Part shown: piece after piece, positions 1 through 35,280 of the stretch
How positions within the stretch are numbered: the stretch's first letter is position 1
How the letters are laid out: each line of letters starts with the position of its first letter
DNA from: an uncultured Flavobacteriales bacterium
GTDB taxonomy: Bacteria > Bacteroidota > Bacteroidia > Flavobacteriales_G > Salibacteraceae
Direction of reading: 5' to 3'
DNA: 35,280 nt
Assembly: GCA_937899835.1 (NCBI GenBank)
Contig: CALCCE010000047.1
Location: 1-35,280 of the forward strand
The notes under the pieces: generated by a model
The model's database searches: none
What the model was told of the DNA's origin: nothing
Seen by the model: the letters and a program-made list of their open reading frames with translations, nothing else
Made by a program: the position numbers and the translations under genes

Positions 1-107
1 TTGCTTATAAAAATGGTTTCAACTCCAAATCTACTTTCAATCAGGTATTTAAAATGCAAGTAGGAGTCACTCCTTCTTTGTTTCGAAGGAAAAAATTAAA
101 AGATTAA
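1..107 (+). CDS. AraC-family regulator, C-terminal fragment (cut by window edge)
   Basis: The frame beginning at base 3 is open from the window edge to a TAA at 105-107 and gives 34 residues. They read as the end of an AraC/XylS DNA-binding domain: the stretch YKNGFNSKSTFNQVFK is the recognition-helix region of the second helix-turn-helix, and GVTPSLFRR matches the family's closing 'G.SP..FR' motif. The rest of the protein, including any sensor domain, lies outside the window, so its ligand or signal is unknown. It points away from the reverse-strand gene that follows. The family call rests on a short but characteristic stretch. Confidence 0.75.
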   Translation, partial: AYKNGFNSKSTFNQVFKMQVGVTPSLFRRKKLKD

Positions 108-169
108 TTTTCGACTCGATTAGCTTTCTGGTTTTTATGCATCTAGTCGGTGGTCTTCTGACTGTAATG

Positions 170-796
170 CTAAAATTCTTTTCGCTTTTCTTCCACGTCC
201 GTTAACCACGCTTCTAAATGACTCTTGAGGCTCGACTCGTAATAGTCTAGCAGGTCTTTGGGTATAGGATTGGGCAAGATGCTTTTCACTTTGGTTTGAA
301 CAACCCTTTTGTAGATCATGAAAAAAAGTGAATACCAGTGTTCGTACTTTTGGTGGTTAAAGTCCGATTCTTTTTTCCAATTGAGCACCATTTCGGTGTA
401 TAGGGCCTGCCATTCTTCGTTGCTAATTGCTTCCCATTCCACTTTTTTAGCGTCAAAAGCGATGGAGTAGCTACTCATCCAATCGTACCGATCCTCGTCC
501 TCTCCTTCCCAAAAAGTAATCTCGTTTTCATATTCTTCCTCAAGGTAGAGTTGGTCGTCATCGATGTATGCATTCAGCCAATTGTCTGCTTGGCGATTGC
601 CAACCAATTTGCCCCTCAAGGTCAACTTTAAATAACCAAAGTCGCTGAAAACAGTGGTGGAGGGTGTTCGCGTTCTATAGTCAGTTTTGTAGGTATAGGG
701 CGGCACTTTTTTGAAACGAAGTACCAAGGTGTTAGGGTCAGGAGCTTGCCATTCCTGGAGGGATACGCGTACCGCGCTTAGTTTTTCAGTAGGCAT
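170..796 (-). CDS. Hypothetical protein, 208 aa
   Basis: Not recognised. The frame continues upstream to a TTG at 838, but the ATG at 796 (MPTEKLSAVR) is the better start. The protein is soluble, with no signal peptide or membrane segment. The middle (about residues 85-125) is very acidic and rich in Glu, Asp, Trp and Tyr, including a WEGEDEDRYDW stretch. The C-terminal third is more basic and looks helical, ending in EEKRKEF. No catalytic motif is visible. A perfect 10-bp palindrome (ataccggtat, 842-851) lies just upstream and could be a regulatory site. The next gene upstream on this strand ends about 80 bases away, so co-transcription is possible. The reading frame is convincing by length and codon usage; the function is unknown. 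Confidence 0.6.
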   Translation of the reverse strand: MPTEKLSAVRVSLQEWQAPDPNTLVLRFKKVPPYTYKTDYRTRTPSTTVFSDFGYLKLTLRGKLVGNRQADNWLNAYIDDDQLYLEEEYENEITFWEGEDEDRYDWMSSYSIAFDAKKVEWEAISNEEWQALYTEMVLNWKKESDFNHQKYEHWYSLFFMIYKRVVQTKVKSILPNPIPKDLLDYYESSLKSHLEAWLTDVEEKRKEF

Positions 797-877
797 TGGG
801 GTTATGATTATGGTATAGGCGGAAGTTGTAAGAGTCAACCTATACCGGTATGAAAATGGTTGCTTAAGAGCGCACTT

Positions 878-1483
878 TTATTTCCAATAGGTAGTTAGTG
901 TGACCCGCAAACTCTCTATCGTATTTTCTTTGGGCATTCGGATTTGTAAAACAATTTTCATGGTATCCGTCTCCCAGGTTTTTCGTTCACCAACTGAATT
1001 TTTACCTATATGTTCCAACACATTCGTTTTTTCAGTAGGCCTACCATAACCTTTGCTGATCTGCTGGCTTATTTCATTGTAAAAAAGAATATATTCTTTT
1101 TTATGTGAAATTTCATCTTTCAACTTTTTTTCCATGGCGTCAAAGTCGAAAACACTCACACCGTTGGTGGCTCTCCAACTGGTTGAGGTATACCACAACA
1201 CATCTCCGCTTTCATCAAAAAAGTATTCAGAAATGGCTGGAACCCGAAAATAGCTTCGTTTTCTTTCATAATAATAGGGCTGCCCCAGGTTCTTTTGAGC
1301 GACCATAGGGTAGAGGCTTGGGCTCAAGATGGTGGTTATGTTTCCATTACGTTCTGTTAGGGTAGCTTCTAAAGCTTTCTCAAATTGCGCTACATGGTCA
1401 CTGTTGACTTGTTTTATTATGTAATGTTGGCCGGTAGCTCCTAAACAGAGAAACAAAGCAAAAAATACAAGTATAATTTTCAT
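878..1483 (-). CDS. Hypothetical secreted protein, 201 aa
   Basis: Function not recognised. The N-terminus (MKIILVFFALFLCLGATGQ) is a typical signal peptide with probable cleavage before or after the Gln, so the mature protein is expected in the periplasm or outside. The frame also allows a TTG start three codons upstream, but the ATG at 1483 places the signal peptide correctly. The mature part is mixed alpha/beta in character, Lys- and Glu-rich, with no cysteines after the signal and no enzymatic motif I can name. It lies between two reverse-strand genes, about 120 bases downstream of the HAD enzyme. It is probably a lineage-specific protein of the kind common in Bacteroidota. Confidence 0.65.
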   Translation of the reverse strand: MKIILVFFALFLCLGATGQHYIIKQVNSDHVAQFEKALEATLTERNGNITTILSPSLYPMVAQKNLGQPYYYERKRSYFRVPAISEYFFDESGDVLWYTSTSWRATNGVSVFDFDAMEKKLKDEISHKKEYILFYNEISQQISKGYGRPTEKTNVLEHIGKNSVGERKTWETDTMKIVLQIRMPKENTIESLRVTLTTYWK

Positions 1484-1602
1484 GAGTTTCAATCAGGTTT
1501 ATCGTAAAGTGATGACTTTAGTAGTTTGATTCTTTTACTCTAAGGGTTTGATTTAGTTTGGAAGCGGTAAATGTTTCACTTTGACGTGAATTACTATGTA
1601 GC

Positions 1603-2280
1603 TTAGCCTAATTCTTCAGCATCGATAATCTGTTGAATTAAGTCCGGCAAATTAGAGTCTTTAAAGTTTGCTGGTAGGTAATAAGGATTATAAATTTCAC
1701 CCTTTCGTGAGATGTAAGCAGTTTTAAGTCCGGCTTTTTGAGCTCCGAATAAATCCCAATCGTGGGCCGCCACCATAACCACCTCTTCCATGGCCAATCT
1801 TTCTTGCCTGGCCGCAGATTGATAAATGTTGAGAAATGGTTTGTATTGGGCAACCTGATCCACGGAGTAGTAGGAGTCAAACAGGTGGATGATGCTGGCA
1901 TTGGTCAACTGTTCTGTCATCATAGCTAAAGACGAGTTGGAAACCGCAATCACCCGAATGTTCTTCTTTTTTAGCATCGTGAGAGCTGGCAACACATCTT
2001 CGTAAGCGGGCAACCCTTGAAAGGCTCCCAATATTTCGTCCTTGGTTTCAGTGCTTAACCGTTGATTGTTTTCAAAAAACACACTTTCTAAAGCCGCGCC
2101 AGCCAACTCTCCAAAACTTTGATACGTACCCATGATTCCCATGATGCAGGAGCTGTGGAGTAGCTTGGTGAACCAATACTTTAGTACATTCTTATCGTCA
2201 AAGTGCTTGTCGAACTGCGCTCTCAGCAAGCTCAGGTTCAATAAGGTTTCATTCATGTCAAAAAATACGGCTCTTATCAT
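1603..2280 (-). CDS. HAD-superfamily hydrolase, haloacid dehalogenase type II-like
   Basis: A complete 225-residue enzyme of the haloacid dehalogenase superfamily. Motif I is AVFFDMNETLLNL near residues 4-16; the first Asp (D8) is the expected nucleophile. Motif II is the Ser in IAVSNSS, motif III the Lys in YKPFLNIY, and motif IV the acidic residues in VAAHDWDLFGA. The 'FD.NETLL' and 'VAAH.WD..GA..AG' signatures resemble proteins annotated as type II (S)-2-haloacid dehalogenases, which hydrolyse the carbon-halogen bond of 2-haloacids through an aspartyl ester. Many such homologues act on other small substrates, so dehalogenation is inferred from family membership only. The protein is cytoplasmic. 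The ATG at 2280 directly precedes the motif and is a secure start. Confidence 0.85.
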   Translation of the reverse strand: MIRAVFFDMNETLLNLSLLRAQFDKHFDDKNVLKYWFTKLLHSSCIMGIMGTYQSFGELAGAALESVFFENNQRLSTETKDEILGAFQGLPAYEDVLPALTMLKKKNIRVIAVSNSSLAMMTEQLTNASIIHLFDSYYSVDQVAQYKPFLNIYQSAARQERLAMEEVVMVAAHDWDLFGAQKAGLKTAYISRKGEIYNPYYLPANFKDSNLPDLIQQIIDAEELG

Positions 2281-2606
2281 GCTTTAGGAAATTAGCAACC
2301 CGACGATCATTGGAGGCATTGGGGTAAATTGGTTTGCGACCTAACGGGAAAGGTACAAAAGGAATTTGGTGAGAAGGGAGAGATTCGTTGTAGCAGGATT
2401 TTAATATAGGAGAGGTGGCAGGTTGAGGCAATTTTTTGTGCGATTTTGACATCGGACTTGTAGGTGCTTTTTGGGTCGGTGTGTATTTCACGGTTGTGCA
2501 GGCTTGATGTACTCTGACCAGAAATTACCTTTTTTTGGACAAATATTCCCCTCAATTGGCTTTTAGATACTTCAATTTTGAATTCTTCACCAATCTTTCA
2601 AAAGCA
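2281..2606. other. Intergenic region between divergent genes
   Basis: Separates the reverse-strand HAD gene from the forward-strand dehydrogenase. Open frames of 77 and 82 codons exist here on the reverse strand, but they overlap one another, show no recognisable protein features and run into the HAD gene, so I do not call them. The only signal I can support is a candidate forward promoter near 2504-2533. Confidence 0.5.
2504..2533 (+). promoter_or_regulatory. Candidate promoter for the SDR gene
   Basis: TTG at 2504-2506, a 19-bp spacer, then TACCTTTT at 2526-2533. The second element matches the Bacteroidota -7 consensus TAnnTTTG at 7 of 8 positions. If it is used, transcription would begin near 2540, which would exclude the upstream TTG codon at 2535 as the start of the following gene. 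Confidence 0.35.
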
Positions 2607-3530
2607 TTGAAGCCACAAGTCATCATGATCACAGGAGCAAACACGGGATTAGGTAAAGATGCCGCCCGTCAGTTTGCGTTATTGTCCAATACAAAAAAAG
2701 TGTATTTGGCATGTAGAAATCTCTCCAAAGCGGAGAAGGCAAAGGAAGAGTTAGAAAAGGTGACCCAGAGGGACATTTTTGAAGTTTTCCATTTTAATCC
2801 AGCTCAACTTTCAAGTATTCAACAGGCTGTTGGAGGGTTAACAGGACCCATTGATGTGCTCATCATGAATGCCGGTGGTTTTGGCGGAAAAAGACCAGGC
2901 GAATTGACCCCACAAGGAGTTACGCATCAGTTTGAAGCCAACGTTACTGGCCATGCTAAGTTGGCCGAAGCCTTGGTAGAGGCAGGTAAATTGAAGCAAA
3001 CCGCAGTTTACGTGAGTTCTGAAGTAGCCAGGGGTGTGAAAAGCTTACAAGCACCTGCGCCAGAATTGAAAAGCCATTCGGTAGAAGAAATTCAATCCAT
3101 TGCTACCGGCCGCTATTTTGATCAGTGGGATCCCATGACGGCTTACGGGCATACCAAGTACATTGGCACACTTTGGATGTATGCCTTTGCCAGAAAATAC
3201 CCTGAGTTGAAGTGCCTGACCATTACCCCCGGTTCCACTAAAGGAACAGAAGCAGTAGAAGATTTTCCAGCTCCGATGCGGTTCATGTTCAAATACATCA
3301 TGATGCCCCTGGTGATGCCCCTTAGAGGAATGGTACACTCCTTAGAAACAGGAGCTAAAAGGTATGTAGATGTTGCAGTCCAAGATCGCTATAAGTCGGG
3401 GAAATTTTATGGAAGTGAAAAAGAAAAAATTACTGGAAAATTGGTAGAACAGGAACCTTTTTTACCGTCTCTGCAAAAGTTGGAATATCAAGAAAATGCT
3501 TACCAAGCAGTTCAATCCTACATTGGATAG
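2607..3530 (+). CDS. Short-chain dehydrogenase/reductase (SDR family)
   Basis: An NAD(P)-dependent oxidoreductase with a Rossmann fold. The N-terminus carries the nucleotide-binding glycine motif TGANTGLGK, followed by the SDR-typical NAGG and a YGHTK active-site pair (YxxxK), with a VSSEVA stretch supplying the preceding Ser. The set and spacing suit a classical SDR extended at the C-terminus (about 307 residues), resembling WW-domain oxidoreductase/retinol dehydrogenase-like relatives; the substrate is unknown. The frame is open back to a TTG at 2535. I chose the TTG at 2607 (MKPQVIMITGAN) because it gives the usual short lead into the glycine motif; the ATG at 2625 would clip it close. The secreted SRPBCC gene starts 45 bases downstream and is probably co-transcribed. 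Confidence 0.85.
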   Translation: MKPQVIMITGANTGLGKDAARQFALLSNTKKVYLACRNLSKAEKAKEELEKVTQRDIFEVFHFNPAQLSSIQQAVGGLTGPIDVLIMNAGGFGGKRPGELTPQGVTHQFEANVTGHAKLAEALVEAGKLKQTAVYVSSEVARGVKSLQAPAPELKSHSVEEIQSIATGRYFDQWDPMTAYGHTKYIGTLWMYAFARKYPELKCLTITPGSTKGTEAVEDFPAPMRFMFKYIMMPLVMPLRGMVHSLETGAKRYVDVAVQDRYKSGKFYGSEKEKITGKLVEQEPFLPSLQKLEYQENAYQAVQSYIG

Positions 3531-3575
3531 GAGGGTAAGGGAATCAAATTGAAAAAAGGAATTGCATTGAGATTT

Positions 3576-4298
3576 ATGAAAGTAGTTATAAGAAAAGTAA
3601 GCCTGATTGCGCTGTTTTGCCTCCTCATTGTCAATGGTGTGTTGGCCAGCCAAGGCAAAATAATTGAAATAGAAAGATCCATTTACATTGATGTGCCACG
3701 TGAAAAGTTGTGGAAAATTACCGGAGAGGAATTTGCTCAGGTGGATAAGTGGATTTCCGGCGTGAATGCTTCCTTTCCTATTGAAGGAAGTGTGAATGGA
3801 TCTAATGTAAAGGCCAGGACTTGCGACCCGAGTTACAAGGGCTTCAAAGAAACGACTGAAGAGTTGTTGGTTTACGACCAGGCGAACTATATTCTGACCT
3901 ACAGAATAGTGGAAGGCATGCCCGGTTTTGTGAAAGCAGGTGCCAATACCTGGACACATGAGCCGCAGGGGAAAGGAACACGCATGACCATGCACGTTAA
4001 GCTTGAAGTAAAAGGACCGGTAGGGGCCATGATGAAAGGGGTAATGAAACGAAAAATGGGTACTATTATAGAAGAAGCCCTGGAAGAGCTAAAGCTGTAT
4101 GCCGAAACGGGAGAGCAGCACCCCCGAAAGAAAGAGGCCATGCTCAAGTATAAAAAAGAGCGCTCTAAGAAGGAAAAGAAGCAGAAAAAGGTGAGTTGGG
4201 TAAAGCCCTTTAGAATAGACCATTCAATAGGTGAGGGATGGCCCGTCATGGTTTATGGCGTTGGTAAACAGGTAAAATGGCCGTGCTTTTTTGTGTAG
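3576..4298 (+). CDS. Secreted SRPBCC (START/polyketide-cyclase-like) protein
   Basis: A 240-residue protein with an N-terminal signal peptide (KVSLIALFCLLIVNGVLAS) followed by a domain that reads as SRPBCC, the fold that binds hydrophobic ligands in a deep cavity: the opening IEIERSIYIDVPREKLWKI is the typical first strand and helix ('sI.I.ap.e.vW'). The C-terminal ~60 residues are strongly basic (several KKE/KKK runs) and end unusually in WPCFFV. An upstream TTG at 3549 also opens the frame, but the ATG at 3576 sits directly before the signal peptide. It lies 45 bases behind the SDR gene and before an AraC regulator on the same strand, suggesting a small lipid- or ketone-related unit. The substrate is unknown. 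Confidence 0.7.
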   Translation: MKVVIRKVSLIALFCLLIVNGVLASQGKIIEIERSIYIDVPREKLWKITGEEFAQVDKWISGVNASFPIEGSVNGSNVKARTCDPSYKGFKETTEELLVYDQANYILTYRIVEGMPGFVKAGANTWTHEPQGKGTRMTMHVKLEVKGPVGAMMKGVMKRKMGTIIEEALEELKLYAETGEQHPRKKEAMLKYKKERSKKEKKQKKVSWVKPFRIDHSIGEGWPVMVYGVGKQVKWPCFFV

Positions 4299-4326
4299 CA
4301 TTTAATGCGTTAGAAGAGTTGTTTTC

Positions 4327-4425
4327 CACAGGAGAGAGCCCCCTGTGAAGAAGCGGAAACAATATATTTGAGTAAAGGCAATAGAGGTGAAAACTGTAAA
4401 AGGTAGCTTTATGTGCCACAGGGGC
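4327..4425 (+). promoter_or_regulatory. Candidate AraC-gene control region: CACAGG repeats around a -7 box
   Basis: An inverted repeat CACAGG (4327-4332), 9 bp, CCTGTG (4342-4347) is followed by TATATTTG (4363-4370), a perfect match to the Bacteroidota -7 consensus TAnnTTTG. A further CACAGGGGC lies at 4417-4425. No good -33 TTG is present at the expected distance, which would fit a promoter that needs an activator. The three copies of CACAGG flanking the -7 box could be operator half-sites, possibly for the AraC protein encoded downstream. This is inference from sequence pattern only. Confidence 0.35.
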
Positions 4426-4451
4426 GCTAAACGCTTATTGGTATTCTCAAT

Positions 4452-5303
4452 ATGGTAGTAGATCGCAAACATCTTGACCTGAACGGACAAATTGTGTTTG
4501 ACCAAATTCGTTTCAAGTTGCCCTTGAATGTGAAAGGGGATATGCGACAAGAGGCCTGTCTGTTCCTATCCCTTGATGCTGAAGGTAAATTGTATACGTG
4601 CAATGGGAGTGAAGAAATCGTGGCAGAGGACGCCATTTTAATGAAATGCGGAAACTATGTCCGCCATTTGACCTCCTCCCGGATAGAAAACGAAACGCAG
4701 GAGATTTTTCTTATTCACTTTTTTCAGGGACTGTTTGAATCTGTATACAAGGATGAATTGCCTGAATTTTTCGCCAATTCTTCAACGATTGAAAATAAAA
4801 CCTACACCGAAAAATTTCCGTTGACCTACTTGCTGGAAAGTTATGTGAAAAGTATCTATTTCTACTTTGATCATCCCAGTCTGGTAACCGATGAGCTATT
4901 GATGCTCAAGTTAAAAGAGTTGGTGATTTTGTTGGTGAGTTCTGATTCCTCCGGCAAAGTGAAGGAGTTTTTTCAGACCTTCTTATCGCCGGTTGAATAC
5001 GATTTTAAGAAAACCATTTCTGCGCATTTGTACGAAGATATTTCATTGGATGAATTGGCTTTTCTGTGCAATTTGAGTTTGTCCAGCTTTCAAAGAAAAT
5101 TTAAGGAAACCTACAACGACAGTCCAGCGCATTATTTCAAGTTGAAACGGTTGGAAAAGGCAGCAGTCCTATTGAAAACAGAAAAATTATCCATATCTGA
5201 TGTTTGCTATCAGAGCGGGTTTTCTGCTCCAAACTACTTTGCCAAGGTATTCAAGGCGCATTACGGAGTTTCACCAAGTCAATACAAGCGTTGCGCTCCA
5301 TAG
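4452..5303 (+). CDS. AraC-family transcriptional regulator
   Basis: A 283-residue one-component regulator. The N-terminal ~170 residues form a probable cupin-like sensor domain without a clear motif. The last ~100 residues are a standard AraC/XylS double helix-turn-helix: DISLDELAFLCNLSLSSFQRKFK is the first HTH and ISDVCYQSGFSAPNYFAKVFKAHYG the second, followed by the family closing motif GVSPSQYK. The ATG at 4452 is the only sensible start. It lies downstream of the SDR and SRPBCC genes and may control them or itself; repeats in its upstream region would suit autoregulation. The inducer is not predictable. Confidence 0.9.
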   Translation: MVVDRKHLDLNGQIVFDQIRFKLPLNVKGDMRQEACLFLSLDAEGKLYTCNGSEEIVAEDAILMKCGNYVRHLTSSRIENETQEIFLIHFFQGLFESVYKDELPEFFANSSTIENKTYTEKFPLTYLLESYVKSIYFYFDHPSLVTDELLMLKLKELVILLVSSDSSGKVKEFFQTFLSPVEYDFKKTISAHLYEDISLDELAFLCNLSLSSFQRKFKETYNDSPAHYFKLKRLEKAAVLLKTEKLSISDVCYQSGFSAPNYFAKVFKAHYGVSPSQYKRCAP

Positions 5304-5321
5304 AATAGTTGAGCATAAGGT

Positions 5322-5355
5322 AGCCCGGTAGTTGGGCCGGACCAACTACCGGGCT
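5322..5355. terminator. Strong hairpin between convergent genes
   Basis: A perfect 14-bp inverted repeat (left arm 5322-5335, agcccggtagttgg; right arm 5342-5355) with a 6-nt loop. It sits just after the AraC stop and before the convergent lipoprotein gene, so it probably ends transcription in one or both directions. No T-run follows on either side, so it is not a textbook intrinsic terminator. A partial echo of the arm (taccgggt) follows immediately. Confidence 0.55.
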
Positions 5356-5421
5356 TCGCTACCGGGTCAACCTGAGGAACACCTTGTGTGGGGTGGCTTT
5401 ATTGGATGCGCTTTTATCAAA

Positions 5422-5823
5422 TCAATTCTTGCTCATCTCAACAGTAAGGTTGCCGAAAAGGGTTTCTGCGGTCATTCTTATCCGGGTGTCGGTAAACCGT
5501 AGCAAATCCCATTGGTAGTTGTAATTGCCCCCTTCTGCGAGTGTGTCGGTGATGGTTAGCACTTTGTCATTCTCCGAAAAGATGTAGGAAAAGGCCCCGG
5601 TAGTGGTATCTGAAGCGTTGTAGTCGGTGCCAGAGCAGGGGCCACTGGTACAGGATTGAAACGTGAGACTTGATCCGTTTCCGGGAAAATTGGCTCCAAG
5701 AAGACTGGTAGAGCTGATGTTCCAGGTACCATTGATTTTGTCGTAAGCGGTTTGCTCTTCCTCTTTTTCGCAGGCGGTGAGCACCACCAATGCCAAGAAC
5801 CATGGAAGCCATGCGTTTTTCAT
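5422..5823 (-). CDS. Small lipoprotein, lipocalin-like hypothetical
   Basis: A 133-residue protein with a lipoprotein signal: WLPWFLALVVLTACEKEEE, where LTAC is the lipobox and the Cys would be lipidated. The acidic residues after the Cys (EKEEE) resemble the lipoprotein export signal of Bacteroidota, so surface exposure is possible. The mature part begins with INGTWNISS, a pattern seen in small lipocalin-like lipoproteins of this phylum, and continues with alternating hydrophobic strands. It contains one CTSGPC pair that could form a disulfide. It starts 11 bases after the stop of the TPR/LRR gene and is almost certainly in the same operon. No specific ligand can be named. Confidence 0.75.
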   Translation of the reverse strand: MKNAWLPWFLALVVLTACEKEEEQTAYDKINGTWNISSTSLLGANFPGNGSSLTFQSCTSGPCSGTDYNASDTTTGAFSYIFSENDKVLTITDTLAEGGNYNYQWDLLRFTDTRIRMTAETLFGNLTVEMSKN

Positions 5824-5834
5824 AAGGGTAGGAT

Positions 5835-7571
5835 TCAGGATTTAATTTTGCAGTTGGGCAATTGCTTTTGAAGCCGTGCGATTTCCGCTGGGGGAATGCT
5901 GTTTCCCGTAAGGATGAGTGTTTTTAGCTCCTTCAGTCCGGAAAGTTCGGGTGGCAGAGAGGTGAGGTTGTTCGATTTGAGGTTTAGTTTTCGCAGTTGG
6001 GTCAGTTGGCCTATTTCTGCTGGAAGTACTTTTAGTTGGTTGTTGGCAAGGTTCAAAACCTTCAAGTTTTCAAGTTGACCAATGGAAGCGGGGAGCACCG
6101 TCATTTTTAAGCCAGAGGCGTACAATTGATTGAGGTGGCTGATTTGGCAAATTTCCTCCGGCAGCACTTCAAACTTATCCAGGAAGCCGTTCAAGGTAAG
6201 CGAATAGCCTTGCGAAGAACTTTTTACCACCCTTTCGGCGTAGCCACCCGACACTCCTTTGCCCGAAACAATGTCGTTGAGATCAGCATTGCTAAGCCCT
6301 TCAGCTCCTTTCATAGGTTGTATACCGAATGCCTCTACCTGGTATTGCTGGTAGGCTTTCAGGTTAGCAGGCATGGATTCCTTTCCGGTTAAAAAAATAA
6401 GGTTAGATGCTTTTTTAGATTGGAATGCCGGAGCAAATAGAAGGGATCCTGCTTGCCGTGTTTTTTGGGTAGAAGCAGCCGCGTTGACCTTTGCACCAAT
6501 TTTTCGGGTGCTGATGAGCTGTAGCTGTGCGGCAGCCTGATTCCTTCGGTTAATGCTCGACATGGAATTGGCCATTTTTACTGCCTTCCCGGCCATCTCA
6601 ACCGCCTTGTCCAGTTGTCCAGTATATAAATAAGCGGTGGCCAGGTTGGCCTGCAAACCATAGCTGACCTTGCCATTGATGCGTGCTTTTTTATCTCCGA
6701 TGTTGGATTCAGTCAAGGCCTTCTCCCAAATGGCAATGGCCTGGCGAAGTTTTTCACCTGCTTCGCTGCTCAAACTGTTTTTTGCATAGGCTTCATAACC
6801 CTTGATAGCTGTTTCCAGAGCAGTGTTTAAATCGGAATAATCCTGCTTGCCTTTTCCGGTCATTACCTTCACGTTTTCCTGCACCTCAGAAAAATACAGG
6901 GCTGCATTCGCTGCCAACGAGGCCGCTTGCAGGCGCAACTGAAAGGCCTCTTTCACGATGGAGGCGCTTTTTTCTTGGTAGGCTGCTTTCAGGTCTTTGG
7001 AATACAAATAGCCACTGTTTCGCTTGTAGCCGAATAAGATGCTGTCTACTTGATGCCCACCACCCAATTCTTCCATGTAGAGAATTTGCCCCTCCTTGTT
7101 GGTGAATTTGATGAGGCAGGGTAGGGTGTATTTCAGGTTGTAGTAATAAGCAGGGCAGGTTTTTAGGTTGTCCACCGTAGCTTTTTCTCCCTTTCTTGTA
7201 CAAGGCACATCGTGATCCAGCATTTGTTTATCGGTGATGGTAAACGCTCCAAAGATCACAGCGATTTTTACATCCGGGTTGGCAGAGGTAAGCTGGTAGT
7301 CAGGTGCCTGATAGGCAAAATAGTTGCCTTTTTCTACCGCTGTTTCCTGATTCTTGAAGTCCTTTTTGGGCAAAACGAGGTCCCGTTCAGAAACATTCAG
7401 TGGGCCTTTTGAAATTTCGATCTGATAGGTACTGACGCCCGTGATGGGCAGCGTAGGGTAGTTGAAGTAGGTCGTTTTTACGGACTTGTTTTTAAGGTTT
7501 TGGGCCGAGGCAGGAAGTGCAAGAGCTATGGTCGAACACAAAAATAAAATGGGTTTCAAGAAAGGGTTCAT
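5835..7571 (-). CDS. Secreted TPR and leucine-rich-repeat protein
   Basis: A 578-residue exported protein. It starts with a signal peptide (FLKPILFLCSTIALALPASA). The middle contains a tetratricopeptide-like stretch (around residues 295-345, with ATAYLYTGQLDKAVEMAGKA). The C-terminal ~110 residues are leucine-rich repeats of the bacterial type: LPASIGQLENLKVLNLANNQ, LPAEIGQLTQLRKLNLKSNN and LPPELSGLKELKTLILTGNS are successive units of 23 residues. Both repeat types mediate protein contact, so a binding or scaffold role in the envelope is likely. There is no T9SS sorting domain. It is followed after 11 bases by the small lipoprotein. The partner and process are unknown. Confidence 0.8.
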   Translation of the reverse strand: MNPFLKPILFLCSTIALALPASAQNLKNKSVKTTYFNYPTLPITGVSTYQIEISKGPLNVSERDLVLPKKDFKNQETAVEKGNYFAYQAPDYQLTSANPDVKIAVIFGAFTITDKQMLDHDVPCTRKGEKATVDNLKTCPAYYYNLKYTLPCLIKFTNKEGQILYMEELGGGHQVDSILFGYKRNSGYLYSKDLKAAYQEKSASIVKEAFQLRLQAASLAANAALYFSEVQENVKVMTGKGKQDYSDLNTALETAIKGYEAYAKNSLSSEAGEKLRQAIAIWEKALTESNIGDKKARINGKVSYGLQANLATAYLYTGQLDKAVEMAGKAVKMANSMSSINRRNQAAAQLQLISTRKIGAKVNAAASTQKTRQAGSLLFAPAFQSKKASNLIFLTGKESMPANLKAYQQYQVEAFGIQPMKGAEGLSNADLNDIVSGKGVSGGYAERVVKSSSQGYSLTLNGFLDKFEVLPEEICQISHLNQLYASGLKMTVLPASIGQLENLKVLNLANNQLKVLPAEIGQLTQLRKLNLKSNNLTSLPPELSGLKELKTLILTGNSIPPAEIARLQKQLPNCKIKS

Positions 7572-7904
7572 GCGCGGTAAGAATTGGTTTAGGGTGCCTA
7601 AAAAATCAACTGTTGGTGAAGGGCAAATCGCAGATTTTTATCCGTAGCACTGCGACAGCAACTATGTTTTAGTGATTCGGCAAAATTAGCCCTGAGGTGT
7701 TTCAATGGCCATTTTTACATGGATACATGAGGGATACACCGTTGCTTTTTGGTGCTTTTTTTCAGTATTTCTTACTGGTACGGTGAGGAACTATAAGGAT
7801 GCTCGTTGCGAACGGGCAGGTTGAGGAACAGACCAAACACCAGCACGTGACCAGGCTTTCGTTGGTCAGGGGCAAGGTCGGAAATGGGAGAAAGGCTGAA
7901 GGCT
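7572..7904. other. Intergenic region upstream of the TPR/LRR gene
   Basis: This 333-base stretch separates two reverse-strand genes. Apart from a -7-like element at 7681-7688 I see no gene, RNA or repeat. A 65-codon forward frame running into the downstream gene is an antisense shadow. Confidence 0.5.
7681..7688 (-). promoter_or_regulatory. Candidate -7 element for the TPR/LRR operon
   Basis: Read on the reverse strand this is TAATTTTG, a perfect match to TAnnTTTG, about 110 bases before the start codon. A TTG lies upstream but only 14 bases away, shorter than the usual 19-21, so the -33 box is not convincing. Confidence 0.35.
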
Positions 7905-9731
7905 TCAGATGTTCATCATAAACTCTTCCAGGTTCTCCTCCTTGGAAAGCTCCAACTTTTTGCGAAGTCGAACGCGTGCCACACGAACACTGTTGGGAGA
8001 CAAGTTCAAGATGGTTGCAGACTCCTTGATGTTCAATCGCAGACGGATGAGAGCCGCAAGGCGAAGTTGGTTCTGACTTAGGCCAGGATGTTGCTCGTTG
8101 AGCGATGCGAAGAAATTGCTGTTCACCTGCTCAAAGTGCAACTTGAATTCCTCCCAATCCTTGTCAAGGTGAAACCCATAGTTGATGAGGCCGCGAAGGT
8201 CCTGGATTTCTTTTTCAGAGTCGGAGTGATGCTTTTGCGACACCTGCGCAATCTTTTCTTTTAAGTCGGTCATCAATTCATTTTTCTGAATCAATTGCAG
8301 CGTCTTGGTGGTCAATTGCTTTTCGCGGAAAGCAATTTCTTGTTGCATTTGCTTTTCCCGAAGACGGCTGTTGTCCAACTCCAGTTCTACCAGGTTCTTT
8401 TTGGCTTTATCACGGTTCATTTTCAAACGAAGCGCGGCAAAGCCAAGTGCAGCAATTACCAAGAGGCCAAGCATTCCGGCCAGGTTGTACCGCTTCTGTC
8501 GTGCCTCCGCTTCTTTTTCTCGTTGGAGCAGGAGGTTGTCTTTCTCAAGCAGTACAATTTCTTGCTCCTTTTTTTCTACTTCATATTGCTCGCGCAATTC
8601 TGAGATGCGTTGATCGCTCTCGGCATTGAAAATACTATCGTGTACGACTTGATAACGGTTGCGCGCCTCCAGCGCCTTGCGGTAGTTGCCGTCTTCTTCG
8701 TAGATGTTGGCCAGTTCATTCAATACTACGCGTTGCTGATTCAGTACGCCAGCCTCCACTGCCAATTGGTACGACTTGTTGAAATAGTCGATGGCAAGGG
8801 TTGGTTGGTTCCGCATTTTTTCCACCAAACCCAGGTTGATATACGTGGTGGAAAGGTTGTCTTTCATGCCAATTTGGAGTTGGAGTTGCACCGTTTTGTC
8901 CAAATATTCCTTGGCGAGTGCGGCTTCCTCTTTGTTCAAATACACCAGCCCAATGGTGTTGTAAACCGAAATGAGGGCAATCACATTGCGATCGGCTTCC
9001 AGTTCGGGAATTAAGGGATTCAGGGTTTCCAAAGCCAGGTCATATTCCTCTTTTGATTTGTAGACCATGGCCAGGTTGACACTCACCGAAATGATGCTTC
9101 TTCTTTCTTTTAGCTCTTTAAATATTTCCAGCGCCCGGTTGTAATAGGTAATCGCGTTGTCCACGTCCGACATGAAATAATAGATCATGCCAACGTTGCC
9201 CAAGGCTCTTCCGGCGTTGAGTCGCTTGTCGGGGAATTGTTCGAAATAATGCAAGGAAGCAATGCCTTCTTCTAAGGCCTGTTCAAAGTTTCCTTTTCGT
9301 CGGTAGAGCCAACTTAGGTTAGAAGCACACCTTGCCATGCCTTCCTCCATTCTTTGTTGTTGGTAAAGGGCTTTGGCTTCTTTGAATTCGTTGATGGCAC
9401 CATCCAAATCACCGAGTTTGCTGATGGCCTGGCCCATCCCAATTTTAGCAGCGCCTATTCCACGGGTGAAATCAAGCTTTTGGGCCAGATCATAGGCTTG
9501 TTTAGACAGCGCTTTTGCGGTATCCGGACGGGTATTGGTATACTTCCAGGCCAGGGCATTCAGCAGCAATACCCGGTTGGTATCCATTGCCGTGGCCTCA
9601 AGTCGCTGGCTTAGAGAATCGATATCTTGTTGGATTTGCGCCTGAGAGAAGCTGGCCTGGAAGCAAAAGAGCAATGGCAGAAAAGCGTTGATCAAGCCAG
9701 CAGTGCAAAAAGAAGAAAGTCGAATTCTCAT
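7905..9731 (-). CDS. TPR sensor-regulator with LuxR-like HTH
   Basis: A 608-residue protein typical of Bacteroidota. A signal peptide (AFLPLLFCFQASFSQAQ) leads into an array of about six or seven tetratricopeptide repeats (roughly residues 70-350; examples are GNVGMIYYFMSDVDNAITYY and YINLGLVEKMRNQPTLAIDY). A helical linker follows, then one membrane segment near residues 417-440 (AGMLGLLVIAALGFAAL), a coiled coil, and a C-terminal helix-turn-helix of LuxR/GerE character (LSQNQLRLAALIRLRLNIKE, then LSPNSVRVARVRLRKKL). Periplasmic TPRs would sense a signal and the cytoplasmic tail bind DNA. The frame extends to 9827, but the ATG at 9731 directly precedes the signal peptide. No receiver or kinase domain is present. 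The targets are unknown. Confidence 0.85.
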   Translation of the reverse strand: MRIRLSSFCTAGLINAFLPLLFCFQASFSQAQIQQDIDSLSQRLEATAMDTNRVLLLNALAWKYTNTRPDTAKALSKQAYDLAQKLDFTRGIGAAKIGMGQAISKLGDLDGAINEFKEAKALYQQQRMEEGMARCASNLSWLYRRKGNFEQALEEGIASLHYFEQFPDKRLNAGRALGNVGMIYYFMSDVDNAITYYNRALEIFKELKERRSIISVSVNLAMVYKSKEEYDLALETLNPLIPELEADRNVIALISVYNTIGLVYLNKEEAALAKEYLDKTVQLQLQIGMKDNLSTTYINLGLVEKMRNQPTLAIDYFNKSYQLAVEAGVLNQQRVVLNELANIYEEDGNYRKALEARNRYQVVHDSIFNAESDQRISELREQYEVEKKEQEIVLLEKDNLLLQREKEAEARQKRYNLAGMLGLLVIAALGFAALRLKMNRDKAKKNLVELELDNSRLREKQMQQEIAFREKQLTTKTLQLIQKNELMTDLKEKIAQVSQKHHSDSEKEIQDLRGLINYGFHLDKDWEEFKLHFEQVNSNFFASLNEQHPGLSQNQLRLAALIRLRLNIKESATILNLSPNSVRVARVRLRKKLELSKEENLEEFMMNI

Positions 9732-9986
9732 GGTGCCTAAAATAGGACCCTTCATCGTTTGTGCAATGCCTTTTTGCGTTTTATTCCATACCAGAATTTT
9801 TAGGGGAGTACAGCCCGGTAGGGCCATTGCCGAAGCGGGGAGGGGCTGCTACCAATGTCGGTTCATATTTCGAAATGTTCCTGGATTGGTTTGGGGAAGC
9901 TTCCAAGCTAACGGTTACTTGAAAAATTGCAACTTGCAAAACAACTCTACTTCTAACGGCTCAAAGAAGAATTCAAAGTGAATGAA

Positions 9987-10568
9987 ATGGACGCAGCTGA
10001 ATTGCTTTTAGCAGAAATACTCCAATCCGACATTTGTAAGGGATGTGATCCACCTGAATCAAAACCACTGGTCAATTTTTCGGCTGCCTCTAAAATTATG
10101 ATTGTGGGCCAGGCGCCAGGCATCAAAGCCATCGAATCAGGGATTCCGTGGAACGATGCCAGCGGTAAAAGGTTGAGAGAATGGATGGGCATATCGCAGA
10201 GCGATTTTTACAACAAGCATAAGGTCGCCATCGTTCCCATGGATTTTTGTTTTCCTGGAAAAGGAAAGTCGGGAGATTTGCCGCCCCGTCCTGTTTGTGC
10301 TCAGAAGTGGATGGCGAAAACTCTTAAAGTGTGTCCACAAGTGCAGTTGACCCTACTAATCGGACAGTATGCCCAAAAGTATTTTCTTGGTGAACAAAGA
10401 AAAGAAAACCTGACCTCCACGGTGAAAAGTTGGAAAGACTATTATCCGCAATATTTTGTGATGCCACACCCTTCGCCCAGAAATAACATCTGGCTCAGGA
10501 AAAACAACTGGTTTGAAAAAGAACTGCTGCCAATTTTAAAGCAGGATGTGAGTGAAATCTGTCAATAA
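9987..10568 (+). CDS. Uracil-DNA glycosylase family protein
   Basis: A 193-residue cytoplasmic protein of the uracil-DNA-glycosylase superfamily. It carries KIMIVGQAPGIKAIESGIPW near residues 35-54, the family's GQAPG active-site loop, the WNDASGKRLREWMG segment, and the closing HPSPRN motif that corresponds to the DNA-intercalation/uracil-recognition loop. FCFPGKGKSGDLPPRP is typical of the subgroup usually annotated only as 'family protein'. Members would be expected to remove uracil or a related lesion from DNA, but activity in this subgroup is not firmly established. Only two N-terminal cysteines (ICKGC) are seen where iron-sulfur family 4 enzymes have four. A GTG three codons upstream (9978) is an alternative start. 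Confidence 0.85.
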   Translation: MDAAELLLAEILQSDICKGCDPPESKPLVNFSAASKIMIVGQAPGIKAIESGIPWNDASGKRLREWMGISQSDFYNKHKVAIVPMDFCFPGKGKSGDLPPRPVCAQKWMAKTLKVCPQVQLTLLIGQYAQKYFLGEQRKENLTSTVKSWKDYYPQYFVMPHPSPRNNIWLRKNNWFEKELLPILKQDVSEICQ

Positions 10569-10589
10569 ATGATAGATATTTAAAAAGTT

Positions 10590-10637
10590 CTCCTGTAACC
10601 CCAAAGGTTGCAAATGAAGCCTTCGGGGTTCCAGGAG
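10590..10637. terminator. Bidirectional terminator-like hairpin
   Basis: Two 18-bp arms (10590-10607 and 10620-10637) pair with two mismatches around a 12-nt loop; the core is aaccccaaagg against ccttcggggtt. It lies between the convergent glycosylase-like and NTF2-like genes, just where a shared terminator is expected. A T-run is lacking on both sides. Confidence 0.5.
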
Positions 10638-10654
10638 GTGTACCACTACAATTT

Positions 10655-11152
10655 CTATTCCTTGGGTGGTAAAATAGTGTATCCCAATTGCGTCTGAACA
10701 TCACTCTGGTTCATAATAATTTGAGCGCGTTTGATTTTATCCCGGTGGGTTAAAAACTTGACATGAACCGGAAATTCAACCCAGGTTTTCAAATCGGAAT
10801 TATGAAATTCCGCCTCGTAATAATGCAAGATCAGGGACTCATCGCGGTTAAGCGTTTCTTGCGCACTTACATCGTATACCCTGGGATCGTGCATGCGCAA
10901 GGAATCATTTCTCAAATGAGTCGATCGCCAGCTGTTTATCAATGCTTTCTTATCAAGCGTATCAGAGCGCTTAGGGCCAATAAAAATAAAGTCCTCGTGC
11001 AGCAGTTCATCCAATCGCGCATAGTCTTTGGCAAAGGCAGCGGCAAAGTAAGCTTCTACTAATTCCTTTCCTGGCGCTGGTTGGGTAGACTGGCATCCCA
11101 AGAGCAACAAGGGAGCCAGCAAGAGGCTTAAATGGCGGAACAGTCGCCACAT
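10655..11152 (-). CDS. NTF2/SnoaL-like lipoprotein
   Basis: A 165-residue lipoprotein. The signal HLSLLLAPLLLLGCQST contains the lipobox LLGC. The mature domain begins GKELVEAYFAAAFAKDYARL followed by DELLHEDFIFIGP, the usual opening of the NTF2/SnoaL-like cone fold (a helix pair with 'D...L..l..ddf...gP'). This fold serves both enzymes and simple ligand binders, so the activity is not predictable. The frame runs 39 codons further upstream (to 11269), but that part has no signal-peptide character and overlaps the neighbouring gene, so the ATG at 11152 is preferred. The gene lies about 50 bases downstream of the oxidoreductase on the same strand and may be co-transcribed. Confidence 0.7.
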   Translation of the reverse strand: MWRLFRHLSLLLAPLLLLGCQSTQPAPGKELVEAYFAAAFAKDYARLDELLHEDFIFIGPKRSDTLDKKALINSWRSTHLRNDSLRMHDPRVYDVSAQETLNRDESLILHYYEAEFHNSDLKTWVEFPVHVKFLTHRDKIKRAQIIMNQSDVQTQLGYTILPPKE

Positions 11153-11205
11153 TGAAGTATTTTCTGCCCATATAGGAATGATCCTGAAGTGGCTCCCTGC
11201 TCTCA

Positions 11206-11892
11206 TTAGTTGGTTTGTATATGAAAATTGAATTCCGCAGTGCCAAGGGCATTCCATAGCCTCAACCAAATGGGCAAAAGCATCTCTGTACCACGTGCAT
11301 TGGTAATGTCTCCCAGATCAAGGATCAGGTCTTCACGCCAACCAAATGATTGGAGTACTTCTTTTACCTGGCGCTTGGCGGCATCATCATTACCGCACAC
11401 AAAAACGTTGTGATCGCCCTTCACCATGCCAGGATTTACCATCAAAAAGGTATTCATGGTGTTTAATGATTTGACCACCTTTAGTTGCGGAAACCTACGC
11501 TGAATTTGCTCGCCCAGGGAATCCGTATTTACCGGAGAAAGTGAGGGAGGCATGCCATTGCTAAAATCCAGTGGATTGGCCACGTCAATCAACGTTTTGC
11601 CATTTAATGTTTCTTCTCCAATCGATTCAAGTACTGCTACGGAAGATTGGCCACCAGTGCAATTCACAATTAAATCAGTGTTGCGGGCCGCATCTTTAAA
11701 GGTTTGCAGTTTGATTCCTTGGTTGGACTGGTGCCACTCGCTAAATGGGGGATTGCCATAACCGTCCTTTTCTGCCTTGTTCAATGTGTTTTCCACATTT
11801 CGAGTTCCAATGGTTACCTCGTGGCCAAGATGCTTCATTTTAGCAGCAATCGTTCTACCAACTATTCCGGTGCCTAAAATTGTGACTTTCAT
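11206..11892 (-). CDS. NADPH-dependent F420 reductase-like oxidoreductase
   Basis: A 228-residue protein with an N-terminal Rossmann fold. MKVTILGTGIVGRTIAAKM is the GxGxxG dinucleotide-binding motif, and HEVTIGTRN carries the Arg after the second strand that favours NADP(H). NCTGG, LIDVANPLDF and the KSLNTM stretch match the family named 'F420-dependent NADP oxidoreductase' (NADP-F420 oxidoreductase-like). Bacteroidota generally lack F420, so the real cofactor partner is unknown and the enzyme may reduce another acceptor. It is divergent from an HxlR regulator, with overlapping promoters between them, which suggests HxlR control. The ATG at 11892 directly abuts the glycine motif, so the start is secure. 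Confidence 0.8.
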   Translation of the reverse strand: MKVTILGTGIVGRTIAAKMKHLGHEVTIGTRNVENTLNKAEKDGYGNPPFSEWHQSNQGIKLQTFKDAARNTDLIVNCTGGQSSVAVLESIGEETLNGKTLIDVANPLDFSNGMPPSLSPVNTDSLGEQIQRRFPQLKVVKSLNTMNTFLMVNPGMVKGDHNVFVCGNDDAAKRQVKEVLQSFGWREDLILDLGDITNARGTEMLLPIWLRLWNALGTAEFNFHIQTN

Positions 11893-11910
11893 GAATTAAA
11901 TATAGTTTTG
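11880..11910 (+). promoter_or_regulatory. Candidate promoter for the HxlR gene
   Basis: TTG (11880-11882), exactly 20 bp, TAGTTTTG (11903-11910): a full match to the Bacteroidota promoter pattern. The upstream part lies inside the start of the divergent oxidoreductase gene. The predicted leader is about 90 bases and contains a near-palindrome. Confidence 0.55.
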
Positions 11911-11921
11911 ATATTCAATTT

Positions 11922-11952
11922 CAAAAGTATAGTTAGCTGAATTGGAGCACAA
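11922..11952 (-). promoter_or_regulatory. Candidate promoter for the oxidoreductase gene
   Basis: Read on the reverse strand: TTG (11952-11950), 20 bp, TACTTTTG (11929-11922), a full match to TTG-N20-TAnnTTTG, about 30 bases before the start codon at 11892. It lies back to back with the promoter of the divergent regulator. Confidence 0.55.
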
Positions 11953-11973
11953 TAGGTGGTTAATATTGAAAGC

Positions 11974-11993
11974 TACTATCATTTTTGACAGTA
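11974..11993. promoter_or_regulatory. Near-palindrome, possible HxlR operator
   Basis: tactatc, six bases, gacagta: arms of 7 bp pair at 6 of 7 positions. It lies between the divergent oxidoreductase and HxlR genes, 11 bases before the HxlR start codon. HxlR proteins bind as dimers to such dyads near their own genes. Binding is inferred, not shown. Confidence 0.35.
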
Positions 11994-12003
11994 ATGGAAT
12001 GGT

Positions 12004-12375
12004 ATGATTATAGACGGTAAGAAATACAAGTACAGAATGAACAATGAAGATTTTCACTGTGCTTTAGACGTAACCATGCGTTTTATTGGAGGTAAGTGGA
12101 AAGCAGTGGTGATCTGGTACCTTAGAAAAGAAAAAAAACGGTTTGGTGAATTGAAATCGCACATACCCGACATCACCGATAAAATGCTTTCACTGCAGCT
12201 GAAAGCATTGGAGCAAGACGGAATTGTATCTCGAAAAGTTTATGCTCAAGTGCCACCAAAAGTGGAGTACCAATTGACGGAAGAAGGGGCTTCTCTCATT
12301 CCCATTGTAGAGGCTATAGCCCAATGGGGAAGAACAAAGGCCGAGACCGAGGGGCGATTGGTGCTGGATGAATAA
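12004..12375 (+). CDS. HxlR-family winged-helix regulator
   Basis: A 123-residue single-domain regulator. The signature of the HxlR/MarR-like winged helix is clear: CALDVTMRFIGGKWKAVVIW (family motif 'C.ve..l..iGGKW...IL..L'), then KRFGELKSHIPDITDKMLSL, the recognition helix, and the wing in YQLTEEGASLIPIV. The N-terminal Cys (FHCALD) is the position that senses electrophiles or oxidants in characterised relatives such as HypR, though HxlR proteins vary. It is divergent from the F420-reductase-like gene, which is the most likely target. The ATG at 12004 gives a normal-length family member. Confidence 0.9.
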   Translation: MIIDGKKYKYRMNNEDFHCALDVTMRFIGGKWKAVVIWYLRKEKKRFGELKSHIPDITDKMLSLQLKALEQDGIVSRKVYAQVPPKVEYQLTEEGASLIPIVEAIAQWGRTKAETEGRLVLDE

Positions 12376-12827
12376 ACCATACCGATCGTTTTGGTGGTGG
12401 TGAACCCCAGCTAGAATAGGTAACTTTTGGGAGGCAAGGGAGATCTAATGGCAGGTAGTTCCCCAAAGAGGTTCGCTTCCTTTTAAAAATTGTTTTTACC
12501 ACTTCACTTGCCTTGTTAAGCAGAAGTATACCATTTCAATGGCATTGATTTGGTCGCTTATCGGAGCTGTTTCAACCCCAATTGAACAGCTGCCAGCTGA
12601 TTGTTTTTGAACAACCTTAGTGGCCTCTGACTGATTTCCTTCAATTACGTCTATTCGTCCATCTCAAAGCGTCAGTTATCCTCATTGGCTCAAAAAGGCC
12701 GTTCATAGTGTGTAGGTTTATAAGTAGCCGTCCCGGTTAGTTTTTTGAAATGCCATCGCATTCATGCCTAAAATTATCGGGTTGGAGCTCTTAATAGGAC
12801 CAATACGTAAAGCACTACGCCCACTTA
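12376..12827. other. Intergenic region before the peptide natural-product locus
   Basis: 452 bases with no convincing gene. A tandem pair of CAGCTG palindromes (CAGCTGCCAGCTG, 12587-12599) could be an operator. Sequences resembling the -7 box occur (for example TAGTTTTT at 12738) but none has both a good -7 and a -33 element, so the promoter of the locus is not identified. A forward frame from 12764 overlaps the exporter gene out of frame and is rejected. Confidence 0.45.
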
Positions 12828-15026
12828 ATGCTCAGGCAATTTCCTTTTTTCCAACAAGCCGATTCTATGGATTGCGGACCCACTTGCCTACGAATGGTGG
12901 CAAAGTACCATGGCCGCGCCTATTCCCTACAGTTTTTAAGAGAAAAATGCTACATCGATCGGGCAGGGGTAAGCTTGAAAGGCATTAGTGAGGCAGCAGA
13001 ATACATTGGGCTTCGAACTTTGGCGGTAAAGCTCTCTTTAGAGCCTGAAGGAAGAAATATCGAAACCCCAGCCTTAAAAAAAGCGCCTCTGCCTTGTATC
13101 GTGCATTGGAATCAAAACCACTTCGTGGTGGTTTATAAAATTGAAAAGTCGAAGGTATTTATCGCCGATCCGGCCAGCGGTAAAATAGGACTTTCCTACG
13201 CGGAGTTTAATAGGTCATATGTTAGCGAATCGGGCAGAGGGATCGCCCTCTTAGTAGAAAAAACGCCAGGGTTTAACCAAACCGAACTGGATGAAGAAGC
13301 ACCTCGTGGTCTTCAGTTTATTCTGCAGTACCTATACCCACACCGCAAATTGATGTGGCAATTGGTATTGGGACTCCTGTTGGGAACCCTGTTTCAACTC
13401 ATTTTTCCCTTTCTCACCCAAAGTATTGTTGACATCGGTATCGACACGCAAAACCTGGGTTTCATCTATCTCATTCTCGGTGGACAGTTGATGATATTTC
13501 TGGGGCAAACAGCGGTACGGTTTATTCAACGTTGGATTTTGCTGCACATTAGCATTCGTATCAGTGTCAACCTTATAGCCGATTTTCTGGTCAAATTAAT
13601 GAAGTTGCCGCTCGGCTTTTTTGATGCTAAAAACACGGGCGATTTGCTTCAGCGAATCGGAGACCACAACCGAATTGAGAGTTTTTTGACACACTCGAGC
13701 CTCACGGCCTTGTTTTCGGTCTTCAATCTGCTGGTTTTTGGACTCGTTTTGGCCTATTACTCAGGCCCGATTTTCCTCATTTTTCTGGGTTCGAGCTTCA
13801 TTTATGTTTTGTGGATATTTCTTTTCCTCAAAAGAAGAAAAGAAGTGGACTACCGTGCATTTCAGCAAATGGCTGACAACCAAGATGCCTTGATTGAAAT
13901 CATTCAAGGGATGCCGGAAATTAAACTACAGGGCAGCCAACTGAAGCGAAGGTGGAAATGGACGGTCATTCAGGCAAAGTTGTTTCGCACGCAATTAAAA
14001 GCGCTTTCTATCAGTCAATATCAGGATGCCGGGGCGCTCTCCATCAGCCAGCTAAAAGATATTCTAATCACGTTTATGGCGGCAAAGTTGGTCCTCGAAG
14101 GGGAAATTACCTTGGGCATGATGCTGGCCATTCAATTTATCATTGGTCAGTTAAACAGCCCTTTGCAGCAGCTGATCCAGTTCATTCGTGACGTGCAAGA
14201 TGCTTCCATTAGTTTGGAGCGCTTGTCGGAAATCCACGTGAGTTCGAATGAGGAAAATGAGTATGAGGATAAAATCAAGGCATTGCCCGAAGGAGACATT
14301 GTGTTGGAAGACCTCTCTTTTTCCTACACGCCCATTGCCGATCAGGTGCTCAAGAACGTGTCATTTACCATACCCAAAGGCAAAACCACCGCTATTGTTG
14401 GAACAAGTGGTAGTGGCAAAACTACCTTGGTCAAGTTGTTGCTGGGTTTCTACAAGCCAACACAAGGTAAAATAGTAGTTGGCAATACGAACCTTAATTC
14501 CATCTACCAAAAGGCCTGGCGGGCCAACTGTGGCGTGGTGATGCAAGAAGGTTTTATTTTTTCTGATACCATTGGCAACAACATTTCTGAGTGTGACGAA
14601 AAAACTGATTTTTACCGGGTAAAGGAGGCCATTGAAGTAGCCAATATTGAAGCGTTTATTCAATCGCTCCCCTTGGGTATCCACACGATGATTGGAGCGA
14701 AAGGCAATGGGCTAAGTCAAGGGCAAAAACAACGTTTGTTAATTGCCAGGGCTGTCTATAAAAATCCGGACTTTTTGTTTTTCGATGAGGCTACCAATGC
14801 GCTTGATGCCAACAATGAAAAGGTCATCATGCATCAGCTCAATACTTTTTTGCAAGAAAAAACGGCGGTAGTAGTGGCCCATCGTTTGAGCACCGTCAGA
14901 AGTGCTGATCAAATTATTGTATTAGAGGGAGGTGAAGTGGTGGAACAAGGAACACACAGCGACCTGATAGACTTGAAAGGTAGCTACTTCACCTTGGTTC
15001 AAAACCAACTTGAACTGGGCAATTAA
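12828..15026 (+). CDS. C39 peptidase-containing ABC exporter (PCAT type)
   Basis: A 732-residue bacteriocin-type exporter with three parts. Residues 1-130 are a C39 cysteine peptidase with all catalytic residues: C16 in DCGPTCL, H98 in QNHFVVV, D114 in IADPASGK. It cuts leader peptides after a double glycine. Residues about 160-450 are the membrane domain with about six helices. Residues about 490-732 are the ATPase: Walker A GTSGSGKTT (525-533), signature LSQGQ (629-633), Walker B ending D653-E654, and switch H685. It should cleave and secrete the locus's GG-leader precursors through the inner membrane, working with the HlyD-type adaptor 15 bases downstream. The ATG at 12828 places the peptidase motif at the usual distance from the N-terminus. 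Confidence 0.95.
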   Translation: MLRQFPFFQQADSMDCGPTCLRMVAKYHGRAYSLQFLREKCYIDRAGVSLKGISEAAEYIGLRTLAVKLSLEPEGRNIETPALKKAPLPCIVHWNQNHFVVVYKIEKSKVFIADPASGKIGLSYAEFNRSYVSESGRGIALLVEKTPGFNQTELDEEAPRGLQFILQYLYPHRKLMWQLVLGLLLGTLFQLIFPFLTQSIVDIGIDTQNLGFIYLILGGQLMIFLGQTAVRFIQRWILLHISIRISVNLIADFLVKLMKLPLGFFDAKNTGDLLQRIGDHNRIESFLTHSSLTALFSVFNLLVFGLVLAYYSGPIFLIFLGSSFIYVLWIFLFLKRRKEVDYRAFQQMADNQDALIEIIQGMPEIKLQGSQLKRRWKWTVIQAKLFRTQLKALSISQYQDAGALSISQLKDILITFMAAKLVLEGEITLGMMLAIQFIIGQLNSPLQQLIQFIRDVQDASISLERLSEIHVSSNEENEYEDKIKALPEGDIVLEDLSFSYTPIADQVLKNVSFTIPKGKTTAIVGTSGSGKTTLVKLLLGFYKPTQGKIVVGNTNLNSIYQKAWRANCGVVMQEGFIFSDTIGNNISECDEKTDFYRVKEAIEVANIEAFIQSLPLGIHTMIGAKGNGLSQGQKQRLLIARAVYKNPDFLFFDEATNALDANNEKVIMHQLNTFLQEKTAVVVAHRLSTVRSADQIIVLEGGEVVEQGTHSDLIDLKGSYFTLVQNQLELGN

Positions 15027-15041
15027 AAGAGGAGTAGCAGG

Positions 15042-16349
15042 ATGCCAGAAACCATGGAAGAAATCGCAGCCAGTCAGCAAACCGCTGACATCATTGAGGT
15101 ACCTCCTGGTTGGTTAATCCACAGTGGAATTGGCACCATTGCCGCAGTAATGGTGATGCTATTGGGGTTAACCTTATTTATTCGCTACCCGGACAAGGTA
15201 TTGGCAACTGGGATGATTACCACCGAAATGGAGCCTGTGGAGTTGTTTACTGAAGTGGATGGAAGGATAGAGCGGCTGTTTGTGAAAGATAAGGCAACAG
15301 TAGAAAGTGGGGCTCCCATTTTATTTCTTGCCAATGATGCGAGTTGGCGCGATGTGGAAAAGTTGAAACAACAATTGGCCTTACTTAAAACAAGTTTGGG
15401 CACCACCAAGGATTTTCCGGTTTTACCCGAATTGACTCAACTGGGACTCATGCAGCGCGATTATGTTCAATTGAAACAGCAGTGTGAAGCCTTGGCAATT
15501 TTGCTCACACGATCAGAAGTTGTTGCCTTGCAAAAAAGCACACTAAACAAGGAATTGGCGGGGATTAACCGGCTCAACGAATCATTGGTAAAAGAAAAGG
15601 CACTTTTTGAGGAGGAACTGGCACTTAAGAAGAGGGATTTCCATCGACACCTAAGCTTGGAAGAAGTGGGGGCAGTAAGCAAGTTGGATTATGAAAACCG
15701 TCAATTGACTTACCTCCAGTTTCAACGACAATTTGAAGGAATGAGCAGCGGTATCATCAACAATCAAATTCGGATGGAACAACTCCGAATGGAATCGATA
15801 CGCTTAGAAACGGAGTATGCACAAAATATTCAAGCCGCAATTGTAGGCATTGGACAAACCATAGAATTGTTGCATGCGGGGTTACTGGTTTGGGAGCAAC
15901 AATACTTCTTAAAAGCAGAAACCGCCGGTACAATTAGCCTTGCACGGAGTATTTCGGAAAATGCCTTTCTCCGAAAAGGAGATTTGGCCGCTTATGTTGT
16001 GCCCCTTGAAAAGGGGAGGCTTCTCGCCAGGATAAAGCTTCCAGTGCCGAGCAGTGGTAAAATTGAAATCGGACAAAGGCTGATTCTAAAAGTTCAGGAA
16101 TATCCCTATAAAGAGTTTGGAATGGTGCAAACAAAGGTGGCGGATATTGCCGCCATTGCGGTGCAAGCAGAAGATGGTGAAGCTTACTATGACGTTCGGG
16201 GAGAGCTTCCCGATAAACTGATTACCACCTACGGAAAACAGATTGCGTACAAACCCAACATGCAAGTGTCAGCAGAAATTATTTCTGAAGACCGAAGCTT
16301 GTTTCAACGCATTTTTAGTCAGTTCCTCAACCTTATAAAAAACGATTGA
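15042..16349 (+). CDS. HlyD-family secretion adaptor
   Basis: A 435-residue membrane-fusion protein, partner of the C39 exporter immediately upstream. A short cytoplasmic N-terminus precedes one membrane helix (IAAVMVMLLGLTLFIRYP, about residues 28-50). Next come half of a lipoyl/barrel-sandwich domain (MEPVELFTEVDGRIERLFVK), a long coiled-coil hairpin (about 100-260, rich in Leu, Glu and Gln), the returning sandwich half (FLKAETAGTISLARSISENA), and a beta-barrel with the KVQEYPYKEFGMV segment common in bacteriocin adaptors. It bridges the exporter to an outer-membrane channel that is not in this window (a TolC-like protein would be needed). A purine-rich gaggag lies before the ATG, unusual here and resembling a Shine-Dalgarno. 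Confidence 0.93.
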   Translation: MPETMEEIAASQQTADIIEVPPGWLIHSGIGTIAAVMVMLLGLTLFIRYPDKVLATGMITTEMEPVELFTEVDGRIERLFVKDKATVESGAPILFLANDASWRDVEKLKQQLALLKTSLGTTKDFPVLPELTQLGLMQRDYVQLKQQCEALAILLTRSEVVALQKSTLNKELAGINRLNESLVKEKALFEEELALKKRDFHRHLSLEEVGAVSKLDYENRQLTYLQFQRQFEGMSSGIINNQIRMEQLRMESIRLETEYAQNIQAAIVGIGQTIELLHAGLLVWEQQYFLKAETAGTISLARSISENAFLRKGDLAAYVVPLEKGRLLARIKLPVPSSGKIEIGQRLILKVQEYPYKEFGMVQTKVADIAAIAVQAEDGEAYYDVRGELPDKLITTYGKQIAYKPNMQVSAEIISEDRSLFQRIFSQFLNLIKND

Positions 16350-16350
16350 T

Positions 16351-16671
16351 ATGAATCTTATAGAGAAGATAAGACTGATAGAACGGGTGGATGGGCTTAT
16401 TTCCAGAGAAAGTACCGGGTCTCCTGCAGCATTGGCACAGCGCCTCCATATTTCAGAGCGTAATACCTATAACCTAATCAAGGTGATGAAAGAAATGGGA
16501 GCTTCCATTTATTTTTGTAAAACCAGAAATAGTTATTGTTACAAAGAAGAAGGTCAATTTAAATTCGGTTTTATGGTCAAAGAAAGCTCCTGTACGGGAG
16601 GTGAGTGTAATTTTTTTAAGCCTTTGCAACACCTGCAAATTACTTGCAGTACCCCGAGTTATATTTGTTAG
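16351..16671 (+). CDS. Small HTH-domain protein of peptide-maturation loci
   Basis: A 106-residue protein that begins one base after the adaptor stop codon and so is translationally linked. Residues 1-60 form a helix-turn-helix (HTH_11-like): GLISRESTGSPAALAQRLHI then SERNTYNLIKVMKEMGA, followed by a wing (IYFCKTRNSYCY). The C-terminal ~30 residues are Cys-rich (SSCTGGECNFF, ITCSTPSYIC), six or more cysteines in the whole protein. Proteins of this build commonly stand next to GG-leader precursor genes in Bacteroidota and are assumed, not shown, to regulate them. A promoter and a 12-bp palindrome lie at and just past its stop codon, immediately before precursor A1, and would be a natural target. 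Confidence 0.8.
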   Translation: MNLIEKIRLIERVDGLISRESTGSPAALAQRLHISERNTYNLIKVMKEMGASIYFCKTRNSYCYKEEGQFKFGFMVKESSCTGGECNFFKPLQHLQITCSTPSYIC

Positions 16672-16683
16672 GAAATCGATTTC
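16660..16683 (+). promoter_or_regulatory. Candidate internal promoter with operator palindrome for precursor A1
   Basis: TATATTTG (16660-16667) matches the Bacteroidota -7 box perfectly and overlaps the end of the HTH gene. The perfect 12-bp palindrome GAAATCGATTTC (16672-16683) begins 5 bases later, where transcription would start. No -33 TTG is found at the standard distance, so the promoter may require activation. Such an arrangement would allow precursor A1 to be expressed apart from the transporter. Confidence 0.45.
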
Positions 16684-16735
16684 AGAGGGAAGCTCCAAGC
16701 CCTTAAACGAGGAGATAATTAACAAATGACTAACA

Positions 16736-16951
16736 ATGGAAAATTTAAAGAAATTCAATCCTGAAAAAATTGATACTGACCAATTGAATTCAGTACTTGG
16801 AGGTGGTACAACACGTACTACTTATACCACAGGTAGCGGAAAATCTGGTAAAGACATCAACCAAGATGGAGTAACCACTAACATTGGAGCGAATACATCT
16901 TCGGCAACGGATTCTCCTTTGAGCGGACCAGGTAAAAAGCGGTACCCATAA
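16736..16951 (+). CDS. GG-leader precursor peptide A1
   Basis: A 71-residue probable RiPP precursor. The leader (about residues 1-24) LKKFNPEKIDTDQLNSVLGG is the typical Bacteroidota double-glycine leader ('L.kl....ls..el..v.GG'), suited to the C39 exporter of the locus. The core after the glycines is about 47 residues, very rich in Thr (10) and Ser (6), starting TTRTTYTTGS, with three Asp, no Glu and no Cys, and it ends in KKRYP. Thr/Ser hydroxyls with Asp carboxylates, or Lys amines, could be joined by an ATP-grasp ligase. It stands between the HTH gene and ATP-grasp G1, separated from the latter by a strong hairpin. It does not resemble precursors A2 and A3 in the core. Confidence 0.8.
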   Translation: MENLKKFNPEKIDTDQLNSVLGGGTTRTTYTTGSGKSGKDINQDGVTTNIGANTSSATDSPLSGPGKKRYP

Positions 16952-16976
16952 TGGAGTAGCTAAGCTTCAAAAATTC

Positions 16977-17010
16977 AAGTATCTGCTGGGTATGTGCTCA
17001 GCAGATACTT
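16977..17010 (+). terminator. Hairpin between precursor A1 and its maturase (attenuator)
   Basis: A perfect 12-bp stem (16977-16988, aagtatctgctg, with 16999-17010) and a 10-nt loop, lying 26 bases after the A1 stop and 13 bases before the ATP-grasp start. Hairpins at this place in RiPP operons usually let most transcripts stop after the precursor, so peptide is made in excess over enzyme, or protect the short mRNA end. Only a short T-rich stretch follows, consistent with partial termination. Confidence 0.6.
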
Positions 17011-17022
17011 TATGGTTCCACT

Positions 17023-17985
17023 ATGAAGAAACGAATAATCGTCGATTCCTATTCCAACGAGTTTTCGACAGATCAAATCATGAAATACCTGGTTTACTTG
17101 GATGCTGATGCCGAGCTTACCAGAATCAACGCATTTGAATTGGACGATTTTGGTATCAGAGTAGAAAATGCCGGAGTTGATATTAAAATTGGAGCAGGCG
17201 AAAAGAAGCTAGAATTAGAAGAATTGGCCTTTTACTTTTATCGAAGAGGCACCTTGTCGATTTCAGGCGCACGTCTTAATAAAAGTGCCTATGCTCACGG
17301 TGCTGACAATTTTTTTAGAAATGAACTCAAAGTGCTCAAGGAGTACGTTTACTCCGAACTTGAAAATAGAAATTCTTATGGCTCGTGGCATGCCGATGTG
17401 AATGCCAACAAGCTTATTCAATTGAAACAGGCGGTGGTGGTTGGAATGAATATTCCGTCTACGTTGATCACCACTTCGAAGGAAGAGTTGTTGAAATTTC
17501 AGGAGGACTTCTGTCAAGTTATCATAAAACCTATTGGCGACCACATTGATATTCCAATTGAAGCGGGATGTCTGGAAGCCTCTGGTACTCAACAATTGTC
17601 AAAACAGGATATTCTGTCTTTCGAAGACCATTTCTTTCCTGCGTTACTGCAGGAGAAAGTAGAAAAGAGCTTTGAGGTTCGATCCTACTATTTCAATCAA
17701 AGCATTCATTCGATGGCAATTTTTTCGCAAGCAAGCGAAGCCACCAAACTGGATTTTAGAAATTACGATGAGGGCGAGAAGAATAGAAATGTACCCTATC
17801 AATTGTCGGAAGAGATGGAAACTAAGGTGCATGCTTTAATGAAAAGGCTTCGCTTAGATACGGGATCACTTGATTTCATGTTCACGTCAAACAACGAAAT
17901 CTATTTTTTAGAAGTCAATCCAACCGGGCAGTTTGGGTGGGTTTCCGAGAACTGTAATTACCAATTTGAAAAGAGATACGCCTAA
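17023..17985 (+). CDS. gwsG: Grasp-with-spasm system ATP-grasp peptide maturase (module 1)
   Basis: A 320-residue ATP-grasp ligase that should activate side-chain carboxylates of a precursor peptide as acyl-phosphates and join them to Ser/Thr hydroxyls or Lys amines. Visible elements: N-terminal domain (FSTDQIMKYLVYLDAD), the ATP-binding Lys in VIIKPIGDH (K169), LLQEKVEKSFEVRSYYF (hinge and Arg), D284 in GSLDFMF, and metal ligands E297 and N299 in FLEVNPTGQFGWV. The order and size match the 'grasp-with-spasm' ATP-grasp family. The C-terminus stops soon after NCNYQFEKRYA, about a dozen residues shorter than the second copy. It is followed after 8 bases by small protein X1 and then the SPASM gene. 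Its substrate is probably A1, by position. Confidence 0.9.
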   Translation: MKKRIIVDSYSNEFSTDQIMKYLVYLDADAELTRINAFELDDFGIRVENAGVDIKIGAGEKKLELEELAFYFYRRGTLSISGARLNKSAYAHGADNFFRNELKVLKEYVYSELENRNSYGSWHADVNANKLIQLKQAVVVGMNIPSTLITTSKEELLKFQEDFCQVIIKPIGDHIDIPIEAGCLEASGTQQLSKQDILSFEDHFFPALLQEKVEKSFEVRSYYFNQSIHSMAIFSQASEATKLDFRNYDEGEKNRNVPYQLSEEMETKVHALMKRLRLDTGSLDFMFTSNNEIYFLEVNPTGQFGWVSENCNYQFEKRYA

Positions 17986-17993
17986 CACGTATT

Positions 17994-18164
17994 ATGGATG
18001 AGATAGACAAAAACCAATTGCGGATGCTCACGCAGGAGCCGGTTTTTTGCCGGCACAAGTATAGAAAGTACAACGATGTCGTTGAAAAAAAAATCCCGAT
18101 TCGAAAATTGAAAACAGTGCTTTCCAAGCCTCAATCATTTTATAAACTGATCTCAAGAAACTAG
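17994..18164 (+). CDS. Small protein X1 between grasp and SPASM genes
   Basis: A 56-residue ORF packed tightly between the ATP-grasp gene (8-base gap) and the SPASM gene (2-base gap), which argues that it is translated. The sequence is basic, begins MDEIDKNQLRMLTQEPVFC and ends SKPQSFYKLISRN; the middle carries HKYRKYNDVV and KKIPIRKLK. No signal peptide or GG motif. I recognise no family. A counterpart of 58 residues (X2) sits at the same place in module 2, and the two share only a faint pattern (a His, then about 13 residues later IR.LK and a Ser). Alternatively, the upstream region could be a frameshifted extension of the ATP-grasp gene: the frame is open back to 17970 and reads KEIRLTRIMDE. 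Confidence 0.5.
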   Translation: MDEIDKNQLRMLTQEPVFCRHKYRKYNDVVEKKIPIRKLKTVLSKPQSFYKLISRN

Positions 18165-18166
18165 GT

Positions 18167-19216
18167 ATGGCTGCCGCACGGTTTTTATCCATTTTTTCTT
18201 GCTGTAAAATAGTAAAAGGCATCACCCGGGGAGTTATCGTCGATGTGCAAAGGGAAGCTATTTATAGGGTTCCTTTGGATTTAATCGACTTTATGGAGCG
18301 ATTGAAAACCAAGCCCATAAAAATGGTATTGGATGAAATGTCGGGAGCAGACAAAGAAACCGCCACTGATTATGTGAATTATTTGTTGGAAAACGAGTTG
18401 GCGTTTTATGTGGACAATCCTCAGCCTTTCAAAGAAATTTCAACCGAATGGGATTATCCGAGCTACATCACCAATTGCATCCTTGACTTTAACGAAGACC
18501 ACCTCCATTTGTACGGTGGTGTGGCAAAAAGCCTCGATTTGTTGCTTTGCTATCATATGGATGTTCGATGCTTTGGTCAAGTCTCGTTGGCTGGGTTAAC
18601 CAGGCTGCTGCTTTTTTTTGAAGGTACCACCGTACAGAACATTTCAATAAAGCTAAGTGCAAAATGCTTTTCGGAAGTGGCGCAGCTGGAAGGTTGGGTA
18701 ACACATTTTGGTCGTGTTCGGTTAGTGGAGGTATTCGATGCTGAAGCCAACCATAAAGAGCGGAAAGGGATAAGTTTTCGTGTTGATGCCCTTCACACAC
18801 ATTCCTGTGGTAAAATTGGGATTCACCTAATGACACCCAACATCCAGCATTATAATGAAGCACTTCACCACAATTCTTGCTTAAACCGAAAGATTGGAAT
18901 TGATTCGAATGGCAACATCAAAAATTGCCCTGCTATGCGGGAAAGTTACGGCAATATCCACAACGGCAAACTGGAGCAAGCGATTGAAAAACCAGGTTTT
19001 AAGAAATATTGGAACCTCAATAAAGACCGCATAAAGGGTTGCAAAGATTGCGAATTTCGATACGTCTGTACGGATTGCAGAGCCTATGTAGAGCAACCAC
19101 AAGATCGGTTGAGTAAACCCTTAAAATGCGGTTATGACCCCATTGAGGGAAAATGGAGTGCCTGGAGTACCAATCCACTGAAGCAAAAGGCCATTCATTA
19201 TTACGGTATGGGTTAG
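18167..19216 (+). CDS. gwsS: Grasp-with-spasm system SPASM-domain maturase (module 1)
   Basis: A 349-residue protein whose C-terminal region is a complete SPASM domain with all seven canonical cysteines: C238, C254, C292, C295, C301, C304 and C321 (pattern CX15C, then CX2CX5CX2C, then C). In radical SAM/SPASM enzymes these hold two auxiliary 4Fe-4S clusters. The N-terminal part has no CX3CX2C motif for the radical SAM cluster, so it is not expected to do SAM chemistry itself. The N-terminus (RFLSIFSCCKIVKGITRGVI) suits the family named 'SPASM domain peptide maturase, grasp-with-spasm system'. The role is unproven; it may guide the peptide to the ATP-grasp partner or work as an iron-sulfur scaffold. 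It begins 2 bases after X1. Confidence 0.88.
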   Translation: MAAARFLSIFSCCKIVKGITRGVIVDVQREAIYRVPLDLIDFMERLKTKPIKMVLDEMSGADKETATDYVNYLLENELAFYVDNPQPFKEISTEWDYPSYITNCILDFNEDHLHLYGGVAKSLDLLLCYHMDVRCFGQVSLAGLTRLLLFFEGTTVQNISIKLSAKCFSEVAQLEGWVTHFGRVRLVEVFDAEANHKERKGISFRVDALHTHSCGKIGIHLMTPNIQHYNEALHHNSCLNRKIGIDSNGNIKNCPAMRESYGNIHNGKLEQAIEKPGFKKYWNLNKDRIKGCKDCEFRYVCTDCRAYVEQPQDRLSKPLKCGYDPIEGKWSAWSTNPLKQKAIHYYGMG

Positions 19217-19345
19217 CATTACCCGAGACCAAAGTCGTGCTCTTTTCATGCACTGCAAAATACTTGCGGTGATAACCCTTATTTTCAAGGGACCAGCCTG
19301 CTGTTGGTGCCGCAGGTAAATACCAGATGATTCAAATATTTACGG

Positions 19346-19549
19346 ATGAAAAAAATCAATAAAGATAGTTTGCTTGAAGAATTTCTAAAGGAAGCATTTT
19401 GCATAAAGCAAGGTGCAACCATTATTGGCGGCCAAAGTAGCGAAAGCAGTTTCGATCGCTGTACAGAAGGAGATGAGGGTTGTTGTGACGCGGACCCTGA
19501 ATTACCCATGCCCCGACTGGGAACCATTAAAAACGATCCGGATGGCTAA
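19346..19549 (+). CDS. Grasp-with-spasm precursor peptide A2
   Basis: A 67-residue precursor. The leader INKDSLLEEFLKEAF and IKQGATIIGG ends in a double glycine for the C39 exporter. The core of about 39 residues contains SSFDRCTEGDEGCCDADP and a LGTIKNDPDG tail: rich in Asp/Glu acceptors with Thr, Ser and three Cys. Precursor A3, 47 bases downstream, shares the leader and the DRCT..DEGCCD.DP core, so this block is under constraint and probably holds the modified residues. The Thr plus nearby acids suit ester links made by an ATP-grasp ligase (graspetide-like). A 129-base gap separates it from gwsS of module 1 and holds no clear promoter. Confidence 0.85.
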   Translation: MKKINKDSLLEEFLKEAFCIKQGATIIGGQSSESSFDRCTEGDEGCCDADPELPMPRLGTIKNDPDG

Positions 19550-19596
19550 TCCGATAAAATCCAGTAAATCATTAACCAATCATAAACTACTTTAAA

Positions 19597-19803
19597 ATGA
19601 ATAAGGACAGTTTGCTCGATGAATTTCAACAAGAAGCCTTCTCCATGGAGATGGGCGCAAAAATTATTGGTGGACACCAATGTTCAGGTACTAACGACCG
19701 ATGCACCGATGACGATGAAGGTTGTTGCGATACCGATCCACCACCCAGCGAAGAAGTGCCAATAACCGAGTTGGGTACCATTTCAAGTGACGGGAGCGTA
19801 TAA
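19597..19803 (+). CDS. Grasp-with-spasm precursor peptide A3
   Basis: A 68-residue paralogue of A2. The leader NKDSLLDEFQQEAF and MGAKIIGG again ends in GG. The core carries TNDRCTDDDEGCCDTDP, a Pro/Glu-rich insert (PPSEEVP) three residues longer than in A2, and the conserved LGTI near the end. Conserved against A2: Thr, the acidic run, three Cys and LGTI; variable: the four to six residues right after GG. Conservation of acids and Thr across two copies points to crosslinked positions; the variable parts may set specificity. It is followed after 52 bases by the module 2 ATP-grasp gene. Confidence 0.85.
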   Translation: MNKDSLLDEFQQEAFSMEMGAKIIGGHQCSGTNDRCTDDDEGCCDTDPPPSEEVPITELGTISSDGSV

Positions 19804-19855
19804 GAACCTGCTTCCTTCAACCCGGTAGTAGGAATTGCTGTGCTACTCAACGGCT

Positions 19856-20869
19856 ATGGTATTTATTTTTTCGAGGAAAGAAGACTTAGCTACCAACGCT
19901 GTGATAAGGTGGCTTGAGCACCTAAACGTCAACTACCAACGCATCAATTCCGAAGAAGACCAGGAGGCGATACAGTTGCTGTATGAGCATCTGGTTGGGT
20001 ATTCCGTTTGGAAAGGCGCTCCTGCAAAAAGGCAGGAGCACTTTTCCTTGTGGTTCAGAAGGCCCAATCCAGGTTTGTTGGCAGGGTTAGCGGGGAAGGA
20101 AATCGACACCAAGAGCATCCGATTTCCTACCTTTAATAGTCATTCTCGACTATTTGAATCCCTTAAAAACAACTACCGCCATTATTTAAGAAATTATTTT
20201 CACCATCAACTGAATTACTGCAATCTTGGGTCATACCATAAAACGACGGTAAATAAATTAGAAGTTCTGGAAACGGCAGTTCAGGTAGGGTTGAAAATAC
20301 CTGAAACGGTGGTGACCAATGACATGGAGGTATTGAAACCATTTTTCGAAAAACACCAACGAGATATTATCTGTAAAACCTTGTTTGAGGCCATTCATCC
20401 GCTAGGAGTGCGGGAAGAAGGATTTACGATCCGTTGCATGACTGAAAGAATAGAGGACCTGGCCGTATTGCCGGAGGTGTTTTTTCCGAGTCTTTTCCAG
20501 GAAAACATTCAAAAACGCTTTGAAATACGAGTGTTTTTCATCCGTGACAAATGCTATGCTGCAGCCATGTTTACCCAACAACACGCCGATACCATTACCG
20601 ATTTTAGAAACCAGAACGATCAAGAGATCAGGACCCGGGTTGTTCCTTATCAATTGGACGAAGAGATGGAACAAAAGCTTAGGGATTTAATGCGGGAAAT
20701 AGGTATAAACAGTGGCTCAATTGATTTGATCAAAGGCAAGGATGATAACTATCATTTTCTGGAAGTCAACCCGGTGGGGATGTATGGTTTTATTTCTACT
20801 CCTTGCAACTACGACCTGGATGAAGTAATTGCCAGAGAACTGATCGCTATTGGCTATGAAAAAAATTGA
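19856..20869 (+). CDS. gwsG: Grasp-with-spasm system ATP-grasp peptide maturase (module 2)
   Basis: A 337-residue ATP-grasp ligase, paralogue of the module 1 copy. The ATP-binding Lys is K174 in DIICKTLFE; LFQENIQKRFEIRVFFI and GSIDLIKG follow; metal ligands are E303 and N305 in FLEVNPVGMYGFI. The C-terminus runs on through CNYDLDEVIARELIAIGYE, the normal ending lacking in module 1. A TTG seven codons upstream is possible, but the ATG at 19856 (MVFIFSRKED) matches the family start. Position suggests A2 and A3 as substrates. It overlaps X2 by 14 bases. Confidence 0.9.
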   Translation: MVFIFSRKEDLATNAVIRWLEHLNVNYQRINSEEDQEAIQLLYEHLVGYSVWKGAPAKRQEHFSLWFRRPNPGLLAGLAGKEIDTKSIRFPTFNSHSRLFESLKNNYRHYLRNYFHHQLNYCNLGSYHKTTVNKLEVLETAVQVGLKIPETVVTNDMEVLKPFFEKHQRDIICKTLFEAIHPLGVREEGFTIRCMTERIEDLAVLPEVFFPSLFQENIQKRFEIRVFFIRDKCYAAAMFTQQHADTITDFRNQNDQEIRTRVVPYQLDEEMEQKLRDLMREIGINSGSIDLIKGKDDNYHFLEVNPVGMYGFISTPCNYDLDEVIARELIAIGYEKN

Positions 20870-21032
20870 AATTATTCCGAGTCCTCTTATTCCAGCCAAT
20901 TATCACCTAAACAAGGTGTTCTTAAATAGAGAACGCCCCAAAAATATTCGGGCACTGAAAATTGAATTTTCTACGCGTTTGAATGGTAATTTTAGGGTAG
21001 GGGAGCCTACGCGGAAAATATCCAACTTATGA
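20856..21032 (+). CDS. Small protein X2 between grasp and SPASM genes
   Basis: A 58-residue ORF that overlaps the ATP-grasp gene by 14 bases and the SPASM gene by 4 bases (ATGA), the geometry of translational coupling. It begins MKKIEIIPSPLIPANYH and ends PTRKISNL, is basic (several Arg/Lys), and has no signal peptide, Cys or GG. No known family is recognised. Its position equals that of X1 in module 1; similarity between them is weak, limited to a His, a spaced IR.LK and a Ser. It may be a leader-binding or bridging subunit for the two maturases, but this is only inference from place and size. Confidence 0.55.
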   Translation: MKKIEIIPSPLIPANYHLNKVFLNRERPKNIRALKIEFSTRLNGNFRVGEPTRKISNL

Positions 21033-22057
21033 ATGGGGAGTATTTCGCGCTGTATGCCAATGTTTTTTTGGTAGAAGGAGCCGTTGAAAACATTCTGGTA
21101 GACACCCACAAGCATCGCTACATTACCATTAGGAAAACCATATCTGCGCTGATTAAGAATGATCTTAAAAAAGCAACGATGGGTGAAGTCCTAAAAAAAT
21201 ACCCAAATTGGGCAGAAGGGGTGAAGGCCTACACTGGATATTTAATTGAAGAGGACTTTGCTTTCCTGACCAAGGAGCCACATAAGTTTCCCGAAATGGA
21301 TTTGGCATATAAACGGCCATACGACTTGGACACCGCAATTGTTGTGGTCAATTTCGGCTCAACAATTGATTATCCTTCTTTAATGGAGGCTGTCCTAAAC
21401 GTGAACATTCAGAATTTACTCCTCATTTTCAAATCGGTTCCTGAGCTGTGTTTTGAGGCCATCGATGCGCTAATCAGCGGTTTCAAGCAGAGTTCGTTGG
21501 TTGCCATACAGCTTTATTTTGAACGCCCCGAACTCAATGGGGAAGCCTTGGAAAAGCTGACCTCTGATCTTCGGGTAAGTGTGAAGGAGTTTGGCTCCCC
21601 TGCCACTGCTATCCTTGAAGATGATCCGGATCGAGACGGTTTAGTGGGGCGGCCAACCATCCGAAAGACCTCCCAAGTACTCCAACTTGAAGCATTGCAG
21701 GAGTATGGTCCTGAACACATGAACTTGTCCCTTTCTCATTTTATTGAAGCTCAAAAGCACGTCACAGGGTTGAACGCAAAGTTTTGCATTGATGCCAATG
21801 GCAATATCAAAAATGAGCTGCGGCATCCTACCATTTTTGGAAATGTATCCAGTGACTCAATTGTGGAAGTAGTAGCAAGTGCCAATTTTCAAACCAAATG
21901 GCAGGTTGCCAACGACTTGGTAGAGAAGTGCAAAGATTGCCAGTTTCGCTATTCTTGTTACAGCAACTCTGATCTAAAAAAGGTCGGTAATCAATGGTAT
22001 AAAGTAGAAGCGTGTACGTTCAATCCCTACAAAAACCAGTGGGAGCGGGTGGAATAG
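21029..22057 (+). CDS. gwsS: Degenerate SPASM-domain maturase (module 2)
   Basis: A 342-residue paralogue of the module 1 SPASM protein. The N-terminus YFALYANVFLVEGAVENILV aligns with the partner, and the C-terminus keeps CIDANGNIKN and CKDCQFRYSC. Of the seven SPASM cysteines four remain: C301, C304, C310 and C329. The others are replaced: G247 for the first, E263 for the second, N313 for the sixth. These three are expected to hold auxiliary cluster I, and the four kept to hold cluster II. No radical SAM CX3CX2C motif is present. So a protein with a single iron-sulfur cluster is predicted. A nearby C253 might partly compensate. It is the last gene of the locus; convergent with a reductase gene 34 bases on. 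Confidence 0.85.
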   Translation: MNGEYFALYANVFLVEGAVENILVDTHKHRYITIRKTISALIKNDLKKATMGEVLKKYPNWAEGVKAYTGYLIEEDFAFLTKEPHKFPEMDLAYKRPYDLDTAIVVVNFGSTIDYPSLMEAVLNVNIQNLLLIFKSVPELCFEAIDALISGFKQSSLVAIQLYFERPELNGEALEKLTSDLRVSVKEFGSPATAILEDDPDRDGLVGRPTIRKTSQVLQLEALQEYGPEHMNLSLSHFIEAQKHVTGLNAKFCIDANGNIKNELRHPTIFGNVSSDSIVEVVASANFQTKWQVANDLVEKCKDCQFRYSCYSNSDLKKVGNQWYKVEACTFNPYKNQWERVE

Positions 22058-22091
22058 CTCAGATTTGGAGGAGTTATTGACTTGCCGTGGT

Positions 22092-22667
22092 TCAGTGCAT
22101 CTGTACTCCTAATCCATTTATTTTATTGAGCCAATCCTGCCTGAACTTCTTTGTAGAGCTTTTAATTGGACTGATGTAACTGACTTTTACTGGTGATATG
22201 CCGCAAAATTCTAATGTTCCTTTTTTTAATTGATTAATTGCTGGATTTTTCATTACCCATTGGTTATACCACTTTGGAGTATCTGAGGTCACTATAATTC
22301 TTGCTGTTTTGCCTTTGAATAATTTTTCAGGAAAGGGTTTTCCTGTAAATTTAAAAGCAATATTTGGTAAGAAAACCCGGTCAATAAAGCCTTTCATAAT
22401 TGCAGGGCATCCATACCACCACATCGGGAAAAACCAGGCAAGGTGTTCGGCACGTTTTATTTTTTCAAGTGCTTCCGTTAAATCAGGCTCCAATGAAATT
22501 CGCTTTTGATAACCATGTGCTAAGTTGGGGTCAAAGCTTAATTTGCCAATATCTATTTTACTGACCTGGGCATTGGATTGTAACGCTCCTTGTTCATAAC
22601 TATCGGCAAGTGCGTAGTTGAAACTGTCTTCACTTGGGTGTCCGTTGATGATTACGATTTTCTTCAT
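22092..22667 (-). CDS. NAD(P)H-dependent oxidoreductase, flavodoxin-fold
   Basis: A 191-residue flavoprotein of the NQO1/KefF/MdaB type (Flavodoxin_2). KIVIINGHPSEDSFNYALAD is the FMN/FAD phosphate-binding start; HLAWFFPMWWYGCPAIMKGF followed by IDRVFLPNIAF is the family's core signature around the flavin ring. These enzymes reduce quinones or related electrophiles with NAD(P)H. The frame extends 18 codons upstream, but the ATG at 22667 begins exactly at the first beta strand and is preferred. It lies 65 bases downstream of the Crp/Fnr-like regulator on the same strand, so it may be co-transcribed with it. Confidence 0.88.
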   Translation of the reverse strand: MKKIVIINGHPSEDSFNYALADSYEQGALQSNAQVSKIDIGKLSFDPNLAHGYQKRISLEPDLTEALEKIKRAEHLAWFFPMWWYGCPAIMKGFIDRVFLPNIAFKFTGKPFPEKLFKGKTARIIVTSDTPKWYNQWVMKNPAINQLKKGTLEFCGISPVKVSYISPIKSSTKKFRQDWLNKINGLGVQMH

Positions 22668-22732
22668 GATTTGCATTTCTGTTAGGAGGTACAAAAGAAG
22701 AACATGCTGTTTCAGCGCCACAGGACATTTGT

Positions 22733-23296
22733 CTAATTCGCAATTTCTTTCCTTATGCGACTCAGGTGTCGTTGCGTTATTCCCAGGTAGGAAGCAATGT
22801 ATTGCAAAGGAATTTGTTGCAGGTATTCAGGATGTTCCTTCAGTAAGTTTTGATATTTTACCTCAGCTTTATCTTTTTGTAAGGTAAAAACTCTTTTTTC
22901 CATTAATACATATTGTTGTTCAGCAATGGTTTTTGAAAACAACAACCATTTGGGGTTGGATTGAACAACTGCATCAAAATCTTTTTTCGCAAATAAAAGG
23001 ACTTGGGCATCCGTAATGGCTTGAATGTTTTCGGGTGTTTCCTGGCCTGTAATAAAAGACGAATAGGCGGAGATCAAGTTGTTGGAAAAAGTGAAGCAAT
23101 AAGTTGTTTCATCGCCTAAGCCCGCATAATAGAAAGACCGGAAAATTCCAGAAACCACAAACCCTACCTTTTGGCATACCGTACCTTCCTGAATAAAGAA
23201 ATCATTGGGTTGAAAATGGTGTTCTTTCCCCAAGCTTAAGAAAGCTCTTATCTCGTTTGTTCCCAAAATTCCAAATTGGCTAAGGTATTCTTCCAT
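22733..23296 (-). CDS. Crp/Fnr-family regulator
   Basis: A 187-residue one-component regulator. The N-terminal ~120 residues form a cyclic-nucleotide-binding-type beta roll (FFIQEGTVCQKVGFVVSGIF, then FSNNLISAYSSFITGQE), lacking the full cAMP-contact set, so the ligand is unknown. The C-terminal helix-turn-helix is IPLQYIASYLGITQRHLSRI, the usual ending of Bacteroidota Crp-like proteins. It precedes the flavodoxin-fold reductase gene and may control it. The ATG at 23296 gives the normal family start. Confidence 0.88.
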   Translation of the reverse strand: MEEYLSQFGILGTNEIRAFLSLGKEHHFQPNDFFIQEGTVCQKVGFVVSGIFRSFYYAGLGDETTYCFTFSNNLISAYSSFITGQETPENIQAITDAQVLLFAKKDFDAVVQSNPKWLLFSKTIAEQQYVLMEKRVFTLQKDKAEVKYQNLLKEHPEYLQQIPLQYIASYLGITQRHLSRIRKEIAN

Positions 23297-23326
23297 GTTT
23301 CTAAAGGTTGTCCACTACAGATGGAT

Positions 23327-23334
23327 CAAATATA
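23327..23334 (-). promoter_or_regulatory. Candidate -7 element for the Crp/Fnr-like gene
   Basis: Reverse strand TATATTTG, perfect for TAnnTTTG, about 30 bases before the start codon. The region 20 bases upstream is T-rich but without a clear TTG, so the -33 box is poor. Confidence 0.4.
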
Positions 23335-23426
23335 GTCCACTGCCTTTTTTGAGAAAAAATATGGAAAGGATTCAGCACTTGAATTCTGGTTGGTCCAGCG
23401 CTGGAGAGTAGTCCGTTTTAGTTGGA

Positions 23427-23987
23427 TTAGTTTTCTAATGTTTCTTTGAATCCAGTTAGCCAGATATCGTGCAGTTTGCGCAATTTGTTGGGTAGGAATA
23501 CCTTTTGAAGTTTAGCTAATTTTCCTTTTTGTACTTCGTCAGTTATTAATAGGCAACCGTCCTCGTTGGGAATAATTAGCCATGCATGATAGGCTTTTAG
23601 CTTGTCATTTTTCGTTTCCCATGCCAATCGATAGGGTGGTTCAAACTCTCTAACGGTTCCCGTGAAGTCTCGTTTCATTGTACTAAACTGAAGTTGATTG
23701 CCTGGTTGAATTTTGGCGTTTTCAGAGCGGAGTATTTTCACATTGCTCATGCCTTCATACCAATTGGGCCAATCTTCAGCTCTGAGGAGTAAATCCCAAA
23801 CTGCTTCAGCGGGCGCATTTATTTGTAATTGATTATGAATATAGAAATCGGCATCCTCTGGTCGATAATCTTTTGGCCAATGTATTTGGGAGCCATACGG
23901 TTGTGATTTTTCAATGGATCTTTTTGTTGAATAGCAACCTGTAATTAGCAGGGTTCCTATGATGATAATTAGTACTCGCCTGGTCAT
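23427..23987 (-). CDS. SRPBCC-family lipoprotein
   Basis: A 186-residue protein. The signal MTRRVLIIIIGTLLITGCYS has a lipobox (LITGC), so it should be membrane-anchored on the periplasmic side. The body is a polyketide-cyclase/SRPBCC domain: IHNQLQINAPAEAVWDLLLR, then WPNWYEGMSNVKI, EFEPPYRLAWETK and the C-terminal helix (LRKLHDIWLTGFKETLEN). This fold binds hydrophobic small molecules. The long upstream frame to 24224 is not coding in character and the ATG at 23987 sits right at the signal. Whether it acts with the SRPBCC protein at 3.6 kb is unknown; the two are not close copies. Confidence 0.8.
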   Translation of the reverse strand: MTRRVLIIIIGTLLITGCYSTKRSIEKSQPYGSQIHWPKDYRPEDADFYIHNQLQINAPAEAVWDLLLRAEDWPNWYEGMSNVKILRSENAKIQPGNQLQFSTMKRDFTGTVREFEPPYRLAWETKNDKLKAYHAWLIIPNEDGCLLITDEVQKGKLAKLQKVFLPNKLRKLHDIWLTGFKETLEN

Positions 23988-24153
23988 TATGCTGTTTTCT
24001 ACAAATCTCGTCAGGGCTTCAGGTGCTGAACGATAACATTTGTTTAGAATGCAGGTCGGAGGAGGCTCATGATACACAAAACCTAAAGTTTCTCCTAAGT
24101 GGAGCATTTTCTTGTTGTAAAGTTTCGAACTTATATTCCTAATAAAGAATAAA

Positions 24154-24179
24154 AAAAGCCACGAGTGATCGTGGCTTTT
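24154..24179 (-). terminator. Intrinsic terminator after the T9SS gene
   Basis: Stem aaaagccacga/tcgtggctttt (11 bp) with loop gtga. On the reverse strand it is followed by a run of seven T, a classical intrinsic terminator for the T9SS gene ending at 24267. The same stem recurs at 34237-34262. Confidence 0.8.
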
Positions 24180-24202
24180 GAGTGGTTGGAAAGATAGGAT
24201 TG

Positions 24203-24252
24203 GGTCACCTGCAAGGGAAGTCAAGTGCTTGTTCTTTCCCTTGTAGGTGACC
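24203..24252 (-). terminator. Long inverted repeat after the T9SS gene
   Basis: Arms of 17 bp (24203-24219 and 24236-24252) pair at 16 of 17 positions with a 16-nt loop, just after the stop of the T9SS gene and before the intrinsic terminator. It may stabilise the mRNA end or reinforce termination. Confidence 0.5.
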
Positions 24253-24266
24253 GGAAACAGAGAATA

Positions 24267-26123
24267 CTATTCCACAATAAATCGATGTTGCTCCATGCGC
24301 CCATTTTCCATTTCAACGGTGATGAAATACAAACCGGGGGTAAGGTCAGAGATGTCGTATACGTTTCGGGTATTGCTACTGGCGGATACCTGACGTACTT
24401 GCTTGCCATCAATCGAGATGATCGAGATGGTTTGTGGCACCGATTCGGAGGTCTCTAAGGTGATGGTTTCCCTGGCAGGGTTCGGGTAAACCTTGGAATC
24501 AAACGCAACAGTTGCCGGATTTTCGTTGGTCACTTCGATCCGATTGGATTTCGTGCAATCATTACTGTATCGGAAGATATGGTAGTGCCAGTTCTCAATG
24601 TTGTTCGGATCGTTGAAGCCACCGTTGGTAGAAAGGCCAAAACTGAACATGTAGAAATTGCCCACTTGCAATTGGTTGTTGGACAATGCCACCACATCCA
24701 CAGTAATGGGTCCGCCAAGAGGACCACTAATGACCCCAGAGGCGCCAAGGTAGTTCCCAGGCGTGCAAATAGGATTAACCAAGTAGTTTTGGATACCGTA
24801 ATAGTATTCATCTTCACATCCGGAAGAACTCAATTGAACCCTCACTTCATCGCAGTAAACTGGCAAGGTGCCACAAGAAGTCGTCCAGGGTATAAAGCTA
24901 TTGCCCCAGTCGGCATCTGGCATAGAGCCTAATACCATGCAACATGTGGCTTCAAGCGCCTCGATGTCAATAAAGATGGTTTGGCTAAAGGTGCATTCTA
25001 CGCCGTTGGGAAGGGTGTATTTTAGCTCAACGGTATAATATCCGGTAGCCGTTACCGGTTTAGAGGTGCTTACGTCTCCAAACCAACTCAACAACAGCGG
25101 AGGTCCTCCTGAGCCATCGTTGTACTCCCAATTCGCCGAAACAACGGTTACATCATTGGGCAGTGTATTCACGCTGACTACCTGGTTGAAACAATCGTAT
25201 TCCAATTCCAGGTCGTCAAGACATTCACAGGTTTCTAACTTAAAGTACAATTGTTCGGTCTCCCAACAGGGGCCAGTAGCCAGGGTGAGGCGGTAGATCT
25301 GGCCTGCCAAAAGGTTGGCAGGGCTCGCCAGCGCGTTGTTCAAAAGGTCAATGGAACCAGGCGCTTGTCCGGTTGCGGTAGGCCAGCCGCTGTATACAGC
25401 GGGGCCAACGGTGAGTGGGTTGTTGTTGGTAACCGGAGCTACACCAATGAAGTACCCGCATTCATTCTGAGAGGCAGAGCCATCCACAAGAGCCGAAGTG
25501 GAACAAAATTTAGCTACTTCTAACGGTCCCCAATTGGTTTGAATCACTTCATAATCGAAGGCATTAACGGGTTCAACCGCGGCAGTATTGCCGCAACCGT
25601 CATAACGGATTTCCTTGATGCCTACCTTGGAATTGCCAGATCGCCTGAGGATAAAACGAATTTCGGATACGGCTCCATTCCAATTGATCCAGCCGTTTTG
25701 GTTGATAGTGCCCACCGTTACTGTATTGGTCATGGGGTCAAGGGCGAACGGAGGCGTGGCAGAAACCGGAAAAAAGCCAGGGGCTACGAATTGGATAGAT
25801 TCTCCAACATCCAAATCCGTAATGTAAATCCCCAAATTGTTTACCGGATTACTGAACACGATGTTGTAAACGGAAGCGAGGGAGGTGGCACTAATTGGCA
25901 TCGACACGCCGGGGATCGTACTCGAAGGAGGGTAAAAGCCATCTCCGTTCAGGGAGGAGATCGTGTAGGTGGTGTTTGTACATAAGCCATCAATGGGTGG
26001 ACTGGTTACACCCGAGAATACACTCCCAGGCACCCAATCAATGGGATCAATCACTACTTGCTGGGCGTAGATTGGAACTAAAAGACCAACCAATGCAAGC
26101 CATGTGCTCATTATTTTCTTCAT
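24267..26123 (-). CDS. T9SS type A sorting domain-containing secreted protein
   Basis: A 618-residue exported protein. Signal peptide (STWLALVGLLVPIYAQQ) at the start; C-terminal ~80 residues form a type A sorting domain: KVYPNPARETITLET, ISIDGKQV and the closing DLTPGLYFITVEMENG, which direct export by the type IX system and surface attachment or release. The body is rich in Thr, Asn, Gly and Cys (pairs such as CECLDDLELEYDC and CCMVLG), and reads as beta-sandwich domains of adhesin type; no catalytic motif. Two hairpins follow its stop. It is divergent from the hybrid two-component regulator. The ligand is unknown. Confidence 0.85.
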   Translation of the reverse strand: MKKIMSTWLALVGLLVPIYAQQVVIDPIDWVPGSVFSGVTSPPIDGLCTNTTYTISSLNGDGFYPPSSTIPGVSMPISATSLASVYNIVFSNPVNNLGIYITDLDVGESIQFVAPGFFPVSATPPFALDPMTNTVTVGTINQNGWINWNGAVSEIRFILRRSGNSKVGIKEIRYDGCGNTAAVEPVNAFDYEVIQTNWGPLEVAKFCSTSALVDGSASQNECGYFIGVAPVTNNNPLTVGPAVYSGWPTATGQAPGSIDLLNNALASPANLLAGQIYRLTLATGPCWETEQLYFKLETCECLDDLELEYDCFNQVVSVNTLPNDVTVVSANWEYNDGSGGPPLLLSWFGDVSTSKPVTATGYYTVELKYTLPNGVECTFSQTIFIDIEALEATCCMVLGSMPDADWGNSFIPWTTSCGTLPVYCDEVRVQLSSSGCEDEYYYGIQNYLVNPICTPGNYLGASGVISGPLGGPITVDVVALSNNQLQVGNFYMFSFGLSTNGGFNDPNNIENWHYHIFRYSNDCTKSNRIEVTNENPATVAFDSKVYPNPARETITLETSESVPQTISIISIDGKQVRQVSASSNTRNVYDISDLTPGLYFITVEMENGRMEQHRFIVE

Positions 26124-26347
26124 GATAAAAAGTTTGAGTGGTGAAAAAAATTATTGCGATAAAAGTCTTTCATCCAGTTCAAAAAGTGTTGCCAATATGT
26201 TTGAAGGGTGTTACACCATGTTTTTTTTCCTTAACATTATGTTCGCCCCAGCATCGAACATGCTGTTCCCTGCCAGCATGACTGGTTGATAATCACCTGA
26301 AAAGATGCGGAGTAGATTAGGCTTGTTGAACTAAACCAGCATCTTCT

Positions 26348-29300
26348 ATGATTTCCTCAATTTGTTTCGCTATCAGCCGAAAGTTGCAGTTTCGGCTCTT
26401 CTGGCTCTTCTGGCTCTTCCTGTTTTTGTCCCCTTGGTACTTGTTTGCCCAACACCAGGCCATCATTGACAGCATTCAAGCCATGACCCGATCGCTTCCT
26501 GCCTCCGAAAGGGGAGAAGCTTACCTGGCACTTACCTATGCCTATGGGATGGATGACCCCTCTAATGCTTACCTCGCAGCCGAGGAAGCGGTTCATCTTG
26601 CCCTTGATCAAGGAGATTCGCTGCTACTCGCCAAAGGATACAATAGTATGGGGCGATGGAAACGATATACCGGCGGAAGTATTCAGCGCGCCATTTCAAT
26701 ACTTCATCAGGCAACGGCAATTGCCAAACGGCAGGGCTACGCCAATGAGGAATTCAATGGGCATTATGAAATGGCCAGCACCTACCATTGGCTCTATGAT
26801 CAGAACAATTTTAACCTACATTTCGATGCATGCAACGCACTGGTCAAGGAGATTGATAGCCCTACGCTGATGGGAAAGTTTTCTTCTATGAAGACCTTTT
26901 CGTTGTGGAATGGCTATCAAGCCGATTCGGTGCCGCATCACTTTGCCAATGCTTTGGCTTATTTTAAGAAAGCTGAGGCGGTCGAGGGAATCATTGGTGT
27001 AAAACTCACCATGTCTTTAGGAGCCATGCGGGAGCGGGACCTGGATGCCGCAAAAGCCCTTCGGGGCGAGGCGCTTTCTCTCTCAAGGTCAATACAAAGC
27101 GATTATTATACCTTTTCGGCTTTGATGTATGTTGCCAATTTTGGCATCGGGAGTTATGATTCTACCCAACAGGCGCAGCTGTTACGCGAACTCGATCAAT
27201 TGGCTGGATCCCTGCAAAACAAACGGGGGCTTATTGATTACAACATGTTCAAGTTGCGGGAGATGGTGACCGTTGGAAATGGCCTGGAGTCGCTCGTTTA
27301 TGCCAAAGAATTCAAGCGTTTGTCTCAGGAACTTAGCATTAACACTTACCTCGTTCAGTCTTCTTTCCAACTTAGTGCCATCCTTGAACAGGAAGGACGT
27401 TTTTTAGAAGCCTTAGAGGAAATCCTTTCGGTGAAGGAGGTGGCCCTTGAGGTGGACTACCTTGTTTCCTTTGTCTATGCGAAGATCGCTGATCTTTACC
27501 TTGCCCTTGAAGAACCAGAGTTGGCCCTGGAATACCAACAGGAAGCCCGTGCCTATGATTTAGCCAGCCATAAGCCGATCACTTTTCATACCAACTACTT
27601 CAACTACCTCGATTTCGCGGATATCTATGAGGCGCTTGAAAGATTAGAGGAGGCTGAACTGTACATTGATTCCGCCTTGAGTTTAGCCCGCGAATACCAG
27701 CAGTCGGATAAGGTAATGGAGGCCTTGGCCGCCAAGAGTCGGTTAGCGCTGGAAGCAGGGGAGTTGCAAAAAGCAAAACAAGCCTTAGCGGAAGCCTTTG
27801 AAATTGCCGAGCTAACACCCGGATCCACCGAATCAGTGGTGGTGTCGCAGATGCACCACACGGGAGCATTGTTGAGCTATAAAAGTGGAGACTATACTCA
27901 AAGTATTTTCCACGCCGAGCATGCTTTGCTCATGACCCGGGAATCGCGCTGGGCAGAAGGGGCCTTGCATAACCACGAGGTACTCTGGCAGGCTTATGAA
28001 GCGATTGGGCAACCAGGGAAGGCCCTGGAGCACATGAAGCAATACCACCTGATCAAAGACAGCCTGTTTAGTTTAGAAAAAACGGCAGCAGTACTCCAAC
28101 TCAAAGAAACTTACGAGTCGGAACAGAAAGAATTGAAGATTGAACTCCTGGAGCAGGAGCAGGCATTGCAAGAACTCGCATTGGCATCCCAAAGCCAAAT
28201 ACTTTTGAGAAGCCGACTGGTTGGTGGTGGCATTGCGGTTTTCGCCATCACCTTGCTACTTATTGGATGGTTGTTGTTTAACCGATACAAGCTGCGCGTG
28301 AAGGCCGATGAGTTGGTGTTGCAAAACGAATCCTATCGGCTGGAACAAGAACACGCAAAAGCCACTCAGCAACTCGAAATCGCCGAGATGCGCACCTCCT
28401 TCCTCACCAACATTTCGCACGAAATTCGTACTCCGCTAACGCTTATAAAAGGACCTGTTTCGCAATGGAAGGAGGCTCCGGAATCAATTGATTCCAGAGC
28501 ATTGGAACAGGTGGATTTTAATACCGACCGACTTCTAAAATTGGTGGATGAGGCAATGAACGTGGCACGGCTGGAAAACGCATCATTGCCTTTTCGCCCT
28601 GAAAAAATAAATGCGGCAGCGTTTTTTCGAAAGCAACTCGACAGCTTTTCTTCAAAAGCGGAAGCGCAACAGGTGAAGCTCGTTTTCGAAGACCACAGCC
28701 ATGGGATAGACTGTTCCATGGATACCTATCGAATGGAAAGGGTGGTACTCAACCTCGTGGGCAATGCCTTGCGTTACACCCCGAAAAACGGCACCATTCA
28801 CCTGCTGCTTTCTGTAGTGGAGGGCCGACTAGGTGTGAAGGTATCCGATACAGGAATAGGAATTGAAGCGCAACATTTGTCTAGCTTATTCCAGCGATTC
28901 TACCGTGCTGACAATCACCAGGAGCAAGGCTATGGTCTTGGTTTGGCCATCGTAAAAGAAGCGGTAGAGCTGCATGGGGGGACGATAGATGCCGAAAGTA
29001 GGGTGGGAGAGGGTACCCGTTTTACCATACTCTTGCCGCTGCACCAGGAAATTCCCGAACAGTCCTCTTCTTTCACGGAAGAGGTCAAAGAGGACCTGCC
29101 TGCCGAATCGCTCGTAAAGGAATGGGATGCGGATACTAAAGCGGATGATCCCAGCACCGTCTTGGTTGTGGAGGACGATCCCAGCCTTCGCGAATACCTG
29201 ATTGAAATCCTTTCAGGAGATCATCGCGTATTGACCGCTGGTGATGGAAAAGCTGGCGAGGAAATAGCACTCCAGGAATTTCCAGACCTCATCGTGAGTG

Positions 29301-29917
29301 ACATCATGATGCCTCATAAAAATGGATTGGAAATGGTCGCCACCCTGAAGAAAAATCTATTGACGAGTCATATTCCCGTGGTCTTGCTGACTGCCAAGGC
29401 TGATCAAAAAGATAAATTATCCGGGCTTTCAGCTGGGGCCGATTATTATTTGAAAAAACCCTTTAGTCCGAAAGAGCTGCAATTGTGTACCCGAAATATG
29501 GTTCAGCAGCAACAACGGCTGCGTCAAAAAATAGGGAGTGCTCCGCTTAGTACGCAAAAAACAAGCGATGGTCTAACGGTTTTAGACCGGGAGTTCCTTG
29601 ACAAAGCCAATAGGATAGTGAAAGCTCACCTCGATGATGATACGTGGACGATTGAGCAGTTCTGTCAAGAGTTGGCACTCAACAGGTCGAGTGTACATGT
29701 GAAGCTAAAGGCCTTGACCGGCCACAATGCCTCCGGTTTTATTCGCAACCTGCGCATTCACAAGGCGGCTGAATTGATCAAAGAGGAATCCTGTTCGCTG
29801 GCCGAGGTGGCCGACCTCACGGGGTTCAGCAGTAGGCAGGCCTTTAACCGTGCCTTTAAAATTCATTTGGGCATGTCTCCTTCCGGGTTCAAAGAGCAGC
29901 AGCAAAAGCGAGTGTGA
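26348..29917 (+). CDS. Hybrid two-component regulator (TPR sensor, kinase, receiver, AraC)
   Basis: A 1189-residue one-chain signalling protein. Order: signal peptide with a repeated FWLFWLF core (residues 16-35); TPR-rich periplasmic sensor (about 40-600); membrane helix (about 623-643); HisKA domain with H691 in NISHEIRTPL; HATPase with N806 (NALRY) and the DTGIGI and GLGLAI loops; receiver with E942-D943-D944, phospho-acceptor D985 (VSDIMMPHKNG) and Lys in YLKKPF; AraC HTH at the end (ELALNRSSVHVKLK, GFSSRQAFNRAFKIHLGMSP). All key residues are present, so it should be active: signal, His, Asp, DNA. Such hybrids in Bacteroidota usually sense carbohydrates with beta-propeller domains; here TPRs replace them, so another signal is likely. 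The divergent T9SS gene is a possible target. Confidence 0.95.
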   Translation: MISSICFAISRKLQFRLFWLFWLFLFLSPWYLFAQHQAIIDSIQAMTRSLPASERGEAYLALTYAYGMDDPSNAYLAAEEAVHLALDQGDSLLLAKGYNSMGRWKRYTGGSIQRAISILHQATAIAKRQGYANEEFNGHYEMASTYHWLYDQNNFNLHFDACNALVKEIDSPTLMGKFSSMKTFSLWNGYQADSVPHHFANALAYFKKAEAVEGIIGVKLTMSLGAMRERDLDAAKALRGEALSLSRSIQSDYYTFSALMYVANFGIGSYDSTQQAQLLRELDQLAGSLQNKRGLIDYNMFKLREMVTVGNGLESLVYAKEFKRLSQELSINTYLVQSSFQLSAILEQEGRFLEALEEILSVKEVALEVDYLVSFVYAKIADLYLALEEPELALEYQQEARAYDLASHKPITFHTNYFNYLDFADIYEALERLEEAELYIDSALSLAREYQQSDKVMEALAAKSRLALEAGELQKAKQALAEAFEIAELTPGSTESVVVSQMHHTGALLSYKSGDYTQSIFHAEHALLMTRESRWAEGALHNHEVLWQAYEAIGQPGKALEHMKQYHLIKDSLFSLEKTAAVLQLKETYESEQKELKIELLEQEQALQELALASQSQILLRSRLVGGGIAVFAITLLLIGWLLFNRYKLRVKADELVLQNESYRLEQEHAKATQQLEIAEMRTSFLTNISHEIRTPLTLIKGPVSQWKEAPESIDSRALEQVDFNTDRLLKLVDEAMNVARLENASLPFRPEKINAAAFFRKQLDSFSSKAEAQQVKLVFEDHSHGIDCSMDTYRMERVVLNLVGNALRYTPKNGTIHLLLSVVEGRLGVKVSDTGIGIEAQHLSSLFQRFYRADNHQEQGYGLGLAIVKEAVELHGGTIDAESRVGEGTRFTILLPLHQEIPEQSSSFTEEVKEDLPAESLVKEWDADTKADDPSTVLVVEDDPSLREYLIEILSGDHRVLTAGDGKAGEEIALQEFPDLIVSDIMMPHKNGLEMVATLKKNLLTSHIPVVLLTAKADQKDKLSGLSAGADYYLKKPFSPKELQLCTRNMVQQQQRLRQKIGSAPLSTQKTSDGLTVLDREFLDKANRIVKAHLDDDTWTIEQFCQELALNRSSVHVKLKALTGHNASGFIRNLRIHKAAELIKEESCSLAEVADLTGFSSRQAFNRAFKIHLGMSPSGFKEQQQKRV
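26394..26420 (+). repeat. Three 9-bp tandem repeats in the signal peptide
   Basis: ggctcttct occurs at 26394, 26403 and, with one change, 26412. It encodes the repeated hydrophobic FWL-like core of the signal peptide of the hybrid regulator. Gain or loss of units would keep the frame and alter the length of the hydrophobic core. Confidence 0.75.
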
Positions 29918-30073
29918 GGTGCCGCGGAATTGACCGATTTAAAATACCGATCGCAGTGGAATTTAGCCATCAGTGCAACATGTTTATTTTAACAAGCCGA
30001 TATGTGGAATTCAGGTATCTGATGTTGGGTCGCAAATGCCCTGTCTAAAACTTATTAATTAGGATTTCTTCAT

Positions 30074-30511
30074 TTAGCTGGATATTTTGTTTAGTCGTTT
30101 AACCAATTTTTTTCTGCTTCTACCTTCCTTTTGGAGTTTGGACCATGATACTAAAATGGCATCAAAACCACCTGAGCATAACTTTTCCTCCTCGGTTAAA
30201 ATCAACAATTGAGTTCCGCGCGCTTGCCATTGGTGTACTTCTGTATCTGGTCGGCCTGAATTTTTTATAAAGTAAAAATAATCCGATTTGCTGGACGTGG
30301 TAGTGCCAGCTGAACCTTTGTAAAAAGCGATGACCTTACCTGAGAAATCAAATTCACCTTTTCTGTCCTGGTAAACTTCGTTGAAATAATTGGCTTCAAA
30401 AGTATTCAAGGTTGGGCTGCTGTCCAGGCCGCATTTTTCAACTTCTGAGACTTGTGCAAATAGAACGATCGATTGTATGAAAATGAATGCGGTAGTGATG
30501 AGTGTTTTCAT
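30074..30511 (-). CDS. Hypothetical secreted protein, 145 aa
   Basis: Function not recognised. A signal peptide (KTLITTAFIFIQSIVLFAQ) precedes a compact domain of about 125 residues with two cysteines (KCGLD and KLCSGG) that could form a disulfide. The middle FSGKVIAFYKGSAGTTTSSKSDYFYF looks like beta strands, and the end is basic (RSRKKLVKRLNK). No sorting domain. It stands alone, convergent with the hybrid two-component regulator. The ATG at 30511 is the only reasonable start. Confidence 0.7.
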   Translation of the reverse strand: MKTLITTAFIFIQSIVLFAQVSEVEKCGLDSSPTLNTFEANYFNEVYQDRKGEFDFSGKVIAFYKGSAGTTTSSKSDYFYFIKNSGRPDTEVHQWQARGTQLLILTEEEKLCSGGFDAILVSWSKLQKEGRSRKKLVKRLNKISS

Positions 30512-31264
30512 GATTTTGTTGTAGTGGATGAGAGGTGATCAAATGTGCCTTTCAGGGGTGTCTTAAGGTCTATTGTTTTTACTGAACGCCCTACTAAACA
30601 AATATGGTGCCTGAATTAGCGAAAATTAATATTGCCTCATCTGGCTTGCCCCTCCTATTACAACTCGAAGGTGAAAACAACCCGATCGGTTACCGGGTTG
30701 AGAAAAGCTTGCCAATCCACTGTTTCAGCACTTGATGCTTCGGCTTTTTCCTGAATGGCCACTTCACGAAGGCTTTGGTGGTAGAAATAACCGCTCTTAC
30801 ACGCAGCGTCTAAACTTGATTTATCCGCCCAGATGTAATTCCCTTGGTAATCGATGGGAAATCAGCAAAGTTGTGCGCCTTTTGTTGTGCGGGAAAATTA
30901 GCACACCCGAATTTGCCGTACAATGTTGATTGTAAGATGATTGTTGTATTGCCTCTTGTGTGCTAGGTGGCGAAACCTGCATAAGCTACCCGAAATTAGG
31001 GTGGCAATAAAATGAATTTCAAAAATTGGTTGTATTGGCAGGCAGGGAGCCTTTATGAGTTAGAGCTGCACTTTTGCTCCAAGCCATTCTGTGCCATAAC
31101 GAGTGGTGCGAAACACTATCGCGCCAAATGTAGCAACTGTCCAATGAAATGGCGCAATCGTAAAACGATTCGCCCAATTGCTAGCACTTGGGGCTAAGTT
31201 TATGCCAAAGCGAACCCCGAAAAGCTTCCAAAAAGAGTAGGGAATACCCAAAAACAATTAAAAG
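30512..31264. other. Intergenic region with a decayed T9SS gene remnant
   Basis: 753 bases between a reverse-strand and a forward-strand secreted protein. It holds a T9SS-gene fragment at 30658-30861 and otherwise no gene I can support. Small frames at 31012-31257 on both strands show no protein features. Confidence 0.55.
30658..30861 (-). pseudogene. Fragment of a T9SS cargo gene, truncated at both ends
   Basis: The reverse-strand frame encodes 67 residues bounded by stop codons (TGA just upstream, TAA at 30658-30660). They match residues 409-475 of the T9SS protein at 31813-33435 at 45 of 67 positions by hand count, without a gap: both contain WADKSSL, QSLRE, AEAS and VVFTFEL. The remnant lacks a start, a signal peptide and most of the sorting domain, so it cannot yield a working cargo protein. 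The frame is still intact although the DNA has diverged, so the loss may be recent, or the copy arose from an older duplication that was later cut down. Confidence 0.85.
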
Positions 31265-31651
31265 ATGAAAAGTTTGATTTTAGGATTTGCACTATGCTTT
31301 GCCTTTGTGGCCAATGGTTTCGGACAAGGACATTACAGTTTTGGCAGTGAAACCAACCCTGAATTGGTGCTTGAGGTCACGCATCCCGGATACCAACCTT
31401 TCACAACGGCCATTCAAAACAACCTCAACGAAGGTGGGCAAAGTGTGGATTGGGAAGGTGTGAGCGATGCCATTAGCAACGTGCCTTCTTTAGAGGCGTA
31501 TTCCAATTGGTTGAGTGCCAACATCGGTGGCCATGTGTATGTACACTGCTGCACCCTTCAAAGCGGCCAGAGCTGTGCGGTTGCCGTGCCCATGAGCTGT
31601 AGCGCATGTGGGTGCGATGCAGGCGAAGAAGAGCTCTATGCACCCTGGTGA
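31265..31651 (+). CDS. Small secreted Cys-rich protein, 128 aa
   Basis: Function not recognised. Signal peptide MKSLILGFALCFAFVANGFG, then a mature part of about 107 residues: the first half is mildly acidic and helical, the second holds six cysteines within about 30 residues (HVYVHCCTLQSGQSC, then SCSACGC) and ends DAGEEELYAPW. The clustered cysteines suggest disulfides or metal binding. No GG leader and no neighbouring modifying enzyme, so a RiPP role is not supported. It is flanked by the T9SS remnant and the intact T9SS gene. The ATG at 31265 is the evident start. Confidence 0.7.
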   Translation: MKSLILGFALCFAFVANGFGQGHYSFGSETNPELVLEVTHPGYQPFTTAIQNNLNEGGQSVDWEGVSDAISNVPSLEAYSNWLSANIGGHVYVHCCTLQSGQSCAVAVPMSCSACGCDAGEEELYAPW

Positions 31652-31755
31652 TCGCTCATCTTCATCAGGCAAAGACCAGTGAACCAATGCTCCATCCTGA
31701 TGCACTTATGAGCAGCTTGCCCTAATCGGGTGAGGGTGGTCACTTCAAAGGCAAA

Positions 31756-31783
31756 GAGGCCGACTCGGTTATGAGTCGGCCTC
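31756..31783. terminator. Terminator-like hairpin between convergent genes
   Basis: Perfect 11-bp stem gaggccgactc/gagtcggcctc with a 6-nt loop, between the Cys-rich protein gene (+) and the T9SS gene (-). A T-rich stretch (ctttttt) lies 10 bases later on the + strand, so it probably serves both directions. Confidence 0.6.
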
Positions 31784-31812
31784 GGTTGAATGCTTTTTTG
31801 CAACAGCAGCCA

Positions 31813-33435
31813 CTACTGCCTGGTGATGCGAACAGTCGATAGGCGTTGATCCGTCAATAGGTTAACGAGGTAAACCCCTGCGGGCAGGTCTCCCGGAACC
31901 TGCCAGTCGATTCGGTTGGTGTTAGCCGTCAGGCCAGTTAAACTCACTTGATCCATCAGACGGCCGGTGAGGTCATAGATTTCCAAACCGTTGGCTTGCT
32001 CTCCCTGGTTCAACTCGAAGGTGAAAACAACCTCATCCGTTATCGGGTTGGGAAACGCTTGTAAACCCACTATTTCAGCATTCGATGCTTCGGCTGTTTC
32101 CTGAATGGTCGCTTCACGAAGGCTTTGGTTGTAGAAATAACTGCGCTTGTACTCTACGCCTAAACTGGATTTATCTGCCCAGACGTAATGCCCTATGTAA
32201 TCGAGGGAAAACTTGCCGTCAATTCCTGAATTGGATTGTGTGCCAGCAATTCCTTGGTTTACGATGGAGTAAGTTCCAAATAAGCTCCAGGGCACTCCAT
32301 CCACATTCATTTGGCGCGCCACAATGTCGAAGCCTTCCAAACCGGTAGCTCCGGTGCACTCTCGGTGTGTCCAGGTGGCGATGATAAACCTACCAACATA
32401 AGAAACAGATGGGTATTTGTTGAAACACTTTGAAATGTCCTCGGGGGAAGTGTTCAACGAGTGAGGAACAAACACATTGGGGCCATATGCCATCCGATGG
32501 TGGGTGTAGTTCACAATGTCGTAACTAAACGGAGAGGTGGTTTGTTTCAGGCAAACCACACTGGCATCGAGCAGGTCCATGAAACCAATGAATTGATTAG
32601 GGCATGCGATTCGAGGAATTCCAAATTGTTGATCTGCAAGGTTCACATTGTCCAGCACATTCGTCCATCCACCGCTGCAGGTGGCAGCCGCACCACTCCA
32701 AACCTGACTAAACGTTGCCCGTTGAACGAACAAGCGCTCGGTGCTACCATAGTTGGCAACAAATACAAAATTCACACGGTTGCCTCCGGTGGTGGGTCTG
32801 AAAACGGCTACATCGCCTCGGCCACAATTCGTAGAGCCAGAGCAGGCACTCGCGTTAAAAGTACTGGCACTAAGCGTGTTGGATGCGAAATTAAATCCCT
32901 TTCCATAAACACTGCCGTCTTCACTCCAGGTCAATACCGCTCGTCCGTTGGCAAACACATCCACGTTAGAGTGGTCTACACTGGAGCCGGTTCCTCCGGC
33001 GATAAGCGTTGCAGGCACCACGTTAACAAACGTGCCCGCCACCCATTGGTGTACCTCATAGTACATTCTATTGAATCCGGTTTGGTAAACAATGAGCACC
33101 TTTTCGGTACCAGCAGTAGCATTGGGGTTGGTCACAATGTCTGCCCGATAGGGAGTGCCAACGGCCCCTACCCCAATGGGAGCGAAACCCGTGGTTCCAC
33201 CATAATCCCATCCGAATTTGGCACTTGGGCCATCCCAAACCATCACAGTTAATGGTGTGCCACCAAGGGGGAGTTCCACGTGCGAAATGTTGGTTCGGGT
33301 CACGCTTGGAGCGGTGCCAGCACCAGCAATGGATTGATCTGGCGTGGTAGCAGAAATAAATTGGGCATGATTCGGAAGCGTATGCCAGCAAAGCATCATG
33401 GCAATAAACAGCTGTACGATAGATTGTTTTTTCAT
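31813..33435 (-). CDS. T9SS type A sorting domain-containing secreted protein
   Basis: A 540-residue exported protein. Signal peptide (QLFIAMMLCWHTLPNHAQ); C-terminal ~80 residues are a type A sorting domain (LQAFPNPITDEVVFTFEL, IYDLTGRLMDQV, then LPAGVYLVNLLTDQ). The body is rich in Gly, Asn, Thr and aromatic residues, with recurring short motifs such as RAVLTWSEDG and FIIATWTHRECT that resemble the blades of a beta-propeller (sialidase/BNR-like), though no Asp-box is certain. An incomplete paralogue lies at 30658-30861, so this family has been duplicated locally. The surface ligand is unknown. Confidence 0.85.
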   Translation of the reverse strand: MKKQSIVQLFIAMMLCWHTLPNHAQFISATTPDQSIAGAGTAPSVTRTNISHVELPLGGTPLTVMVWDGPSAKFGWDYGGTTGFAPIGVGAVGTPYRADIVTNPNATAGTEKVLIVYQTGFNRMYYEVHQWVAGTFVNVVPATLIAGGTGSSVDHSNVDVFANGRAVLTWSEDGSVYGKGFNFASNTLSASTFNASACSGSTNCGRGDVAVFRPTTGGNRVNFVFVANYGSTERLFVQRATFSQVWSGAAATCSGGWTNVLDNVNLADQQFGIPRIACPNQFIGFMDLLDASVVCLKQTTSPFSYDIVNYTHHRMAYGPNVFVPHSLNTSPEDISKCFNKYPSVSYVGRFIIATWTHRECTGATGLEGFDIVARQMNVDGVPWSLFGTYSIVNQGIAGTQSNSGIDGKFSLDYIGHYVWADKSSLGVEYKRSYFYNQSLREATIQETAEASNAEIVGLQAFPNPITDEVVFTFELNQGEQANGLEIYDLTGRLMDQVSLTGLTANTNRIDWQVPGDLPAGVYLVNLLTDQRLSTVRITRQ

Positions 33436-34236
33436 GGGTCGTTTTTAAAAGGTTGATTTGGTGAGTTGAGAAAACCGTGTGCGAACGATCGCCACAGTGG
33501 TGTATGATGCGTTATTGGTAGCGCGAAAAGGAAGGTGATTGGTAGTTTCTCTGAAATGGTTGCTCTTAGGAGAGGGGAAGCAACCGCCTATCCATCTATT
33601 TTGGGATAGCGGGAATCACATGTCCCGAAGAAGATTGAATTTGGAAAAGGGCCGGTGGTGGACCATCGTTACTAAAACAGTTTGTTTGTGCATTTTGGGA
33701 GGGTTGGTGTTTGGCACAAATATCTTCGGCTCCGCCTGAATAGCATGTCAACGGATGTAAGGTAAATGGAAACAGATGTCATTTTCTCATCATTTGGGGC
33801 TTTAGCGGGCCATTTGGGGCCCTTTGTGCAAGACCGCATCAGGAACGGGGTTTTCCCTTGTACCATGAGGTTTCCACTTAAAAAGCAAAGGTTTACATCG
33901 CTGACCCACTTCATTAAAGTTTGCCAGTCGGTTGGGTTTTAAGGGAGCGCAAGGCATAGTGGCACTCAAGGAATGAACGGTCACAGAAGGAAACTATCTT
34001 GAGAACCATCGTTTATTGGAGGCAGCTGAAAGGGCATCTGGATTATAACTCCCTACAGCCAACTGAAAAGCTCCACATTCAAGTGCATTTCTTTTCAAAT
34101 CGTTGGATGGAGGGAGGAGCTTTCTTGGTGCGGGATTCTTTTGGGGGGAGCATCATCAGCAGCAGTCGTTCGGAAGGCTAAAATTTCATTTGCTGCTCAT
34201 CACTCAAGCCAGTTTGGCCCATGCACTGCAAAATGA

Positions 34237-34262
34237 AAAAGCCACGATGGCTCGTGGCTTTT
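34237..34262. terminator. Orphan terminator hairpin, copy of the one at 24.15 kb
   Basis: Same 11-bp stem (aaaagccacga/tcgtggctttt) as the terminator after the T9SS gene at 24.2 kb, with a different loop (tggc) and similar flanking bases (ga[g/t]tggttg). On the reverse strand it follows the T9SS gene at 34548 by about 285 bases, too far for a usual terminator. Confidence 0.6.
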
Positions 34263-34364
34263 GATTGGTTGAGGTGGCGGTCAGATTTATGGATTGTTTT
34301 GACCTCTGTTGCATGAGATTCAGCATTCTATTGACTCTTAATAGCTACTTTTCGGACGGCATGC

Positions 34365-34393
34365 GCCCCAAAACAGTTTTAGGGCTTTGGGGC
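34365..34393 (+). terminator. Hairpin with 8-bp stem
   Basis: gccccaaa (34365-34372) pairs with tttggggc (34386-34393) around a 13-nt loop, followed by ttcttt. It resembles an intrinsic terminator on the + strand, but no gene precedes it there. Confidence 0.35.
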
Positions 34394-34547
34394 TTCTTTA
34401 ATATTGATTTCTTACGTGTGACAAATGGGTGATTAGGAGGCTTTGATTGCGATCGATCGCCTTGGGCTAAGGGTGTGAGCTAAGAATCGTAAATGGATAG
34501 TCTCGTAGTATCTCAGAGGGTACAATGCACCATACACATTGTTGCGT

Positions 34548-35201
34548 TTAATTTTTGATCAATTTTTTAACGGTTATCAACCTCTCCTCGGAAAGGAGTT
34601 TTACAAAATAAATACCGGGCTTCAATGTTTTGACTGAAATAAAGTGAGTAGTTGAGGATTCCATCAAAACTAATCTCCCGTCGGAACCATATACTTCGAT
34701 AGAGGTTAAACGTAAATTTGATTGGTTCGATACGTTAACCGTGTTGCTGGTCGGATTTGGGAAAAGTTGAATATCTGGGTTTGAACCAATCATTTGTTTT
34801 GTACTCAAAGCAGCAAAAGTAAATGGGATGGTGCAATCTGGGTTCCAAACTTGGAGGTTCCCTGAAAAATTGGCTGGGAAACTAGGATATCCAGGTTTTA
34901 AAGCAATTACATACTCAGTGGTGTCAAACATCGGATCCATTGGATTTGGCATCCACATACCTGCCCCTGTCCACTGATTAATGGTATCTCCTGTCTGGTC
35001 TACAAACCAGAAGTCGGAGTAGCCTGAATTGCAATTACTAGAGTCAGAAGTCATTTTAAACGTGAACCCCACTTGCCCAGATGCTGTAATTGTATCCTTT
35101 AGTTCAATGATTTTAATGTCAAGGCAAGAACATTGCGAAAACCCATAATTGCCAAGGGTAATGAAGCAACCAATGAGAAGAAGCTTAACAATGCTTTTCA
35201 T
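34548..35201 (-). CDS. Small T9SS type A sorting domain-containing protein
   Basis: A 217-residue exported protein. Signal peptide (KLLLIGCFITLGNYGFSQ); a short mature domain of about 120 residues with four cysteines (CSCLDIKI near the start, SSNCNSG, PDCTIPF) and beta-strand character; then a type A sorting domain from about residue 145 (IQLFPNPTSNTVNVS, EVYGSDGRLVLME, LKPGIYFVKLL). It should be exported by the type IX system. The small cargo part matches no family I can name. The ATG at 35201 is the clear start. Confidence 0.85.
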   Translation of the reverse strand: MKSIVKLLLIGCFITLGNYGFSQCSCLDIKIIELKDTITASGQVGFTFKMTSDSSNCNSGYSDFWFVDQTGDTINQWTGAGMWMPNPMDPMFDTTEYVIALKPGYPSFPANFSGNLQVWNPDCTIPFTFAALSTKQMIGSNPDIQLFPNPTSNTVNVSNQSNLRLTSIEVYGSDGRLVLMESSTTHFISVKTLKPGIYFVKLLSEERLITVKKLIKN

Positions 35202-35280
35202 AACTATTCTTTATAAGTTGAGCACAACGGTGAGGTAAACGAAAGTGTCGAAGGTAGTTTCGATCACTATCTGTTTTCGT

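Follow-up and report, generated by a model that had tools for sequence, protein, structure and literature searches.

This study concerns twelve tightly spaced open reading frames, all on the plus strand, at positions 12828-22057 of the window, by which is meant the whole stretch of 35,280 nucleotides analysed, from an uncultured Flavobacteriales bacterium. The locus is best explained as a pair of self-sufficient grasp-with-spasm graspetide cassettes, each from its own subfamily, placed in one operon and served by one exporter, in which the SPASM proteins (S1 and S2) would act as catalytically dead, leader-binding scaffolds; we give this reading a probability of about 0.68. From the 5' end, genes for a C39 exporter, an HlyD adaptor and a small HTH protein are followed by module 1 (precursor 1, ligase G1, small protein X1 and S1) and module 2 (precursors 2 and 3, G2, X2 and S2; Table 1). 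The open reading frame list agrees exactly with the count of twelve and the boundaries given in the original prediction, and the frames together with NCBIfam and Pfam matches confirm the gene content it described, namely two grasp/X/SPASM sets, three GG-leader precursors, one C39 exporter, one HlyD adaptor and an HTH protein.

Table 1. Genes of the two-module locus, with the evidence for each assignment.
Feature	Coordinates	Strand	Length (aa)	Module	Basis
C39 peptidase-containing ABC exporter	12828..15026	+	732		Pfam PF03412 123 bits, PF00664, PF00005
HlyD-type membrane adaptor	15042..16349	+	435		PF13437 (HlyD_3) 35 bits
Small HTH protein, possible regulator	16351..16671	+	106		PF08279 16.5 bits, under cut-off 25
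Precursor 1, leader ending GGG	16736..16951	+	71	1	class-A leader profile
ATP-grasp ligase G1	17023..17985	+	320	1	TIGR04192 236.8 bits
Small protein X1, at place of LPL family of PMC8939145	17994..18164	+	56	1	position, C-terminal FYK.ISR
SPASM protein S1, class A	18167..19216	+	349	1	TIGR04193 332.2 bits, cut-off 175
Precursor 2	19346..19549	+	67	2	leader profile of module 2 relatives; TxxDxGxCDxD
Precursor 3	19597..19803	+	68	2	leader profile of module 2 relatives; TxxDxGxCDxD
ATP-grasp ligase G2	19856..20869	+	337	2	TIGR04192 252.4 bits
Small protein X2 (TTG start at 20850)	20856..21032	+	58 from ATG	2	full-length alignment to X of L223
SPASM protein S2, class B	21029..22057	+	342	2	TIGR04193 159.5 bits, under cut-off 175

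The widest intergenic gap in the locus is 129 bases, 5' of precursor 2, and no plus-strand terminator-like site was seen in this gap (19217-19345). All twelve genes may be carried on a single transcript, which the promoter scan cannot demonstrate because it ran at chance level (20 promoter-like sites seen against 18.9 expected); terminator-like sites numbered 16 against 11.4 expected. By GC content there is no clear sign of foreign origin (0.40-0.45 over the locus versus 0.38-0.50 in the flanks shown), and elsewhere in the genome assembly (98% complete, 307 contigs) neither TIGR04192 nor TIGR04193 had a further match.

The gene order is identical in both modules, as would be expected from the tandem duplication of one cassette to give more of the same product, but this origin was rejected and is hardly credible. 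G1 and G2 are 28.8% identical and S1 and S2 20.5%, the majority of foreign homologues examined for each of the four proteins are closer to it than the other copy in the window, the tree positions are separate, and the leaders and cores differ. In the trees, G2 and S2 group with loci of Aquimarina, Kordia and Marinifilum (support 98 and 98) and then join a lone locus, L223 (support 100 and 96), which is the nearest relative of module 2 found; it stands alone, with its own exporter and two precursors, and corresponds to module 2 in its precursors, X protein and leaders. The original prediction had proposed a search for related loci and trees of the ligases and SPASM proteins. The former finds the modules apart in most loci examined, rather than always together, and the latter place them in different subfamilies, so that at the level of sequence the modules are independent. 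L069 and L081 have a class-B locus in common (the SPASM classes are described below) that a class-A module adjoins in just one of them. The gene order is not universal, since the nearest ligase of L039 is located 3' of its SPASM gene. With the wider mapped set, the ligase and SPASM trees omit L070 and L235.

The GG precursors adjoin the ligases, one lying 5' of G1 and two 5' of G2, and their leaders are set apart by profile. The leader of precursor 1 matches the class-A leader profile (0/1000 shuffles score as high), and the peptide has a weak match to TIGR04149 (15.0 bits, cut-off 25). The leaders of precursors 2 and 3 match a profile of module 2 relatives (0/2000 and 2/2000 shuffles as high, respectively), a result that was clear only once L223, located via the trees, had joined the profile; without it, the Aquimarina-type loci and L041 gave too weak a profile (24/1000 and 62/1000). 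Precursors 2 and 3 are 58-59% identical to each other and have no NCBIfam match at E 1, and no further copy of precursor 3 was found in the genome. Together with both L223 precursors they carry the leader motif DSLL..F and the core motif TxxDxGxCDxD, the latter seen in six precursors from three loci, while precursor 1 has neither; a cysteine is invariant among the module 2 precursors. These profiles show separate leader classes rather than binding; each module would pair with its own precursors.

Two possibilities had been put forward in the original prediction, that the doubled arrangement makes two peptides through one export route, or one peptide modified by both sets. The different subfamilies, the separate occurrence of the modules and their own leader classes favour the first and disfavour the second, in which both ligase/SPASM sets would act on the same precursors, sequentially or on different parts of the core, as two ligases may in microviridin-type loci. 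Such a single pathway would suit genes that all lie on the same strand with short gaps, and there are precedents in L083 and L084, microviridin-type loci in which two ligases in tandem accompany a single GG precursor, and in the two ATP-grasp genes of some microviridin-like loci described in PMC8939145. However, L083 and L084 resemble the present locus in having two ligases, not in their single precursor seen or their lack of a SPASM partner, each module here has its own leader class, and the nearest relative of module 2 would work, if functional, without module 1. We therefore consider one shared pathway unlikely, and favour two leader-specific cassettes that would send two peptides through one exporter.

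Both ligases exceed the TIGR04192 cut-off of 230 bits (NCBIfam); for G2, the start was set at the first ATG (19856), the open reading frame list giving a longer TTG start at 19835, and the TIGR04192 scan began one residue past the Met. The conserved ligase columns are retained in G1 save for one Trp to Phe change and the final Leu, which is missing because G1 ends early. The small proteins X1 and X2 have no NCBIfam match at E 1, and a profile built from 39 further X proteins scores them marginally (4/1000 and 1/1000 shuffles as high); X2 aligns end to end with the X protein of L223 (0/2000). That one module is decaying or silent, with product coming from the other only, could be read from the early end of G1, from the score of S2 under the curated TIGR04193 cut-off and from the SPASM fragments found near the full-length loci L082, L205, L206 and L224. 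Against this, none of the twelve frames is interrupted and both G1 and G2 retain the main conserved ligase columns, making decay most improbable.

The radical-SAM motif CX3CX2C, looked for in the first part of the protein, is absent from all 99 SPASM (S) proteins, among them S1 and S2, and from all 85 in the wider mapped set (L070 omitted). S2 covers nearly the full TIGR04193 model (E 1.4e-46) and is a relative outside its curated limit. The AuxII cysteines are retained in 97 of the 99, and those of AuxI are all-or-none: S proteins have either eight cluster cysteines (class A; S1 has four AuxI and four AuxII, at all eight positions) or the AuxII four (class B; S2 has 0/4 AuxI and 4/4 AuxII positions). 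A SPASM domain with two auxiliary clusters calls for seven to eight cysteines, which S1 has and S2 lacks. Set aside from this statement are the S proteins of L080/L018 (0 AuxI, 0 AuxII) and L141 (2, 0), whose matches to the family model stop at positions 289 and 315 of 342, and fragments or shortened frames were not classed separately (L043, L044, L079, L082, L122 and L074 (N-terminal pieces), L205, L206, L224, L235). In L122, the first SPASM protein is split over two overlapping frames. In the S trees, a single branch divides class B from the rest (support 99 with 47 rows, 86 with 84 rows, and 99 with the AuxI columns blanked, 46 rows), while the partner ligases reject a single clade for it (p-AU 0.0012, from a comparison of two trees with long branches present). 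The absence of CX3CX2C, the predicted N-terminal RRE and the difference in cluster ligands between modules did not feature in the original prediction.

Structure models of S1 and S2 (pLDDT 85.8 and 87.2) have RRE and barrel folds, and residues 1-81 of each are predicted to be a PqqD-like RRE domain, with strands followed by three helices. Residues 4-80 of the S2 model match the RRE 6jx3_B with Z 10.5 and rmsd 1.9 over 76 residues, and the N-terminus of the S1 model matches an RRE domain with Z 10.2 and rmsd 2.1 over 77. Over the whole chain the models resemble known structures only modestly, with query TM-scores of 0.26-0.42 in the 12 rows with E <= 0.001, and of six solved structures matched by sequence profile at up to E 1, the best had E 0.026 and none was a SPASM protein. 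By these fold matches, the predicted order of RRE, barrel and SPASM domain is that of SuiB, CteB and TigE, from which the S proteins differ in lacking CX3CX2C and in being about 100 residues shorter than the TigE or SuiB chains. Class-B S proteins, with one auxiliary cluster site instead of two, are also reminiscent of the Twitch domain, but the latter lacks the CX2CX5CX3C part (PMC5715301), whereas class B lacks AuxI and still has AuxII, in the form of CX2CX5C plus the final Cys.

The SPASM protein is regarded as a radical-SAM enzyme, with thioether-type chemistry expected, in PMC8939145, which also describes thioethers made by SPASM maturases of other families. S proteins could still be catalysts, performing Fe-S redox chemistry on the precursor (for example, at the conserved Cys) beyond leader binding, and the near-universal AuxII cysteines and invariant precursor Cys of module 2 would be consistent with this; the absent CX3CX2C, the shorter chain and the loss of AuxI in class B argue against it, and we think it rather unlikely. 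Our preferred reading, by analogy, is that S has no catalytic activity left and assists the ATP-grasp ligase by binding the leader, much like MirC in rosaritide biosynthesis. There, the graspetide synthetase MirB requires MirC, which has an N-domain with weak resemblance to an RRE (PMC13097080), and S is predicted to begin with an RRE; beyond this domain MirC is a SurA-like chaperone, while S has a radical-SAM-like barrel followed by a SPASM domain. The RRE of S would bind the leader, and the remainder would keep peptide and ligase together, presumably with two bound Fe-S clusters lending it stability in module 1 and one in module 2, and with X as a small helper. Each ligase would then link side chains of its own precursor, from Ser/Thr/Lys donors to Asp/Glu acceptors with a change of -18 Da per link, and ester crosslinks may be expected in the products.

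A bolder extension is that S is a dead radical-SAM protein turned ligase chaperone with purely structural clusters, that, as the cluster classes sit with different-leader cassettes in the operon, two non-interfering crosslinking pathways operate in one cell through a single operon and a single exporter, and that the invariant Cys of the module 2 motif TxxDxGxCDxD perhaps serves as a donor itself, so that a side-chain thioester would arise naturally; this remains tentative and somewhat doubtful. If S is a leader-binding scaffold, dehydrations rather than radical crosslinks become the expected chemistry, and S should be included when the cassettes are expressed heterologously. With a common exporter and two cassettes that would be leader-specific and may not interfere with each other, the specificity of leaders could be tested in a single background, and the eight-cysteine and four-cysteine S proteins offer material for studying an auxiliary Fe-S role without radical chemistry.

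Grasp-with-spasm loci are already known (TIGR04192/TIGR04193; branch 5 of PMC8939145), probably as graspetide group 14 of PMC13097080, and resemble the present locus in their ligase, small protein 5' of the SPASM gene, GG precursors, C39 exporter and HlyD protein. What is new is the variation: two cassettes with different SPASM classes, in one operon with one exporter, S2 scoring under the curated cut-off and precursors 2 and 3 matching no family model. The open literature searched yielded no product that has been characterised from such Bacteroidota loci.

The exporter retains C16, H98 and D114, which we take to be its catalytic residues, and these columns are conserved in 32-33 of 33 exporters. 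It would cleave after GG and presumably export both products; there are three additional C39 peptidase matches in the genome, so a different exporter could participate. Assigning the exporter to one module was considered and dropped, because the exporter tree does not track module class (10 changes, shuffled mean 10.5); by path, its nearest relative is the L074 exporter with fewer rows and the L225 exporter with 33. The HlyD adaptor scores 99.8 bits against TIGR01843, under the cut-off of 208.65. The HTH protein matches no NCBIfam family at E 1, is present in 9 of 78 mapped loci, and has a homologue in the same position at L074 (E 2e-15).

The twelve genes of the original prediction are present at the window locus, all on one strand and with intergenic gaps of at most 129 bases, and the operon is real and uncommon. 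In profile searches, both ATP-grasp ligases (G1 of module 1, G2 of module 2) exceed the curated cut-off of TIGR04192, the grasp-with-spasm ligase model, and S1, the SPASM protein of module 1, exceeds that of TIGR04193, the SPASM protein model, with S2 of module 2 below it (159.5 vs 175 bits). G1 and G2 keep the main conserved columns of an alignment of 83 ligases, save a few differences (in G1, Phe for Trp and loss of the last Leu; in G2, two replacements involving Met). C39 peptidase and ABC domains were detected in the exporter, which retains C16, H98 and D114, presumably the catalytic residues. No other gene lies between the modules, and the rest of the window's genome has no additional TIGR04192 or TIGR04193 match.

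The window's own genome is the only one in its order (42 genomes) to match TIGR04193 at E 0.001. At this threshold the model matches 32/392 genomes of the phylum sample (12 over the curated cut-off), 41/395 of the class sample (27 over), 26/397 of family f5 (17 over), 4/13 of family f61 and 116/148 of genus g17 (106 over). Some genomes of this genus (G129 and relatives) have up to six matches. Two full-length matches within 20 kb occur in the class sample only in the window's own genome; g17 has at least three pairs within that distance among the matches listed, and one f5 genome (G323) has two modules near each other. Two ligase/SPASM pairs were seen at five of 78 mapped loci with a pair, which is not a frequency, four of the five (L069, L120, L121 and L122) having been chosen with close hits already known. 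Defining class A as SPASM proteins with four AuxI and four AuxII cysteines (S1) and class B as those with AuxII only (S2), the window and L069 combine A with B, and L120, L121 and L122 combine A with A.

The two modules are only distantly related to each other. G1 and G2 share 28.8% identity and S1 and S2 20.5%, and, ranked by closeness, the window's other copy stands 32nd and 39th of 51 ligases and 45th and 37th of 46 SPASM proteins. The trees proposed earlier as a check place G2 and S2 not with G1 and S1 but with foreign proteins from Aquimarina, Kordia and Marinifilum (support 98 in each tree). With more loci added, the nearest relative of both G2 (support 100) and S2 (96) is L223, a lone locus of two precursors, ligase, X, SPASM, exporter and HlyD; its small X protein aligns end to end with X2 of module 2 (0/2000 shuffles scored as high). 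Module 1, with the exporter and HTH gene, resembles L074, a lone class-A locus ordered exporter, HTH, two precursors, ligase, X, SPASM. Loci L069 and L081 share a class-B locus (4.6 kb, 89% identity) and a downstream flank (6.2 kb, 81% identity), and differ in that one has about 4.5 kb containing a class-A module where its counterpart has about 0.7 kb of different sequence; this comparison thus indicates that modules are gained or lost as whole units. Whether modules occur together or apart, a question raised with the original prediction, is answered by these related lone loci (L223, L074, and L081 against L069).

The precursors follow the same division. The leader of precursor 1 fits the class-A profile (shuffles as high, 0/1000) and not that of module-2 relatives (382/2000), and precursors 2 and 3 fit the module-2 profile (0/2000 and 2/2000) and not that of class A (275/1000 and 223/1000). 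In a six-frame scan of 2.08 Mb of compared sequence, which includes overlapping loci, TxxDxGxCDxD was confined, apart from a second, overlapping copy of the L223 place, to six precursors: one pair in the window, one in L223 and one in L235. Residues invariant across the six, numbered as in precursor 2, are D7, L9, L10, F13 and E16 of the leader and, within the core, D37, T40, D43, G45, C47, D48 and D50. By the graspetide chemistry described in the available text of PMC13097080, Thr would be the sole invariant hydroxyl donor of these cores and Asp the candidate acceptors. Class-B loci of Aquimarina (L037, L038, L040 and L042) have one to five near-identical small precursors that share QYWCG.G and lack a canonical GG.

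On the exporter tree, module class changes 10 times, against 10.5 with shuffled labels, and for class-B labels 248/500 shuffles were as low; such exporters therefore serve either class, a pattern that supports, but does not prove, shared export of both products. Two modified peptides leaving by one export route, as first proposed, is still the best reading, with a probability of roughly 0.7. Elsewhere in the window's genome are three more C39 peptidase matches (G000:C16 and G000:C205, two on one contig), hinting at other exported peptides.

The finding of wider reach is that the SPASM partner appears SAM-less, RRE-bearing and of two classes. The radical-SAM cluster motif CX3CX2C was absent from residues 1-220 of all 99 distinct S proteins, and from all 85 of mapped loci, an overlapping set. 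Structure models were confident (pLDDT 87.2 for S2, 85.8 for S1), and their residues 1-81 match the leader-bound RRE 6jx3_B (S2: Z 10.5, rmsd 1.9, 76 residues; S1: Z 10.2, rmsd 2.1, 77 residues). From about residue 98, the models match radical-SAM folds (BtrN, CteB, SuiB, ChlB, anSME and TigE). Over whole chains, the best Foldseek E values are 8.4e-5 and 1.9e-6, but among the 12 hits at E <=0.001 the query TM-scores are only 0.26-0.42. All four AuxI and four AuxII cysteines occur in 75 of the 99 proteins, AuxII alone in 22, and two lack the C-terminal part (49, 35 and one of the 85). Since S2 served as query for part of the sampling, little can be read into the class ratio. Positions were assigned by motif to the anSMEcpe ligands in the available part of PMC5715301 (AuxI C255, C261, C276, C330; AuxII C317, C320, C326, C348); AhbD has the identical CX2CX5CX2C spacing (PMC10452713, available part). 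Class-B proteins are the mirror image of the twitch domain, because there it is the CX2CX5CX3C part that is missing (PMC5715301, same part).

The model fitting best is that a catalytically dead SPASM protein would bind the leader and present the precursor to its ATP-grasp ligase. Rosaritide biosynthesis offers a precedent in MirC: its N-domain is weakly RRE-like, and in its absence the ligase MirB yields no product (PMC13097080, available text). In the open literature searched, a scope with most subscription papers outside it, the term grasp-with-spasm was not found and TIGR04192 and TIGR04193 were mentioned only in PMC8939145. The accessible text of that paper places such loci in branch 5 (190 loci), names the protein encoded immediately upstream of the SPASM enzyme LPL, and treats the SPASM enzyme as a radical-SAM enzyme. 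A term search of PMC10352776 returned neither graspetide nor ATP-grasp.

Coordinates of the operon and of additional features in the window and compared loci
Sequence	Positions	Strand	Feature
Window	12828-22057	+	Two-module operon
Window	24267-26123	-	Large protein
L235	8096-8734		SPASM protein, 213 residues
L082	11706-11852		Short SPASM-like frame
L205	6085-6258		Short SPASM-like frame
L206	7414-7599		Short SPASM-like frame
L224	6950-7207		Short SPASM-like frame

The large protein has a C-terminus that, by eye, we take to resemble a type IX secretion sorting domain. In the short SPASM protein of L235, an RRE-like N-terminal part and the SPASM cysteines seem to be retained, with most of the barrel absent; the ligase there is split over two frames, so this protein may be decaying. 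The four short frames (49-86 residues) resemble the C-terminal SPASM part and lie close to full-length grasp-with-spasm loci; they would be remnants of extra modules or tiny genes.
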